Assembly: GCA_021325275.1 (NCBI GenBank)
Contig: JAJPHL010000021.1
Coordinates: 62,001 to 126,000 of the forward strand
Origin: Terriglobia bacterium
Lineage (GTDB): Bacteria; Acidobacteriota; Terriglobia; JAJPHL01
Reading direction: 5' to 3'
DNA length: 64,000 nucleotides
The notes beneath the pieces were generated by a model. That model was given only the letters and a program-made list of their open reading frames with translations. It ran no database searches and was not told the DNA's origin. Positions 1-64,000 of the stretch are shown in pieces. The translations under genes were made by a program, and so were the position numbers. Every line of letters begins with the position of its first letter. Positions within the stretch are counted from its first letter, which is position 1.

Positions 1-39
1 TCGCTCACCCAACGTACACGATCGCTACGCCAACCCCAG

Positions 40-338
40 CTACCACTTCAGCAACTCGATTTGATCGGCGTTCACCACTTCCTTGTTGCGGAACAGCGCG
101 ATCAATAAGCCCAAGCCCACGGCGACCTCGGCGGCGGCGTCGGCGATGATGAAGATCGCGAAAGTCTGTCCGTGCACCGTGCCCCAATAGTGCGAAAACG
201 CCACCAGGTTGATGTTCACCGCGTTCAAAATCAGTTCCACCGACATCAGGATGATCACCATGTTGCGGCGTGTCAGCACGCCGAGCACGCCGATGGTCAT
301 CAGCGCCGTCGAGAGGAACAGGTAATTGGAAATCGGAA

Positions 339-342
<4 letters not shown>
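40..342 (-). CDS. nuoK: NADH-quinone oxidoreductase subunit K
   Basis: This is a 100-residue, three-helix membrane subunit of proton-pumping complex I, MrpC-like. The length is normal for NuoK. The second helix carries the conserved acidic stretch MSVELILNAVNINLVAF, whose Glu belongs to the proton channel, and a second Glu sits in the third helix (AAAEVAVGLGLLIAL). The start overlaps the nuoJ stop in an ATGA at 339-342, so it is translationally coupled. It is the last gene before the window edge; nuoL, M and N would be expected to follow to the left, which is inference. Confidence 0.96.
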
Positions 343-851
<509 letters not shown>

Positions 852-871
852 ATCGATCGTGCGTCCCGCGC

Positions 872-1333
872 TTATTCCTTGTACTGCGTCGGCCGCGGAC
901 CCTCTTCCAGCGCCTGGCGATCCCAAATCGCGCCCTCGCGCGAGTAATTAGCCATCTCGAAATCCTGCGTCAGTTCGAGCGCATCGGTGGGACAGGCGTC
1001 CTCGCACAATCCGCAGAACATGCAGCGCGAAATGTCATAGGTAAAATTCGTCAACGTCTTTTTGCCGGTCTTGCCGTCGGGGCCGCCGCGTTGCCAGCCC
1101 ACCACGATCAGGTTTTCCGGACACGCCAGCGCGCACAGGTCGCACGCGATGCACAACGTTTCGCCGTTTTCCGGATTGATGTTGAGACGCGGCGCGCCGC
1201 GATAGCGCTCCGACACGGGCGGCCGCTCTTTGGGATACTGCTCCGTGTAAATGTACTTGGGATTCTGATAACCGAAGGTCACCTTCATTCCTTCGATCAA
1301 ATCCACCAGGAACAGCTTGCGAAACAAACTCAT
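872..1333 (-). CDS. nuoI: NADH-quinone oxidoreductase subunit I (2x[4Fe-4S])
   Basis: This 153-residue ferredoxin-like subunit carries electrons from the peripheral arm toward the quinone site in complex I. Two canonical 4Fe-4S motifs are visible: C61-x2-C64-x2-C67-x3-C71-P (CIACDLCALACP) and C104-x2-C107-x2-C110-x3-C114-P (CMFCGLCEDACP). An N-terminal amphipathic segment (MSLFRKLFLVDLIEGMKVTF) docks onto NuoH in the family. The ATG at 1333 is preferred because it makes an ATGA overlap with the nuoH stop at 1330-1333; the longer open frame to 1420 reads inside nuoH. Confidence 0.96.
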   Translation of the reverse strand: MSLFRKLFLVDLIEGMKVTFGYQNPKYIYTEQYPKERPPVSERYRGAPRLNINPENGETLCIACDLCALACPENLIVVGWQRGGPDGKTGKKTLTNFTYDISRCMFCGLCEDACPTDALELTQDFEMANYSREGAIWDRQALEEGPRPTQYKE

Positions 1334-2520
1334 TTGGCACTCCAGTATTGCATTTTCACGAGGATCAACACGCCCGTTACCAGCAGATTCGCCATGCCGA
1401 GCGGGATCATCCACTTCCACCCGAGCTGCATCAGTTGGTCATAGCGATAACGCGGGAACGTGAAGCGGGCCCACATGAACATATAAATCATCACTGCGAC
1501 TTTGAACAAAAACCAGAAAGGACCCGAGACGTAATCGATCACCATGGGCACGCCGAAAGCCAGGCCCACAGCGATAATAGCGGCGCCCAACACGCCCATG
1601 CCGATCTTATTGGCGGCGCTCAATTGCTTTCCGGCGAGGTACAAACAACCCGCGCCGACGCCCACCAACATCACCGCCGGCGCCCAATCGAGAAAGTTCA
1701 GCCACGCGACATTCGGAAACGGCCGCAGCCATCCGCCGAAGAACAGCGTCGTGGCGATGGAACACACCACAAAAATGTTCGAATACTCGGCCAGGAAATA
1801 AAGCGCCCAGCGAAAGCCGCTGTATTCGGTCATGAATCCGGCGACCAGTTCCGACTCCGCTTCCGGCATGTCGAACGGCGCGCGATTGGTTTCCGCCATC
1901 GCCGCGACTAGGTAAATGAAAAATCCGATCGGCTGATAGAAGATGAACCACACGCCCGATGCTTGCTGGTGCTTGACGATGTTCACCATGTCCAAGCTGC
2001 CGGCCACCATCACTGCGGCCACAACCGCAAATCCCATGGCGACTTCGTAGCTGACCAGTTGCGCGGTGGATCGCAACGCGCCCAATAAAGGGTAGCTGCT
2101 GTTCGACGCCCATCCGCCCAGCATGATGCCCAGCACACCGATCGACGTCATCGCCAGAATAAAGATGACGCCGACATTCAACTCGGCCACAAAATAGCGC
2201 TGGCTGAACGGCAGCACGGCAAACGCTGTGAGCGCCGTGAGCACGGGAATCACCGGCGCGAACCAGAAGACCCACTTATCCACCCGAGCGGGGATGATGT
2301 CTTCTTTGATGAGCAGCTTTAGGGCGTCGGCGATCGGTTGCAGCAATCCGTGCGGACCGACGCGCATGGGGCCGAGACGCACTTGCATGTCGGCCATCAC
2401 CTTGCGCTCCATCAGCACAATGTAGCCCGATACGAGCGGCCACACGGCCACCACGAGACCCATGATGATGTACGGCTTGGCGATGGTCAACCAGTCCAGG
2501 ATTTGCGCGGTCGAAGGCAT
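1330..2520 (-). CDS. nuoH: NADH-quinone oxidoreductase subunit H
   Basis: This 396-residue membrane subunit (ND1) forms the quinone-access channel of complex I. It shows about eight hydrophobic helices and the family signatures LMERKVMADMQVRLGPMRVG near the N-terminus and AETNRAPFDMPEAESELVAG in the loop lining the quinone tunnel. It is longer than the usual 320-350 residues because of a hydrophobic insertion around residues 285-325 (GVGAGCLYLAG to FGVPMVIDYV). It follows nuoD by 32 nt and is coupled to nuoI. In most acidobacterial and proteobacterial operons nuoEFG would lie between nuoD and nuoH; here they are missing. Confidence 0.96.
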   Translation of the reverse strand: MPSTAQILDWLTIAKPYIIMGLVVAVWPLVSGYIVLMERKVMADMQVRLGPMRVGPHGLLQPIADALKLLIKEDIIPARVDKWVFWFAPVIPVLTALTAFAVLPFSQRYFVAELNVGVIFILAMTSIGVLGIMLGGWASNSSYPLLGALRSTAQLVSYEVAMGFAVVAAVMVAGSLDMVNIVKHQQASGVWFIFYQPIGFFIYLVAAMAETNRAPFDMPEAESELVAGFMTEYSGFRWALYFLAEYSNIFVVCSIATTLFFGGWLRPFPNVAWLNFLDWAPAVMLVGVGAGCLYLAGKQLSAANKIGMGVLGAAIIAVGLAFGVPMVIDYVSGPFWFLFKVAVMIYMFMWARFTFPRYRYDQLMQLGWKWMIPLGMANLLVTGVLILVKMQYWSAK

Positions 2521-2552
2521 TGTTTGACAGGAGTGTCTGTTTAGTTTCGAGC

Positions 2553-3698
2553 TTAGCGATCCACTTCTCCCAACACGATATCGATGGTTCCAATCACCGC
2601 GACCACGTCCGCCACCAAGTGTCCGCGAATCATGATGTCGAGCGCGCTCAAGTTCACGAACGAGGGCGGACGCACGCGCACGCGATACGGCTGCGTGCTG
2701 TTGTCGCTGACCACAAGATATCCCAATTCTCCCTTGGGCGCTTCAATGGAATGATAAATCTCCCCCACCGGCGGCTTGATCACTTTGGGAATTTTCGCCA
2801 TGATCGGCCCATCGGGAATTTTCGCGACGGCTTGCTTGATGATCCGCACCGCTTGGCGCATTTCTTCCATGCGCACGATGTAGCGATCGAACGTGTCGCC
2901 GTTCTGTCCCGTCGGAATATCGAACTCGAAATCGGGATAGCAGCAATACGGCATCGCCTTGCGAATATCCCACTTGACGCCGGAACCGCGCAGCACCGGT
3001 CCCGTGACGCCGTACTGAATGCAATCCTCCGCGCTGATCACGCCGATTCCCTTGGTGCGCTGCAGCCAAATGCGATTTCCGGTGAGCAGCGTTTCGTACT
3101 CGTCGACTTTGTGCAGGAAGTCGTCGCAGAAAACGTTCACCTGTTTCTCAAAGCCGTCGTACGTTTCGTACTGCAATCCACCGATGCGGAACGAGTGCGT
3201 GGTCAAGCGCGCGCCGCAATAGTTCTCGAAAATCTTCAGGATTTCCTCGCGTTCGCGGAAGCAATAGAACAGCGGCGTGAGGGCGCCGATATCAAGCGCG
3301 TGCGTGCCGAGCCACAACAAGTGGCTGGCGATGCGATTCAGTTCGGTGAGAATCACGCGAACGTACTGGGCGCGCGGCGGCGCCACCACGCTCATGATTT
3401 TTTCGATCGCTTCGCAGTAACCGAGGCTGTTCGACACCGCCGCGGCGTAATCCATGCGGTCGACGTAAGGATTGAACTGGACGTAGGTGCGGTTCTCGGC
3501 GATTTTCTCCACGCCGCGATGCAAGTAGCCGATCACGCACTCGCTGCCGATGATTTTCTCGCCGTCCAGGCGCAACACCACGCGCAACACGCCGTGCGTG
3601 GAGGGATGCTGCGGCCCCATGTTGATGACGATCTCGTTGGAGTCGAGAAACGTGTGGTCTTCCGGATGCGGGCGATAAACGGTTTCGGCTTCGGTCAT
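2553..3698 (-). CDS. nuoD: NADH-quinone oxidoreductase subunit D (49 kDa)
   Basis: This 381-residue peripheral-arm subunit forms the quinone reduction pocket with NuoB. Visible signatures are [20 protein letters not shown], the quinone-pocket loop [34 protein letters not shown], and the C-terminal [24 protein letters not shown] ending (shown only as a landmark at residues about 350-375). The length is normal for the stand-alone NuoD, not the NuoCD fusion. It begins 3 nt after nuoC. The opposite strand carries a long open frame, which I treat as a composition artefact. Confidence 0.96.
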
Positions 3699-3701
3699 TG
3701 C

Positions 3702-4367
3702 TTATTGGCCACTTTCGATGTTCAGGTTCTCGCGCACCCACTGATCGTCCTGCGTGAGGATGTGATGATCCTTGCGCAGCGGAAATCCCTGCCAGCCTTC
3801 CGGCAAAAGGATGCGGCGGAGATCGGGATGTCCGGCGAAGTTGATGCCGAACATGTCGTACGCTTCGCGCTCCAGCCAATTGGCGGTCTTCCAAACGTTC
3901 ACCGCGGTGGAAATCGATTCGTTCTCGGCGACGGGCGCCTTCAAGCGCAGGCGCTCATTGCGCGGGAACGAATAAAGCTGGTAGACCACTTCAAAGCGCT
4001 TCTCTTTTTTCGGATAGTCGACCGCGGTGAGATCGGCCAGCATGTCGAACTTCTGGTCGTCGCGCAAGTAGAAGCAGATTTCCTCGATGCGCGTGGCGTC
4101 GACGAGGAAATAATTTTGTCCCAGGAACGTGGACGCTTCCAGAATCGCCGCGCCAAAGCGATTTTTCATGTGCGTGACGAGATCGCCTTCCCACGGCGCC
4201 GGCGCCACGGGCGGGGCTTTCGGGGGCGCGGCGGGTTTCGGCGCGGCCGCTTCAGCTTTCGGAGCCTCCGGCTTGACCGCAGCTTCGGCCTTCGGGGCTT
4301 CGGCTTTGGGCGCTTCTGGCTTCGCAGCTTCGGGTTTCGGAGCCTCTGGCTTGATCTCGTCCGGCAT
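3702..4367 (-). CDS. nuoC: NADH-quinone oxidoreductase subunit C with Lys/Pro/Ala-rich N-terminal extension
   Basis: This 221-residue peripheral-arm subunit (30 kDa) contacts NuoD. The conserved core starts near residue 60 (HMKNRFGAAILEASTFLGQN) and contains the NuoC signature WLEREAYDMFGINFAGHPDL and PLRKDH near the C-terminus. Residues 1-58 are an unusual low-complexity extension of KPEAP and KAEAP repeats that ordinary NuoC proteins lack. It is the first gene of this transcription unit: upstream lies the divergently read alcohol dehydrogenase, so nuoA and nuoB are not in their usual place. The start ATG at 4367 is preceded by GAGAG and AAGAAG, so the ribosome site is only moderate. Confidence 0.93.
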   Translation of the reverse strand: MPDEIKPEAPKPEAAKPEAPKAEAPKAEAAVKPEAPKAEAAAPKPAAPPKAPPVAPAPWEGDLVTHMKNRFGAAILEASTFLGQNYFLVDATRIEEICFYLRDDQKFDMLADLTAVDYPKKEKRFEVVYQLYSFPRNERLRLKAPVAENESISTAVNVWKTANWLEREAYDMFGINFAGHPDLRRILLPEGWQGFPLRKDHHILTQDDQWVRENLNIESGQ

Positions 4368-4476
4368 CTTCTTAAGTATCTCTCAAACGGCAAGGGTTGG
4401 CGAGGATTCCGCCGATTCGCAAGAAGGATATTTCTAACACAAACCGGAAGGCTCAAGCAACGCGAAAGTCACAGTG

Positions 4477-4482
4477 TATAAT
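4477..4482 (+). promoter_or_regulatory. -10 box TATAAT just before the alcohol dehydrogenase start
   Basis: A perfect TATAAT lies 11 nt before the ATG at 4494. No good -35 is seen 16-18 nt upstream. The initiation point would fall about 5 nt before the start codon, giving an almost leaderless mRNA, and no Shine-Dalgarno sequence fits. The same arrangement recurs at several genes in the window. Confidence 0.5.
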
Positions 4483-4493
4483 CGCGGCATCTC

Positions 4494-5525
4494 ATGCAAG
4501 CTCTTCTACTGACCGAATACAAACATCTGGAAATCGCCGACATGCCCACGCCCGCGCCCGCCGCGGACGAATTACTGATCCGTGTGCGCGCGTGCGGCAT
4601 TTGCGGCTCCGATATTCACGGCTACGACGGCAGTTCGGGACGGCGCATTCCGCCGCTGGTGATGGGTCACGAAGCGGCCGGAGTGGTCGCGGCCGTGGGC
4701 GCGGGCGTCACCGAATTTCGCGAAGGCGATCGCGTCACGATGGACTCCACCGTGTACTGCGGCGATTGCTTTTTCTGCCGACGCGGCGACGTGAACCTGT
4801 GCGACCGCCGCCAAGTGCTCGGCGTGTCCTGCGGCGACTACCGCCGTCACGGCGCGTTCGCGGAGTACGTGGTCGCGCCGGCGCGCATTTGTTATCGGCT
4901 GCCGGACGCGCTTCCATTCGAACACGCCGCGATGATCGAAGCGGTTTCGGTGGCCGTGCACGCCACGAATCTTACGCCGATCCGCTTGGGCGACTCCGCC
5001 GTAGTCGTGGGCGCGGGGATGATCGGATTGCTCGCCGTGCAGGCGCTGAAACGCGCGGGCTGCGGGCGGATTTTCGCCATTGACCTTGAGGACAATCGCC
5101 TGGAACTCGCGCGGCGCTTGGGCGCAACGGACACGGTGAACGCGCGCCAGAGCGATCCGGTGGAATTTGTGCGCGAGCGCACCGCGGGTCGCGGGGCGGA
5201 TGTGGCGATGGAAGTGGTCGGCGCGACCGAGCCCGTGAAAACCGCGATCGCGGCATTGCGCAAGGGCGGCGCGTTGACGCTGGTGGGCAATCTCGCGCCA
5301 CAAATCGAATTTCCGCTGCAAGCGGTGGTGACGCGGCAGATTCGCGTGACGGGATCGTGCGCGTCCTGCGGCGAATATCCGCAGTGCATCGACATGATGG
5401 CGTCGGGCGCGATCGAAGTGGAGCCGCTGATCAGCGCGAAAGCCCCGCTCACCGAGGGCGCGGAGTGGTTCGCGCGTCTCTATGCGCGCGAGGGCAATTT
5501 GATGAAAGTAATTTTGCAGCCGTAG
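4494..5525 (+). CDS. zinc-dependent alcohol/polyol dehydrogenase (MDR family)
   Basis: This is a 343-residue medium-chain dehydrogenase/reductase that would oxidise an alcohol or polyol with NAD(P)+. The catalytic zinc motif CGICGSDIHGYDG, the GHEAAG motif and the structural-zinc cysteine cluster CGDCFFCRRGDVNLC are all present. The Rossmann nucleotide fold follows at about residue 165 (VVVGAGMIGLLAVQALKRAG), with an acidic residue after strand 2 (FAIDLEDNRL) that favours NAD+. Overall it resembles sorbitol or galactitol-1-phosphate dehydrogenases; the substrate cannot be fixed from sequence. It is divergent from nuoC and convergent, with only 2 nt between stop codons, with the next gene. Confidence 0.9.
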   Translation: MQALLLTEYKHLEIADMPTPAPAADELLIRVRACGICGSDIHGYDGSSGRRIPPLVMGHEAAGVVAAVGAGVTEFREGDRVTMDSTVYCGDCFFCRRGDVNLCDRRQVLGVSCGDYRRHGAFAEYVVAPARICYRLPDALPFEHAAMIEAVSVAVHATNLTPIRLGDSAVVVGAGMIGLLAVQALKRAGCGRIFAIDLEDNRLELARRLGATDTVNARQSDPVEFVRERTAGRGADVAMEVVGATEPVKTAIAALRKGGALTLVGNLAPQIEFPLQAVVTRQIRVTGSCASCGEYPQCIDMMASGAIEVEPLISAKAPLTEGAEWFARLYAREGNLMKVILQP

Positions 5526-5527
5526 CG

Positions 5528-6862
5528 TTACTGCGCCGGCTTCAGCACCAACCTGATCAGGGGCTGTTCCCTATCTAGTGTGAACTTGACCTGTGCGAAC
5601 CGCGAAGGCCGTGCCCGAAAGTCGCTTGCTCGCACCTCGTACTCGAATCCCTCAAGCACTTCGAACGAAAAACGGCCTGACGCGTCGGTCTTCACGCGGT
5701 TTTCGTTTTCTTCGGCAATGCTGCCGTCCGGAAGGGCCGTGAGCATGACCTCGGAATCCGCAACGGGTTGTCCGTCCACCGACAGAAGAACGCCGCTAAC
5801 AACTCTGCTGGAAGGCACGGCCGGCAACACGAAGTCGAAGCCCGAGTGGTCCGTCGAGTCTGCGACTTCGATGATCGACGCTTCCGACTCGGAACGAGCC
5901 TGAGGCCAATACATTTCCCGATACGGCATCTTCGTCGTTGGGAAGCGCATGAGATTCATCACAATCTTGTAGCGCCCGGGTTCGACCTCTGGAAAGGAAA
6001 ACTGGCCGTCATCGCCGGTGACCACGGCCCGCATGAACAATGGATTGCGAATCTCTTTGCCGTTGTGACTTTCAATCCGAATCAGCGTAAATGAGAGTCC
6101 GGATGGTCCGGGTGTGCCGTCTGCTTTGGCCACCCGTCCGCGAACCGTTGCTTGCCAACTCTTCCGCAGGACAATGTTCTGAACCGCGCAACCACGGGCC
6201 TCGACCTTCGTCTTTGGCGCCTCGTCAGGAAGTCCAAAGGTGAGCATGGTGAACCCTGGCTGGTTTGCGGCGACTGTGTATTCGCCGGGCTGAAGGTTGT
6301 TGAAGACGTAACGACCTTCAGAATCGGTTTGGGACGTGCGTTGTCCGCCCGTTCCGTTCAGAACGACGGCTACCCCGGCTAAGTCCTTCGAGGAACCGTT
6401 GTAGTCGTCTGATCGCGATCGTACTTGGCCGAAGATCGTCGAGGTCGGCGACGCTTTCGACAATCCGTCTAGAAACTTGAGATCTTCTTCAGCGTACTTG
6501 ACGCTTCGGCTGCGCGTACAGCCACGCGACGGGATTGGCCCGGCTTTCGGATCGCCATATGTGTACATGAGGTATTGCTCGCCCGTCTTTAGACTCGGTC
6601 CGTCGCACATGCCGTTGTCGAAAAGCGTCACTTCTTCGTCTTTGATGCCCTTATACGCTTTGTCTATGCGCATCCGGGCGCTCGCGACGAATTCGCCGTT
6701 ATATTCGAGAATGGAGGTTACGGTTCCCAAGAAGATAAGCGGGGAGTGCGAGAAAGCCTCGCATGGAGGCGGAGGCGGTGCGCACTCGCAAGCGCTGGCA
6801 GCAAGAGTCAGAATCGTCAACGCAAATGCAGTTTGGATGATACGTGCCCTGATTTTGGACAT
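5528..6862 (-). CDS. secreted carboxypeptidase-regulatory-like protein with Cys/Pro-rich N-terminus
   Basis: This 444-residue exported protein starts with a signal peptide (hydrophobic ALTILTLAASA, cleavage probably before CECAPPPPPC). Residues about 25-140 look like an NTR/TIMP-type domain: CxC at the mature N-terminus, a pair of Phe-rich strands (PLIFLGTVTSI), then further single cysteines. Three beta-sandwich modules of the carboxypeptidase-regulatory type follow, each with a turn such as TDSEGRYVFNNLQPGEYTV, GDDGQFSFPEVEPGRYKIV or TDASGRFSFEVLEGFEYEV. Function is unknown; such domains usually bind surface or matrix partners. A GAGG sits 6-9 nt before the ATG at 6862. The NTR assignment is inference from cysteine spacing. 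Confidence 0.75.
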   Translation of the reverse strand: MSKIRARIIQTAFALTILTLAASACECAPPPPPCEAFSHSPLIFLGTVTSILEYNGEFVASARMRIDKAYKGIKDEEVTLFDNGMCDGPSLKTGEQYLMYTYGDPKAGPIPSRGCTRSRSVKYAEEDLKFLDGLSKASPTSTIFGQVRSRSDDYNGSSKDLAGVAVVLNGTGGQRTSQTDSEGRYVFNNLQPGEYTVAANQPGFTMLTFGLPDEAPKTKVEARGCAVQNIVLRKSWQATVRGRVAKADGTPGPSGLSFTLIRIESHNGKEIRNPLFMRAVVTGDDGQFSFPEVEPGRYKIVMNLMRFPTTKMPYREMYWPQARSESEASIIEVADSTDHSGFDFVLPAVPSSRVVSGVLLSVDGQPVADSEVMLTALPDGSIAEENENRVKTDASGRFSFEVLEGFEYEVRASDFRARPSRFAQVKFTLDREQPLIRLVLKPAQ

Positions 6863-6885
6863 AGTGCCTCAATTTCCCGTCCGGC

Positions 6886-7494
6886 CTAGACGCGCTGAAA
6901 CGTTTGATCGGCCTGCAACAGTTTCAAAACGCCGCCGCGGATGTCGAACCACGCGCCATGCAGCTTCAAGTTTTTCCCGGCGACCCGCTCGGCGATCCAA
7001 GGAAACGTCAACAGATTCGCGAGCGATACCTTCACCACTTCCTGCTCGCAAGATTCGTCGCGCTCCGGCCCCGCCGCGACCTGCGACGCGCGCTCCAGCG
7101 CCGGCCGCGCCAGTTCCATCCACGGCGCGATGAAGTCGCGGCCCTTTTCCGGCGCGCCATTCAAAAGCGCTTGCACGCCGCCGCAGGAACTGTGACCCAG
7201 CACGATCAGGTCGCGCACTTCCAGCACGCGCACGCCGAACTCGAGCGCGGCGCTGGTGCCGTGATACGCATGGTCCGGCGCGTACGGCGGCACGAGATTC
7301 GCCACGTTACGCACCGTCAGCACCGTGCCGGGCGCGCTGTCGAAGATCATCGCGGGATCCACGCGGCTATCGACGCAGGCAATCACCAACGCTTGGGGAC
7401 GCTGTCCGTTTTCCGCCAGCGATTCAAACAACGCGCGATGCTCAACCCAGTTTTTCGAGCGAAAGCTGCGATACCCGGCGATCAGTTTTTCCAT
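6886..7494 (-). CDS. beta-class carbonic anhydrase
   Basis: This 202-residue enzyme interconverts CO2 and bicarbonate. The zinc ligands and catalytic dyad of the beta class are all visible: C40-x-D42-x-R44 (ACVDSRVDP) and H101-x2-C104 (LGHSSCGGVQALL). NVANLVPPY and YHGTSAALEFGV are the usual flanking motifs. The length matches cytosolic bacterial enzymes and there is no signal peptide. It is transcribed alone or leads into the secreted protein that begins 23 nt downstream. A TAGAAT box lies 7 nt before the start, suggesting a near-leaderless transcript. Confidence 0.94.
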   Translation of the reverse strand: MEKLIAGYRSFRSKNWVEHRALFESLAENGQRPQALVIACVDSRVDPAMIFDSAPGTVLTVRNVANLVPPYAPDHAYHGTSAALEFGVRVLEVRDLIVLGHSSCGGVQALLNGAPEKGRDFIAPWMELARPALERASQVAAGPERDESCEQEVVKVSLANLLTFPWIAERVAGKNLKLHGAWFDIRGGVLKLLQADQTFQRV

Positions 7495-7501
7495 TGCCGT
7501 T

Positions 7502-7507
7502 ATTCTA
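7502..7507 (-). promoter_or_regulatory. putative -10 box of the carbonic anhydrase gene
   Basis: Read on the minus strand this is TAGAAT, ending 7 nt before the ATG at 7494. No Shine-Dalgarno sequence lies between. It fits the recurrent short-leader pattern, but a matching -35 is not evident. Confidence 0.35.
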
Positions 7508-7657
7508 CGTCAACCGGCGCGAAGCCCTCGGGAACGCCCTAGCCAACAGCCGTAATAAATTACGCCGCGAATGTTCAGAAGTGATCTAGCCGATTCTTCG
7601 CGGCGAACCGTATTCTGACTTCAGACACCAGTCGTTCGCAAGAAATAGGGGGAACAT

Positions 7658-8719
7658 ATGAAGGCCTTCCTTTGGAAGCCACCGGTCGCGGTGGTGTGTC
7701 TTCTCGTCGTTCTTTCAGCGGTTTCGTTGGAAGCGCAGTTTCAATCAACCCGCGTTATGCCGTCGCCGGCGGGGCACTCCAGTTTCGCGGCGAATGATTC
7801 CGACCCCTCAGGCGCCCTGTCGACGGGCGCCGCCGGACTCGGCATCACCGGCCGCTTGATTCCCACGGCGTCTCGCGTGGAGGTTGATTTGTACAGGGAC
7901 GGAGCCCGGATCGGCAGCACGTACACTTCGTACGAAGGCGTCTTTCGCTTTCCACGTGAGGCGACCGACCGCCGATACGAAATCCACGTGGTGCTGGCCG
8001 ACGGCGACGAACTGAGCCAGGACGTGGAGTTCCAAGGATCGAGTGCCGCGCTGATCTACTTGAATCAGATGCAAACCGTGAGAGCGTCCAGCGGGCAGAG
8101 TCGCGCCGCTACGGGAACCGTCAGCGTGACGAATCTGATGGCTCCCAGCAAGGCTCAGCGCGAGTTGGCCAAAGGCGCCGAGTTGGCCGAGAAGAAAAAA
8201 TACGCCGAGGCTTTGTCCCATTTCCAAAACGCCGTGACGATTTATCCGAAGTATTCCGCTGCCTACAACGAAATCGGACGCGTCGACTTCCTCGAGAACA
8301 AGCTGCCGGATGCCCGCGATGCATTCCAGAAAGCCATCGAGATCGACCCGAAATGGCCGCTGCCGTACATCAATCTGGCGAAGTTACAGCTTCAGGAAAG
8401 AGACATCGCCGGCATGATGAAGACCGATGAGCGCGCGCTGGACCTGAATCCCTCGCTGAGCCTGCCGAATTTCTTCAACGCGGTGGGATTCTTCAGCATG
8501 GGGCGTCTCGACGACGCCGAGAAGTCCGCGCTGCTGGCCGAGCGCAACGACTCCGGGCAAACTCCGCAAATCCAATTACTGCTGGCGGACATCGATGAGG
8601 CGTGCGGCAATCTCGGCGAGGCGTTGCTGCGATACAAGGAGTACTTGAAGCGGAATCCGCGGTCTTCGAATGCCTCCGCGATCCTGGCTCATGTGTCCGA
8701 GCTGGAAACTGCCAAGTGA
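7658..8719 (+). CDS. secreted TPR protein with N-terminal beta-sandwich
   Basis: This 353-residue exported protein has a signal peptide (residues 1-27, VCLLVVLSAVSLEAQ). A beta-sandwich of the carboxypeptidase-regulatory type follows at about 60-135 (VDLYRDGARIGSTYTSYEGV). From about residue 165 there are four or five tetratricopeptide repeats, for example YAEALSHFQNAVTIYPKYSA and LPDARDAFQKAIEIDPKWPL. TPR arrays bind partner proteins, so a scaffold or adaptor in the periplasm or envelope is likely; no enzyme motif is seen. The start is well supported by AGGGGGAAC 4-10 nt upstream. It is convergent with the cytochrome gene. Confidence 0.85.
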   Translation: MKAFLWKPPVAVVCLLVVLSAVSLEAQFQSTRVMPSPAGHSSFAANDSDPSGALSTGAAGLGITGRLIPTASRVEVDLYRDGARIGSTYTSYEGVFRFPREATDRRYEIHVVLADGDELSQDVEFQGSSAALIYLNQMQTVRASSGQSRAATGTVSVTNLMAPSKAQRELAKGAELAEKKKYAEALSHFQNAVTIYPKYSAAYNEIGRVDFLENKLPDARDAFQKAIEIDPKWPLPYINLAKLQLQERDIAGMMKTDERALDLNPSLSLPNFFNAVGFFSMGRLDDAEKSALLAERNDSGQTPQIQLLLADIDEACGNLGEALLRYKEYLKRNPRSSNASAILAHVSELETAK

Positions 8720-8774
8720 GCGCGATCATGTCAGATGGTCGAGGGTAGCGCCCAGCGCGGCTGCGAGTCTCTTC

Positions 8775-8796
8775 AGCGTGGCGATTCCACCACGCT
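8775..8796. terminator. hairpin between convergent genes
   Basis: A 7-bp stem (AGCGTGG and its complement) with an 8-nt loop lies between the convergent TPR and cytochrome genes. It lacks a clear U-tract on either strand, so bidirectional terminator function is only a possibility. Confidence 0.25.
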
Positions 8797-8815
8797 TACT
8801 TTCAAAAGCACACTG

Positions 8816-10408
8816 CTAGCGCACTGCACGGGCAGGTACGGTAAGTCTGCTCGTGTGCATTTCGATGCCCGGATCGGTCCAGCCCTTCTGCCGCCCGATT
8901 TGTGGAAATGTACGACGATAAATGAGCCGAGCCGTGACGCGAGCTATTTTCCCGCGTTCGATGCGAAAGGCATATTCGCTAGAGTCCGCATGCATCGCGG
9001 GAATTCGAGTGTCACTCATCTCTTTGATCGGAGCCCAGTACGAGATGGTTGGAGAGTTTCCTGTCCAACGTTCTTCCAGGATTTGCGCGAACGCCCGGCC
9101 GGCGTGGCCGGCAAGACCACTCCAAACGGGCAGCACGGGACCGTCCAGCAGCGGCAACTCAACGCCAGTTTCGTCGCGCGCGTCGATGATGAGCATCATG
9201 TTGCGCCCGGGATGGCCCGTGGGCAAGGCGTGACCCGCGCCGGAGTTCGTCACCACGGCGGTCACCGACACGGCATCGTCACCGCGGCGAGCCTGCAAAT
9301 CCAGTCGGGCCGCTTGGCTCATGAAGTCCGCATCATCGGGTCCACGCATCAAGTGGCTGGGAATGTCTTTGGGATTGCGCTGCAATCCGCCGGCGTCGAG
9401 TTTGGCGAAATGCGTTGCGCCGCGTTGCTGCATGTGGCAATCCTGGCAGGTACGCGTCTCGGGTCCGCGCGAGTAGCTGCTGTCGAGCCATTCGCCGAAC
9501 GAGTCGTACACGGGCACTCCCCAGAACCGCGCGGAATGACACGGCGCACAGAACGCGCTGGATTTGTGGAGCGGCGAATAGACGTCGTTGCCGCGAGTGG
9601 CATCGTCGAGCGATCCGAGAAACAATTGGCCGGCAGCGCCAGGCCGGCGAAATTCAAAAGAGAGAACCCCGGGCGTGTTGGGATAGGGTCGCCCGGCCGC
9701 CGAATCGAGTTTCACGCCGGAGATCTTGTGGCAGAAATCGCAAGTAATCCCTTCGGAGGCGCCGACGTTGTCGGAACGCGTTTGATAGGGAGACGCTGCA
9801 GCGGCGACGGGAGCGTGGCAGGCTGCGCAATTACCGGCTTGTCCGGGAAAATCCAGTTGGAATCCAGGGCCGAAGTACGGAGTGTCAGGGTCCGGCTTCA
9901 GTGCGCGCCGTCCATAATCTCGTTGATTCACGAACTCGGTCAGTGGACTCCGATGCTCGCCGCTGAGGTCCGTCCCCCGGTACACGGAAAGGAATCGCGC
10001 GTTCGCCGTTGCACGGCCGTGGGCATCGGCTAGCCATTCTTCAAAAGGCAATGGCGCGGCTGCCGCAGGCTCCGAATGGCAACCCTCGCAACTTTCCATG
10101 TTCCCGGACGACTTAAAAGGACTGACCCAACGATATGCGGGGTCATCTTTTGCGGCTATGGGTGTCAAATGCAATTCAAGCTTGGAGGCTCCGGCCGCTG
10201 CCGATACGGGACCGGCGATGTAATATCCGGAAGCCGCCGCTGTCAGCAAGAGCGGCTCCGCCTCGCTGGTGCACAACTTGAATTCGCCGGCCGGATTTGT
10301 GACCGCGGCAACGCTCGTGCGTTGAACGCGAACGGTCGCGCCGGGGATCGGAGCGTCCCTTCCCCAGACAACGCCCGCGACGCAGGCCACCATGGGAAGA
10401 AAGATCAT
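8816..10408 (-). CDS. exported five-heme c-type cytochrome with carboxypeptidase-regulatory-like domain
   Basis: This 530-residue protein has five CxxCH heme-attachment motifs: CEGCH at 107-111, CAACH at 194-198, CDFCH at 223-227, CAPCH at 287-291 and CQDCH at 321-325. This is the pattern of cytochrome c554/c-prime-like multiheme proteins, used for periplasmic electron transfer. It begins with a short hydrophobic export segment (MIFLPMVACVAGVVWG), then a beta-sandwich module at about 20-85. The C-terminal 150 residues (GHALPTGHPGRNMMLIIDAR onward) are a beta-rich domain common behind such heme domains. The start at 10408 is chosen because it makes an ATGA overlap with the stop of the upstream BNR gene; a longer open frame lies inside that gene. 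Confidence 0.9.
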   Translation of the reverse strand: MIFLPMVACVAGVVWGRDAPIPGATVRVQRTSVAAVTNPAGEFKLCTSEAEPLLLTAAASGYYIAGPVSAAAGASKLELHLTPIAAKDDPAYRWVSPFKSSGNMESCEGCHSEPAAAAPLPFEEWLADAHGRATANARFLSVYRGTDLSGEHRSPLTEFVNQRDYGRRALKPDPDTPYFGPGFQLDFPGQAGNCAACHAPVAAAASPYQTRSDNVGASEGITCDFCHKISGVKLDSAAGRPYPNTPGVLSFEFRRPGAAGQLFLGSLDDATRGNDVYSPLHKSSAFCAPCHSARFWGVPVYDSFGEWLDSSYSRGPETRTCQDCHMQQRGATHFAKLDAGGLQRNPKDIPSHLMRGPDDADFMSQAARLDLQARRGDDAVSVTAVVTNSGAGHALPTGHPGRNMMLIIDARDETGVELPLLDGPVLPVWSGLAGHAGRAFAQILEERWTGNSPTISYWAPIKEMSDTRIPAMHADSSEYAFRIERGKIARVTARLIYRRTFPQIGRQKGWTDPGIEMHTSRLTVPARAVR

Positions 10409-13400
10409 TGGAACTTCAAGTTCACGATATTCGCTCGCTGCCCATCCACCGTTAGGATCAAGTTTACGGCGCCGCTCCCGGCCAGCGTGGACGGCAACTG
10501 CACATTCACTTGGTCGAGACCAACGAATTGCCCTTGCGCGGCGACGCCGGTGACGGGCGCATTCACATTGCCGATTGCCACCTGAGCCTGTGAAGCGTAT
10601 CCGCGAATTCCCGTGCCAAATAGCAATAGATAGAATTGATCCCCTGCGGACTCCGCGCTCAAGTCGATGGGCGCGGGCACACAAGCGCCTGTCCCGCACG
10701 TATACGGCGTTGTGTAGGTCTGGGATCCGTCCGTGCCGACGCGCAGAAGCAGTGCGGCCGGAGGTCCGCTACCGTTCGCGTTCGCGGTAAAAAGGGCCGG
10801 CGCGATCGCCGCAATTGTCACTTCACCCTGGGCCACCGTTTGATTGTTGATCATCGCGCGAACCGTTGCCGGACCTATCGCCACTCCGCTGGGAATGAGG
10901 CAGTTCACCTGTCCTTTCGATACAAAGAACAGCGGCGCAATGAAGTCGTGACCGGAACTGTCGGTCAGCACGACGGTGGTACCACCAAGCTGGGAGGGCA
11001 ACGGCAAACTCGTGGCGGTTTGCGTCGAGGTTGCCAGCGCCGGCCCAAACAGCGCGGCGATGGAATTGGCCGCCAACGGGGCGTGGCTTGTGTAGCTCGC
11101 GGCCGACACTGTTGCAACGTTGCCGATTCCACTGGCGCGCACATTGAGTCGGAACACTCCTCCGCCGAACGTCGCGGCCCACAGCGTGCTTCCATCTGAG
11201 CTCATCGCCAGCGACAAAGCGGTCCGCTCCGTCAAACCCAAGTCCAGCGCAACCCAGAGAGATCCTCCGTCGACAGATTCATAGACTCCCGTAAACGGAT
11301 CTGCCCCGTACAGCACCTTGGGATTGGTCGGATCAAGGATGATTCTACGGATCGAGGCCATCGGGTCCAGACCCGCGCCCGCGAATTGCCAATTCGCGCC
11401 GGCATCGGTCGACTTCCAGACGGCGGCGTTCTCCAGACCGGCATAAATCGTCGATGGGTTCGTCGGATCGATCGCCAGCGCTCGGACATCCAGCGATGGC
11501 AGCCCGCGATTGCTCGCCATCCAGGATTGTCCGCCATCGCCGGAAATGAACAGCCCGCTAAAGACGGTTCCTGCGTAAACAATCGATTCATTGGTTGGGT
11601 TCACCGCAATGGCGTTGACGTTTTGGCCTGCCATGTTGGCGTCATTCGTGTAGGCCCACGTAACGCCGGCGTCGAGCGACTTCACCATCCCGTAGCTTTT
11701 GTTGGTGAGCCCGGCGTCGAGGCCCTCTTCGTATAGGCGCATTCCCGCGTACACGGTCCGCGGATTGCTAGGCGCGAAGACGATGGCTTGAAAACCGTGG
11801 CGATTGTTATAGTCCGATGAGGTGTAAAGACCCGGCTGTTGGAAAACAATTTGCTGAGTCAGTCCGCCATCGGTGCTCCGCACGATCGTGCCATCGCTGT
11901 CGTCACCCGCCACCACGTTCTCGGACTGCGAAGGGTCGACGGCCATCGCGGTAAACGAATAGGAACTAAAAGCAGTCTGGGCATTTAGACCCTTCCAGGT
12001 ATTTCCTGCGTCCATGCTTCGGAACAGCCCCGTCATGCCGCCGGCAAAGATGCGCAATGCATCCGCCGGGTCGTTGGCCACGACATTCACTTGCGCCCCT
12101 GTGTACCCGGTGCTGGCCAATTGCCAAGTGACTCCGCCATCCTCCGACAAAAAATTCCCGCCGCTATAGTTGTTCTGAAAGACACGATTGGAATTACGCG
12201 GATCCGCGGCTAAGGCGACGGGCGTGCCCGGCAACAATCCCGGCGGACCATAGGAACTCTGTTGACCGCCGCTCATCACGCTCCATGTCTTTCCAGAATC
12301 GCTGCTGCGCAAAAACTGCTGCGGAGATGCGGCGTAGGCAACATTGGGATCGCCGGGGGCGAACGCGACGGCGAAGTAACCGCCGCTGATAGGGCTGGCG
12401 TTGCAGCCGGGAGTATTGCATGCAATTACACCCTTGGTCCAGGTCTGGCCCCCGTTTGTGGTTATGAAAACGCCGGAATCCTGGCCGTTGTGAGAATAGG
12501 CCGAATCTTCGCAGCTTGCGGCGATCAGGGTGCCAGGACTCGCGCTGTTCATGGCCAGTGACTGGAGGTAGAGATCGGTCAGGCCGTTCGCTTGATTCTG
12601 GACCTGCCAGGTTTGCCCGCCGTCGGTGGATTTCAAAATGCCGACGCCTCCCGCTTGCAGCGTTTGGGGATTGGCATTGGAAGCTTCGACGTCGAAGAAT
12701 CCGGTCGAGACATAGATGACGTTGGAGTCCCGCGGATCGATCAGCACATATCGAGCGAGAGCCGCGCCCCGCCAGACGGCGGTCCAACTCTGTCCACCGT
12801 TTATGGATTTGTAAACGACGCCCTGGGACTCGGTGAAGCGCAACCCCACAACATTCTGTCCCGCATATTGGAGGCTGGGGACCTCTGCGGCGGCATAGAT
12901 GACGCTTGAGTTGCGCGGATCAACGGTGATCCCACGGAACGTAATGTCCTGTTCGGTGACGCCTTGCGTCTTTTCCACCCAGGTTTGGCCGGCGTCGGTG
13001 GATTCATAGACGCCGCGGGCGTTTCGTGTACCGGTCCAAAGCACACTTGGATTATTGGGATCGATGGTGATCGTGAAGATCGGAATATCGTCGGCCGAGA
13101 ACCCCGACCGCGCGGTGATGCCGAAGTTGGACGCGGACCAGGTCATGCCATTGTCGCTGCTGATGTTGACGCCGCTGAACGCGTCGGTGGCATACATGAG
13201 GTTGGGCTGATCCATCCGAATGCGGACGTCATAGCCGATACCGCCGGGCGGTCCGCCGGTCTTGGTCCAAACTAGTTGCGCGGCGCCGGCAAGCGCCGGG
13301 GGACCGTAGATCTGTACGGCGGCGATTTCGACCGTACCGTTGGCGGGCGCCGAGAACTGAAGACCGCCAATCGGTAAGGGCGTGGGGTCCGATGCGCGGA

Positions 13401-13899
13401 GAACCAACACGCCGTCTTCGTATACCGTGAAACTGCCGCCGACCGCCACAAGATCGACGGCATGCCACGTTCCGCCTGCCAGAGCGGAATTCGCGTTCAT
13501 CGACAAGTAGGGAGGACCGCATTGATTCTGACCGCCCAAGCCCACATTGGCCTTATTGATGCTGAGAAAGTACTGCTTGCAGGCGCTCAACTCCTGTCGA
13601 AACGAGACGTTCAGGCCGGCGTCAGTCAGCTTTAGCTGGAACGAAAGATGAAAGTCGGCGAACGCGCGGTCCGCGAGGGTTACGGACGCTTGATTCGTTC
13701 CCTGGAACGCCGAAATGGTTCCGTCCTTGATGATCGACCACGAGCCGGAGAGCGTCGGATTTCCAGTAACGGTCCAATCGCCGATGCTTCCCGGCGCGAA
13801 GTTTGTGCTGTAAGCAAGTTGCCAGCCGGAAGGTTGAGGAACAACTTGCGCATGGAGCACGAGCGAGAGGAAACAAATGAAACTAGCCGTGCGTAACAT
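10405..13899 (-). CDS. large secreted BNR/Asp-box repeat protein with TIGR03437-like C-terminus
   Basis: This 1164-residue exported protein has a signal peptide (LRTASFICFLSLVLHA) and then a lectin-like beta-sandwich at about 20-215. At least a dozen Asp-box repeats of the form S-x-D-x-G-x-T-W follow, for example SSDNGMTWS, STDAGQTWV, SSDSGKTWS and SLDAGVTWA. They make the multi-bladed propellers of sortilin and glycosidase-like proteins. The last 230 residues (AASYTSHAPLAANSIAALFG, then QVNCLIPSG) resemble the TIGR03437 domain known mainly from Solibacter. No catalytic residues can be assigned. The ATG at 13899 is preferred over 13977 because it places the signal peptide at the N-terminus. 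It is coupled to the five-heme cytochrome, suggesting they act together at the cell surface. Confidence 0.88.
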   Translation of the reverse strand: MLRTASFICFLSLVLHAQVVPQPSGWQLAYSTNFAPGSIGDWTVTGNPTLSGSWSIIKDGTISAFQGTNQASVTLADRAFADFHLSFQLKLTDAGLNVSFRQELSACKQYFLSINKANVGLGGQNQCGPPYLSMNANSALAGGTWHAVDLVAVGGSFTVYEDGVLVLRASDPTPLPIGGLQFSAPANGTVEIAAVQIYGPPALAGAAQLVWTKTGGPPGGIGYDVRIRMDQPNLMYATDAFSGVNISSDNGMTWSASNFGITARSGFSADDIPIFTITIDPNNPSVLWTGTRNARGVYESTDAGQTWVEKTQGVTEQDITFRGITVDPRNSSVIYAAAEVPSLQYAGQNVVGLRFTESQGVVYKSINGGQSWTAVWRGAALARYVLIDPRDSNVIYVSTGFFDVEASNANPQTLQAGGVGILKSTDGGQTWQVQNQANGLTDLYLQSLAMNSASPGTLIAASCEDSAYSHNGQDSGVFITTNGGQTWTKGVIACNTPGCNASPISGGYFAVAFAPGDPNVAYAASPQQFLRSSDSGKTWSVMSGGQQSSYGPPGLLPGTPVALAADPRNSNRVFQNNYSGGNFLSEDGGVTWQLASTGYTGAQVNVVANDPADALRIFAGGMTGLFRSMDAGNTWKGLNAQTAFSSYSFTAMAVDPSQSENVVAGDDSDGTIVRSTDGGLTQQIVFQQPGLYTSSDYNNRHGFQAIVFAPSNPRTVYAGMRLYEEGLDAGLTNKSYGMVKSLDAGVTWAYTNDANMAGQNVNAIAVNPTNESIVYAGTVFSGLFISGDGGQSWMASNRGLPSLDVRALAIDPTNPSTIYAGLENAAVWKSTDAGANWQFAGAGLDPMASIRRIILDPTNPKVLYGADPFTGVYESVDGGSLWVALDLGLTERTALSLAMSSDGSTLWAATFGGGVFRLNVRASGIGNVATVSAASYTSHAPLAANSIAALFGPALATSTQTATSLPLPSQLGGTTVVLTDSSGHDFIAPLFFVSKGQVNCLIPSGVAIGPATVRAMINNQTVAQGEVTIAAIAPALFTANANGSGPPAALLLRVGTDGSQTYTTPYTCGTGACVPAPIDLSAESAGDQFYLLLFGTGIRGYASQAQVAIGNVNAPVTGVAAQGQFVGLDQVNVQLPSTLAGSGAVNLILTVDGQRANIVNLKFQ

Positions 13900-13966
13900 A
13901 CTTGCGAGTGACCTGGGCACTGCCCGCGTGCGGGCCGGCGTTCGATTTGCTCGCACAGACTTCCGT

Positions 13967-13972
13967 AGTATA
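13967..13972 (-). promoter_or_regulatory. putative -10 box of the BNR-cytochrome operon
   Basis: On the minus strand this reads TATACT preceded by TG, 67 nt before the ATG at 13899. It is the only good -10 candidate in the gap between the ComM and BNR genes, but no clear -35 accompanies it. Confidence 0.3.
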
Positions 13973-14002
13973 CACAACTCGTCTACCGTCCTGATCCGAT
14001 CG

Positions 14003-15541
14003 TCAGGTCCAATACGTGCGATCGAGACTCCGGTAGTGCACCGCCTCGGCGATGTGCTTGCTCCCGAGCGTCGCGCTGCCTTCCAGATCCGCTGCCGTTC
14101 GCGCGACCTTCAGGATGCGATCGTGGGCGCGTGCGGAAAGCCCTTGCCGGGCGATTGCCGTTTCCAGCAGTTTTTCGCCCGCGGCGTCCAGTTTGCAATG
14201 GTGGCGGACTTGCTTGGTGTTCATCTGACCATTCGAGTGAATCGGCAGTCCGGCAAAACGCTCGGACTGAATGGCGCGGGCCCGCGCGACGCGCTCGCGA
14301 ATCTGCGCGGATTTCTCGGTGGCCTCCGCGCCGCGTAGTTCGGCGTACTTCACCGCCGGAACGTCCATGTGAATGTCGATGCGGTCCAGCAGCGGGCCCG
14401 AGATGCGTCCCATGTAACGCGCGATCAGCGGCGGCGTACAGCGGCATTCATGCGTCGGATCGTTGAAAAATCCGCACGGGCACGGATTCATCGCGGCGAC
14501 CAGGGCGAAACTGGCGGGAAACGATAGCGTCATGGCGGCGCGCGCGATGGTCACGGCGCGTTCCTCGAGCGGCTGGCGCAAAACTTCCAGAACATTGCGC
14601 GGGAATTCCGGCAATTCGTCGAGAAAAAGCACGCCATTGTGCGCAAGACTCACTTCGCCGGGACGCGGCACGGCTCCCCCGCCGACTAATCCCGCGTCGG
14701 AAATGGTGTGATGCGGCGCGCGAAACGGACGCGTGGCCAGCAAGCCCGCGCCTTCCGACAACGCGCCGGCCACCGAGTGGATTTTTGTGGTTTGCAACGC
14801 CTCGTCGAAATCCATGGGCGGCAAAATGCTCGGTAGACGTTTCGCCAGCATCGTCTTGCCGGATCCCGGCGGACCGATCATCAAGATGTTGTGGCCGCCG
14901 GCCGCTGCCACTTCAAGCGCGCGCTTGGCCGACTGCTGCCCGCGCACGTCGGAGAAGTCCGGTAGAGAATCGGTGTCCGGCGCGGGCGTGGACGCCGGCA
15001 GCGGCTTGGCCGGTGCGTCAATCGCGCGTCCCGTCAGCAAATCAATGGCATGACCAAGCGACTGCACCGCGTAAACGTTCACGTTTTCCACCACCGCCGC
15101 TTCCGAGGCGTTGGCGCGCGGCACAAAGACGCGCGAAATCCCGGCTTCGCGCGCTCGCGCTGCGATCGGCAGCACGCCGTGCACGGGACGCACCGTGCCG
15201 TCGAGCGACAATTCACCGGCGAAAAGTGCATCGCGCAGATGTTCCCCGGCGATCACGCCCATGGCGCCCAAAATCCCGATGGCCATCGGCAGATCGAAAG
15301 CCGAACCTTCTTTCTTGCGGTCGGCGGGCGCGAGATTGACGGTGATGCTCGACGAACAGAAGTAGCCGCAGTTTTTCAGGGCGCCGCGCACGCGTTGATC
15401 GCTTTCCCGCACGGCGGCGTCGGGCAGTCCCACCACGATGAAGCGCGCGTCGTCGCCGCCGTAGCCGGCGAGATCAACTTCGACGTCAACGAGGTAGGCG
15501 TCGATGCCGTACAGCGCGGCGCTCAGCGTTTTGACGAGCAT
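14003..15541 (-). CDS. comM: YifB/ComM-family Mg-chelatase-like AAA+ ATPase
   Basis: This 512-residue protein belongs to the YifB/ComM family. The characterised member ComM is a hexameric helicase that promotes branch migration during natural transformation. The N-terminal ChlI-like S5 domain spans about 1-165 ([40 protein letters not shown]). The AAA+ core has Walker [14 protein letters not shown] and Walker [10 protein letters not shown]. The cysteine-bearing region [19 protein letters not shown] and the C-terminal Mg-chelatase domain ([20 protein letters not shown]) complete the usual length. A ComEA-like gene at 45157-45450 is a second possible competence component in the window, though not linked. 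Confidence 0.93.
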
Positions 15542-15554
15542 TTAGGCTCACAAA

Positions 15555-15583
15555 TGAATAACAAATTTGCGGATTAATCGCAA
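15555..15583 (-). promoter_or_regulatory. sigma-70-like promoter of the ComM gene
   Basis: On the minus strand a TTGCGA -35 (15578-15583) is separated by exactly 17 nt from a TATTCA -10 (15555-15560), which ends 13 nt before the ATG at 15541. This is the best two-box promoter seen in the window. Confidence 0.5.
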
Positions 15584-15642
15584 CAACAGGGAATTTCAGG
15601 TGCGTTTTGGGAGTGCGGCAGGCCGGGCCGACGCATTCCAGA

Positions 15643-18282
15643 TCATTTCACCGGCACGCGGCGCTTCAACTCTTCAAACCAATTCAGCACCACGTTAATT
15701 TGCGTGGCCGACTGCTCCTCTCCAACGCCTTTCATCATCAGGAATCGTTGGCCGTCCGCCGATACGTCGTAGGCCGGAAAGGTCGCCGGAGTCTCCGTGT
15801 ACGGGCGTTCAAAGACCACCTTGGGTTTGCCGGCGGAAAATGTAGGTTGTGTAGTTACGTCCACCGACATCATTTTGTTTCCGTTGCGATAAAACAGTTC
15901 GTTGCCATTGCGATTCCAGACCGGCTCCTTGCCGCCGTCATTGGAGATCTGCACTTTCGAGCCCGGCCCGGGATACGGCTTGGCATAAATCTCCCAGCGC
16001 CCGCTTTCATCCGAAACATAGGCGATCCAGTGCCCGTCGGGAGAGAATTGCGGAGCGGCCTCGTTGGACGGCGTTTTTAGGAAAGGCTCCGCGTGATGGT
16101 CGCTCAGCCGCAGCAACCAGAGATCGTAGCCGGTGACCGGGTCGACTTCCAGAAAGGCCATCGTCTGGCCGTCCGGCGTAAAAGAGAGCGGAGATTCCGT
16201 GTGTGGAGCAGTGGTCAGCCGCTCCACCTGTCCGGAGCCGTCCGCCGGCTGCCAATGAAGGTTCCGAGGCGAACCGCCCTGGTAGACGACTCGCTTGCCA
16301 TCAGGACTCCAGGCCGGGCTGGAAGTGCCGCTCACCTGAGAGGTCAGCTTGGCTAGGGTCTCCCGCGCCAGATCGTAGATCCACACCTGGCTTTCGGCGT
16401 CGTCAATACCCACTGCAATCCGGCTCCCATCCGGCGACACCCGCGGATTCCGGTAGGCGCGCGCGGGCGCCGGCAAGATTTGCTCGATGCCTTTGCGGTC
16501 CACCCACACCAGGTTCTTCTGGTCACCTTCCACTGCGCCAGAAACGTAGGCCAGCGACCCGCTGTCGGAAACGCTGTACTGCGCCACCCCGCTGTAGTTG
16601 GAATGCATGATCCGCTCCACGGTTGGAACGGGAGTACCGAAGATTTCCAGGCGCTGCGGATTGAAGGGGACGGCCATGAGCGTTCCCTGCTGCACGAACA
16701 ACAGATGACCTGTGGACGTGTAGCCGGGGCGAGTGCCTCCCGGAAACAGATCGCGTTGTTCTCCGGACTTAATCGAATAACCTCTCACAACTGCATTCGC
16801 CCAAGCCACGGTTTGGGAACCTGCATAGAGCACTACCTGGGAGCCCGGCACGAACTTCGGCCAACGATTGGAGGCTTCGTCTTTCAGGGTCTTCAGCGTT
16901 TCCGGATTACCGCCGGAGGCCGAAACGCGCAAGAGACTTCCAACGTTGAATTGGAAGACGATGGTATTGTCGCTACCCCACGACGCGCCGGGAATGGTTG
17001 TTGCCGTGCTGCAAAGCGATACGGAGACGCCGCCAGTGAGCAGGGCCTTTTTGAGCTTGCCCTGCGCAAAGAAACCGATCCATTCGCCGTCAGGAGAAAA
17101 GAACGGCGCTGACCCCGCTTCCGTGCCGGCGATCGGCTTGGCCTCGAAGCTGTCGAGCGGGCGCATATAAAGCTGCTGCACGCCATTTTGCACAGCAGCG
17201 TAGAATAGATTCTTCCCATCCGGCGAGAGCGCCATCACCGGTTGGCTCAGTTCGGCGAGCCGCTGGCCAGGAGGCAGCGAGACCACCATTCTTCGCACGA
17301 GAGGGGACGGTGCAGGCTTCAAAAACCATGCGGCTGATGCAGCGATGGCGACGGCCGCTAACAGCCAGGCGATCTGCCACGCCCAACGCTTCTTCGGTAT
17401 CGCCAAGCCGACCAGCGCGGTCTGCGATTGCGAACCACCTTCCTCAACCCACTTCAATTGCAGAAGGAGATCGTGCGAGGTCTGCCAGCGTTCGTCCGGA
17501 TCCTTTGCCAGACATGTTGCGATCAAACGCTCCAGTGACGGCGGCGCCAGTGGTTGCAGCGTCGAAAGCGGCGCGGGGTCGTGCTCCATGATCGCGGAGA
17601 TCACACTGGCTTGTGTTTTGCCGGCGAAGGGTTTGGCGCCCGTCAGCATCTCGTATAAGACCGCGCCAAACGAAAAGATGTCGCTGCGCGCGTCGGCTTC
17701 TTTTCCCTCTAACTGCTCGGGCGACATGTACTGGAGTGTCCCGAGGATCATTCCCTGCCCAGTGAGCGGATCCTGCGTCAGCGCCGCTTCCTCCACTGCG
17801 CCGAGCGGTTTCGATTTCGCCAGGCCGAAATCCATCAGCTTGCTGCTGAGCTTAGTCAGCATGATGTTGCCCGGCTTCAGATCGCGATGAATCACCCCTT
17901 TGCGATGAGCTTTGTCCAGCGCGTCGGCGATTTCGATAGCGATGCGCAGCGCCTGCTTCAACGGCAGCGGACCCTTGGCCAGCCGCGCGGCCAGCGTCTC
18001 GCCTTCCAGGTACTCCATCACCAGGAAGTCGGTGCCGTCCTGCCGGCCGATGTCGTGCAGCGTGCAGATGTTGGGGTGATTCAGGCTCGAAACGGTGCGC
18101 GCTTCGCGTTCGAAACGCTGCTTCAGTTCGGGATTTGCGGCCAAATGCGCCGGCAACACTTTGATCGCTACGGTGCGATCCAAGCGCGTATCGCGAGCGC
18201 GATACACCTCGCCCATCCCGCCCGCGCCGAGCGGCGCGAGGATTTCGTGGGGTCCGAGGCGTGAGCCGTTGGCAAGCGGCAT
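15643..18282 (-). CDS. transmembrane serine/threonine protein kinase with PD40/WD40-type propeller sensor
   Basis: This 879-residue protein has a Hanks-type kinase domain at residues about 10-275. Visible are the glycine loop GAGGMGEVYRA, lysine K41 (VAIKVLP), catalytic HRDLKPGN with D134, and DFG with D151. A single membrane helix follows at about 301-321 (WQIAWLLAAVAIAASAAWFL). The extracytoplasmic half is a TolB/PD40-type beta-propeller with repeats such as SPDGKNLFY, SPDGEWIGFF and SPDGHWIAYVSD. It would sense something outside and phosphorylate cytoplasmic targets. This architecture is highly expanded in Acidobacteria. Start: the ATG at 18282 fits both the domain boundary and an extended -10 box 8 nt upstream. 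Confidence 0.92.
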   Translation of the reverse strand: MPLANGSRLGPHEILAPLGAGGMGEVYRARDTRLDRTVAIKVLPAHLAANPELKQRFEREARTVSSLNHPNICTLHDIGRQDGTDFLVMEYLEGETLAARLAKGPLPLKQALRIAIEIADALDKAHRKGVIHRDLKPGNIMLTKLSSKLMDFGLAKSKPLGAVEEAALTQDPLTGQGMILGTLQYMSPEQLEGKEADARSDIFSFGAVLYEMLTGAKPFAGKTQASVISAIMEHDPAPLSTLQPLAPPSLERLIATCLAKDPDERWQTSHDLLLQLKWVEEGGSQSQTALVGLAIPKKRWAWQIAWLLAAVAIAASAAWFLKPAPSPLVRRMVVSLPPGQRLAELSQPVMALSPDGKNLFYAAVQNGVQQLYMRPLDSFEAKPIAGTEAGSAPFFSPDGEWIGFFAQGKLKKALLTGGVSVSLCSTATTIPGASWGSDNTIVFQFNVGSLLRVSASGGNPETLKTLKDEASNRWPKFVPGSQVVLYAGSQTVAWANAVVRGYSIKSGEQRDLFPGGTRPGYTSTGHLLFVQQGTLMAVPFNPQRLEIFGTPVPTVERIMHSNYSGVAQYSVSDSGSLAYVSGAVEGDQKNLVWVDRKGIEQILPAPARAYRNPRVSPDGSRIAVGIDDAESQVWIYDLARETLAKLTSQVSGTSSPAWSPDGKRVVYQGGSPRNLHWQPADGSGQVERLTTAPHTESPLSFTPDGQTMAFLEVDPVTGYDLWLLRLSDHHAEPFLKTPSNEAAPQFSPDGHWIAYVSDESGRWEIYAKPYPGPGSKVQISNDGGKEPVWNRNGNELFYRNGNKMMSVDVTTQPTFSAGKPKVVFERPYTETPATFPAYDVSADGQRFLMMKGVGEEQSATQINVVLNWFEELKRRVPVK

Positions 18283-18290
18283 TGCCACGG

Positions 18291-18296
18291 AGTATA
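18291..18296 (-). promoter_or_regulatory. extended -10 box (TGcTATACT) of the kinase gene
   Basis: Read on the minus strand, TATACT with TGC directly upstream ends 8 nt before the ATG at 18282. The spacing implies a leaderless or nearly leaderless transcript. Two other genes (38713 and 40930) have the same box at the same distance. Confidence 0.5.
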
Positions 18297-18346
18297 GCAG
18301 ACACGTAGGGCACGCATCCCGGCTTGCCGCTGCAGCTTGGGCTCTC

Positions 18347-19306
18347 TTACGGCTTATTGAGCATCGAGGGAATGACGCGATCCAGTTCCGCATCAGTGAA
18401 GGCGGCGACCGTCGCTTTGTCGAGACGCCAATTCTCCACGTGGCTGACGCTCTTTCCCGGCTCCAGTTTCGTCATCGGACCGAGTGTCTCGACTTCCAGA
18501 AAATCGGCGTTGGTGAAAGTTTCGAAGGAGCATCCGAAATCCGGGTACGTTTTCGACGCGTCGGCTTGATACTGCTTGAGAAATACTTCGCCGTGCAAGA
18601 AGTACGCGGCCCAGGTGTTGGCCGCAAACATTCCGATTTTTTGAGGCGTGGAGTTGGCGGGATCCTGGCGCAGCGTCAGATATTTTTTCAGCAGTCCCCA
18701 ACGTTTGTCGGTGAGATCGGTGTACGCCCACAAGACCATGGGATTCGTGGCCTCGAGATGCGCCGGATACGATCCACGCGCCGGGAAACCAGCCACCGCC
18801 GTGCCGCCGGGCGCCATCATGGTCAAGGCCCAAGGCGCGAATTCCAGAGGGAAGAGCGTCTTGTTGGTGATGCGATGCGTGACGGTGACGGCGGTTCCCG
18901 CCGCAGCCATGGATACTTCGATTTGCTTCTGCAATCCCGTCAGTGGTTCCACCGGCGCCGTGGCAATGAGACCGTTTTTTGTCACTTCGATCGCCACGGC
19001 GACGTTGTCCGGCGCCCAGGTCGCGACTGGATCTTCCGGCGCCTTCCAAACGCGATCGCCGCCGCGCAACTGAAATTCCTTTTCTCCCGATTTTCCCAGT
19101 TGCTCGGTAAATTCCTTGAACAGATTTTGACCGCCGGCAAATCCATAGCGGATGATGCGCGGGCCAACGTCGGCGGTGACGATCAACTCCACCTGACCGT
19201 TGGTGATGCGGTAGCAGTTGGGCCATCCCTTGTAATTTACTTTGTCGGTTTTGACTTCGGCCGCGAGGAGAGAGCTGACCGCGAGAAAGGTCGCCAGGAG
19301 TTTCAT
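18347..19306 (-). CDS. secreted mutarotase-like protein, DUF4380-like
   Basis: This 319-residue protein has a signal peptide (MKLLATFLAVSSLLAA). The mature part starts with VNYKGWPNCYRITNGQVEL and the strand VTADVGPRIIRYGFAGGQNL, a pattern I associate with DUF4380, a galactose-mutarotase-like beta-sandwich family. No function has been shown for it. It starts 2 nt after the PQQ dehydrogenase stop, the third gene of a tight operon with a diheme cytochrome, so a periplasmic role in sugar or alcohol oxidation, perhaps binding a carbohydrate, is plausible inference. A longer open frame to 19423 runs into the upstream gene and is rejected as the start. Confidence 0.72.
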   Translation of the reverse strand: MKLLATFLAVSSLLAAEVKTDKVNYKGWPNCYRITNGQVELIVTADVGPRIIRYGFAGGQNLFKEFTEQLGKSGEKEFQLRGGDRVWKAPEDPVATWAPDNVAVAIEVTKNGLIATAPVEPLTGLQKQIEVSMAAAGTAVTVTHRITNKTLFPLEFAPWALTMMAPGGTAVAGFPARGSYPAHLEATNPMVLWAYTDLTDKRWGLLKKYLTLRQDPANSTPQKIGMFAANTWAAYFLHGEVFLKQYQADASKTYPDFGCSFETFTNADFLEVETLGPMTKLEPGKSVSHVENWRLDKATVAAFTDAELDRVIPSMLNKP

Positions 19307-19308
19307 AG

Positions 19309-20889
19309 TTATAGTCCAAAAACGAATATCGCGTGACCCGCGGGAATCGCGACGTGTTGTTTGCCGTCGATGAGAAACGAAATCGGATTTCCTTCGATCG
19401 CGCCGCCGGTTTGAAAATCCCATAGCGGGTTGCCGGTGAGGGAATCGAGCGCGAAGAAGTTGCCTTCATTGCTGCCGCCGAAAACCACGCCGCCGGCCGT
19501 GGAAAGCAACCCCGCCCACGTGGGCGATTGCAAACGAAACTCCCAGCGCCGTTGACCCGTGGCAACGTCGAGCGCGCGCACCGCTCCGTACACTTCATCC
19601 GCGGGCAAAGTGCGTTCACCGCCGCCCGCAAAAAACGTGCCCGGCTTATACTCCGCTTCGCCTTTGTAGTAATAAGCGCCCATCTCTCGCACCGGCGCGA
19701 AAAACAGTTGGCGGCCGGCATCGTAAGAGGGAGAAAACCAGTTCGTGGCGCCCTGCAACGACGGCCACACGAGCGTTCCTTCTTCACTCGGACCCACGTT
19801 CGGCAAACGCACCGGCCGCCCCTTCCCGTCGAGTCCCGAAGCCCAAGTTTGTTTGGCGTACGGCACGCCCAGCAAAAACTCTCCGGTGACGCGATCGAGC
19901 AAATAGTAAAACGCATTGCGATTCGCCATGGCCAGCAGTTTGCGCGGCTTTCCTTTGACCGTTGCGTCGACCAACACCGGGACTTCCGTGGCGTCCCAAT
20001 CGTGATCGTCGGCCGGCGTGAACTGGAAATGCCATTTCAGTTTGCCGCTATCGGCGTCGAGCGCCAGCACGGAGCACGTATAAAGGTTGTCGCCGGGACG
20101 GCCGTCAGGATTCCAGTCAGGTCCGGGATTGCCGGTGCCCCAGTAGATCAAATTCAACTCCGGATCGTACGTTCCCGTCAGCCAAGTGGGCGCGCCTCCG
20201 GTCTTCCACGCATCTGCTTGCCAAGTTTCCGCTCCGGGTTCCCCGGGCGCGGGAATCGTCCAAAAACGCCACAGACGTTTTCCGGTTTTGGCGTCGTAGG
20301 CGTCCAGGAATCCACGGATGCCCGCCTCGCCGCCGCTGATGCCGGTGATGATCTTCCCGTTGATCGCCAACGGCGCGCCGGTGATGCAGTGGCCCAGTGT
20401 GTAATCGGCCACCTGAACGTCCCAGCGCACTGCGCCCGATCGCGCGTCGAGCGCCACCAAGTGCGCGTCGAGCGTGCCGACGTAGACCATGTCGTCGAGC
20501 ACGGCCACGCCGCGATTCACGCGGCCAAAGCCGATGGTGTCGAGCTTCGGAGGCACAGGACGTTGATACGTCCACAACGGACGACCGGTGCGGAGATCGA
20601 GCGCCGTGACGTTATGCGGCGGCTCGGTGACGTACATCACGCCGTCGGCCACTACCGGCGACGTTTCCACCGTGCCCGCCGGCTTCACCTGATAGACCCA
20701 TTTCGGATGCAGTCCACTCACGTTGGCTGGAGTAATTTGTGTGAGCGGAGAAAAACGGTGTCCCGCATATCCGCCGGAATAAGTGAGCCACGCTCCCGGT
20801 TCCGACGCCGCCTTCACGATCCGCTGATAGGGAACTTGGGCACTGGCACACGCCGCGAGAATCACGCACAGGAACTTGGCGGGCTTCAT
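19309..20889 (-). CDS. periplasmic PQQ-dependent dehydrogenase (quinoprotein)
   Basis: This 526-residue quinoprotein has a signal peptide (FLCVILAACASA) and an eight-bladed PQQ propeller with tryptophan-docking repeats such as TGRPLWTYQ, SGAVRWDVQV, TGKRLWRFW, SGKLKWHFQF and TGQRRWEFRL. The metal-site pattern of alcohol dehydrogenases is present: E188 (GGEAGIRGF), N254 (GTGNPGPDWN) and D299 (HDWDATE). The residue two after D299 is Thr, not the Asp seen in lanthanide-type XoxF enzymes, and the adjacent-cysteine ring of methanol dehydrogenases is absent. The substrate is unknown. It is coupled by ATGA to the diheme cytochrome, which is a natural electron acceptor. Confidence 0.87.
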   Translation of the reverse strand: MKPAKFLCVILAACASAQVPYQRIVKAASEPGAWLTYSGGYAGHRFSPLTQITPANVSGLHPKWVYQVKPAGTVETSPVVADGVMYVTEPPHNVTALDLRTGRPLWTYQRPVPPKLDTIGFGRVNRGVAVLDDMVYVGTLDAHLVALDARSGAVRWDVQVADYTLGHCITGAPLAINGKIITGISGGEAGIRGFLDAYDAKTGKRLWRFWTIPAPGEPGAETWQADAWKTGGAPTWLTGTYDPELNLIYWGTGNPGPDWNPDGRPGDNLYTCSVLALDADSGKLKWHFQFTPADDHDWDATEVPVLVDATVKGKPRKLLAMANRNAFYYLLDRVTGEFLLGVPYAKQTWASGLDGKGRPVRLPNVGPSEEGTLVWPSLQGATNWFSPSYDAGRQLFFAPVREMGAYYYKGEAEYKPGTFFAGGGERTLPADEVYGAVRALDVATGQRRWEFRLQSPTWAGLLSTAGGVVFGGSNEGNFFALDSLTGNPLWDFQTGGAIEGNPISFLIDGKQHVAIPAGHAIFVFGL

Positions 20890-21641
20890 TGCGCACCTCT
20901 CATCCCCGCGAGGTAGGCGACTAAATCGTCAAGCTGCGCGGAGGACAGCGAACGAAAACTTGGCATCGGCGACGCGTTGGGCAATTTCTTGAATTCTGCG
21001 AGCGCGCTCTTGCGGAAGGAATAGGAATGTCCGCCGGCATCGAGAATCTGAATCGTGAAAGTATCTTCGTTCTTGCGGATTCCGGCGATTTTCTTGCCGT
21101 CGCGCGTGGTCACCTGCACCATCATGAAACCATCCGGCGGATTTTTTCCAGGATTGGTCAGATGCTCGCGCAAATTGGCGGCGCTCCGGCGAGCGCCCAC
21201 ATCGCTTAGTTCCGGACCGAACGCGTTTCCATTGCCGCCGGCGATATGGCAGTTCGCGCAACCTTGCGCGGCATAGAGCGCGCGTCCGCGTTCAGGGTCG
21301 CCGGGAAGAGTTTCGGTGGCCGTTTTTCCAAGGGAGATCACGTAAGCCGCCACTTGACGCTTTTCGTTCGGCGTCATTTGCCAGAACGCGCTCATCTCCG
21401 TTCCCGGAATGCCATTGTCCAACAGGCGCACCACGCCGGCCTCGTCGGCCGCGTGGACCAACTTAGGTCGCGCCAAGTTCGGACCGCGGGCGCCTTCGCC
21501 GGTCTGTCCATGGCAAAGCGCGCATTGGCCCTGGAACAGTTTTTTGCCACGCGCGAGGTCCGCTGGCGAAGACGATGAGGTCGTCTGTGCCAAGGCCGGC
21601 ACCATGGTCAGCGCTGTCCAGATTAGGGCGACAAACGACAT
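20886..21641 (-). CDS. diheme cytochrome c, electron acceptor of the quinoprotein
   Basis: This 251-residue exported protein has a signal peptide (MSFVALIWTALTMVPALAQ). It carries two class-I cytochrome c domains, with CALCH near residue 41 and CANCH near residue 133. Methionines in TEMSAFWQM and in the C-terminal ASPMPSFRSLSS are candidate sixth ligands. The C-terminal half, with VTTRDGKKIAGIRKNEDTFT, is typical of cytochromes next to PQQ dehydrogenases in Acidobacteria. The stop overlaps the dehydrogenase start (ATGA at 20886-20889). I start it at the ATG at 21641 because the open frame to 21803 consists partly of the palindromic repeat. Confidence 0.88.
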   Translation of the reverse strand: MSFVALIWTALTMVPALAQTTSSSSPADLARGKKLFQGQCALCHGQTGEGARGPNLARPKLVHAADEAGVVRLLDNGIPGTEMSAFWQMTPNEKRQVAAYVISLGKTATETLPGDPERGRALYAAQGCANCHIAGGNGNAFGPELSDVGARRSAANLREHLTNPGKNPPDGFMMVQVTTRDGKKIAGIRKNEDTFTIQILDAGGHSYSFRKSALAEFKKLPNASPMPSFRSLSSAQLDDLVAYLAGMRGAQ

Positions 21642-21738
21642 CCGGGAAAGGACGGTCACATTCGACAGGGTAAGCGAAAATCGCGGCCGATTGGACGGAA
21701 TCTTGAAAAACGGCAGTGATTCAACTTGGGGGCGGTAC

Positions 21739-21957
21739 GCATCCCGGAGGGATGCCAGCTTGTAGCCGGTGGTTGAGCGTTCTTTGCGATACCACCGGGT
21801 CATTCACCAAACACAAATAGATCCCGGGAGGGATCACAGCAACGGGTGTTCGGCTGCGATCCCTTCCGGATTGAAACTATTGCTATTCATGAGCCCGGTG
21901 GTATCGCAAAGAACGCTCAACCACCGGCTACAAGCTGCGATCCCGCTCCGCGGGATC
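21739..21957. repeat. composite palindromic repeat element with 44-bp perfect inverted arms
   Basis: Two perfect 44-bp inverted arms lie at 21756-21799 and 21894-21937, separated by 94 bp. Smaller palindromes of the GATCCC/GGGATC type lie at both ends and in the loop: 21739-21755, 21820-21835 and 21939-21957. There is no open reading frame with transposase features. It resembles REP/BIME or MITE-like intergenic elements. It fills most of the 332-bp gap upstream of the cytochrome gene. Copies elsewhere in the genome cannot be checked here. Confidence 0.8.
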
Positions 21958-21973
21958 AGGACAAACTGACCTA

Positions 21974-22222
21974 CTACTGTGACAAGGGCAATGCGCGATG
22001 CCGACTACGAACGTTGTCGATTGCTCGAAGTAGCCCGTTAGTATTAGCAATGTCCTCTTGGGCTAGCTCCGTGATCATCTGAGATGTAAAGCCAGATTTC
22101 GTCAGCTCGCGGTGGAGCGTGGTTGCTGCGTTTGACGTAACGGCCGCTTGCTGATCCCATCTACGTTGAAGGTAGTCCAACTCATCAAACATATCCTGCT
22201 CAAATTTTCTTTTGGCATCCAT
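21974..22222 (-). CDS. small hypothetical helical protein
   Basis: This 82-residue protein is not recognised. It is charged, soluble and predicted mostly helical (FEQDMFDELDYLQRRWDQQA), with no signal peptide, cysteine motif or membrane segment. The ATG at 22222 has AGGGAAGG about 9 nt upstream, which supports a real start. It is divergent from the small membrane protein gene and stands next to the palindromic element. The DNA here is visibly richer in A and T than the flanking operons, suggesting recent acquisition. It could be a cargo or immunity-like gene, but nothing in the sequence says so. Confidence 0.55.
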   Translation of the reverse strand: MDAKRKFEQDMFDELDYLQRRWDQQAAVTSNAATTLHRELTKSGFTSQMITELAQEDIANTNGLLRAIDNVRSRHRALPLSQ

Positions 22223-22325
22223 AAAGTTTAGCCTTCCCTCTCAGACCAAGATTTACAAATTAGACGTGCGCAAGTTAGAGTATCACACGGTAGCAGCGTG
22301 GACTGTGGCAGGAAGGAGCAGATTT

Positions 22326-22721
22326 GTGGCAATTGAACTACTCGTCTATTTGTTTTTCTCGGTTGTCCTGATCGCGATCTGGCCAGGTTTCCGACCAGCA
22401 ATGCATCAAAGGTGGAATCGGAACGCGTTCGAGCAATTACAGCGCGCGAGCCGACGTAGGGGCTTGTCAAGTGGCGGATGGATCTTCTTGTTCGGTCTTT
22501 TCTTACGTTGGTGGCATCTTCATTCGGATGCTTTGCCCGCGGGGGTTGTAATCGGCGTCGGGATCAGCGTGATGTACGTTGGATACAATAAGTATGATGA
22601 AACCTTCTGGTGCGACTGGATTGCCAAGCCACAGACGCTCGAGGACTATAAGGAGATCATGGAGCAGCACCGACAATATCTCGCGGAGATCGGCGAGTCC
22701 CACCTACCAGAAAAAGAATGA
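22326..22721 (+). CDS. small hypothetical membrane protein
   Basis: This 131-residue protein has two or three hydrophobic segments (AIELLVYLFFSVVLIAIW; WIFLFGLFLRWWHL; AGVVIGVGISVMYVG) and a charged cytosolic-like tail rich in Glu and Lys. I do not recognise the family. An open frame extends upstream to 22212, but the GTG at 22326 has an excellent GGAAGGAG ribosome site 7 nt upstream, so I use it. It is divergent from the 82-residue gene, in the same AT-richer patch beside the repeat element; the pair may have been acquired together. Confidence 0.6.
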   Translation: MAIELLVYLFFSVVLIAIWPGFRPAMHQRWNRNAFEQLQRASRRRGLSSGGWIFLFGLFLRWWHLHSDALPAGVVIGVGISVMYVGYNKYDETFWCDWIAKPQTLEDYKEIMEQHRQYLAEIGESHLPEKE

Positions 22722-22810
22722 GGACGCCAAAGAAGGCGGAGCCATCCGGTCTACAAAGTACATAAGTTCCGTCCAGAGGATCGCCTTGGCCGTCCAATAT
22801 ATGTTTGCCA

Positions 22811-23617
22811 CTATGCGAATTCGCGATCGCCGAGATGAAGCGTGCCGACGAGCCGGCGCGTGTACGGGTGGGACGGGTGTGAGAAAATTCGGGACGTTTC
22901 TTCGAATTCGACAATTTCGCCTTGATGAAGAATCGCCGTGCGATGGCACAGCGACGCCACCGAGGCGAGATCGTGGGAAATATAGAGCATCGCCATGCGG
23001 CGCAGGCGGCTCAAGCGCGCGAACAACTCGAGGATTTCGTCTTGCGTGATGGCGTCAAGCGCGCTCGTCGGCTCGTCGGCCAGCAACAACGCGGGCCGGT
23101 GCATGATCGCCGAGGCGATCAGCACGCGCTGCGCGAGTCCTACGCTCAACTCGCGGGGATAGCGGCGCAAAAACGCGGCGTCGCTGGGCAGGCTGACGCT
23201 TTCCAGCAACTCCCGCACATGTGCTTGCCATTCCGCATCGGTACCGCGAGCGTGCGCTTCCCACGCCTCGCGCAGTTGTGCGCCGATGCGCAGCGCGGGA
23301 TTCAGCGACGCCAGCGGACTTTGCAAGACCAAGCCGATGTCGCGCCCGCGAATCTGGCGCATTTCGTTTTCCGGCAGGCGCAGCAAGTCGCGACCTTGGA
23401 AGTCGATGCGGCCGGAAGCTTGCACGCCTTTCGCGCGCAGCAATTGCAGCGCGGCCAGCGCCAGCGTGCTTTTGCCCGATCCGCTTTGTCCGACAAGGCC
23501 GACGATCTCGCCGGCGTTGATGTCGAGCGCGACGTTTTTTAGAACGCCGGGCTTGCCGGGATAATCCACCGAGACGCGCGTGAAGAAAAGCGGTACTTCC
23601 ATGTCCACTTGATCCAC
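22811..23617 (-). CDS. oligopeptide-type ABC transporter ATP-binding protein (DppD/OppD-like)
   Basis: This 268-residue ATPase is the energising subunit of a peptide/nickel-class importer. Walker A (GLVGQSGSGKSTLA), Q-loop (GLVLQSPLASLNP), Walker B (ALLLADEPTSALD) and H-loop (LYISHDLASV) are intact, and the C-terminus SHPYTRRLVGT matches the oligopeptide subfamily. The signature motif reads LSVGLAQR instead of LSGGMxQR, so the first glycine is valine. It is last in a four-gene operon, 9 nt after the binding-protein gene. Canonical Opp/Dpp systems have two ATPases; only this one is here, so it may homodimerise or pair with a subunit encoded elsewhere. Confidence 0.9.
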   Translation of the reverse strand: MDQVDMEVPLFFTRVSVDYPGKPGVLKNVALDINAGEIVGLVGQSGSGKSTLALAALQLLRAKGVQASGRIDFQGRDLLRLPENEMRQIRGRDIGLVLQSPLASLNPALRIGAQLREAWEAHARGTDAEWQAHVRELLESVSLPSDAAFLRRYPRELSVGLAQRVLIASAIMHRPALLLADEPTSALDAITQDEILELFARLSRLRRMAMLYISHDLASVASLCHRTAILHQGEIVEFEETSRIFSHPSHPYTRRLVGTLHLGDREFA

Positions 23618-23626
23618 CTTGCGATT

Positions 23627-25294
23627 CTACTTCATTGCCAATTGCTTCGATCCAGCCGCTGGAGCGGCCAACGTGAGCGTCTCCGCGTTCCAATACACCT
23701 GCGGGCGCAGCACCGACGGTTGGGTGTTGCCCAACGCCGGCGACACTGCGGTCAAGGCGTTCTTGTTCACCAGATACAGGAACGGCACTTGCTCGGAAAC
23801 AATCTCCTGCACGCGATCGAACGCCGCTTTGCGTTTCGCCGGATCGAGTTCGGTGGCTTGCTTCTTCATGAGTTGATCGAGTTCCGCTTCCCACGCCGTC
23901 GCCGGCGTTTTCTGCGCGGGATTCCACTGATGATTCTCACCGCTGCTCATCCACACGTTCATTTGCGCGCTGGGATCGAGGTCCACGTTCACGAGACCGA
24001 GCAGGCACGCTTCGTAGTCGAAACTCTGCGTGATGCGCGTGATGATCGACGGGAAGTCGAGGGTCACGATATTGAGATGCACGCCGATTTGCTTGAGGTC
24101 CTGCTGGATCATCGCCGCCACGCGCTCGCGCGACTGATTGCCGGCGTTCGTGATCACGGAGAACTCCACGACGTGTCCGCTCGCGTCGACGAGATCGGGG
24201 CCCGACTTGTGGAAGCCGTCGAGTTGCAGGCGGCGCAACGCGTCGGCGGGATCATAGGGATGCGCCTTCAAATTCGCGTTGAACCAAAACTTGTTGGCGG
24301 AGGAAAACGGTCCGACGCCGGGGCTCGCGTGGTTCTGATAAACCACGCGCGTCAAATCGTGACGATTGATGGCGCCGGAAATCGCCCGGCGGAAATTCGT
24401 CGAGCGGAACCACGCTTTTTTGTAATCGGGCAGCGGCGACGCCGCCACTTGGTTGAACCACATCTGTTCGCCTTCCAGTGACGGTCCCAAGTCGCGCGCC
24501 GAATTCGACGCGCCACCATTCTGCGCGGCCATTCTCTCGAAGGAATCGGCGTCAAGGTTGTTGATCAAATGCAATTCGCCTTGCGCAAAGCGCAGCATTT
24601 CCAGATCGCGATTCGGGACGATCTCCAGACGGACGGCGTCGAGATACGGTAGTTGTTTTCCCTGCGCGTCATGTTTCCAGTAATGCGAATTGCGATGCAG
24701 CAGGACGTAATTGCCCGCCTTGTACTCGGCGAGCATGAAAGGTCCGAGGCCGGGCGACGCTTCTTTGCCGCTCGCGGAGGCCGAAAGAATCGGCGCTTGA
24801 TCGAAGAGGCGCTCGAGACCCGCCACGGGCGCCGGAAACGCGATGGTCACTTCGTATTTTCCGTTGGCGTGCGCGGTGGTCGGACCACCGTCCACTTGGA
24901 AGGTGTCGGCGATCGGCGAGTGGAGTTTGGGATCCATCATCGACGTGAAGGTGTAGACCACGTCGGCGGAAGTAAACGGCGTGCCATCGGAAAACGTAAC
25001 GCCTTGGCGCAGCGTGAAAGTGATTTTGCGTCCGCCTTCGGTGACTTTCCACGACGTAGCGAGTTCCGGCTGCAATTGTTGCGTCGCGCGATTGATGCGG
25101 ATCAATACGCCGTGCGTCAGATACGAAACGGTCTCGGAAGGTTCGTCGGCCATCAGCAGCGGGTTGAACGTCTTCGGATCGGCGCGCAGGGCGAAGCGCA
25201 ATTCGTTGTTCGACGTTTGAGCGAACGCGTAGCGCGCGGGCAGCGCGACGGCGGCAGCGAGAATCGTTGCGAGCAAAAAGAGTCGGCGGATCAT
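23627..25294 (-). CDS. extracellular solute-binding protein, family 5 (peptide/nickel class)
   Basis: This 555-residue periplasmic receptor has a signal peptide (RRLFLLATILAAAVALPARYAFA). It shows the family-5 layout: NNELRFALRADPKTFNPLLM at the mature start, LATSWKVTEGGRKITFTLRQ and DGTPFTSADVVYTF in the first lobe. Family members deliver di- or oligopeptides, nickel chelates or sugars to the matching permease; the ligand is not evident. The start at 25294 makes an ATGA overlap with the upstream permease stop. The length is standard. Confidence 0.92.
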   Translation of the reverse strand: MIRRLFLLATILAAAVALPARYAFAQTSNNELRFALRADPKTFNPLLMADEPSETVSYLTHGVLIRINRATQQLQPELATSWKVTEGGRKITFTLRQGVTFSDGTPFTSADVVYTFTSMMDPKLHSPIADTFQVDGGPTTAHANGKYEVTIAFPAPVAGLERLFDQAPILSASASGKEASPGLGPFMLAEYKAGNYVLLHRNSHYWKHDAQGKQLPYLDAVRLEIVPNRDLEMLRFAQGELHLINNLDADSFERMAAQNGGASNSARDLGPSLEGEQMWFNQVAASPLPDYKKAWFRSTNFRRAISGAINRHDLTRVVYQNHASPGVGPFSSANKFWFNANLKAHPYDPADALRRLQLDGFHKSGPDLVDASGHVVEFSVITNAGNQSRERVAAMIQQDLKQIGVHLNIVTLDFPSIITRITQSFDYEACLLGLVNVDLDPSAQMNVWMSSGENHQWNPAQKTPATAWEAELDQLMKKQATELDPAKRKAAFDRVQEIVSEQVPFLYLVNKNALTAVSPALGNTQPSVLRPQVYWNAETLTLAAPAAGSKQLAMK

Positions 25295-26118
25295 GAGCAA
25301 ATCTCCTGTTGGGGGAAGGCCAGTTGAAAGGAGCAAATCACCAAAACCAAGAATGCGGCGGGCGCCAGCATCGCCGCCATTTCCATCGGCGCCTGCTGGA
25401 ATAGTGAAGCGTGCAGCGCGGGCAAACTTTCCAGATCACGAAGCAAGCTTCCGAGCGAGGGCAAAGGCTCCGACACGCCGAGTCCCAGTAATCCCAGACT
25501 TGCCTCTGCGAGAACGAACGCCGGAACCGAGACGCAGAACTGCGCCAGCAAAACAGGCGCGACATTCGGTGGGAGTTGACGCGTCAACACGCGCGCGGGT
25601 GAAATGCCGAGGGCCCGCGCTTGCAGCAAAAAATCGGAATCAAGCAGCGCCCGGACTTGCGCGCGGACCACACGCGCGGGCGCGGCCCATCCAAGCGCGC
25701 CGAGCAAAAGAAACGTCAGCGTCACCGAGAGTCGCGGCGCAACGTTCAGCGGCAGCACCGCGCGGACCGCTAGCAGCAAGAACAGCCACGGCAGGGCGAG
25801 CAATAAATCGACGGCGCCCATGATCAGGCGATCCCACACGCCGCCGAGATACGCGGACAAAATCCCGACGATCGCGGCGAGCAACACGGCGAGGGCCGCC
25901 GCCGCGGGCGCGAGAAGAAGCGAAACGCGCGCGCCTTCCAGTAGCCGCGAAAGGCGGTCGCGGCCCAAGTTGTCGGCGCCCAGCGGAAACTGGCTCGACG
26001 GCGAGGCATTCACCGCCTGGCGATACTGATGATCGTAGGCGCGGGGAGCGATCCACGGCGCGAGAATCGCGGCTAAAAACGTAAGCACCAAAATCGCGCG
26101 GGCCATTGTGCGTGTCAT
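25291..26118 (-). CDS. ABC transporter permease, DppC/OppC-like
   Basis: This 275-residue inner-membrane permease of the oligopeptide importer class has a first helix at 8-25, the DppC-type loop FPLGADNLGRDRLSRLLEGA, and about five further helices. The cytoplasmic coupling (EAA-like) loop reads ALGISPARVLTRQLPPNVAP. It overlaps both neighbours by 4 bp: DppB-like at 26115-26118 and the binding protein at 25291-25294. Stoichiometry of one DppB plus one DppC is expected from the family. Confidence 0.9.
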   Translation of the reverse strand: MTRTMARAILVLTFLAAILAPWIAPRAYDHQYRQAVNASPSSQFPLGADNLGRDRLSRLLEGARVSLLLAPAAAALAVLLAAIVGILSAYLGGVWDRLIMGAVDLLLALPWLFLLLAVRAVLPLNVAPRLSVTLTFLLLGALGWAAPARVVRAQVRALLDSDFLLQARALGISPARVLTRQLPPNVAPVLLAQFCVSVPAFVLAEASLGLLGLGVSEPLPSLGSLLRDLESLPALHASLFQQAPMEMAAMLAPAAFLVLVICSFQLAFPQQEICS

Positions 26119-27002
26119 GCGGCACGCTCCGCGCGCTCGAAGAAATCAGGGATGGAATTCGCGGCGATTGTGAACAGCGTCACGATTACGGTCATATCGA
26201 CGAGCAATGGCAGGTCGCGCGCCTGCGCGGCTTGCCACGCCAGCAGACCGAATCCCGGCGATCCGCAGACCACTTCGATCGGAATGAGCGCGCCAAATGC
26301 GAGACTCACCGAGATTCCCGCGAGTGCGGCAATCTCTTCGGCGGCCACCGGCAGCACGTGGTACGCGAGAATGCGCGCGCGGCTCACGCCCTTGGCTTCG
26401 GCAAACAAGACGTGCGGCTGATCGAGAATGCCGCGGGTGAGGGAATCGAGATAGCGGAAGATGCGCGGGAAGATCACTACGGCGACGGCCAATCCCGGCG
26501 GCCAACCGGCCAGCAGGAACAAGAGCGCGATCACCGCCGAGGGCAGCGCGAGTGTCGCGCCGCTCAGCGCGGCGGCGAACGCGTTTAGCGCTTGGCTGCG
26601 CGTAACAGCCATCGCCGCCGCCAGGCCCAAAGCAAAAACCCACGCCAGCGCCAGGCCAATCGCCATCGATCGCGCGGTCACCGGGAGACGCTCGGCGAAC
26701 AATTCCGCGATCGGACGATTGAGGGCGCGCGACTTTCCGAGATCGCCGCCGATCGCCGCACGAAGATTCTGCCAGTAGAGCGCCGCGAAACCTGTTTCGG
26801 TGCGTTCCGCGCGGATCGCGCGAATGCTTTCCGCGCGCATGCGTTGGTCCATTTCGCGTTCGTCGAAACCGTAGCCGGGCGCAAGGCGAATCAGCAGCGC
26901 GCAGAGAAAACCGCCGGCCAGAACGGTTGCCAGCGCCGCGAAAACTCGCCGGAGGATGCGCGGCATTTTCTGAATCGTCGACTTCGTCGCCGTAGGTGTC
27001 AT
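26115..27002 (-). CDS. ABC transporter permease, DppB/OppB-like
   Basis: This 295-residue permease is the partner of the DppC-like subunit. About six helices are seen, and the coupling loop is AKGVSRARILAYHVLPVAAE. The N-terminal periplasmic region is shorter and more divergent than in classical DppB, but ALNRPIAELFAERLPVTARS matches the family. The first Met is at 27002; Met13 (26966) would also fit. It starts 12 nt after the stop of the broken c-di-GMP gene, so the two may share a transcript. The operon order is B, C, binding protein, ATPase. Confidence 0.87.
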   Translation of the reverse strand: MTPTATKSTIQKMPRILRRVFAALATVLAGGFLCALLIRLAPGYGFDEREMDQRMRAESIRAIRAERTETGFAALYWQNLRAAIGGDLGKSRALNRPIAELFAERLPVTARSMAIGLALAWVFALGLAAAMAVTRSQALNAFAAALSGATLALPSAVIALLFLLAGWPPGLAVAVVIFPRIFRYLDSLTRGILDQPHVLFAEAKGVSRARILAYHVLPVAAEEIAALAGISVSLAFGALIPIEVVCGSPGFGLLAWQAAQARDLPLLVDMTVIVTLFTIAANSIPDFFERAERAA

Positions 27003-27014
27003 CGACGCCGCTCG

Positions 27015-28460
27015 TTATTGGATTGTCAGGGAAAGGTGCGCGGCTTCCAGTTTTTCGGGGCGCACACGCAACGCGGCCCTGTGAACTTCCTTGGTCTTGT
27101 ACATCTTGCGATCGGCTTCGCCGAGAAGCTGCTCGGCGTCGAGGCCATCGGTGGGATACGCCGCTTCACCAACGCTGAGCGAAAGGTCCGCGAGCGGGCA
27201 GAGGCGCCGTCCCGTTTCTTCCACTACGGCGACAAAGCGATCGATCTTCGCGCGCAGCGACCCGGAACGTTGCGACGGCAGCACCACGACGAATTCATCG
27301 CCGCCCATACGCGCCACGTAATCATAGGCGCGGCAACTGTCGCGCAATTCCTGCGCCACGGTTTGCAGCACTTGATTGCCGGCTAAGTGACCGTACTTGT
27401 CGTTGACTTGCTTGAAGCCGTCGAGATCGCACACCAAAATCGAGAGCGGCGTTTCTTCGCGCTTGCAGCGGGCGAGTTCGGCATCGAGATGCAGGAAGAG
27501 CGAGCGCGCATTCGGCAATCCCGTGAGACTGTCCGTGGTCGCCGACTTCTCCGCTTGCCGGAATTTCAGCGCGTTTTCCATGGCCATCGCCAGTTTGTGA
27601 CTGATCGCCTGCACCACACGCAACTGATCGCGGGTAAAGCTGTCTTTTTCGCGCGAATAAATCGCCAGCACGCCGACCACACCCTGTGGACTCTCCAGGG
27701 GCACGGCCAAGGCCGAGCGCAGCGTCGAGAACACCGTGGGATCGTTCAAGTATCCCGGCTCCACCGACGGATTGCCGTTGACGATCGACATGTTATTCTG
27801 CGCCACCCATCCGGAAAGCCCTTCGCCCATGGGGATCTCCAGAGCCGAGAGCAGCCGTGCGTTTTCGCCGTTCACGAATTCCGGCAGCAGCTTGCCGTCG
27901 CGGATCGCGTAGATGGCGATGGCGTCGTAGGGAACGATGCGCTTCAAGCGCACGTCGAGGAAGCAGAGCGTTTCATCGAGACGCAGCGAGCTGCCCAGTT
28001 CCTTGGTGAGTTCAAACAGCGTTTGCACTTCCTCGCGGGCCGACGCGATGGTGGTAAGGAACTCGAGACCCGCGGGGCGATGCGGCGGCGCGTCGCTTTC
28101 GAAACCGGCGTCGGGCGCGGCGCCGCGCTCGATCTTCACATTCTTGCTGATCCGGTGGACATCCATGCGCTCGTTGCGCGCCTTTTGCTCGAGTTCCAGA
28201 TAACGGCGCTGCAGCAAGCCCACAACTTTCGGATCAAAGCTCTTGCCGGCATCGAGAACGATCGCTTCCATCGCTTCGTCGAGCGGCAACGCGCGGCGAT
28301 ACTGGCGATCGGACGCCAGCGCATCGAGGCAATCGACCACCGAGAGAATCCGCGCGCCGATGGGAATTTCTTCGCCGCGCAAACCTTGCGGATATCCGCT
28401 GCCATCCCATTTTTCGTGATGGCTCCGCACGATCGGTACCACGGGATACGGAAATTGCAC
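27015..28460 (-). CDS. HD-GYP (C-terminal half), GAF and GGDEF protein: 3' part of a frameshifted gene
   Basis: This 481-codon frame begins in the middle of an HD-GYP domain: HHEKWDGSGYPQGLRGEEIP is the GYP half of the phosphodiesterase motif. A GAF sensor domain follows at about 140-290 and a GGDEF cyclase domain at about 310-470. The GGDEF has an intact MGGDEF active site and an RAYD inhibitory I-site exactly five residues upstream. It should make and break c-di-GMP in response to a GAF ligand. The missing N-terminal half is read in another frame from 29449; one base is absent near 28460-28463. A GTG at 28460 could restart translation, but the domain would be incomplete. Confidence 0.85.
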   Translation of the reverse strand: MQFPYPVVPIVRSHHEKWDGSGYPQGLRGEEIPIGARILSVVDCLDALASDRQYRRALPLDEAMEAIVLDAGKSFDPKVVGLLQRRYLELEQKARNERMDVHRISKNVKIERGAAPDAGFESDAPPHRPAGLEFLTTIASAREEVQTLFELTKELGSSLRLDETLCFLDVRLKRIVPYDAIAIYAIRDGKLLPEFVNGENARLLSALEIPMGEGLSGWVAQNNMSIVNGNPSVEPGYLNDPTVFSTLRSALAVPLESPQGVVGVLAIYSREKDSFTRDQLRVVQAISHKLAMAMENALKFRQAEKSATTDSLTGLPNARSLFLHLDAELARCKREETPLSILVCDLDGFKQVNDKYGHLAGNQVLQTVAQELRDSCRAYDYVARMGGDEFVVVLPSQRSGSLRAKIDRFVAVVEETGRRLCPLADLSLSVGEAAYPTDGLDAEQLLGEADRKMYKTKEVHRAALRVRPEKLEAAHLSLTIQ

Positions 28461-29449
28461 GCGTTCAGAATTTCCGCGCCGACCAGCGGGTGAATCTTCA
28501 TCTTGTCGAACTCTTCCGGCGTCAGGCGACCCGGTTTCGCGATGATGTGCTCGGGAACGGCCAGCTTTCCGATGTCGTGCAACAGCGACGCGGCGCGCAA
28601 GGCTTCCAGTTCGTTCTCGTTCAACCCCATGTCCTTGCCGATTTCCATGGCGTAGACCTGCACGCGGCTCAAGTGCTCCTGCGTGGTGTGATCCTTGGCG
28701 TCGATGGCCAGCGCCAGCGCTTCAATCGTGCGCAAGTGCAGCTTGGACATTTCCTCGGCGTGCGTTTTTTCGCGCTCCAAGCGCTCCAGGTACAACCGAT
28801 AGGAGTGATAAATCCAATAGACCAGCGGCAGGACCAACAGCGTCGACTGCCATCCCCACGCGTGGCTGATGGCGTCAAACAATCCCGAAACGCCCGCGCC
28901 GACCAGGTAACACGGGAACGCCCAGAAATAGCATTCCGACCAAAGCTTGCGCAGCGGCTTGCCTTCGGTAGCGGAAATAATCATTGCCACCGGCAACGTG
29001 TTGGCCACGAACAGCACCGCGGCGGAAAGCGCCAGCGGCAACGGACCGCTGATGTGCAGCGGTACATCGTGGATGAAGTGATACACGCTGAACGACGCTT
29101 GAATCGCCACCGCCATGCTGCCCACATTGAAAACGATTTGTTGGAACGACGGCCGCTTGTTGGCGTTCCAGATGCATTGCAACAATCCCGCGAAGCAACC
29201 GATCGCCAACGTTTCCAGGCGATCCATTTCCAAAACGCCGAGCAGGATGAAAACGAAGTTCACCGACATCGTGCCGGTGACGCCGGGCAGTCGCACTTTC
29301 ATGCGCGACGCCATGCCCGCCAGCGCCAAGTAACAGAAGAAGCGGAACAGGTCGTGCGGTCGATAACTCAGCGCGGCCCAAAGGAATACACCGAGTCCGC
29401 CGATTCCGGCCGTGGTTACAAACGCCCAAATTTTAGCTTTGGCAGTCAT
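28136..29449 (-). CDS. membrane sensor plus HD-GYP (N-terminal half): 5' part of a frameshifted gene
   Basis: The first about 235 residues form a polytopic membrane sensor of seven or eight helices. A short coiled linker (YRLYLERLEREKTHAEEMS) leads into an HD-GYP domain with DAKDHTTQEHLSRVQVYA and the HD pair in ASLLHDIGKLAVP. The frame is authentic to about residue 329 (GAEILNA). Beyond that it reads shifted sequence rich in Arg, Ser and Trp to a stop at 28136. Joined with the frame 27015-28460 the protein would be about 810 residues: membrane sensor, HD-GYP, GAF, GGDEF. Either the gene is inactivated or the assembly lacks a base. Confidence 0.82.
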   Translation of the reverse strand: MTAKAKIWAFVTTAGIGGLGVFLWAALSYRPHDLFRFFCYLALAGMASRMKVRLPGVTGTMSVNFVFILLGVLEMDRLETLAIGCFAGLLQCIWNANKRPSFQQIVFNVGSMAVAIQASFSVYHFIHDVPLHISGPLPLALSAAVLFVANTLPVAMIISATEGKPLRKLWSECYFWAFPCYLVGAGVSGLFDAISHAWGWQSTLLVLPLVYWIYHSYRLYLERLEREKTHAEEMSKLHLRTIEALALAIDAKDHTTQEHLSRVQVYAMEIGKDMGLNENELEALRAASLLHDIGKLAVPEHIIAKPGRLTPEEFDKMKIHPLVGAEILNACNFRIPWYRSCGAITKNGMAADIRKVCAAKKFPSARGFSRWSIASMRWRPIASIAARCRSTKRWKRSFSMPARALIRKLWACCSAVIWNSSKRRATSAWMSTGSARM

Positions 29450-29661
29450 AGCTCACACTCTCTACGGTTTGAAATGTAAGCACGTTCGAAGCCAAGCCCC
29501 TTCGGCGTTTGCCAAGACGGCTATCTAGCCGTTATTTCAAATGGTTACAGAAAGGCGCCTGCACGGACCGGCGGTGGGGGCAGGTGGCAAACCAAAGGAT
29601 TGGAACGATTCTACCCCTATAGTCTCCCAGGACGGATGGCCTAACTTCTAATCTGCGTGTT

Positions 29662-31785
29662 CTACCAATTGAACACGGGCCAAAGACTCGTGAAGTCGTC
29701 GCGCCACTTGAGCGGCGGCTTGTCGTCGCGCTTCCAAGCCGTGGTCGCCGCGCGAATGGGATCGCTTTCCAGAAACGCCGTATTCGCCGTGACCACCACC
29801 CACGTGGACGAACGGATTCCCGGACCTTCTTCGTCATTCGATTCGATCAACGCGGAGCTCCAGCCAAGATGCTCGGCCAACGCGCGCGCCGGAGGCGCCA
29901 GGTCTAACCACCTATTTGATATGTGCAGCAGCAGCAAGCCGTCCGGCGCCAGATGATACTTGTACAACTCGCCGCACTCGGCGGTGAGCAAGTGCGCGGG
30001 GATCGCGTCGCTCGAAAACGCGTCGACGGCTAACACATCAAATTGTTGCGATTCGCCGCGTCGCTGCTGTTCTTCCATTTTCACGCGCGCGTCGCCCAGC
30101 ACTACGTCGACGTTCGCGGGCGAGTCCTTGCGATAGCTGAAGAACTCGCTGGAAACGCGTTCCACCGACGGATTGATGTCGTAGAAACGCACTATGTCGC
30201 CGTGTTTTCCCCACGCGGCCATGGTTCCTGTACCCAAACCGATCACGCCGATCCGCAGACTGTGCAGCGCGTCCGGTGGATCGTCCGGCTGCACGTGACG
30301 CTTTGGATGGAACGTCACAGCCAATCCCACGCCGCTCAGCGGACCGTAATACGTGGTCGGCAGATCGCGGCGGTCGGCATCTTCGAATTGCAATCCGTGT
30401 AGCGTGCGCCCGTGGGTGAGCTTGTGCGTCTTGCCGCCGTCCTCTTCGTCTTCGGTCACGCGTAGCACGCCGAAGAAATTGCGCGTGGCCAGCAGCACTT
30501 TTTCGTCGGGCTTCTTCACCATCAGCGTAATGCCGGAGCTGGCGGCGGCGATCAACGCGGCGGCCGCGAGATACTTGGTGCTGGAATCGATGCGCCAACT
30601 CCACGTGGGCGATTCGTCGAGGCGATCGATCGCGAAAACGCCGTCGCGATACCAGCAGAGCACGCCCAACAAGCAGCACGCGACCATGGCCAGGGGAAAT
30701 TCCAGAAACGTGTTGAAAAAGTGCGGCGCGACGATCGCCGCGAAGATGCCGCCGAGCGCTCCGCCCGCCGACAGGGCGAGATAGAACTGCGTCAGCCGCG
30801 CGGGCGCGGGCTTCGACCTCGCTAGTTCGCCGTGGCAAATCATGCATCCGCCCAACACCACGCCTAAATCGGTGAGCGCTTGCAGCCAAATTTTCGGCGG
30901 CGTGTCGCGCGTCGCCATGTAGCACGCGCCCGCGATGCATCCGCCCGCGAGCAGCGCAAAGGCGCGGCGATTGTACCAGCCCTCGGCGTCGAAGCAAAGC
31001 ACGAAGGTCAACAAGTAAATCGCCAGCGGCAAAATCCACAGAAACGGAATCACCGCGACTTCCTGGCAAATGTGATTCGTCGCGGCGAGCAGGAGCGTCG
31101 ATCCGCACGCGGCCAGCGCCAGCCACAAGAAAATTTGCACGGTCGAGGGCGGCGCCGACGGTTCCTCGGGTGCGGCCGCCGGAGCCGGTGAAACATCGCG
31201 GCCCGCGAACGCGCAATACGCAATCGTCGCCGCGTAGACAACAAAAATCCCCGACCAAATCCACGCCTGCGTGCGCAACGTCAACCATGGCTCGATCGCG
31301 ATCGGGTACGAGAGCAGCGCCAGGAAACTCGCGATGTTCGAAAGCGCGTACAAACGATACGGCGATGTTCCCTGATCCGAATCCGCCCAAAACCACGCCT
31401 GCATCAGCGGTCCCGTGGACGCCAGCACAAAATACGGCAGCCCGACCGCCATCACCAGCATCGCGAGAATCGACGGCACGGGATCGTCGCCACTCGCGCT
31501 GAATCGCGACCAAGTGTCGGCACTCGCGAAAAACGGCAGCGTCGCGGCGGCGCACACGAGCAGCACTCCATGCACCCATTTCTGAAAACGGCGCGGTACG
31601 CCGCTGCTCAGCGCGTGCGCGTAGGCGTATCCGGCGAGAAGCAGCAACTGAAAAAACAGCATGCAGGCGGTCCACACGCTGGGACCGCCGCCGAATCTCG
31701 GCAGCACGCGCTTGCCGGCCATCGGTTGCACCAGGAAAAGAAGGAACGCGCCTAAAAAGACCGCGAGGGGATAGCGGCGTTTCAC
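29662..31785 (-). CDS. membrane-fused spermidine-synthase-like protein
   Basis: This 707-residue protein has about 12 membrane helices in its first 440 residues (MFS-like), starting LAVFLGAFLLFLVQPMAGKR, a hallmark of this fusion family. A cytosolic spermidine-synthase/methyltransferase fold follows: motif I GVIGLGTGTMAAWG, acidic loop RFYDINPSVERVS, then VVLGDARVKM and FDVLAVDAFSSDAIPAHLLT. The acidic DxFSSDxIPxHLLT loop is kept, but polyamine synthesis by such fusions is not established. Its last codons and stop (near 29662) resemble a tRNA D-arm by coincidence or remnant. It is divergent from the ABC exporter. Confidence 0.87.
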   Translation of the reverse strand: MKRRYPLAVFLGAFLLFLVQPMAGKRVLPRFGGGPSVWTACMLFFQLLLLAGYAYAHALSSGVPRRFQKWVHGVLLVCAAATLPFFASADTWSRFSASGDDPVPSILAMLVMAVGLPYFVLASTGPLMQAWFWADSDQGTSPYRLYALSNIASFLALLSYPIAIEPWLTLRTQAWIWSGIFVVYAATIAYCAFAGRDVSPAPAAAPEEPSAPPSTVQIFLWLALAACGSTLLLAATNHICQEVAVIPFLWILPLAIYLLTFVLCFDAEGWYNRRAFALLAGGCIAGACYMATRDTPPKIWLQALTDLGVVLGGCMICHGELARSKPAPARLTQFYLALSAGGALGGIFAAIVAPHFFNTFLEFPLAMVACCLLGVLCWYRDGVFAIDRLDESPTWSWRIDSSTKYLAAAALIAAASSGITLMVKKPDEKVLLATRNFFGVLRVTEDEEDGGKTHKLTHGRTLHGLQFEDADRRDLPTTYYGPLSGVGLAVTFHPKRHVQPDDPPDALHSLRIGVIGLGTGTMAAWGKHGDIVRFYDINPSVERVSSEFFSYRKDSPANVDVVLGDARVKMEEQQRRGESQQFDVLAVDAFSSDAIPAHLLTAECGELYKYHLAPDGLLLLHISNRWLDLAPPARALAEHLGWSSALIESNDEEGPGIRSSTWVVVTANTAFLESDPIRAATTAWKRDDKPPLKWRDDFTSLWPVFNW

Positions 31786-31861
31786 CGATCCATTAAACCA
31801 CAGCCTCTAAACCACATGCCCGAGTGTTCTGTTTGGGACATCCCTTGCGGAACGCGCTTGC

Positions 31862-31867
31862 TACGAT
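31862..31867 (+). promoter_or_regulatory. putative extended -10 box of the ABC exporter gene
   Basis: TACGAT preceded by TGC ends 17 nt before the ATG at 31885. A strong GGAGG ribosome site lies in between (31874-31878), so this gene has a short conventional leader. Confidence 0.35.
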
Positions 31868-31884
31868 CCATTTGGAGGCTCTTG

Positions 31885-33693
31885 ATGCAAACCGATGGCG
31901 AGGTCGCCAAATCGAAGAGCATCGCCGCGTTGCTGCGTCCGCACTACCGCGAACTGGCGCTGGGATTTCTCGCCGTGGTCGGTGAGGGCGCCGCGAATCT
32001 GCTGGATCCGTGGCCGCTGAAAATCGCGATCGATTGCGTCATCAAGCCGAATCCTTCGAACGCGCGCACCAGCCGCTTCATCATCGAGACATTTCGCGGC
32101 GACCGGATCGCGATGTTGAAGTTCGCCGCCGCCGCCGTGCTGATCATCGCCGCGGTCGGCGCGATTTGCTCGTACGCCGAGAAATACTTGACCACCACCG
32201 TGGGCCAATGGGTGATGTACGACTTGCGCCGCACGCTCTACTCGCACATCCAACGCCTCTCGCTCGATTATCACGACCACAAACGCACCGGCGACCTGAT
32301 CAGCCGCGTCACCACCGACATCGACGCCATTCAATCCTTCATTGCCTCGGGACTGCTCGGATCGCTCACCGACATGCTCACGCTCGGCGGAATGATCGTG
32401 GTGATGTTCTTTCTCAACTGGAAATTCACGTTGATCGCGCTGGCCGTCGCGCCGCTGCTCTTCCTGGTGATCTACGACTACACGCGCCGCATCAAGAAAG
32501 CGTCGCGTGAAGTGCGCAAGAAAGAAGGCGAGATCGTCTCGGTGATCCAGGAAGTGTTGTCGTCGATCCGCGTGGTGAAAGCATTCGCCCGCGAAGACTA
32601 CGAACAACGCCGTCTGGAGGAAGAAAGCCTCGAGTCGCTTGAAACGACGCTGCGCGCGCGCAGCCTGAAGGCCAAGCTTTCGCCGCTGGTGGAAATCATC
32701 GTGGCGACGGGAACGTGCGCCGTGCTGTGGTTTGGTTCGCGGATGGCGCTGGCCGGCGAGTTGGAAGCCGGGTCGCTGGTGGTTTTCATTCTCTATCTCG
32801 GAAAAATGTACAAGCCGATGCAAGACCTCTCGAAAATGACCGACACGCTTTCCAAAGCCCAGGTCGGCTGGGAACGAATCCAGGAAGTTCTTTCCACCGA
32901 GCAGCAAGTGCGCGATCTGCCGGGCGCGCGACGGGCGCCCGCGCTGAAGGGCGCGATCGAATTCGAGAACGTCTCGTTCTCCTACAACAAGGAGCAGCCG
33001 ATTTTGCGCGACGTCAGTTTCAAGATCGCCGCGGGACAAGTGGCGGCGTTCGTCGGCCCGACCGGCGCGGGCAAGACCACCATCATCAGCCTTGTGCCGC
33101 GCTTCTACGATCCCGATTCCGGCATCGTGAAACTCGATGGCATCGACGTGAAACGCCTGCTGCAAGGATCGATTCGGCGTCAGATCAGTTTCGTGTTGCA
33201 AGAGACGCTGCTATTTCACGCGCCGGTGTGGAAGAACATTGCGTATGGCAAGCCGGAAGCGAGCCGCGAGGAAATCCTTCGCGCTGCCGATGTGGCGCTG
33301 GCGCACGAGTTCATCGAAAAAATGCCGGAAGGCTACAACACCATCATCGGCGAACGCGGCGTCACGCTGAGCGGCGGCCAGCGCCAGCGAATCGCCATCG
33401 CGCGCGCGCTGATTCGCAACACGCCGATCCTGATTCTCGACGAGCCCAGCTCGAATCTCGACGCGGAGTCCGAACGGTTGGTGTTTGAAGCGCTCGATCG
33501 CTTGATGGAGGGGCGCACGTCGCTGGTGATCGCGCATCGTCTCTCGACGATCCGCCGCGCCGACGTGGTGTACGTGATCGACGACGGAAGAATCGTCGAG
33601 AGCGGCAAGCACCGCGACTTGCTGTTGCAAGGCGGCTTGTACGCGGATCTCTACGCGCTGCAAGTCACCGATGCGGAGAGTCCGGCGGCCTAG
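31885..33693 (+). CDS. MsbA-type ABC exporter (fused membrane and ATPase domains)
   Basis: This 602-residue half-transporter has six helices in the first about 310 residues, then a nucleotide-binding domain at about 345-585. Walker A GPTGAGKTT, Q-loop FVLQETLLFHAPVWKNIAYG, signature LSGGQRQRIAIARAL, Walker B ILILDEPSSNLD and H-loop VIAHRLSTI are all canonical. Such homodimers export lipids, drugs or peptides. The start ATG at 31885 has GGAGG six nt upstream; the frame open from 31816 is not needed. A 355-bp gap follows, with the first CTCTGCGT-type inverted repeat. Confidence 0.92.
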   Translation: MQTDGEVAKSKSIAALLRPHYRELALGFLAVVGEGAANLLDPWPLKIAIDCVIKPNPSNARTSRFIIETFRGDRIAMLKFAAAAVLIIAAVGAICSYAEKYLTTTVGQWVMYDLRRTLYSHIQRLSLDYHDHKRTGDLISRVTTDIDAIQSFIASGLLGSLTDMLTLGGMIVVMFFLNWKFTLIALAVAPLLFLVIYDYTRRIKKASREVRKKEGEIVSVIQEVLSSIRVVKAFAREDYEQRRLEEESLESLETTLRARSLKAKLSPLVEIIVATGTCAVLWFGSRMALAGELEAGSLVVFILYLGKMYKPMQDLSKMTDTLSKAQVGWERIQEVLSTEQQVRDLPGARRAPALKGAIEFENVSFSYNKEQPILRDVSFKIAAGQVAAFVGPTGAGKTTIISLVPRFYDPDSGIVKLDGIDVKRLLQGSIRRQISFVLQETLLFHAPVWKNIAYGKPEASREEILRAADVALAHEFIEKMPEGYNTIIGERGVTLSGGQRQRIAIARALIRNTPILILDEPSSNLDAESERLVFEALDRLMEGRTSLVIAHRLSTIRRADVVYVIDDGRIVESGKHRDLLLQGGLYADLYALQVTDAESPAA

Positions 33694-33833
33694 AGGACGC
33701 TCGAAAGAACGAAGACGCAGCGGCGCTTTTGGAGTGCGGAGGCGAGGAAATCCAAATTAGACCCACCAGATAATTTTTGCTTCACTTTCGCGTGGCGACC
33801 CCACGTTGAACGAAGCGGAATCTGGTGTTCTCC

Positions 33834-33924
33834 GCGTCTCTGCGGTGAAAAAACCGCCGGCCAATGTACCTTTTTTGAAAAACGGGTAAGCGAAAGGGAT
33901 ACGTTTTTTTTACCGCAGAGACGC
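33834..33924. repeat. CTCTGCGT-family inverted repeat, copy 1
   Basis: Imperfect inverted arms at 33834-33854 and 33903-33924 (GCGTCTCTGCGGT followed by an A-run, and its complement) enclose an approximately 48-bp loop. This lies in the 355-bp gap 33694-34048 between the ABC exporter and the ADOP permease; nothing else coding is seen there. The tandem unit CTCTGCG(T) links it to copies at 36514-36615 and 44547-44660. It could fold as a long RNA hairpin and might terminate the exporter transcript. Confidence 0.75.
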
Positions 33925-34048
33925 AGAGGCGCAGAGAAAACCTGTTCGCCCTCGACTCCCGCCGTCCCAAAATCGGACAGCGACCTCCTTGCAAGTCACA
34001 CGTCTGTCGCGCGAGAATCGTGGCAAACAACGTGCACCAACGGGAATC

Positions 34049-36499
34049 ATGACCACTCTCTGGCGCGACATTCGCTACGCTCTTCGAGGACTCCTGAAGA
34101 ATCCGGGATTCACGGCCGTCGCCGTGCTGACCATCGGTCTCGGCATCGGGGCCAACACGACGGTCTTCACATGGATGCGCGGGTTGCTGCTGAATCCGCT
34201 GCCGGGCGTGGCCGATCCGGGACGCGTGGTCGTGGTCGAAAACACCGCCGCCAACGGAGAACCGCTCTCGTCCTCCTATCTCGACTATCGCGATTATCGC
34301 GACCATCTGAAATCGTTCGAGCATTTGAGCATCGTGACGCCGGGCGCGTTTGTCGTCGGCGAGGATCGCAACACGGAGCGCGTTTGGGGCGAGGCGGTTT
34401 CCGCCGATTATTTCGACATGATGCGCGTCGCGCCGGAGGCCGGACGTTTTTTCGGGTCCACCGAAAGCGGCGACGCGCAGAACGCCCATCCTGTTGTAGT
34501 GATTAGCCATGACTATTGGCGCACGCGCTTCGACATGCAGCGATCCGCGATCGGCTCGACGATCAAAGTGAATCGCACGCCGCTGACCATCATCGGCGTC
34601 GCGCCCGCGGATTTTCATGGTGCGCAATCAGGACTGCGTTTTGAAATCTGGATGCCCGTGACGATGTACGGCCAACTCACGCACACGGGAACGTGGATGC
34701 TCGATGACCGCAACACGCGCAACTTCTTCATGTGCGCGCGACTCGCGCCCGGCGTGTCGATCGAGCAGGCGCGCGAGGAAACCAAAGGCCTCGCGTTCGT
34801 GATGGCCACCGCCAACGCCGATTCCGACAAAGGTGTCGGCGCGGACGTGCTGCCGGTTTGGAAAGGACACTTCGGCACGCAAGCGATCTTGCTCGCGCCC
34901 GTCGGAATCCTGATGGGCGCGGCCGGTGTGCTGCTTCTGATCGTGTGTGCGAACGTCGCCAACATGATGTTGGCGCGGGCGACTTCCCGACAAAAGGAAT
35001 TTTGCGTCCGGCTCGCATTGGGCGCGAGACCATGGCGATTGATTCGCCAATTGCTCACCGAGTCGCTACTGCTCGCGACCGCCGGTACGGCGGCCGGCGT
35101 GCTGATCGCCAGTTGGCTGATCGGATCGCTGAACTGGATGCTGCCGCACATCAACGCGCCCGCGCTCGTCGAAGCCTCCATCGACTATGCGGTGCTGGGA
35201 TTCAGCGCGCTGCTCGCGGTCGCGGTCGCGCTGCTCGCGGGCGTCGCGCCGGCGGTGAGCGCGTCGCGCGCCAACGTCAACGATGCACTGAAAGAAGGCG
35301 GACGCGGCCAAGCCGCCGGCGCAGGCGCAAACCGTCTCCGTGGATTGCTCGTCGTATCGGAGGTCGCACTGGCGGTAGTGGCACTGGTTGGCGCGGGATT
35401 GTTCATGAAGAGTTTTCAATTGGCCCGCGCGATTCATCCGGGCTTCGATCCGGAAGGCGTGGCCGTGGCGCGCTTCAACTTTTCGAACGAGGGTTACAAC
35501 GCGGCGCGTACCGACGACTTCTGTCGACGTTTGCGCGAGCGCATGGAGCAAACGCCGGGCGTCACAGCGGTGGCTTACGACGACACGCCGCCCATGGGAT
35601 TCTTCGGCGGCAACTGGGAAAACCTCGACGTGGAAGGCTATCAACCGCAGCCGGACGAAAACATGAAGATTCAGCGCGACATGATTTCTCCGGGCTATTT
35701 CGCCTTGATGAAAATCCCTCTGCTCGATGGCCGCGATTTCGATCTGCACGACGACGCCAAGTCGACGAGAGTGGCGATCGTGAATCGCGAGTTCGCGCAG
35801 CGCTTTTTCGCCGGACGCACGCCCATCGGACATAAAGTTCGCGGCTGGGGCCAATGGTTGACGATCGTGGGCGTCGTCGAAACCATGAAGTATCGCAACT
35901 TCACCGAGCAGCCGCGTCCGTTTTTCTACATCCCGATCCGGCAAGAGTTTCGCCCCGAATACGGACTGACATTCAACGTGCGTACAACCGCATCGCTCAC
36001 CGCCACGCTGGCGACTCTGCGGCGCGAAGCGATGGCGATTGATCCGGCGATCTCGATGCACGACACCGAACCGCTCACCGAATACATTTCGGCGGCGCTC
36101 TTCGGCCAACGAGTGGGCGCGCTGCTGCTCAGCGTGTTGGGAAGCATGGCGCTGTTGCTCGCCGCCGTGGGACTCTACAGCGTGATGGCGTATTCCGTAG
36201 CGCAGCGCACGGCGGAAATCGGCATTCGCATGACGTTGGGCGCGCGGCCGGCCGACGTGATGTCGCTGGTGATTCGCCAAGGACTCGGCATGGCCGTCGC
36301 GGGATTGCTCGCCGGAACCGTCATGGCTGCGGCGCTCGCGCGCGTGTTGTCGGCAGCGCTGGTGAACGTGAGCCCCGTGGACCCGACGGTGTATCTCGCG
36401 GCGGCGGTGTTCACCGTGTTGATCGCGCTGGCTTCGGCGGCGCTTCCGGCGTGGCGCGCCTTGCGTGTCGATCCCATGGTCGCGCTGCGGTATCAGTAG
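34049..36499 (+). CDS. ADOP-type FtsX/MacB-like permease
   Basis: This 816-residue membrane protein belongs to the acidobacterial duplicated orphan permease type: two MacB-like periplasmic domains and two FtsX blocks in one chain. The N-terminus TLWRDIRYALRGLLKNPGFT is the family signature. Helix 1 is FTAVAVLTIGLGIGANTTVF, FtsX block 1 lies at about 285-420 and block 2 at about 690-816, ending AWRALRVDPMVALRY. There is no ATPase in the gene or next to it, hence orphan. The role is unknown; mechanotransmission or efflux is inferred from MacB. It is flanked by related inverted repeats, possibly as a mobilised cassette. The ATG at 34049 fits the family start. Confidence 0.9.
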   Translation: MTTLWRDIRYALRGLLKNPGFTAVAVLTIGLGIGANTTVFTWMRGLLLNPLPGVADPGRVVVVENTAANGEPLSSSYLDYRDYRDHLKSFEHLSIVTPGAFVVGEDRNTERVWGEAVSADYFDMMRVAPEAGRFFGSTESGDAQNAHPVVVISHDYWRTRFDMQRSAIGSTIKVNRTPLTIIGVAPADFHGAQSGLRFEIWMPVTMYGQLTHTGTWMLDDRNTRNFFMCARLAPGVSIEQAREETKGLAFVMATANADSDKGVGADVLPVWKGHFGTQAILLAPVGILMGAAGVLLLIVCANVANMMLARATSRQKEFCVRLALGARPWRLIRQLLTESLLLATAGTAAGVLIASWLIGSLNWMLPHINAPALVEASIDYAVLGFSALLAVAVALLAGVAPAVSASRANVNDALKEGGRGQAAGAGANRLRGLLVVSEVALAVVALVGAGLFMKSFQLARAIHPGFDPEGVAVARFNFSNEGYNAARTDDFCRRLRERMEQTPGVTAVAYDDTPPMGFFGGNWENLDVEGYQPQPDENMKIQRDMISPGYFALMKIPLLDGRDFDLHDDAKSTRVAIVNREFAQRFFAGRTPIGHKVRGWGQWLTIVGVVETMKYRNFTEQPRPFFYIPIRQEFRPEYGLTFNVRTTASLTATLATLRREAMAIDPAISMHDTEPLTEYISAALFGQRVGALLLSVLGSMALLLAAVGLYSVMAYSVAQRTAEIGIRMTLGARPADVMSLVIRQGLGMAVAGLLAGTVMAAALARVLSAALVNVSPVDPTVYLAAAVFTVLIALASAALPAWRALRVDPMVALRYQ

Positions 36500-36513
36500 G
36501 TTTTCTCTGCGTC

Positions 36514-36615
36514 AGGTTTTCTCTGCGTCTCTGCGTTCTCTGCGTTAAGAAAACCGCTAGCCCTTTCGCTTACGGTTTTTTCAACGCAGAGAACGCAGAG
36601 ACGCAGAGAAAACCT
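36514..36615. repeat. CTCTGCGT-family inverted repeat, copy 2 (perfect 33-bp arms)
   Basis: Arms at 36514-36546 and 36583-36615 are exact reverse complements over 33 bp. Each contains three CTCTGCGT-like units. A further partial unit at 36499-36513 extends the left arm as a tandem. The 36-bp loop itself has A-run and T-run halves that can pair. It directly follows the ADOP permease stop and precedes the nitronate monooxygenase ATG by 14 nt, so it could terminate one gene and shape the 5' region of the next. Confidence 0.85.
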
Positions 36616-36629
36616 GGGACAATACAATC

Positions 36630-37712
36630 ATGTCCCAGTGGCCGAACCGCCGTCTGCTCGATCTCCTGCACATTGACATTCCGATCATTCAAGCGCCCAT
36701 GGCCGGATCCGACTCCGTGGCGCTGGCGCGTGCCGTGTCGTCGGTAGGAGCGCTGGGATCGCTTGGGTGCGCGCTGCTCACGCCCGAGAAGGTTCGCGAG
36801 AGCGCACACGCCCTACGCGACGGCGCGCGGCCGTTCAATCTAAACTTTTTCTGCCACACGCTCTCGACGCCCGGTGCCGCGGCCATCGAAAAATGGAAAG
36901 ACATTCTGCGGCCACACTACGAACGGTGGTCGCTCGATATTGACGCCGTTCCCGAGGCGCGCCTGCGAATGCCGTTCGACGAAGCGATTTGCTCGGCGGT
37001 GGAAGAAATCGCGCCGCCGATCGTGAGTTTTCATTTCGGCCTGCCGGACGCGCCGCTCGTCGACCGCTTGAAAAAGCGCGGAATAAAAATTCTCTCTTCA
37101 GCCACGAGCGTGCGCGAGGCGAAGTATCTCGAGTCGCGCGGCTGCGACGCGATTATCGCGCAAGGCGTGGAAGCGGGCGGACATCGCGGCATGTTCATGG
37201 AGTCGACTATCGCCACGCAAACCGGATTGTTCGCGCTGCTGCCGCAAGTCGCCGACGCCGTGTCGGTTCCGGTGATTGCCGCCGGAGGCATCGCCGACGC
37301 GCGCGGCGTGGCGGCCGCGTTTCTGCTGGGAGCTTCCGCCGTGCAGATCGGCACGGCGTATTTGCGCTGTCCGGAAGCCAACACGTCGCCGTTGTATCGC
37401 GCGGCGTTGGCGCAGGCTGCGGACAACAGCACCGCGTTAACCAATATGTTCAGCGGACGCCCCGCGCGCGCCATCATGAATCGCTATCTCGAGGAGTCAG
37501 GACCCATGTCCGATGCCGCGCCGCCGTTTCCCCACGCCGCGACGTTGATCGCGCCGTTGCGTTCTGCGTCGGAGAAATCAGGATCGCCCGACTACATGCA
37601 GTTGTGGAGCGGCCAAGCGGCGGCGCTGGCAAAGTCGATGCCGGCGGCGGATTTCACGCGCGAACTCGCGGCGGAAGCGCTGCGTTTGTGGAGCGAGCGG
37701 CCGCGCGCGTAA
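36630..37712 (+). CDS. nitronate monooxygenase (2-nitropropane dioxygenase family)
   Basis: This 360-residue TIM-barrel flavoenzyme would oxidise nitronates such as propionate-3-nitronate with FMN and O2. The class-I motifs are visible: IPIIQAPMAGSDS at the N-terminus, the catalytic-histidine segment AQGVEAGGHRGMF, the FMN-phosphate loops AAGGIADARGVAAAFLLGAS and VQIGTAYLRCPEA, and TNMFSGRPARAIMN. The length is typical and there is no signal peptide. The upstream repeat ends 14 nt before the ATG; GACAAT (36618-36623) is a possible -10 box with a 6-nt leader. Confidence 0.9.
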   Translation: MSQWPNRRLLDLLHIDIPIIQAPMAGSDSVALARAVSSVGALGSLGCALLTPEKVRESAHALRDGARPFNLNFFCHTLSTPGAAAIEKWKDILRPHYERWSLDIDAVPEARLRMPFDEAICSAVEEIAPPIVSFHFGLPDAPLVDRLKKRGIKILSSATSVREAKYLESRGCDAIIAQGVEAGGHRGMFMESTIATQTGLFALLPQVADAVSVPVIAAGGIADARGVAAAFLLGASAVQIGTAYLRCPEANTSPLYRAALAQAADNSTALTNMFSGRPARAIMNRYLEESGPMSDAAPPFPHAATLIAPLRSASEKSGSPDYMQLWSGQAAALAKSMPAADFTRELAAEALRLWSERPRA

Positions 37713-37754
37713 CACACGCGCGCTTGCGAACAGAGCGTCCGCAGATTTTTGTGC

Positions 37755-37760
37755 TACCAT
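37755..37760 (+). promoter_or_regulatory. putative extended -10 box of the YtxH-like gene
   Basis: TACCAT preceded by TGC ends 16 nt before the ATG at 37777. A GGAGG ribosome site (37767-37771) lies between, so it would give a short leader with a normal ribosome site. Confidence 0.35.
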
Positions 37761-37776
37761 TCCCTTGGAGGTCCTT

Positions 37777-38079
37777 ATGGCAGACGAAGGTGGTGGCGGT
37801 AAATTCGCCTATTTTCTCGCCGGACTCGGCATCGGATCGCTGGTGGGAATCCTGTTTGCGCCGCGCGCCGGTGAAGAGACTCGCGAAATGCTCGGTCAGC
37901 GCTACGACGAAGGACGCGATCAGATCCTCCGCCGCGGCCGCGAAGTGCGCGAACAAGCCGAGGATTACGTGGACCGCGGACGCCGCGCCGTCAGCCGGAC
38001 CCGGGACAATCTGCAATCGGCCGTCGACGCTGGAAAACAAGCGTATCGCGAAGCGGCACGCTCCGACGCCGCCGATTAA
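37777..38079 (+). CDS. YtxH-domain small membrane-anchored protein
   Basis: This 100-residue protein has one hydrophobic segment (FAYFLAGLGIGSLVGILFAP) ending in the YtxH hallmark APRAGEETRE. A long charged amphipathic helix follows (RRGREVREQAEDYVDRGRRA). Such proteins are linked to envelope or general stress but have no defined biochemical role. The ATG at 37777 has GGAGG at the right distance. It is followed 24 nt later by a DUF948-like gene, a common partnership of small envelope proteins. Confidence 0.85.
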   Translation: MADEGGGGKFAYFLAGLGIGSLVGILFAPRAGEETREMLGQRYDEGRDQILRRGREVREQAEDYVDRGRRAVSRTRDNLQSAVDAGKQAYREAARSDAAD

Positions 38080-38103
38080 GCGCGCAGGAAACAGGTACAA
38101 ACG

Positions 38104-38643
38104 TTGAGCGCCAGCTTCGAGAATTGGTTTATCGTCTTCGTCGTCGTGATGACCCTGGCACTGCTCGGGCAAACGTTGATCCTCGCCCTGATGTTCCTGG
38201 CGATTCGCAAGACGATGGAGCGAATGGCCGAGATGCAGACGCGCATCGACAGCATCCTCGAGCGCGACGTGCTCCCGTTGCTCGGCGAAACACGGTCGCT
38301 CGTCGCCGACGGACGCAAGACGGTCGCCACGCTGCAAGGCACGTCCGAAGAAATCGCGCAATTCGCGCACACACAAACCGGCCGCCTTGATGGACTCTTC
38401 AGCGAAGCCGTGGAGCGCGCCCGTCTGCAATTGCTGCGCGCCGACGACATCTTTACGCAAGCGCTGGCCCGCATGGAAATCACCGCCGAGGAAGTCCACA
38501 AGACCGTGAGCCAACCGCTGCGCGAGATCCAAGCGGTCCTGGCGGGTGTTCGTACGGCGTTCGAGTTTCTCGGCGGACGACGCCGCAGCGCGCCCAAAGG
38601 CCCGGTGGATCGATCGACCCAAGACGAGGAAATGTTTATTTAG
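38104..38643 (+). CDS. DUF948-like membrane-anchored coiled-coil protein
   Basis: This 179-residue protein has an N-terminal membrane helix (VFVVVMTLALLGQTLILALMF) and then a helical, probably coiled-coil tail (TMERMAEMQTRIDSILERDV, TVATLQGTSEEIAQFAHTQT), as in DUF948 proteins. The start is a TTG at 38104 supported by AGGAAACAGG about 8 nt upstream; no ATG lies nearby in frame. It is paired with the YtxH gene. Function is unknown; a structural envelope role is inference. Confidence 0.75.
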   Translation: MSASFENWFIVFVVVMTLALLGQTLILALMFLAIRKTMERMAEMQTRIDSILERDVLPLLGETRSLVADGRKTVATLQGTSEEIAQFAHTQTGRLDGLFSEAVERARLQLLRADDIFTQALARMEITAEEVHKTVSQPLREIQAVLAGVRTAFEFLGGRRRSAPKGPVDRSTQDEEMFI

Positions 38644-38698
38644 GTTAAGCCTTGTCTCTGTTCGTTTGTGCTCTTCCCAGCGTCATTCCCTTACATGT

Positions 38699-38704
38699 TA
38701 TACT
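38699..38704 (+). promoter_or_regulatory. extended -10 box (TGtTATACT) of the large TPR gene
   Basis: TATACT preceded by TGT ends 8 nt before the ATG at 38713. There is no room for a ribosome site, so a leaderless or near-leaderless mRNA is suggested. Confidence 0.5.
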
Positions 38705-38712
38705 GACCCCAA

Positions 38713-40839
38713 ATGAGTAAGAAGAGCCTTGATTGCTCACACTGGGCGGTTTTGCTTCTCGCCGCGTTCCCGATGGCGGCTTTTGCAACCGCACCTTTTC
38801 AATCTCCGGCGAAACCCGGCGCCGGTTCACAACAAAGTGATGCGGCGACCGTTACGCCGAATCGCGGACAAGCTTATTATCACTATTCGCTCGGACATAT
38901 GTACTTCGAACTGGCGCAAGCTTACCAACGCCAGGATTACATCACGCGCGCAATCGAACACCTGCGGCAAGCGATCAAATACGATCCCAGTTCCGCATTC
39001 GTGAACGTGGAATTGGCCGAGATGTACGCGCAAACCGGACGCATTACCGAAGCGGTGAGCGAAGCCGAGGATATTCTGAAGCGCTTCCCCGGAAATCTCG
39101 ACGCCCGGCGCTTGTTGGGACGCATCTACGTGCGCAGTTTGGGCGGAGAAAACGGCCAAGGTGTCCGGCGCTCGTCGCAATCCGACTTGCTGAAGAAGGC
39201 TACCGATCAGTTTGAGAAAATCACGCAGGGCGATCCCAAGGATGTGGATTCGCTGCTGACGTTGGCGCGCTTGTATCGTCTGGACAACGAATCGTTGAAG
39301 GCCGAAGGCGCGTTCAAGAAGGCCGTGGAGGCCGATCCCGATAACGACGAGGCGCTGGTATCGCTCGCGCAGTTCTACGGTGAGAGCGGCAAGACGCAGG
39401 AAGCCGCCAAGCTGCTGGAAAAAGCGAGCTCGCACAATCAGAATCCCCGCTTGCTGGCGATGCTCGGTGAAACGTACGAGAAAAATCACGAGTACGACAA
39501 GGCCGCCGAGGTGTTCCGCCGCGCGCTGGAGCAGGATAAAGAAGATCCCGACTTGTTGCGCTCGCTCGGCTCGAATCTTCTCGCCGGCGAGCATCTGGAC
39601 GAAGCGCTGAAGATTTTCCAGGACGTGATCAAGGCCGATCCGCAGGACGCCAACGCGTATTTCCGCCTCGGCCAGATTTATCGCCAGAAGCACCAGCTCG
39701 CCAAGGCGCGCGACAGTTTCCGCAAGGCCCAGGCGCTCGCTCCCGATAGCCTGGAAATCACCTACAACCTGGCGAAGGTCGAGGAAATGGACGGCGCGCC
39801 GGAAGAAGCAATCCGGTTGATGAAAAAATTGCTCGACGACACCGCGAAACCCGACGGCGTGAGCTACACGGAGCCGGAAAAAGCGAATCGCGCCGCGTTT
39901 CTCGAAGAGTTGGGCTTGCTGTACCGCAATCTGGAGCGCTATTCGGAATCCGAGCAGGCGTTCCGCCAGATGATGGTGATGGATCCCGAGAACGCTTCGC
40001 GCGTGGAGATCCAGATCATCGACGTGTTGCGGCAATCGCGCGAGTATCAGAAGGCCCGCGCGGAAGCCGACGCCGCGGTGAAAAAATATCCCGACGATCG
40101 CTCCTTGCGCGTATCGCGCGCGTTGTTGACGGCCGACATGGGCAGCGTGGATTCCAGCGTGAAAGAGCTGAAGGACATGCTGCAAGCGAAGGGGTCGGGC
40201 GACGCCGAAAAGGATGACGAAGAGAAGCGCGAGGTTTACATCAACCTCACGCAAATCTACGAGCACGCCAAGCGCTACGACGAAGCGATCGACGCGATTC
40301 AACACGCCGAAAAACTTTCCAAGGGCAAAGAACAGAAGGAAATCGTCTATTACCTTTGGGGCGGAATTTACGAGCGCGACAAGAAAGTGGAGCAGGCCGA
40401 AAAACTCTTCCGCCAGGCGCTGGAGCAGAATCCCGACAGCTCGATGACTCTGAACTATTGGGGCTACATGCTCGCCGACAACAACGTGCGTCTCGACGAA
40501 GCGGTCAAGCTCATCAACAAGGCGCTGGAACTGGACCCGCAAAACGGCGCCTACATGGACTCGCTCGGCTGGGCGTACTTCAAGCAGAAACGCTACGATC
40601 TCGCCGAACAATATTTGCTGAAGGCCGCGCAGCGGTCGTTGCGCGACGCCACCATCAAGACGCATCTCGCCGATTTGTACTTCAGCACGAATCGCACGCG
40701 CGAAGCCGTGAACAAATGGCAAGAAGCGCTGGCGGAATGGAAAAACACTCTGCCGGGTGACACCGATCCCTTGGACGTCGCGGAGGTTCAGAAAAAACTG
40801 GAAGCCGCGCGCACAAAACTCGCCAAAGAAGGCAAGTAG
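38713..40839 (+). CDS. large exported TPR protein
   Basis: This 708-residue protein has a signal peptide (WAVLLLAAFPMAAFATA) and then nearly continuous tetratricopeptide repeats, about 14-16 of them. Examples are ITRAIEHLRQAIKYDPSSAF, YDKAAEVFRRALEQDKEDPD, LDEALKIFQDVIKADPQDAN and VEQAEKLFRQALEQNPDSSM. The layout resembles BepA/PEP-CTERM-type TPR scaffolds but no enzymatic domain is attached. It probably organises an envelope complex. It is expressed from its own near-leaderless promoter, downstream of the YtxH/DUF948 pair. Confidence 0.88.
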   Translation: MSKKSLDCSHWAVLLLAAFPMAAFATAPFQSPAKPGAGSQQSDAATVTPNRGQAYYHYSLGHMYFELAQAYQRQDYITRAIEHLRQAIKYDPSSAFVNVELAEMYAQTGRITEAVSEAEDILKRFPGNLDARRLLGRIYVRSLGGENGQGVRRSSQSDLLKKATDQFEKITQGDPKDVDSLLTLARLYRLDNESLKAEGAFKKAVEADPDNDEALVSLAQFYGESGKTQEAAKLLEKASSHNQNPRLLAMLGETYEKNHEYDKAAEVFRRALEQDKEDPDLLRSLGSNLLAGEHLDEALKIFQDVIKADPQDANAYFRLGQIYRQKHQLAKARDSFRKAQALAPDSLEITYNLAKVEEMDGAPEEAIRLMKKLLDDTAKPDGVSYTEPEKANRAAFLEELGLLYRNLERYSESEQAFRQMMVMDPENASRVEIQIIDVLRQSREYQKARAEADAAVKKYPDDRSLRVSRALLTADMGSVDSSVKELKDMLQAKGSGDAEKDDEEKREVYINLTQIYEHAKRYDEAIDAIQHAEKLSKGKEQKEIVYYLWGGIYERDKKVEQAEKLFRQALEQNPDSSMTLNYWGYMLADNNVRLDEAVKLINKALELDPQNGAYMDSLGWAYFKQKRYDLAEQYLLKAAQRSLRDATIKTHLADLYFSTNRTREAVNKWQEALAEWKNTLPGDTDPLDVAEVQKKLEAARTKLAKEGK

Positions 40840-40914
40840 TAGTACTCCGGAGCGGTCACGGCTCGCTTAAGGTGCGGCCCGGATCGAGCACGTCAGTGCG
40901 TTTGATGCGCGTGC

Positions 40915-40920
40915 TATACT
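40915..40920 (+). promoter_or_regulatory. extended -10 box (TGcTATACT) of the GT-C-like gene
   Basis: TATACT preceded by TGC ends 9 nt before the ATG at 40930. This is the same motif and nearly the same spacing as at the kinase and TPR genes. Confidence 0.5.
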
Positions 40921-40929
40921 GACGCCCAG

Positions 40930-42633
40930 ATGAGCCACTTCGCCGGCGTGCTGCGCGGCATCGTTGAAATCGCTTACCAGCGCGATCTGAATCGCTTCGA
41001 AATCTGGGCTTTCATCCTGTTGTTTCCCATCGCTGCCGCAGCGGCTCGGTTTAATCCCGGCTTCGTACGCCGCGTACGCCAACGGTGGAATCCGCCGTCG
41101 GGAATGCGTGCTGCATTGACGATCGCCGCGCTGGCGATCGCGGCGCGCGCGCTGCTGCTGATTGTCGATCCCATCCCCACGCCGCACGTCACCGACGAAT
41201 TCAGTTTTCTTTTGCAGGCCGACACGTTTTGGCACGGCCGCCTGTCGAATCCCACGCCCACCGACTGGCATAATTTCGAAAGCATTCATGTTTTTTTCAC
41301 GCCCACTTACGCGTCGATGTATTTCCCCATGCAGGGCTTGATTCTCGCCCTGGGCGAGTTTTTCGGGAGCGCCTGGATCGGCGTTTTGCTTTCCAGCGGC
41401 GTGATGTGCGGCGCCATCGTGTGGATGCTGGAAGGATGGATGCCGTCGCGTTGGGCGTTCTTCGGCGGATTGCTGGCCGTCGCGCGGTTCGCACTTTTCT
41501 CCTATTGGATCGACGGATACTACGGAGGATTTCATTCCGCCATCGGCGGCGCGTTGGTTCTCGGCGCGTGGCCGCGCCTGAATCGCAAAATATCGGTGGC
41601 GCACGCCGCCGCGATGGGCGTGGGTCTCGCGATTCTCGCTTGGGGCCGCCCGTACGAAGGTCTCTTGTTGTGCGCGCCCGTCGCCGTGGGGATGTTTTTC
41701 TTTTCTCGCCGCCCAGCGCTGCGCCCGCAAGTGTTTGTTCCCATCGCCGCGATCGTGGTGATCGCCGCGCTCGCGCTAGGATTTTATTGTTCCAGCGTCA
41801 CGGGAAGTTTTTGGAAAGCGCCGTATCAAGTGAATCGCCAGCAGTACGGCTGGCCGCAAACGATTTTGTTCACCGCGGCCCCGCAACCGCCGCCGTTTCG
41901 CAATCCTGAGATGCAGCACTACTTCGAGTGGGAATCCAGCTTTCACGCGCAGGCCGATTCCAGTGCGGTGTTTTTCGTGATGCTGCTGAAGTACACCACC
42001 TTGTGGGCGTTTTATGTGGGCCCCGCGTTGACTCCCGCGTTGCTCTTCGCACTTTTCGCATGGCGCGACCGCCGCATCCGTCCACTGATCGCGCCGGCCG
42101 CCGTGTTGCTCGCGGGACTCGCGCTCAGTCAAACGGTGGTTCCGCATTACGCCGCGCCCGCGACCGCGGCGATCGTCGCGCTGCTGGTCCAAGGATTCCG
42201 CCACATGCGCTTCGCGCGCCTGAGCATCGGTCCGGCGCTCGTGGCCGCCGTGGTGCTGACGATGTTCGCGACCATCGCCGTGCGCGCGGCCGGCGGTCCC
42301 GGCGCGAACGGCGACAACAGTAGTTGGTGCTGCGTTCCTCCGGCGCGCCATCCCACCCGCGACGATATCGCGCGCGACTTGAAGAAGCTCGGCGGCAATC
42401 ACATTGTTTTTGTGCGCTACACGCCGGCGCATTTCGTTCACGATGAATGGGTCTACAACGACGCCGACATCGCGAGCGCGCGCGTGGTTTGGTCGCGCGT
42501 GCTGACCAAAGAGGAGAATCGTACGATGGTGGCGCACTATCCCGGCCGGCGCGTCTGGCAATTCGAGCCTGACGCTCAGCCGCCCGTGCTTCGCGAGATC
42601 ATCAATCCGAATCCCGCACCCGCCCAGCCGTGA
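40930..42633 (+). CDS. polytopic GT-C-like membrane protein
   Basis: This 567-residue protein has about 11-12 hydrophobic helices. After helix 2 it has an acidic loop (PTPHVTDEFSFLLQADTFWH) in the position where PMT/ArnT-type GT-C glycosyltransferases carry their catalytic acidic residues. The C-terminal 120 residues are a soluble extracytoplasmic domain with an unusual WCC pair (SSWCCVPPARHPTR). Transfer of a lipid-linked sugar is inferred, not shown. The stop overlaps the start of the TMTC-like gene, so the two are translated together and may form a glycosylation unit. Confidence 0.72.
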   Translation: MSHFAGVLRGIVEIAYQRDLNRFEIWAFILLFPIAAAAARFNPGFVRRVRQRWNPPSGMRAALTIAALAIAARALLLIVDPIPTPHVTDEFSFLLQADTFWHGRLSNPTPTDWHNFESIHVFFTPTYASMYFPMQGLILALGEFFGSAWIGVLLSSGVMCGAIVWMLEGWMPSRWAFFGGLLAVARFALFSYWIDGYYGGFHSAIGGALVLGAWPRLNRKISVAHAAAMGVGLAILAWGRPYEGLLLCAPVAVGMFFFSRRPALRPQVFVPIAAIVVIAALALGFYCSSVTGSFWKAPYQVNRQQYGWPQTILFTAAPQPPPFRNPEMQHYFEWESSFHAQADSSAVFFVMLLKYTTLWAFYVGPALTPALLFALFAWRDRRIRPLIAPAAVLLAGLALSQTVVPHYAAPATAAIVALLVQGFRHMRFARLSIGPALVAAVVLTMFATIAVRAAGGPGANGDNSSWCCVPPARHPTRDDIARDLKKLGGNHIVFVRYTPAHFVHDEWVYNDADIASARVVWSRVLTKEENRTMVAHYPGRRVWQFEPDAQPPVLREIINPNPAPAQP

Positions 42634-44552
42634 TGCGCGACGATTCCTCTTCTGACGCCATTCGCCGCTGGGGTCCGGCGGCCGCCGCCGCGCTCGCGTT
42701 GGCGCTGTACCTGAATATTCTTTCCAACACTTTCATCTGGGACGATTGGCAGCAGATTTTCCAGAATTCCTACTTGCGCGATCCGTACGGAATCGTGGAA
42801 ATCTTCAATCACAACGTGTGGGGCTTCGATGGACGTTTCACGAATTACTACCGTCCTTTGATGCATCTTACGTTTTACGCGGCGATCCGCTGGTTCGGCT
42901 TCAATCCCGCCGGTTATCATTTGGTTTCCATCGCGCTGAACGTCGCGTGCACCGTGCTTGTGTTGATTCTGATTCGGCGCGCGACGGGCGATCCACTCAC
43001 GGCCATGCTCGCGGCGTTCTTGTTCGCCGCGCTGCCGGTACACACGGAAAACGTCTGCTGGATTTCCGGCTATCCCGATCTCGAAGCGTCGTTGTTCATT
43101 TTGCTCGCCGTGCTTCTCTATACGTCCGCCTACGGGATCGCGAAACCGGAATGGCGTGTGCTCCGCTGGATCGCGCTCGCGATGCTGACATTCCTCGGAC
43201 TTCTCTCCAAAGAAATCGCCATCGTGATTCCCGGCGTCTGCCTGGCATGGGACCTCTTTCAACGCCGCGACCCGCGTGATCGCTGGCCTGACTACTTGGC
43301 GATTGTCGCCGGCATCGTTCCGTATCTCGCGTTTCGCATTCACGCCCTCGGCGGACTGACACCGTTCACCACGGGAGCGTCATTGCCGGCCGACGCGCAG
43401 ATTTTTACTCGCATTGTATTGTTCCACCGCTATCTGGTAAAGCTTCTCTGGCCTATCGAGCTCAGCTCATTCGAGGATTTCCCGCCGGTCCGTAGCATCA
43501 CCGATTGGCGGGTAATCGCATCGGTCGCCGAGCTGGCGATTTTCTTCTGGCTTCTCGCGTGGCTGTGGAAGCGCCGTGAGCCCGTCGCGCTCGGCCTGGC
43601 GCTTTTCGCGCTGGCGCTCGCGCCGGCGTTCACGTTGCCGTGGGGTGGATTCAATTTGCTGGCGGAGCGCTACCTTTATTTGCCGTCGCTGGGATTCTGC
43701 TGGCTGATCGCGTGGCGCGTCGCCAAGATGATGCGCGCGTGGGGAACGGCGAGAATCTCCGTGTTGTTTGCGGCGCTGCTGGTCGCCTACGGCATGCGCA
43801 CCGAAGCGCGCAATCTCGACTGGCGGTACGAGATTCCGTATTACCAGAAGACCATCCGTACGGCGCCGACCATCGCCGAACTTCACGTGCTGCTTGGCGA
43901 AGCGCTCTTGCGCCGCGAAATGCTGCCCCAGGCGCTCGAGGAAACCAAGATCGCCGCGGCGATGAAGCCGGATAGCGCCGAAGCGCAAAACAATCTTGGG
44001 CAAATCTACTCGATGATGAACAACGCCGAGATGGCTGCCGAGGCGTACCGGCAGGCCATCGAGAATTCACGGAAAGCCGGCGGGGGAAAAGGCGTGGCGC
44101 GCATCTACAACAATCTGGCGTACGAAACGAATCGCATGGGAAAAACCGGCGAGGCGATTTTGCTCTATCGCAAGGCGATCCAGATCAATCCGGAGTTTGC
44201 CGCCGCGTACAACAATCTCGGCTATTTGTTTTTGGAACGAGCACGCTACGACGAAGCGGAAAAGGAATTGCGAGCGGCCCTGGTGCTCGATCCCACGTTT
44301 CCACAGCCGCCATCGAATTTGGGACTCCTCTATCTACACACGGGAAAACTGGACCTTGCCGGGAAGTTCTTGAATGAAGCGCTTGAACTCGAACCGCGCA
44401 GCGGGGAAACCTACGCGCGCCTCGGTGATTTAGCATCCGTGCGCGGCGATCTCGCGAAGGCGAAAATGCTCTACGAGAAAGCTATCGAGTTGAATCCGGG
44501 GAACCCGCGCGCCACTGAAGGGCTAGCGGCGTTGGCCAAGCAAGGACGTTAG
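42630..44552 (+). CDS. TMTC-like membrane protein: GT-C domain plus C-terminal TPRs
   Basis: This 640-residue protein has about 11 membrane helices followed by six or seven TPRs from about residue 420. Its first loop has the FIWDDWQQIFQN acidic pair followed by YYRPLMHLTFYAAIRWFGFN, as in the TMTC/DUF1736 group. In animals TMTC proteins O-mannosylate cadherins; the bacterial role is unknown. TPRs such as TGEAILLYRKAIQINPEFAA would bind the acceptor protein. The start is GTG at 42630 or ATG at 42633, overlapping the previous stop. Its last codons form part of the third CTCTGCGT inverted repeat. Confidence 0.83.
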   Translation: MMRDDSSSDAIRRWGPAAAAALALALYLNILSNTFIWDDWQQIFQNSYLRDPYGIVEIFNHNVWGFDGRFTNYYRPLMHLTFYAAIRWFGFNPAGYHLVSIALNVACTVLVLILIRRATGDPLTAMLAAFLFAALPVHTENVCWISGYPDLEASLFILLAVLLYTSAYGIAKPEWRVLRWIALAMLTFLGLLSKEIAIVIPGVCLAWDLFQRRDPRDRWPDYLAIVAGIVPYLAFRIHALGGLTPFTTGASLPADAQIFTRIVLFHRYLVKLLWPIELSSFEDFPPVRSITDWRVIASVAELAIFFWLLAWLWKRREPVALGLALFALALAPAFTLPWGGFNLLAERYLYLPSLGFCWLIAWRVAKMMRAWGTARISVLFAALLVAYGMRTEARNLDWRYEIPYYQKTIRTAPTIAELHVLLGEALLRREMLPQALEETKIAAAMKPDSAEAQNNLGQIYSMMNNAEMAAEAYRQAIENSRKAGGGKGVARIYNNLAYETNRMGKTGEAILLYRKAIQINPEFAAAYNNLGYLFLERARYDEAEKELRAALVLDPTFPQPPSNLGLLYLHTGKLDLAGKFLNEALELEPRSGETYARLGDLASVRGDLAKAKMLYEKAIELNPGNPRATEGLAALAKQGR

Positions 44553-44660
44553 CTGAACGCTGACGGTTCTTTTTTAACGCAGAGAACGCAGAGAACGCAG
44601 GTTTTCTCTGCGTCTCTGCGTTCTCTGCGTTAAAAAGAACCGTCAATCTTCGGCTAACGT
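44547..44660. repeat. CTCTGCGT-family inverted repeat, copy 3, likely terminator-like hairpin
   Basis: The near-perfect core arms are 44562-44594 and 44613-44644. They extend outward as imperfect complements to 44547 and 44660, so each side is about 48 bp. The left arm includes the stop codon of the TMTC-like gene. The T-run and A-run inside the stem would give U-rich segments in either transcript, so it could terminate both convergent genes. It fills the gap between that gene and the DinB-like gene. Confidence 0.85.
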
Positions 44661-44662
44661 TT

Positions 44663-45139
44663 TTAATCAAACTCGAATTTCGGCGGCGTTTGTTCCAATC
44701 CCACCGATCCCGGCGTCACCGCGGCTTTGAAATAATTTTCGCTCTTGATCGGAATACCGGCCATGCGCCGCAGCATCGCCAGTTGTCCGGTGTGCGCGAT
44801 GGCGTCGGCGATGGGTCCTTGGAACAAGCGATCCGCGGAAGCGTCGAGCGGTGCGTCGCTGGCCAGATAGTCGTCGAACGCTTTTACGGCGGCGAAGTAG
44901 CGATGCACGTCGGCGTCCCACGCACCGATCGGCGTGTCGTGCCATTGCTTCGTTCCGTTGGCCATCGAGAGCGCCCAATCGAGCAGATCGCCCATGTGCG
45001 CCACGATTTTTCCCACGCTGCGCGGACCCACGCCGGCCGGATAATCGGAAAAACTTGCCGGCGCGCCACGCAGCGCTTTGGCGGATCGATACGCGAGAGT
45101 CGCCACCGCGTGGCGAAGCAACTGTCTTTGGCCGTCCAT
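44663..45139 (-). CDS. DinB-superfamily protein
   Basis: This 158-residue four-helix protein has histidines in the positions used for metal binding by DinB/YfiT proteins: KIVAHMGDLLDWAL and AIAHTGQLAMLRRMAG. Some family members are thiol-dependent S-transferases; the substrate is unknown. I start at the ATG at 45139 with GGAG 12 nt upstream. A GTG at 45184 would add 15 residues but overlap the ComEA-like gene by 28 bp. It is convergent with the TMTC-like gene. Confidence 0.8.
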   Translation of the reverse strand: MDGQRQLLRHAVATLAYRSAKALRGAPASFSDYPAGVGPRSVGKIVAHMGDLLDWALSMANGTKQWHDTPIGAWDADVHRYFAAVKAFDDYLASDAPLDASADRLFQGPIADAIAHTGQLAMLRRMAGIPIKSENYFKAAVTPGSVGLEQTPPKFEFD

Positions 45140-45156
45140 GATTCGTTTGATCTCCG

Positions 45157-45450
45157 TCAATTGATTTTGAGATACGGCTTCCACTCTTCTAAACGCCGTT
45201 TGCTGATTCCCTTGATGATCAAAAGCTCTTCGACACGCCTAAAAGCCCCGTTCTTTTGCCGATAGTCCACAATCGCGCGCGCCGTGGCGTCGCCCAATCC
45301 GGGCAGCGTCTTCAATTGCGCGATCGTCGCGGTGTTCACATTCATCGGCGCCGGGGGTGGCGCCTTTTTCTGACCGAACAGCGCGAAGCACAAGAGAATC
45401 GCGGCCAACCACAACACGATGCATCGCACGATCCTGGGCACGCGCGACAT
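45157..45450 (-). CDS. ComEA-like helix-hairpin-helix DNA-binding protein
   Basis: This 97-residue protein has an N-terminal membrane anchor (IVRCIVLWLAAILLCFALFG) and a single ComEA-type helix-hairpin-helix module: MNVNTATIAQLKTLPGLGDA, then AIVDYRQKNGAFRRVEELLI and GISKRRLEEW. ComEA binds incoming double-stranded DNA in the periplasm during transformation; a ComM-like gene elsewhere in the window would fit a competence role. The start is the ATG at 45450; the GTG at 45456 is an alternative. Its promoter seems to overlap that of the divergent helicase gene. Confidence 0.88.
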   Translation of the reverse strand: MSRVPRIVRCIVLWLAAILLCFALFGQKKAPPPAPMNVNTATIAQLKTLPGLGDATARAIVDYRQKNGAFRRVEELLIIKGISKRRLEEWKPYLKIN

Positions 45451-45456
45451 TCTCAC

Positions 45457-45466
45457 AGCATATGAT
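45457..45466. promoter_or_regulatory. overlapping divergent -10 boxes of the comEA-like and dinG-like genes
   Basis: On the plus strand TATGAT (45461-45466) ends 6 nt before the GTG at 45473. On the minus strand TATGCT (45457-45462) ends 6 nt before the ATG at 45450. The shared CATATG core makes simultaneous use of both strands unlikely, suggesting mutually exclusive initiation. No ribosome site is evident for either gene. Confidence 0.4.
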
Positions 45467-45472
45467 GGTTTC

Positions 45473-47746
45473 GTGCAGGACGCCAGATCCCAACCGAAAG
45501 CCGCTAAGAAGGACGGCGCCGCGGCGCTGCCACTTCCTACGGTGGAAGAATTGCTGGGACCCGGCGGCGTGATCGCGCGGCTGTTGCCCGGTTACGAGTC
45601 GCGTCCGCAACAAATGGAAATGGCCGCGCGCGTGGAAGCGGCGCTCAACAACAAAAGCTTGCTCAGCGTAGAAGCGGCCACCGGCACGGGAAAAAGCATG
45701 GCGTATCTTGCGCCGCTGGCGTTGTACGCGCTGCGCCAGGATCGTCCGGTGGTGGTGAGCTCCTCGACGCACGTATTGCAGGATCAACTCATCGGCAAGG
45801 ACATTCCGCTGATTCAACAAGCGCTCGCCGAGTTTCAAATCGCGCTGCCCGCCGCCGAAGCCAAGGGCATGGGCGCGTATGCGTGCCAGCGCGACCTGGA
45901 AATGGCCGCCCTCGGACGTCTCGCGCTTGATCCGGAAGCGGCCGGCAATCTCGAAAAGCTTTACGAGTGGATGCAAGCGGCCATGTCGCCCGAGAACGCC
46001 GCGCCCAGCGACGGCACACGCGCCGATGCGCCCCGAGTCTCCGACGAGTTATGGAGCGAAGTGCGCGCCGATCGCGACACCTGTGCGCGTGAGGATTGCG
46101 CGTTCTTCGAGTCGTGCTTTTATTTCCAGTCGCGCCGCCGGATGCAAGCCGCGAAGATTGTGGTGGCGAATCACAGCTTGGTCTTCGCCGATCTCGCGGT
46201 GAAGGAAGAAGGCGGACAAGTGCTTCCGCCGTTTTCCGTGCTGGTGCTCGACGAAGCGCACAAGATGGAAGACGCCGCCACCGGATTTCTGGGCACGGAA
46301 ATCTCCGCCGGGTCTCTGCGCTACGCCCTCTCGCGATTGCGCGGTGGGCGCGGCAGCGGCGGGGCGCTTGGGCGCGTGCGAGCCGCGGTAGAAGAAATGA
46401 AGATTCCCGCGCGCGAGAAACGCGCCATCGCCACATTTCTGGACACCCAAGTGGAAACCGAACTCGCCGGCCTCTCCGCGACCGTGGAGGACGCGTTCCG
46501 CCAAATGACCGCCGCGTGGCGCGCGCTGCTGGCCGAGGGAGCAAAACCGTATGCGTTGCGCTTGACACCGGCGGTCTATCAGCGCCCCGAATTCTTGGCC
46601 GCGCAAACGGCGGGGCATCATCTCGCGACCGCGCTCGAACTCGTAGGGGAGCGGCTCCACGGCGCGGTGTCGCGCTTGGGCTACATGACCACGCTGTTCG
46701 AGCAGCGCGATCTCGCCGTGCTGCGCGCGTCCGAAGAAAAACTGCGGATCGCCGCGTCGAACGTGCGCGTGTTCTTCGACGCGATGGCCGGCGTGGAAGA
46801 CACCGTGAAGTGGTTTCAGCCGGAGACGATGCGCCGCGCGCAAATTGTCGCACCGTCCGACGTGAAACTGGCGATGGCGCCGCTCTCCATCGCGCCGCAT
46901 CTGGAACAACGCCTGTTCAAGAAACTCGACACCGCGATCATGGCTTCGGCGACGCTCGCCGTCGGCCGCAGTTTCGACTATTTCGAAGGACGCACGGGAT
47001 TGAACGGCGAAGTGAAGCCGCGGGCGTCGTCGCTGCTGCTCGATTCACCCTTCGACCTGCGCCATCGCGTGCTCGCGGCGTTTCCCATGGATCTGCCGCC
47101 GCCGGACAATGCGAAATTCGTGGAGGAGTCGGCGCGTTTTTTATGGCGAGCATGGAAAGCCACGCGCGGGCGCTGCTTGGTACTGTTCAATTCCTGGGGT
47201 GCGCTGCGGAAGACGCACGAAATCCTCGCGCCGCATGCGGACAAACTCGGCTTTCGTTTGCTGGTGCAAGGCGAAATGAGCAAGCGCGATTTGATCCGTG
47301 AATTTCGCGACGACGTTACGTCGGTACTGCTCGCAACGTCGGGCTATCGCGAGGGAATCGACGTACCGGGAGAATCGCTGTGCTCGCTGATCCTGCACCG
47401 CCTGCCGTTCGCGGTGCCCGACGAGCCGGTAATGGAAGCGCGCCTCGAAGCCATCGAGCGCGCGGGCGGCGATCCGTTCCAGGATTTTTCCGTGCCCGCG
47501 GCGGCCATCGCCTTCAAGCAGGCGTTCGGAAGGCTCATCCGGCGTCACAGCGATTTCGGTGTGTTCTTTTGCCTCGATCAGCGCGTGGTCACGCGGCGCT
47601 TCGGCGCGAGTTTCCTCGCGACGTTGCCGAATTGCAAAAAGGTGAGTGGATCGACCAAAGAAGTATTACGCGAAGTCTCTTCGTTCCTGGGACGATTTGA
47701 AGACAGCGCGGGGCCGGCGACCATGCAGCCGAAATCCGGCCTTTGA
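45473..47746 (+). CDS. DinG-family iron-sulfur DNA helicase
   Basis: This 757-residue XPD/DinG-type 5'-3' helicase would resolve R-loops and branched DNA. Motif I is VEAATGTGKSMAYLAPL and motif II is VLDEAHKMED. The iron-sulfur cysteines are visible in AYACQRDLE and RDTCAREDCAFFESCFYF. Late motifs include CLVLFNSWGALRKTHEIL, ATSGYREGIDVPGESL and AFGRLIRRHSDFGVFF (motif VI, QxxGRxIR type). I choose the GTG at 45473, which is preceded by a TATGAT box. An in-frame ATG at 45419 would add 18 residues but lies inside the divergent gene. Confidence 0.9.
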   Translation: MQDARSQPKAAKKDGAAALPLPTVEELLGPGGVIARLLPGYESRPQQMEMAARVEAALNNKSLLSVEAATGTGKSMAYLAPLALYALRQDRPVVVSSSTHVLQDQLIGKDIPLIQQALAEFQIALPAAEAKGMGAYACQRDLEMAALGRLALDPEAAGNLEKLYEWMQAAMSPENAAPSDGTRADAPRVSDELWSEVRADRDTCAREDCAFFESCFYFQSRRRMQAAKIVVANHSLVFADLAVKEEGGQVLPPFSVLVLDEAHKMEDAATGFLGTEISAGSLRYALSRLRGGRGSGGALGRVRAAVEEMKIPAREKRAIATFLDTQVETELAGLSATVEDAFRQMTAAWRALLAEGAKPYALRLTPAVYQRPEFLAAQTAGHHLATALELVGERLHGAVSRLGYMTTLFEQRDLAVLRASEEKLRIAASNVRVFFDAMAGVEDTVKWFQPETMRRAQIVAPSDVKLAMAPLSIAPHLEQRLFKKLDTAIMASATLAVGRSFDYFEGRTGLNGEVKPRASSLLLDSPFDLRHRVLAAFPMDLPPPDNAKFVEESARFLWRAWKATRGRCLVLFNSWGALRKTHEILAPHADKLGFRLLVQGEMSKRDLIREFRDDVTSVLLATSGYREGIDVPGESLCSLILHRLPFAVPDEPVMEARLEAIERAGGDPFQDFSVPAAAIAFKQAFGRLIRRHSDFGVFFCLDQRVVTRRFGASFLATLPNCKKVSGSTKEVLREVSSFLGRFEDSAGPATMQPKSGL

Positions 47747-47805
47747 TTCGGCCCTGACCCCGCGCGTCCAGACGAAATGACGAACTTGAAGTTTCGAGCT
47801 CGAGA

Positions 47806-48033
47806 CTAGTTCTTGCCCGTGGAGCCGGTCGCGGCCTTCTTGCCCGTCGCCGCTTTCTTGCCCGTGGCCGCCATCTTGCCGGTGGTGGCCTTCTTGCCCG
47901 TCGACGCCTTCTTGCCGGTGGCACTCTTGGCCGCCATCTTGGTGTCGGTTGCCTTGGCGTCTTGAGACGACAGAGCGAACGCCGGAGCCACCGCTAACGC
48001 CGTAAACATTACTGCAGTAAGTAGTTTCTTCAT
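47806..48033 (-). CDS. small secreted Lys-rich protein with TGKK repeats
   Basis: This 75-residue protein has a clear signal peptide (KKLLTAVMFTALAVAPAFA). After that it is almost entirely a six-residue repeat of the type AxTGKK, about seven copies, ending STGKN. The mature protein is strongly basic, disordered and without Cys or Trp. It may bind DNA, teichoic-like polymers or lipopolysaccharide, or act as a structural peptide. I know no named family. A strong ribosome site AAGGAG lies 9 nt before the ATG, so expression is likely. The repeats are also tandem in the DNA. Confidence 0.78.
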   Translation of the reverse strand: MKKLLTAVMFTALAVAPAFALSSQDAKATDTKMAAKSATGKKASTGKKATTGKMAATGKKAATGKKAATGSTGKN

Positions 48034-48120
48034 AGCCTTTTCTCCTTATTGAGGGCGCCTCCATTTCGTCTGGCCGTTCCCTCTGTGTTTCATCCTCTCG
48101 CGAACGGCGTCTAGGCGCGA

Positions 48121-48158
48121 TAGCCCCACGAGGCTAGAAACACCCCCGATCTTGGGGG
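48121..48158. repeat. two short palindromes in the gap before the histidine kinase gene
   Basis: TAGCC/GGCTA arms (48121-48136) and a CCCCC/GGGGG hairpin (about 48143-48157) lie in the 189-bp gap between the TGKK gene and the kinase gene. They could be operator or attenuator structures for either gene. Nothing else is seen in the gap except a GCTACAAT sequence at about 48196-48203 that could serve as a -10 box for the kinase. Confidence 0.4.
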
Positions 48159-48222
48159 ATGCCGCCCGGATACGGCTGCGCCCGCCAACCTCGCTGCTAC
48201 AATGAAGTTGAGGCGTCAGGCT

Positions 48223-49545
48223 ATGTCGAAGCAAATCAGCCAGAAAATGATTTTGGCCGTGCTGGTCGGCGGATTCTCGCTGGTGATCGCGTTTCTGCTG
48301 GCGGCCGCTTACATCGGACTTCAAAAGGTCGACGAAATCCGATCGAGCGCGCAAACGCTGGCGACGCAAGACCTAACCGCCACCGACTTGATCGAGCAAA
48401 TCCAGCGCGAGCAGGCCGCGCTCGCCTGGGTTTTCCATCGCATGGCGCACGATCCCGAGACGCTGGATCGCGAACGCGCGCTTTCAGAACTCAGCGCCAC
48501 CGAGACGCAGATGCAAGAACTCGTGAAAGCGGTGAAAGGCAAGCCGCAGGAAAAACCGTGGCGCGAACTGCAAGCCACCACCACGAAATTCGCTGCCGAG
48601 GCGCGCCGCCTGCTGGCGATGGAGACGATCCCGCCGACGCTTTCGCAGGAACTCTTCCGTCTGAATGGAAAAATCCTCGAGGAATCGGGCGCTATCGTGC
48701 GCGCCAACGAAAGTAACTACGCGATCAGCCGGAACGTGATCACCGAAGGATCGCAGCAACTCGTTTCGCGCTCGACAATTCTTTTAGGAATCTGCGTATT
48801 CCTCGCGATGCTCTGCGCGATTCTCACGGTGCGCGTGACGCACGTGCTCTTCCGCCGCATGGAGTGGCAAGCGAGCGAGTTGAGCCGCGTCTCGTGGCAC
48901 ATGGTGGAAAGCCAAGAAACCACGGCGCGCCGCTTTTCGCACGAACTGCACGACGAACTCGGGCAGTCGCTCACGGCGGTGAAGGCGAATCTTGTCGCGC
49001 TGGAGTCAGGTGAAGCATCGAACGCGGCCGCGCGGGAGCGCATCGACGATTGTCTGCATCAGGTCAACGAAGCGATCGGTAACGTGCGCCAACTCTCGCA
49101 ACTGCTGCGTCCGCTGATCCTCGACGATTTCGGCCTCGACGCGGCGCTTCGATGGTTGACCGAAAGGTTTCATCAACGCACACGCATCGACGTGGATTAT
49201 CGCTCCAACTTCAACGGCCGGCTCCCTGACGAGACCGAGACACATCTCTTTCGCATTTCGCAAGAAGCGCTCACCAATATCGCGCGACACTCCGGCGCCA
49301 CGCGCGTTACGCTGGAATTGCACGCTTCCAGCGGGCAGATTTCGCTGACGGTCGCCGACAATGGACGCGGCTTGGCTCACGGCGTCGCCGACGGAAATCG
49401 CGGCATGGGCATGACCGGCATGCGGGCCCGCGCGCGCAGCATCGGCGGCGAGTTTGTGCTGGGGAACGGCGCGCCGGGCAATGGAACGTCCGGTGTGTGC
49501 ATCGCGGTGTCGCTGCCGCTGGAAATTGTGGAGAGAAAATCATGA
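48223..49545 (+). CDS. NarX-type sensor histidine kinase (HisKA_3)
   Basis: This 440-residue membrane kinase has helices at 8-30 and about 185-205 flanking a 150-residue extracytoplasmic, mostly helical sensor (four-helix-bundle-like). The HisKA_3 dimerisation domain contains the phospho-acceptor H243 in RFSHELHDELGQSLTAVK. The HATPase has the N box EALTNIARHSGATR, G1 VADNGRGL and G2 GMGMTGMRARARSIGG. The ATG at 48223 is preferred over 48202 because of GAGG 9-12 nt upstream. It is coupled to the response regulator by an ATGA overlap. The signal is unknown; no nitrate or heme motif is seen. Confidence 0.92.
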   Translation: MSKQISQKMILAVLVGGFSLVIAFLLAAAYIGLQKVDEIRSSAQTLATQDLTATDLIEQIQREQAALAWVFHRMAHDPETLDRERALSELSATETQMQELVKAVKGKPQEKPWRELQATTTKFAAEARRLLAMETIPPTLSQELFRLNGKILEESGAIVRANESNYAISRNVITEGSQQLVSRSTILLGICVFLAMLCAILTVRVTHVLFRRMEWQASELSRVSWHMVESQETTARRFSHELHDELGQSLTAVKANLVALESGEASNAAARERIDDCLHQVNEAIGNVRQLSQLLRPLILDDFGLDAALRWLTERFHQRTRIDVDYRSNFNGRLPDETETHLFRISQEALTNIARHSGATRVTLELHASSGQISLTVADNGRGLAHGVADGNRGMGMTGMRARARSIGGEFVLGNGAPGNGTSGVCIAVSLPLEIVERKS

Positions 49546-50180
49546 GCAAGAAGACGCGCATCTTACTGGCCGACGATCACGCCGTGGTTCGCCAAGGTTT
49601 CCGCCTGATTCTCTCCGAGCAGCCGGACATGGAAATTGTCGGCGAGGCGGGCGACGGCAATCAGGCCGTGGAGCAAGCGGAAAAACTGCGGCCCGACGTA
49701 GTGGTGATGGACGTCGCCATGCCGAACCTGAACGGCATCGAAGCCACTCGCCGCATGAGCGCCGCCGCGCCGCACGCGCGCGTGCTGGCGCTGAGCATGC
49801 ACAAGGATTCGGTGTACGTTCGCGAAATCCTGCGCGCCGGCGCCAAGGGATATTTGCTGAAAGATTCCATCGACCGCGATCTTCTCGCCGCGGTTCGAGC
49901 CGTGGCGAAGGGCGAAGCGTACCTAAGTCCCGCGATCGCCGACGGTGTGCTCACCGATTACCGCAAGCACGTCACCGATCCGCTGGACTTGCTGACGAAT
50001 CGCGAACGCGAGGTCTTGCAGTTGATCGCCGAGGGAAAAACCAACAAGGATATCGCGCAAGCGCTGCAACTCAGCGTCTACACCGTGGACGCGCATCGCG
50101 GACGCATCATGGAGAAACTGAACCTGCACTCGACAGGCGAGCTGGTGCGCTTCGCGATGCGCGCCGGGTTAGTGGATTAG
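49542..50180 (+). CDS. NarL/FixJ-family response regulator with LuxR HTH
   Basis: This 212-residue regulator has a receiver domain with acidic pair D11-D12 (LLADDHAVVRQGF), phospho-acceptor D57 (VVVMDVAMPNLNG), S85 (LALSMHKDS) and K107 (GYLLKDS). The LuxR-type helix-turn-helix at about 148-208 has LTNREREVLQLIAEGKTNKD and VDAHRGRIMEKLNL. It is the cognate partner of the upstream kinase. The ATG at 49542 overlaps the kinase stop. Targets are unknown. It ends 3 nt from the stop of the convergent SpoIID-like gene. Confidence 0.94.
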   Translation: MSKKTRILLADDHAVVRQGFRLILSEQPDMEIVGEAGDGNQAVEQAEKLRPDVVVMDVAMPNLNGIEATRRMSAAAPHARVLALSMHKDSVYVREILRAGAKGYLLKDSIDRDLLAAVRAVAKGEAYLSPAIADGVLTDYRKHVTDPLDLLTNREREVLQLIAEGKTNKDIAQALQLSVYTVDAHRGRIMEKLNLHSTGELVRFAMRAGLVD

Positions 50181-50182
50181 CG

Positions 50183-50881
50183 CTACTTCACCGTCGCGCC
50201 GGGATAGTAGAACGTCAGAATTTCCAGATACGATTTTCCTTTCGCGGCCAGCGCCGCCGCGCCCACTTGACACAATCCCATGCCGTGACCGCGACGGACT
50301 CCTTTACGTGCGCAGGCGACGCGTGAATACGCGTAGCCATCCGCGCCCGGCGGCGAGGCGTCGGTGTGTCCACCGCAATCGGCGGAATACAGCGCGGCGA
50401 TGGTTTGCTCGCGAAAACGCAGCGTGAGTCCGCGCGTGGACTCGGCGGCCTGAAACGCTTTTTCGTTGGGTTCAGGAGGTTGGCGAAGAAACTGGCAGTG
50501 CGTCGTGTCGCAAAAGTCGAAGCCGCGATGGCGCCCGTGTGCGGCGGCGAGAAACGATCGCGCAGCGACGGCTTGCGCGCGCAGCGCTTCGATGGGCGCG
50601 CCGCTGGCGGGAATTTCCGCCGCGACAATCGACGCGACGGCCGTTTCCAAATCCATGCGAACGATGGCGCGAAGTTCACCATGCTCTTCGATGATTTCCA
50701 GGCCGCCGCGAAAGTGGCGCTCGATTTTCCCCGGAACTGCGAGCGTGAAATCAGCGCCGTCCGCCAGCGAATACGGCAGCGCGGCGGAGCCAACGTGAAG
50801 CTCCACGGCGACATCGGCGACGCGCACCTCCAGCGCGCGAGGATGAAACAGACTGAAGACGCTAATGGCCACCAGTAGCAT
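50183..50881 (-). CDS. SpoIID-family peptidoglycan-active protein
   Basis: This 232-residue exported protein has a short signal segment (LLVAISVFSLFHP). It matches SpoIID/LytB, lytic transglycosylases that cleave denuded glycan strands during sporulation engulfment: catalytic Glu E89 in IVAAEIPASGAPIEALRAQA, FDFCDTTHCQFLRQ, the YSADCGGHTDAS loop and GHGMGLCQVGAAALA. All key positions look intact. This is not a spore-former lineage, so a general glycan-strand cleaver is more likely. It starts 2 nt after the transpeptidase stop and is the last gene of the six-gene cluster. Confidence 0.9.
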   Translation of the reverse strand: MLLVAISVFSLFHPRALEVRVADVAVELHVGSAALPYSLADGADFTLAVPGKIERHFRGGLEIIEEHGELRAIVRMDLETAVASIVAAEIPASGAPIEALRAQAVAARSFLAAAHGRHRGFDFCDTTHCQFLRQPPEPNEKAFQAAESTRGLTLRFREQTIAALYSADCGGHTDASPPGADGYAYSRVACARKGVRRGHGMGLCQVGAAALAAKGKSYLEILTFYYPGATVK

Positions 50882-50883
50882 CT

Positions 50884-51594
50884 TCAGTGGAGAAACGCGG
50901 CCGCTTCCGCGCCCGTCGCGCCGTGGGCGCGCACCAGAATCGCGCGGCGAGGATGCGACGCCGGATACAGGCCGAGCGCGTAACCGTCGCCGGGCATGTG
51001 GTCCGCGTGGACGCATGGCGCGGTGCCCGTCTTCACAAGCCAGGAATTTTCTGATTCGCCTCCGCGCCCCGCGGCTTTTCCCGTGCCCGCTTTCGCGGAA
51101 AGCGCCATGCCCTCGAGCAACTCCGCAACGCCCGGTTCCGCCGCACGCGACGCGATTTCCCCGTAGGCGCGCAGCAATTCTTGCGGCTTCACGCGCCAGT
51201 CGTCGCCCAATCCGATGAACGCGCCGTGGTCCGCGGTTTCAAGCATCACGGGAAGGGAGAACCGCCGCAGGACCGCGTTCAAATCGTCGACGCCGACTCC
51301 ACGCGCCAGTTGCAAGAAATAGGAATTGCAGGAATACGCCACCGCTTCGCGAATGCCCACGCGCCCGTGTCCCGCGGGCAGCCAGCACGTGCCGGGCGCG
51401 CATTCGAGTTGCGGATACCTGTAGTCGTGGCGCGCGGCGTAGGCCATCGCGGTGAACGGCTTGATCAACGATCCCACCGGCGCCGGCGTGCGCCAGCCTT
51501 CTTTCACAATCGCGCCCGACTGCAAATCGATTTCCGTTACTTCGATTTTCGGAACGCGCGGTGCTACCACGAGCCACAAGAGAAGCGAAATCAT
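50884..51594 (-). CDS. minimal penicillin-binding transpeptidase-like protein
   Basis: This 236-residue protein has a single N-terminal membrane or signal segment (SLLLWLVVAP) and just a transpeptidase core, with no PBP dimerisation or glycosyltransferase domain. The three active-site motifs appear in order: S42-x-x-K45 (SLIK), S88-x-N90 (SCN) and K188-T-G190 (KTG). The Pro and Thr of GSLIKPFTAM match class-B PBPs. Two cysteines (ECAPGTCW) could form a disulfide. It may crosslink peptidoglycan locally, or act as a carboxypeptidase. It is coupled by ATGA to the DUF3352-like gene and followed by the SpoIID-like gene. Confidence 0.85.
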   Translation of the reverse strand: MISLLLWLVVAPRVPKIEVTEIDLQSGAIVKEGWRTPAPVGSLIKPFTAMAYAARHDYRYPQLECAPGTCWLPAGHGRVGIREAVAYSCNSYFLQLARGVGVDDLNAVLRRFSLPVMLETADHGAFIGLGDDWRVKPQELLRAYGEIASRAAEPGVAELLEGMALSAKAGTGKAAGRGGESENSWLVKTGTAPCVHADHMPGDGYALGLYPASHPRRAILVRAHGATGAEAAAFLH

Positions 51595-53261
51595 GGCGCG
51601 ATGTGGTAGACCACGGTTTGCTGCAAGGCGTGGCCGGTATCGCGCACCACAATCGACATATCGCTCAAGCGCTGCAACGCCCCGCTGAGACTCGTAAGAT
51701 TCTCGGCGAAGAAGAGCGGCTGGCGTGCATCGTTCTCCGCGGTGCGCGCCCATGCCGGTTGCTGATCCATGAGACGCAGCATCTTGATGTATCCGCCGCG
51801 CTCTTGCGCATGCGCGAAACGCGCCGTGTACACGACACCGTCGCCGAGAGCCGCCGCGGCTTGCGCCGTGCCGGCGTCGCCCGCAATCAGAAAGCGTCCG
51901 CGAATTGTCGCCGACGCGCCGAAAATCTCGCGGACAACTGCGGCGTCCCAGGAATCGGCTTCCACAATCACGACGGCGCGTGTGGCGGCGAGAATTCCGC
52001 CGGGAATATCGCGGACCGTCTGAGCTACGAGCATCGCGCGCGGCGTCGATGCGCTGAGGAGTTGGCGCAGGGGCTTGTCGTCGAACGTGGCCGCGCCGGA
52101 AGGCAGCGGCGCTTCGTCGATGCGCGTCTCGAGATCTTCGCTTGGCGCGGCAACTTGTGGCGGATCTTGAGGCGAATCGGAGTCAGCGTCGGCGGCATCG
52201 CTATCGTCGGTGTCGTCGTCGGTCGTGGCCGCGTCGGCGTCGTCATCGTTGCTTTGTGGCGCGACCGCAACAGTGCCCCCCGGCGAGCCCGATGGAAACT
52301 CAGGTCCGGGACGCAACACTTTGTGCCGCAGCGCCGCGACCACTTGGTCGACGCTCGGCGCGGACCACATGCGATACAGTCCCGCGCCCGAAGGAATCAT
52401 GCCGGCGATCGCGGAGTCGAGCGCCGCGGGTGCGGCCGCCGATTCCATGCGCAACATCATGCGCTCTTCGCGAATTTCACTCGGCGTCCGGCGCAGATCG
52501 CAGATGGCCGCGCGATACGCGCGCAGGTCCGGCGTGTTCTGCTGAATCCAGTAACTACGGAACTGCGGTGCGCGCGCCAGTGTTTGAAGATCGAGCGTGA
52601 GCCGCAAATCGCCCGCCGGTCCCGCAGCGGCGACGGCTTGTTGAAACCACGCGTCACTCGTGACGGCGGGAACGCCGGCGGCCTGAGCCGAATTCATGAG
52701 GGCGAGTGCGCGACCCATCAGGTCTTCGCGTGTCGCGAGCACCAGATAATCGCCGCTCGCGGCGAATGCAACTTGGCGGTCGCCTTGCGAACGAACGTAG
52801 TAGGTGACGCCACCAGACTGTCGCGGCTGATAGTCGTTGCGCTTCTGCCAGAGAACGCTCTCGACCGCTTTCGCCGTCGGCAATCGGGTGATGTAGACGA
52901 ATTCGATTTCACGCAGATTGTAGAGCGCCAGAATGCTATGCGTCCCCGCCACCGATTCCACGAGCGACATGTCGGGCGCCAACGCCGCCGCGCCCGCGAA
53001 CTCATCGCGCAGTTGCGAGAGTCGCAGAAGCAGCATGGAGTTGGAAAAAACCTTGTAGTTGTCGCTCGCGAGCCACGCAGATTTTTCTTTTGATCCCTGC
53101 CAATCGCGGAGGAGCGCCGCGAAATCGGAAGCTTCCAACACCAGCGCGGGACCGGCGGGGATGTAGCCGGCCATCGTCTGCGGAGCGGGCGGGGGCGCTT
53201 GCCACACCACGACCGCGCCGGCCGCGGCCATCGCCAGGAGTAACGCGAGCGCGATCTTCAT
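51591..53261 (-). CDS. DUF3352-like exported protein with Asp-rich linker
   Basis: This 556-residue protein is anchored or exported by an N-terminal hydrophobic segment (ALALLLAMAAAGAVVVW). Two similar alpha/beta halves resemble DUF3352: AGYIPAGPALVLEASDFAAL and the RSQGDRQVAFAASGDYLVLA stretch at about 30-330, and RAMLVAQTVRDIPGGILAAT at about 390-556. Between them residues 338-362 form an Asp-rich linker (DDDADAATTDDDTDDSD) that could bind Ca2+ or be simply disordered. Function is unknown. Both ends overlap neighbours by 4 bp, so it is made in step with the giant TPR protein and the transpeptidase. Confidence 0.75.
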   Translation of the reverse strand: MKIALALLLAMAAAGAVVVWQAPPPAPQTMAGYIPAGPALVLEASDFAALLRDWQGSKEKSAWLASDNYKVFSNSMLLLRLSQLRDEFAGAAALAPDMSLVESVAGTHSILALYNLREIEFVYITRLPTAKAVESVLWQKRNDYQPRQSGGVTYYVRSQGDRQVAFAASGDYLVLATREDLMGRALALMNSAQAAGVPAVTSDAWFQQAVAAAGPAGDLRLTLDLQTLARAPQFRSYWIQQNTPDLRAYRAAICDLRRTPSEIREERMMLRMESAAAPAALDSAIAGMIPSGAGLYRMWSAPSVDQVVAALRHKVLRPGPEFPSGSPGGTVAVAPQSNDDDADAATTDDDTDDSDAADADSDSPQDPPQVAAPSEDLETRIDEAPLPSGAATFDDKPLRQLLSASTPRAMLVAQTVRDIPGGILAATRAVVIVEADSWDAAVVREIFGASATIRGRFLIAGDAGTAQAAAALGDGVVYTARFAHAQERGGYIKMLRLMDQQPAWARTAENDARQPLFFAENLTSLSGALQRLSDMSIVVRDTGHALQQTVVYHIAP

Positions 53262-56200
53262 GGCTGCCCTCCTAGGCGCGGACGAACCACGCGGCTCTGC
53301 TCCAATGATACTTTGATCTCCGGTCGCCGCTTGGCGTTCTCGCTGTCGCGCCCGATCTGCGCTTTTACGCGATCTTCTTCGCGCTTCCAAACGCCCGCGG
53401 GATCGTATTGGCTCGCCACGCCAAACAGTCGCTCGGCTTCAACAAGTTCGCCCAAACGTTCGCGCGCGTGTCCGAGGTCGCCGGCTAGGGCGGCGCGTGG
53501 CCCATCGTTCAGCGGCAGTTGCGGAAAGAAAACCATACGCGGGACCACCCGCCGATATTGCTCCTCACTGGGTTCCTCTCCGTCATTGATACTGCGCATC
53601 AAATCGAGCGACTCAAGCGCCGACACCGCGAGCCGATCGCGATGCGCGTCGATCGCGGCGTGGAAAACCGCGACGCGGGTTTCGAGATTACCGGGATCGG
53701 CGGCGATCGCATCGAGCAACGCGCGCAGCTTGGCCGTGGCGTCGCCTGCACGCTGCGCGACGGCCAGGGGATCCGCGCCGGACGCTCGCGCGCGCATGGC
53801 CGCCGGTGCGTGCGGATCACGCGCGATGGCAGCGAGCGCCGCGGTGTCGCGCTGCAAACGCGCTTGCATCGCCCGCGCTTCCAGATCCCACGGCACGGCG
53901 CGTATGCGTGCCGCCAAAAACTCGTTCGCTTCCACCGCGTGCCCGTGACTCTCCAATGCTCGCGCCGAAGGCATCAAGTTTTCAAACGGCGCGCCGGCGA
54001 CCAGGTTCATCCGGCGCAACAACACCAGCGCGGCTGCGACATTGTTTTGCTCAAGCCGCACTTCGGCAAGACCCAGAAAGGCGGCCGGCGCGGGACTGTT
54101 GGCTTCTAGTTGTCGCGTGTATAGGAATTCCAAGACGCGCCCTCGCGCCGCGGCGTTCGTCGAGCGAAGTTGCGCCGCCGCGTCTGCCAGCGTCGCATCC
54201 GAAGCGGCGACGGTTGGATCGCGGCGATAACGTTCGAAGAGCGCATCGAGCTTGGCGCCGCCCGGATCGAGGCCGGCGACTCGAATTTCCAAAACATCGA
54301 TGCTATCGAAGTGCGTTTTGTCGCTGGAGCGCAGCGCCGCCACCAATTCGGCGGCGCGCGCGGGTTGCTTCGAATCGAGAAGGAATTCAGCGTATTGGAT
54401 TCGCCAGTTTCGCAGCAGGCCTTCCGCTTGAAAGCGAGCTTCGCCGAAATTCTCCGCGACGCTGCGCTCGGCTAACGCCACGATTCGCTCGAGAATTGCA
54501 CCGCGATCGCGATCCGCGACCCACGGCGCGTGCACGATGGTTTCGAGCAGCGTCAATTCGTCCGGCGCGGCGCCGGCCAAGTCGAGGGTTTTGGGGAGTC
54601 CGGCAAGTTCCGCGGCCAGTGCAAGCACACGAACATCGAACATCGCCCCGTTCGAGTGAAAAAACACGCGTAGCGATTTCTCCGCGTCCGGCGCGACTTG
54701 CGAATAGGCGCCGGCTTGTTTGAGCGACTCGAGTACGCGGCCGAGTTCCTCGCCGAAGCGCCGCATGTCAACCGTCAGTTTTTCGCAGCCGGCCAACGCG
54801 AGTTTCCAGCGCGCGACCGCCTCATCGCGGCGGCCCTGCTTCCAGAGCGCCGCGGCGGCGCCCGTGTTCGGGGCGATCAGCGTGCGGTCGAGTTCCAGCG
54901 CGCGATCATAATCCGCAAGCGCCGCCGCTAGATTGCCGGTTTCCGCGTAATGGTCCGCGAGGCCGGTGAACGCGCTCGTGGAAGACGGGCGCGCTTCGAG
55001 ACTCGCGGGAAGAAAATCCTCAGCGTTGGCACGCTTCAGGAAATCGAGGTAATCGCCGAAGCGCGCGCCGTAGTAAAACCAGATATCGCCGGCGAGTTGC
55101 TCACGGCGATCGATCGTTTTGCCGAGACGCTGGCCGATTGTTCCGGAATCGAGCGCCGCCGTAAACGCCTGCGCGACTTCCGGCGAGGCGTCGGACCAAT
55201 ACAATCCCGCCAGGCCCGTGTACGCGCGCGACCACACCGGCGAAATGCCCGCACCGCGCGCTTGCATCGCCGCGCGAGCGAGCGCCGCATCGCCCATCGT
55301 GATTGCTTTCGTCGCGGCGGCGTTGCGCAAATCGGTTCCGCTGCCTGTGCGCGCCAACTCGACCAACCGGCGCGGATCGCGCGCGGCTACGAGGGCCAGA
55401 TAGCGATTCATTTCCGGACCCGGCGGCAATCCGCTACGCAAACGCAATTCGAGCAGGCGGAGTTCCTGCGTTTCGTCGCCGCCCTCGCGAAACGCCTGCA
55501 CGGCACGGTCGAGCTCGGCGTTCTTCTCGGGAATTTCCTGGCGCGTGGCGGCGAACGCCTCCAACATTGCGCCAAGTTCCGAGTACTTCATGCGGCGCTT
55601 CTGGATGTCTTCCAGTTGGGAGCGGTCTTGCACTTCGCCTTTGGCGTTCAACCTCTCCACCAGAAGGCGAACGTACAAGTCCGGCGTGGCCGACGCTTCC
55701 GCGAGATAAACCAGTTGACCGCGTTGTTCGGGCGTGAGTTTGTCGACCGCGGCCGCGAACCCGGCCTTCTCTTCGGCCGTGTAATACGTCCCGGCGATTC
55801 CGCCCAGCGTTCTTTGCAGCGCGCCGTTCCGTGCTTCTTCGGGAACGGAAAGCAGTTGCTTAATCGCGTCGTCGTAACGGCGCAGTTGCATCAGCAACTT
55901 TAGGAACGTCCAGTAATCGCCGGGCGATTTCTTGAAGCCCTCTTCGGCAAACGGCAGCGCTTGCTCGGGAAGATTCCATTTTGCCAACTGGTCCGCGACC
56001 TTGTTGTAGTTCTCGCCCTTGTCGGGGCGTCCCTCGATGTAAGCCTTGCGCAGCGCGGCCACGGCATCCTGCGTTTTGCCGAGACGCGCGTCGGCCTCGG
56101 CCGCTTTCGCCATCCATGCAGGATCGTGATAGCTCAAGTCGTACAGCTTTTGATAGTCGGCCAGCGCGTTGGCGAATTGCAGCAGACGTTCGTTGAGTTC

Positions 56201-59200
56201 CGCGCGGGCCTGCAAGAGATCCGGACGATCGGGGCGAATCGCGATGGCCGCTGCATACGCTGAAATCGCCGAGGGAAAATCTTCGAACTGCGTGCGCAAA
56301 CGCGCCAACACCAGCGGCCAACGGAAATCGCGCGGCGACTGCGCGGCCGTCTTCACGTAGTAGTCGAGCAATCGCGGCTTCAGGTTGTTGCGCGCCGCGA
56401 AGTTCGCCGCTTCACTGGTAACCGCGGCGTCTTCCGGATAGCGATTGATCACTTCGATGTATTGATCGACGGCGCCGCTGAAGTCTTTCAGCCGTACGAG
56501 TGCGGGAATCAGGCCACGGCGCATCTGCGACGTCAGCGCGATGCGCTCGTCGCTGGAGAGTTTCGAGTCGCGCAATGCCGTGAGCGTCGTCGTATAGAAC
56601 TCGCGAAGACCCGCATCATCGCCGGCCTGACCGTAGCTATCGGCGATCGCGGCAAGGTATTCGCCGTTGAACGGCGAGTCTTTGGTGAGCTGCGCCAGGA
56701 TCTCGCGGGACCGCGCGTATTGCTTGGCCTCCGTGCATTTCCGCGCGGCTTCCAGCAGGAATGCGCGCTTCTGGGCGGGGTACGACGCATCGCCGGCTTT
56801 CTGCAAGATCGTGATCGCACCATCGGGCGTGTTGTGACGCCAGTTGAAATCGACCGCCGCGCGGACTACGCCGAGGATCGTGGGATGATCGCGGTACAAC
56901 TCAACGATTATCGCGCGCGCCTCGGGAATTTGATTGCGTCCCTCGTGCAATCCGGCGAGTTCCAGACGCAGGCGCATGCCCTCCACGGGATCTTTGTTGA
57001 CGGCAATCTCGCGCTCCACCGCCTTTTGCCGCACGTCGTCCATGCCCTGCTTCACAGCTTCTTGTTCCACACGAGCCAGCATGTCGAACGACGAGGTGTT
57101 CGCGGCGAGCCCGATGAGATACGCCTCGAGATCGGCGCGGCGCGTGGAATCTCGCTCGAGCAACGCCGTGCGCAGTGCAAATTGCGTGGGCGAGATCGCC
57201 GCCGTCGCCGCCGCCGTTTCAATCATTGGTTGAAGGTCGGCGCGGCGAGCGAGCCTTACAAGACGATTGCGCGCTTCCGATTCGGCATCGGAGGCCAGCG
57301 CGCCCTTCATGTACTCGCGCACGGCGGCCGGGTATTCGCGTTTGTTTTCGTAGATCGCGCCGGCTTGATATGCGTACAACGCCGGATCGTGAAGCTTGGT
57401 CCGTCCCGCGGCGATCAAACGCAAGGCGTCGTCGTAGCGGTAATAATCCCAGAAAACTGTCGCCGCTTCGAGATATCCGTCCGCGCGGCCCGGCTCGATG
57501 GCCGCGATGCGATTCCAGTACGGCGCGGCGGCGGCGTATTTCTCGCGATCCGCTTGAATTTCTCCCGCGTGCGTTAGCGGCGCGCGATCGCGAGGGTCGA
57601 GTTTGGCGAGCGATTCTTCCAGCGCCACGGCGCGATCCACGCGCTCGAGTGAACGCTGCAGAGTCGCGTCGCGCGCTACCGCCGCGGCGTCGCCGGGATT
57701 GTCGGCGACAAGTTTGTCGTACGGATCGGCGGCCGCCTCGAAGTGTCCTTGCCAAATTTCCGCTTCCGCGGTGAAAAGCGTGGCGGGTGCATTAAATCCA
57801 CCCGGCGCCGCGGCGAGAGTCTTGGTCGCTTGCAGTTCGCTCTCCAAGCGATTGGTCGCCGAAAGATGCTCCAGCCAGCGCTGACGCAATCCATCGTCGA
57901 GCGGCCAGTATTGGCGCAACAACGCATCGATCCCCGCGGGATTTTGCGTGCCGTTGCGCGTGTAGGCGTCGAGGAGATTGCGGACAAAAATCAAATTCTC
58001 CGGGAAACGATCGTGGGCCGCGAGATTCAATTGGCGATACATCACCGCATCGACCTGAGGACCGGTGACCACGTCACTGAAGTACGACGAGAGATCGCTG
58101 CCGTTGAAAACTCCCGTGACTTCGCGCGTGAGTTTTTCGAAATCGGCGGTGCGCTTCTGACGCAGATACCAGCGCGCCAGCTTGTGGTGCCAGGAACGAT
58201 CCGGGAAATGCGACATCGCCTGGCCATAGACCGTTTCCACTTCGGCGAAGCGGCGATTCTGATCGAGAAATGCGGCGAGGCGCTCGTACAATCCCGGATC
58301 GCTCGGGTTGCGGTCGATTTCGCGGCGATAGAGCGTCGCCGCGTCGGTGACGCGGCGCAGGGAGACGAGACGCGCCACATAGCGATCGAGAATGCGCGCG
58401 TAGTCGGGCGATCGCGCACCGCTGTCAGGAGCGCGTCCGCGATTGACCGGCGGCATTCCCGTAGGAGGCGCCGGATTATCTTGATCCTCGGCTAGCGGCG
58501 CCGGCGCGGCGGCGGCCGTGCCGAGCGGAACATTGCCAGCGCGCGTACCCAAATCCTTGAGGAGCGAATCGTACAACGCAAATTCATCGCGCTCGCGGCG
58601 CGTGCGTGCATACGATTCGGCCATGCGCAGCGCGACGTCCAAGCGCTGCGGCGCGTCACGAAATTCCGCCAGGAATTTCACGCCATCGGCGATCACGCCG
58701 GCGTCCGAGCCGTATGCCGCGTATGCTTCCACCAGCGCGGCGTGCAATTCGGGGCGTCGCGCGTTGCGTGGGAATCGCGTATCGAGTTGCGCGAGCAACT
58801 CGGCGGCTTTCGCTCGATGAAAATAGCTGACGGCGGGTCCGCCTTCCAGGCTCGCGAATTTCGCGCCTGGTTCGGTGGAGTTCAACACCAAGGACAAGAT
58901 GCCGTTCAAAAATCCGGGATACGGATCGATCGTGGCGACGTCGCGAAGAAACGTGAGATCGGAAGAGCCGAACTCGATCGGTTGTTCGGGGGCGTTGAGA
59001 AGGACTCCCACCAAGCCCGCTGTGCCGTCCTCGGCGGCCGCGCCATCGCCGGACGTTTCCGAGAGCTGTTGCCAAGCGCGAGCGGCTTCCACGTAATCGC
59101 GCGAAGCCTCGAACAAGCGCGCCATCGTTCGCAGCTGCGCAGGTGTCCAGTCGGAATGTCGAGCCTCTTTGCGGATGCGATACTCAAGCAGCGCGCGCCG

Positions 59201-60064
59201 CGCCGCGGCTTGATTGCCTTGGCGCGAGTAATAGAAAAAGATGCGAGTGGCCGGCGCGAGGTCGTCGGGTTTCTCGGCTGCATCCGCGCGAGCGCGCGAG
59301 AGAAAGTCGCGCAGCATTCGACGCTCGGAGAGCAACTTGAAGTAGGCGTTTTGCAATTCGTCCGGCCACAGTGGATCGAACGCCTGATCGTACGCCGCCA
59401 CGGCGGTCGCGCCATTCCCGCGCGCTTCGGCGAGCGACGCGCGCGCCGTCACGGGAAACACGTGATCGCCCGGGAAGTCGCGTTGATAGCGCGCGATCAA
59501 CGCGCCGGCCGCCGCGAATTGCTTCTGCTTCACGAGGAAACCGAAGTAGCGCGCCGGAACCGAACTTTCCTTGGGATAGCGCAACATCCACGCTTGATAC
59601 GCGGGACCTTGTTCGGTGGACGGCAGCGCCTGCGCGTCGATCAAGGCGAAGACTCGCTCGAAGGCGCGCCAAGAAGCTTGCTGCGCGGGCGGCGTCAGCT
59701 TTTCGGAGTCGGGTGACGGCTGCCGGCCCGTCGCTAAGAGCGCTTGCACTTCGTCGGCGGCGCGATTGCGGCGATGGTAGAAGTCCGCCAGTTCAATGGG
59801 CGGACGTTGCTTCCAATCCTGTTCGGCGGCGACGTAGTCCATGGCGCGCTCGGCTTCCAGAGCGCGCAGGTCCAGGCGCGCCGCCAGCAGAGGACGCATT
59901 TCACGCGGTGTTCTTCGCGCCGGCACTGGACCGCCCGGCATCGGTGCGGTTTTCCAGAAGACGTCGTGCAGCGGATCCGTTTTGGCGAAGTTGTTGTACC
60001 ACTCGGAGCTTGCGAACATCGCGCAGAAGGACGCGGCGACCAGCCATTTCCTACGGAAGTACAT
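53258..60064 (-). CDS. giant 2268-residue TPR protein
   Basis: An N-terminal hydrophobic segment (KWLVAASFCAMFASS) targets this protein to the membrane or periplasm. Degenerate tetratricopeptide repeats run almost throughout, for example DAATLYRREIDRNPSDPGLY, AVREYMKGALASDAESEARN and LAAALADYDRALELDRTLIA. A Pro/Ala-rich break occurs near residues 510-550. No enzyme or heme motif is seen. The predicted superhelix would be very long and could span the periplasm or coat the envelope. It overlaps the VIT/VWA gene by 14 bp and the DUF3352-like gene by 4 bp. The length is far above ordinary TPR scaffolds and there is no internal stop. Confidence 0.85.
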   Translation of the reverse strand: MYFRRKWLVAASFCAMFASSEWYNNFAKTDPLHDVFWKTAPMPGGPVPARRTPREMRPLLAARLDLRALEAERAMDYVAAEQDWKQRPPIELADFYHRRNRAADEVQALLATGRQPSPDSEKLTPPAQQASWRAFERVFALIDAQALPSTEQGPAYQAWMLRYPKESSVPARYFGFLVKQKQFAAAGALIARYQRDFPGDHVFPVTARASLAEARGNGATAVAAYDQAFDPLWPDELQNAYFKLLSERRMLRDFLSRARADAAEKPDDLAPATRIFFYYSRQGNQAAARRALLEYRIRKEARHSDWTPAQLRTMARLFEASRDYVEAARAWQQLSETSGDGAAAEDGTAGLVGVLLNAPEQPIEFGSSDLTFLRDVATIDPYPGFLNGILSLVLNSTEPGAKFASLEGGPAVSYFHRAKAAELLAQLDTRFPRNARRPELHAALVEAYAAYGSDAGVIADGVKFLAEFRDAPQRLDVALRMAESYARTRRERDEFALYDSLLKDLGTRAGNVPLGTAAAAPAPLAEDQDNPAPPTGMPPVNRGRAPDSGARSPDYARILDRYVARLVSLRRVTDAATLYRREIDRNPSDPGLYERLAAFLDQNRRFAEVETVYGQAMSHFPDRSWHHKLARWYLRQKRTADFEKLTREVTGVFNGSDLSSYFSDVVTGPQVDAVMYRQLNLAAHDRFPENLIFVRNLLDAYTRNGTQNPAGIDALLRQYWPLDDGLRQRWLEHLSATNRLESELQATKTLAAAPGGFNAPATLFTAEAEIWQGHFEAAADPYDKLVADNPGDAAAVARDATLQRSLERVDRAVALEESLAKLDPRDRAPLTHAGEIQADREKYAAAAPYWNRIAAIEPGRADGYLEAATVFWDYYRYDDALRLIAAGRTKLHDPALYAYQAGAIYENKREYPAAVREYMKGALASDAESEARNRLVRLARRADLQPMIETAAATAAISPTQFALRTALLERDSTRRADLEAYLIGLAANTSSFDMLARVEQEAVKQGMDDVRQKAVEREIAVNKDPVEGMRLRLELAGLHEGRNQIPEARAIIVELYRDHPTILGVVRAAVDFNWRHNTPDGAITILQKAGDASYPAQKRAFLLEAARKCTEAKQYARSREILAQLTKDSPFNGEYLAAIADSYGQAGDDAGLREFYTTTLTALRDSKLSSDERIALTSQMRRGLIPALVRLKDFSGAVDQYIEVINRYPEDAAVTSEAANFAARNNLKPRLLDYYVKTAAQSPRDFRWPLVLARLRTQFEDFPSAISAYAAAIAIRPDRPDLLQARAELNERLLQFANALADYQKLYDLSYHDPAWMAKAAEADARLGKTQDAVAALRKAYIEGRPDKGENYNKVADQLAKWNLPEQALPFAEEGFKKSPGDYWTFLKLLMQLRRYDDAIKQLLSVPEEARNGALQRTLGGIAGTYYTAEEKAGFAAAVDKLTPEQRGQLVYLAEASATPDLYVRLLVERLNAKGEVQDRSQLEDIQKRRMKYSELGAMLEAFAATRQEIPEKNAELDRAVQAFREGGDETQELRLLELRLRSGLPPGPEMNRYLALVAARDPRRLVELARTGSGTDLRNAAATKAITMGDAALARAAMQARGAGISPVWSRAYTGLAGLYWSDASPEVAQAFTAALDSGTIGQRLGKTIDRREQLAGDIWFYYGARFGDYLDFLKRANAEDFLPASLEARPSSTSAFTGLADHYAETGNLAAALADYDRALELDRTLIAPNTGAAAALWKQGRRDEAVARWKLALAGCEKLTVDMRRFGEELGRVLESLKQAGAYSQVAPDAEKSLRVFFHSNGAMFDVRVLALAAELAGLPKTLDLAGAAPDELTLLETIVHAPWVADRDRGAILERIVALAERSVAENFGEARFQAEGLLRNWRIQYAEFLLDSKQPARAAELVAALRSSDKTHFDSIDVLEIRVAGLDPGGAKLDALFERYRRDPTVAASDATLADAAAQLRSTNAAARGRVLEFLYTRQLEANSPAPAAFLGLAEVRLEQNNVAAALVLLRRMNLVAGAPFENLMPSARALESHGHAVEANEFLAARIRAVPWDLEARAMQARLQRDTAALAAIARDPHAPAAMRARASGADPLAVAQRAGDATAKLRALLDAIAADPGNLETRVAVFHAAIDAHRDRLAVSALESLDLMRSINDGEEPSEEQYRRVVPRMVFFPQLPLNDGPRAALAGDLGHARERLGELVEAERLFGVASQYDPAGVWKREEDRVKAQIGRDSENAKRRPEIKVSLEQSRVVRPRLGGQP

Positions 60065-62318
60065 CGATGCGTACCTCCTGACTCCCGATGTTGTGCGCGA
60101 TATCCTCGGCGGTAACCGTCAACACGTAGCTTCCCGGCGCGAGTCCCGCAGGTATCGCGAGATCGCCGGTGTTAGCGGCCGAACGCGAATCCCAATGCAG
60201 TTCGACGGCCGCCGTTCCGTACATGCGCGCGAGCACGGTGCGCGTGTGTTGCGACGCGCTGGCACGCAGGTGCACCACGTCGCCGGCGCGATAGCGCGAT
60301 TTGTCGAGCTTCACGCGCACCACCGGCGGTTTGCTGGCGATCACAAAGCTTTTCCGTTCGCGATAAACGCGGCCTTGGCGGTCGCGCAGAATGAGGCGCA
60401 CCCAGTACGTGCCGTCCGACATTTCCTTTGGCGCGAGAAAACGCGTTTGCCAGACATCCTCGCCCGCCAAATAGCGGAGTGATTGCACCAGTCCAAAGGG
60501 AAACAGCGCTGTGACCGAGGCGACGGCGGCGTCGGTGTGCACGCGCAGGACGGGATCGCCGGGACGAATCAAGCGCGGACGCAACAAGGCGCGCGGCGCG
60601 GCCAGGAATGAGGTGTACGGTGTGACGAATTTGTATTTGCGCGAGAGGCGAATGATTTCGTCGATCGATTCGCGATCTTCGCCGTCGCGTTCGATCTTTT
60701 CAAGCAGCGCCTTCACGCGCGCCGCCGCCCAGGTGCGCGGAAGTTCGGGATGTTCCCGGGCGACCGCGGGCAAATCCGCCGTGGCTTGCATCGCGCCGGC
60801 CGAAAAGGTCGCCGCCCCGGGCTGCTGGTATTGCCCGATCCAAGACGCCATCGATCCGGGGAAACGCGTTTCTTCCAGTGGATAAACCAAGCGTAAATTC
60901 GACGCCGGCGCGGCCGTGAAGTTCAAACCATCCACCGGCTTTCGCGTGACCTTCGACAAAAAGAGCCGCAGCGGGAATTCGGCCGGCTCGGTGGAGCGAA
61001 TGGCTTCCACGAATCCCGGGTTATTCGCGGGATTGCGCGCCAGCATCGTCAGCAGCGGAATGTTGGCGTCGTCGCCGACGGCCCACACGCACGTGCGCGG
61101 CGGGTTTTGCTTGGCGTACCAGTCGGCGAGCTTTCCGGTGGCGATGACGCCGCGCGTCGCGCCGCCGTCGGACAGCAAAACCAATTCCGTTTCATCCGCT
61201 CCGCGGCGTCCTTGCGCCACTCCCGCGGTGAGCGCCGCTTCGAGATTTGTTCCGCCTCGCAACCTCCGTTGGCGAACCCAGTTGAGCGCCTGCTCCACGC
61301 TTTGCGGCGACACCGCCGTTGGATCGGGCTGGAACGTTTCGATTTCGGTGTTGAACATCAGAACGTTGAAGCGATCGCGCGGCGTGAGCGCGTGCAACAA
61401 TCCGTCGAGCGCCGCAAAACTGCGCTCCAACTTTTCCCACTGCATGGAGAGCGAATTGTCGAAGAGCACGACCACCGTGCGGGCGGCGCTCGCCGCGGCC
61501 GGCGCGGGAGCGAGGAGCGCCGAGGCCTGAAAGAATCCCGGCTCGCCGGCCGAGTCGCGATGCGCGATCACACCGAGTTTCGCGGTGGCAGATGGTTCGT
61601 AGCCGTAGCGAACGGAAAAATCTTCAGTGAGATTGACGTTGCGCGCTTCAAACGTGGCGCGCACCAGGTGCGGATTCTGCTCGCGCACCTGGACGGCGTA
61701 GGCCTTCGAGACAATCTGAAAATCCTTCAGCGCTTGCGAGGAACGCAGTTCGAGCGTGATCCACATATGTCCGACGGCCTGCTGCTGATACGCGCCGGGC
61801 TTCAGCGGAATGGCCAGCAGCGACGCCAGGTCGTCCACGGGAATGGTTTGGTGATACTCGAGCTCGATGCGCTTCGATCCGAACATGGGGATCGGCACGA
61901 TTTGCGCGCTGAATACGGCGCTGCGGCGGCCCTCGGCCGCGTCTTCGCCGCCTTCGAGCAATCCCGGATCGATGGATTGCAGCTTGATGTCCTTGTAAAG
62001 CTCTTCGGCGCGTTTGCGTTCCAGGATCACGCCGGGGATTCGCGTGGTGTCGTCCCAAACGGCGAAGTCGGAGATCATGGCGCGGCCCGGCAGCGCGAAG
62101 GAATATTTTCCCTCGAGGATTTGGCCGACGTGGCTCGCGTAGACCTGGCGCACCAGCACGCGCGCGTCGCCGTCGTCGATGGTGATATCGATGGCCATCT
62201 CCGCCATGGTCAGGGCGTTCGGATTCGGCTGCGCCAAATTGGTGGGCACAAGGATTCCGCCGTCGCCGCGCGCGAACGCGGCGGCCAACAGCAACGAGAA
62301 CGCCAGGCGCCGCCTCAT
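60051..62318 (-). CDS. VIT and von Willebrand factor A domain protein
   Basis: This 755-residue exported protein has a signal peptide (RRLAFSLLLAAAFARG). A VIT (inter-alpha-trypsin inhibitor) domain spans about 30-240 (VYASHVGQILEGKYSFALPG, ERKRAEELYKDI). A VWA domain follows at about 280-470 with an intact MIDAS: D287-x-S289-x-S291 (FDNSLS), Thr in RGGTNLEAAL and Asp in LLSDGGATRG. The region at about 540-620 (SIDEIIRLSRKYKFVTPYTS) is the usual tail of VIT-VWA proteins, and a C-terminal beta-sandwich follows. The MIDAS suggests metal-dependent protein-protein contacts. It is coupled to the propeller gene by an ATGA overlap. Confidence 0.88.
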   Translation of the reverse strand: MRRRLAFSLLLAAAFARGDGGILVPTNLAQPNPNALTMAEMAIDITIDDGDARVLVRQVYASHVGQILEGKYSFALPGRAMISDFAVWDDTTRIPGVILERKRAEELYKDIKLQSIDPGLLEGGEDAAEGRRSAVFSAQIVPIPMFGSKRIELEYHQTIPVDDLASLLAIPLKPGAYQQQAVGHMWITLELRSSQALKDFQIVSKAYAVQVREQNPHLVRATFEARNVNLTEDFSVRYGYEPSATAKLGVIAHRDSAGEPGFFQASALLAPAPAAASAARTVVVLFDNSLSMQWEKLERSFAALDGLLHALTPRDRFNVLMFNTEIETFQPDPTAVSPQSVEQALNWVRQRRLRGGTNLEAALTAGVAQGRRGADETELVLLSDGGATRGVIATGKLADWYAKQNPPRTCVWAVGDDANIPLLTMLARNPANNPGFVEAIRSTEPAEFPLRLFLSKVTRKPVDGLNFTAAPASNLRLVYPLEETRFPGSMASWIGQYQQPGAATFSAGAMQATADLPAVAREHPELPRTWAAARVKALLEKIERDGEDRESIDEIIRLSRKYKFVTPYTSFLAAPRALLRPRLIRPGDPVLRVHTDAAVASVTALFPFGLVQSLRYLAGEDVWQTRFLAPKEMSDGTYWVRLILRDRQGRVYRERKSFVIASKPPVVRVKLDKSRYRAGDVVHLRASASQHTRTVLARMYGTAAVELHWDSRSAANTGDLAIPAGLAPGSYVLTVTAEDIAHNIGSQEVRIDVLP

Positions 62319-64000
62319 TCCACGATCTCCGCTTCCGGCACGCGAATCAGGCCGTTGTCCGTACCTATATAAAGGATGCCGCCGCGCGCGGCCAGCGCCG
62401 TCACGTTGCCGGACGGCAAGCCGACGGTGGAGAATCGGCCGCGCCCGGTCGAGCGATCGTAGATGTAGAGTCCACGGCCGAGGGTGCCCGCGTAGATGCG
62501 ATCACCGTCCGTCACCATGGCCAACGGATTCACTTCGAAGTTTCCTTCCACGGGCTCAAACACTCCGTTTGCGGTGAGACGTACGATACCCGCTCCATAG
62601 GTACCGATGTACTCATCGGCGCCCACGCCGGCAATCGCGGTGATCCAGTTTTGCTTCAGCGGCGAGTTCGCGGTGGTGTAGCGGACGCCGGGGCGATCGC
62701 CTTCCAGCACGGAGATGCCGCCGAGCGTCCCGGCCAGGGTTTTCGATCCGGCGCGCGCCAACGCGTAGACGTGATTGTTCACCAGTCCATGAAATGCGTA
62801 GAGGCTGCGGGCGCCCGCGGCGTCGATCAAGGTGATTCCCGCAGGCGTGGCGATGGTCATCGCGCCGGGTTCCAGCAAAACGTCGTTGACGTGGTTGGAG
62901 ATGAGGCCTTGCGATTGCGTCATTACTTGAATAAGGCGTGGCGCGGAGTCGAAAATGATCAGTCCATTGGCGGTGGCGACCGCGGTGACGCCGCGCGACG
63001 CGTCGTTGACGATGCGATTGATGCAGAAGGCGTGCTCGTCTTCCACGTGCTGGACGGATGATCCCGAAACAATGTCGAGGCCGCGGTCGAAATATCCCAC
63101 CCATAGGCGGCCGCGTGAATCGGCGGCGAGCGCGGAGATGTTGCCGTCGGCCAAGGTGGCGCCGGCGCTCTGAAGCACGGGCTTGGCGCCGCGATAAAGC
63201 GCATCGTCGGCGAGCGTGTAGACCTCGCCGTCGAGTTCCAGGAACCTGGCGACGCGCTTGGGCACTTCTTGCGAAGTCGGTCGCCCGCGCGCGGCGAGCG
63301 GTACCGTGACCGTGCCTTGGTCGATGGTGCCGATCAGCAGAGAATTACCGTGAACCAGGAGCGCCGCGGACAAAACGCCCGGCGCCAGCGTCCGGCGCGC
63401 GCGACCGTCTTCGAATTCCGCGACGCCCAACGGCGTGCCGACATAAGCGTGTGTCCCGTGCAGCGCTAAGCTCAGCACTTCAGGATCGGGCAAACCGCTG
63501 TTTTCGGTGAACGTCTCCGCTTGACCGCCGCGCCAATGCAAAACGCCGCGGTCGAGCGTGCCCACCCAAAGGTCGCCTTCATTTCCGGCGAGCGCGGTCA
63601 CGTGCGTCGCGGCAAGCGATGCGTGAAACGGCGTCCAGGTGCGTCCGTCGTAAGCCAACACGCCCGATTCCTGCGTCCCCACCAGCACGCGTCCGGTTTC
63701 CAGCGCCGACACCGCCGTAAGTTTGCGCTGCGCCGCCGCGTTGGGACGAATCTGCCGGAACGATTGGCCGTCGAAAACGAGCAAGCCTTCGGTTTCGGTC
63801 GCTACATAAAGGTCGTGCGGTGACGCCGATACCGCCACGAGTTTCGACGCCGGCAGTTCGAATCCCGGACGGTAGCGCGCTTGCTCCACGCCGTGAAAAT
63901 CGTAAGCGAAAAGCCCGGCGGACGCGCAAATGTAGAGGCGTCCTTGAAACGCGACAGCGTCGCGGAATCGCGCCGGCGATCCGAGCGTTTCGTAGCCGCT
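62315..64000 (-). CDS. beta-propeller protein (two-component-regulator-propeller-like), 5' end outside the window
   Basis: At least 561 residues remain, and the frame is open to the window edge with coding quality (FRDAVAFQGRLYICASAGLF). A GTG at 63889 is therefore probably not the start. Repeats of about 40 residues with motifs like LYVATETEGLLVFDGQSF, VLVGTQESGVLAYDGRTW, LWVGTLDRGVLHWRGG and RIYAGTLGRGLYIYDRSTG fold as one or two seven-bladed propellers of the kind seen in the sensor halves of hybrid two-component systems. No kinase follows, so here it is a free-standing or anchored extracellular domain. It is the first visible gene of the six-gene cluster. Confidence 0.85.
   Translation of the reverse strand, partial: SGYETLGSPARFRDAVAFQGRLYICASAGLFAYDFHGVEQARYRPGFELPASKLVAVSASPHDLYVATETEGLLVFDGQSFRQIRPNAAAQRKLTAVSALETGRVLVGTQESGVLAYDGRTWTPFHASLAATHVTALAGNEGDLWVGTLDRGVLHWRGGQAETFTENSGLPDPEVLSLALHGTHAYVGTPLGVAEFEDGRARRTLAPGVLSAALLVHGNSLLIGTIDQGTVTVPLAARGRPTSQEVPKRVARFLELDGEVYTLADDALYRGAKPVLQSAGATLADGNISALAADSRGRLWVGYFDRGLDIVSGSSVQHVEDEHAFCINRIVNDASRGVTAVATANGLIIFDSAPRLIQVMTQSQGLISNHVNDVLLEPGAMTIATPAGITLIDAAGARSLYAFHGLVNNHVYALARAGSKTLAGTLGGISVLEGDRPGVRYTTANSPLKQNWITAIAGVGADEYIGTYGAGIVRLTANGVFEPVEGNFEVNPLAMVTDGDRIYAGTLGRGLYIYDRSTGRGRFSTVGLPSGNVTALAARGGILYIGTDNGLIRVPEAEIVE

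Follow-up and report, generated by a model that had tools for sequence, protein, structure and literature searches.

Gene organization at the split locus

On the minus strand of the window (the whole 64,000-nucleotide stretch that was analysed), a gene running from 29449 to 27015 is divided by a single frame change within its HD-GYP domain (Table 1). It appears as two ORFs, one from 29449 to 28136 and the other, in the -1 frame, from a GTG at 28460 to 27015, the second being open for 481 codons and carrying intact GAF and GGDEF domains. The 170 positions of the HD_5 profile are shared out between them, 6-87 falling in the first ORF and 93-170 in the second (Pfam), while the second part matches GGDEF with an E-value of 4.3e-41 and GAF_3 with one of 2.5e-12. 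A single continuous reading frame is lacking in the window copy, whether judged from the ORFs, from the frame model or from a reading of the junction. The two ORFs are thus one gene split by one frame change, and the first-pass annotation, which had described a one-base frameshift splitting a membrane HD-GYP/GAF/GGDEF gene, is confirmed in this respect by the two ORFs and the divided HD_5 profile.

Table 1. Features of the split gene, of the genes downstream of it, and of two further split genes in the same genome.
Feature	Position	Strand	Content and basis
First part of gene	28466..29449	-	Membrane region of about six hydrophobic stretches, MASE9-like (hydropathy); N-terminal HD-GYP half with HDIGK (ORF; HD_5 and HD in Pfam)
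Frame-change site	28464..28468	-	L codon of the first frame and E codon of the second overlap at base 28466 (consensus comparison; frame model)
Out-of-frame tail of first ORF	28136..28465	-	Terminated by a stop (ORF list)
Second part of gene	27015..28466	-	Open from frame change to stop; C-terminal HD-GYP half (HHEKWDGSGYP), GAF, GGDEF with RxxD; HD_5, GAF_3, GGDEF (Pfam)
ABC transporter permease	26115..27002	-	BPD_transp_1 (Pfam); start 12 bases past the stop of the broken gene
Second ABC transporter permease	25291..26118	-	BPD_transp_1 (Pfam)
Solute-binding protein, peptide transporter type	23627..25336	-	SBP_bac_5 (Pfam)
Amine oxidase-like gene, two frames	L080:11565-13071 (G000 contig C31)		Profile 1-256 in one frame, 273-443 in the other (Pfam)
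hsdM-like gene	L093:2701-3668 (G000 contig C32)		Change of frame after HsdM_N and before N6_Mtase begins, early end (Pfam)

Active-site motifs were said to be kept in both parts, and all of them can indeed be read in the translations: HD, HHEKWDGSGYP (HHExxDGxGYP) and GGDEF, together with an RxxD five residues before the last (RAYD-YVARM-GGDEF). From these domains and motifs, the gene is predicted to encode a known kind of membrane-bound c-di-GMP enzyme that combines an HD-GYP phosphodiesterase with a GAF-GGDEF cyclase. The portion of the literature consulted describes HD-GYP enzymes whose structure has been solved (PMC4159591) and holds nothing related on MASE9. The MASE9 domain (PF20972) scores 21.5 bits in the window copy against a Pfam cut-off of 24.3, and is matched at an E-value of 0.001 or better by nine of the 13 aligned family members.

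Position of the frame change

A three-periodic coding model, trained on long ORFs of the same genome and blind to the finding, independently places the frame jump at 28461/28462, with the old frame overrunning by 323 bases. Read upstream of the GTG at 28460, the second frame gives S-E-R-V-Q-F-P-Y-P-V-V-P-I, and the family consensus across the junction is E-I-L-E-R-V-x-F-P-Y-P-V-V-P-I. Because the second frame already fits this consensus at E-R-V-Q, the change is placed at about 28466, where the L codon (28468-28466) gives way to the E codon (28466-28464). It had previously been put between 28460 and 28463; a frame change does occur roughly there, but its true site is two codons upstream of AACGCGTGCAA. 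The frame had also been described as conserved up to GAEILNA. This extends the conservation too far: among 53 relatives, E-I is followed by L in 51, then by E in 40 and by R in 29, whereas N takes the place of the E in only one and A that of the R in only three, so the final 'NA' consists of out-of-frame residues.

Comparison with relatives

Relatives were drawn from three sources: 41 genomes including the window's own, with a match in 35; 399 genomes of the class, 119 of which (again counting the window's own) have a match at an E-value of 1e-60 or better; and 40 loci from genome_contigs, comprising 36 named as Acidobacteriota and four HD-only matches from other bacteria. The 53 loci compared are those comparable over both parts of the gene, and the same genome may occur in two collections; loci with the HD part alone were left out, as were L057, L069 and L096. 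In all 53, both halves lie in a single frame. These three read through the junction as well: L057 ends just past it, L069 starts 40 residues before it, and L096 is broken elsewhere. The matches listed from the 399-genome search include five with open frames shorter than 600 residues (G000, G159, G182, G145:C214 and G144), of which G145:C214 and G182 proved unbroken at the junction on reading. Two separate genes split at this point occur in no relative examined, and gene fission, which the first-pass annotation had offered as an alternative, is rejected.

Two of these loci show damage of other kinds. L096:3687-4259, in genome G145, is 70% identical over residues 137-327, and its homology is lost on the upstream side and again a short way past the GYP motif. 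L048:34-981, which comes from a Sulfotelmatobacter metagenome bin and is one of the 53, has a stop codon within the membrane region; therefore, broken copies of the membrane HD-GYP/GAF/GGDEF family exist elsewhere too.

Thirty-four relatives have at least 500 bases of DNA downstream of the gene, and nine of them carry there, on the same strand, an ABC permease similar to the window's next genes, counted at any distance from the gene. All nine are intact at the junction, and they include the four relatives closest by first-part identity (L098, L097, L034 and L100); they are likely to be true counterparts of the window gene. The order of c-di-GMP enzyme, two ABC permeases and solute-binding protein (window:23627-29449), in which these nine agree with the window up to at least one permease, is a hint that enzyme and transporter are functionally linked. 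The downstream permease of one relative, at L099:4648-5383, is matched partly in one frame and partly in another and may carry a separate frameshift. Elsewhere in the window, at 53261-60118, an ORF of about 2286 residues carries TPR repeats and has no other Pfam match at an E-value of 1e-8 or better.

Recoding and restart at the junction

Two ways had been suggested in which the broken gene might still be expressed. One is programmed -1 frameshifting, by ribosomal or transcriptional slippage, which would yield one full protein. A -1 step at 28466 would restore the family sequence L-E-R-V-Q exactly, and both halves are conserved. However, the slippery sequence that was to be looked for is absent: the stretch 28489-28431 contains no X XXY YYZ heptamer, and within 30 bases of the site there is no single-base run longer than three and no long run of A or T. 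The RNA fold of 90 bases at the site is unremarkable (z = -0.81; of 200 shuffled sequences, 37 fold equally well), and a -1 frameshift is shown or needed by none of the 53 relatives. On site, fold and conservation, we reject programmed frameshifting, which is highly improbable.

The other is a functional restart at GTG 28460, taken here to include later starts as well, by which a soluble GAF-GGDEF cyclase would be freed from the membrane part. The long second ORF with both of its domains intact would allow this, but the product would start midway through the HD-GYP domain, the arrangement is seen in no relative examined, and a Shine-Dalgarno match of only three bases precedes 28460, compared with four before 29449. 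Matches of four or more precede 35% of 283 modelled starts versus 19% of random sites; such matches are a weak signal here in any case, and a weak restart is compatible with them. We consider a functional restart very unlikely, though a shade less so than frameshifting, and even taken together, recoding and useful restart are improbable.

Condition of the window copy

Apart from the single frame change, no decay was found in the window copy in the form of stop codons, of which neither part contains a further one, or of lost conserved residues. None of the 81 columns conserved in 95% of the family is altered (33 in the first part and 48 in the second), nor is any of the 138 conserved in 90% (56 and 82); at the 80% level, three of 87 are altered in the first part and three of 144 in the second, fewer than in the median relative. 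As a rough bound that gives the order of magnitude, drawn from the 138 columns with every change assumed visible, neutral change since the break would be below about 1% per site. The closest relatives among the matches listed are about 60% identical in protein, and the break thus cannot be dated from synonymous and non-synonymous changes. The two possibilities raised by the first-pass annotation, recent decay or a wrong assembly, are both supported by the intact relatives and the undamaged halves.

In a search of the window's own genome, no other match covered the membrane part, the remaining matches being largely limited to the HD half or to the GAF/GGDEF half. A nearby duplicate that would make this copy redundant was thus not found. 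Among plasmid records, close DNA was confined to short matches, about 150 bases long, in the best five of 13 records, and none of the 13 covers 80% of the query.

Other frame breaks in the same genome

The frame model was run over 452,586 bases, consisting of the window and 20 stretches of the same genome, and reported 32 frame jumps, mostly ordinary short gene overlaps. In seven of them, that of the window gene included, the old frame overruns by more than 60 bases. Of the other six, L080, L083, L093 and L094 were run against Pfam, together with L082 (an overrun of 55 bases); L087 and L088, in which the new frame spans just a few codons, were outside this check. A domain set split over two frames was found in L080 and L093 (Table 1), and no split domain in L082, L083 or L094. 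Counting the window gene, there are thus three confirmed split genes in 0.45 Mb, about one event per 150 kb. When single bases were deleted at random sites in long genes as a control, the model recovered 147 of 200 such deletions. A few per cent of pseudogenes is common in bacterial genomes, and the load of split genes is therefore unremarkable. Since two further genes are split, such breaks form a background in this genome, and because the hsdM-like gene, which looks like a decayed restriction-modification remnant, is also truncated, true decay occurs here.

Real inactivation or a consensus error

The explanation that we favour, at little better than even confidence, is a single, very recent loss of one base, specific to this organism, that inactivated an ordinary gene for a membrane c-di-GMP enzyme. 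The base would then be truly missing from the organism and the function lost: translation would yield the membrane part with one half of the HD-GYP domain, followed by some 109 wrong residues up to the stop at 28136, and the second half of the protein would be produced little or not at all. This real inactivation is favoured because all 53 relatives have both halves in one frame, because the two other genes split in Pfam show decay in this genome, and because the site lacks a long single-base run.

Its close rival is a consensus or assembly error, in which the organism has a whole gene and one base is missing from the record; we regard this as a serious possibility of somewhat less than even probability. 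Both halves look fully constrained, with no change in 138 conserved columns, and such near-zero change is equally compatible with an assembly error; moreover, the assembly is a draft in 75 contigs, and the two other split genes in the 452,586 bases could themselves include errors. Against this, the break lies outside any long homopolymer, and at least one other broken gene is also truncated, a sign that true decay exists in the genome. In the parts of the literature consulted, errors of long-read assemblies are mostly placed in homopolymer runs (PMC8812927, PMC9262707), and those parts hold nothing bacterial on indel errors and pseudogenes in metagenome-assembled genomes.

That the loss is both real and useful, either through a freed, restart-translated GAF-GGDEF cyclase or through a phase-variable on/off state, raising c-di-GMP in the lineage, seems to us extremely doubtful. 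Should the break be real, the only copy of the membrane enzyme in the assembly of this organism has been lost, and polarity might lower the expression of the downstream transporter genes. For annotation, the pair of ORFs should be treated as one broken gene, as domain counting would wrongly list an HD-GYP protein and a cyclase as two separate proteins.

Comparison with known systems

In -1 programmed ribosomal frameshifting of the dnaX type, a slippery heptamer is accompanied by a downstream structure. The shift needed by the window gene would likewise be -1; however, its site is without a slippery heptamer, unusual structure or conservation. With the membrane HD-GYP/GAF/GGDEF enzymes of Acidobacteriota (HD_5 PF13487, GAF PF13185/PF13492, GGDEF PF00990), the window gene shares the domain order and motifs, as well as the downstream transporter permease found in nine relatives, but its HD-GYP domain lies in two frames, whereas the 53 relatives are unbroken at this point. 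Ordinary recent frameshift pseudogenes resemble it in the single small indel, the intact relatives and the want of a conserved recoding signal, and differ in that the window copy shows no further decay and is fitted equally well by an assembly error. In short, this looks like an ordinary one-base break in a known kind of gene, a fresh mutation or an assembly slip, and calls for no new mechanism.
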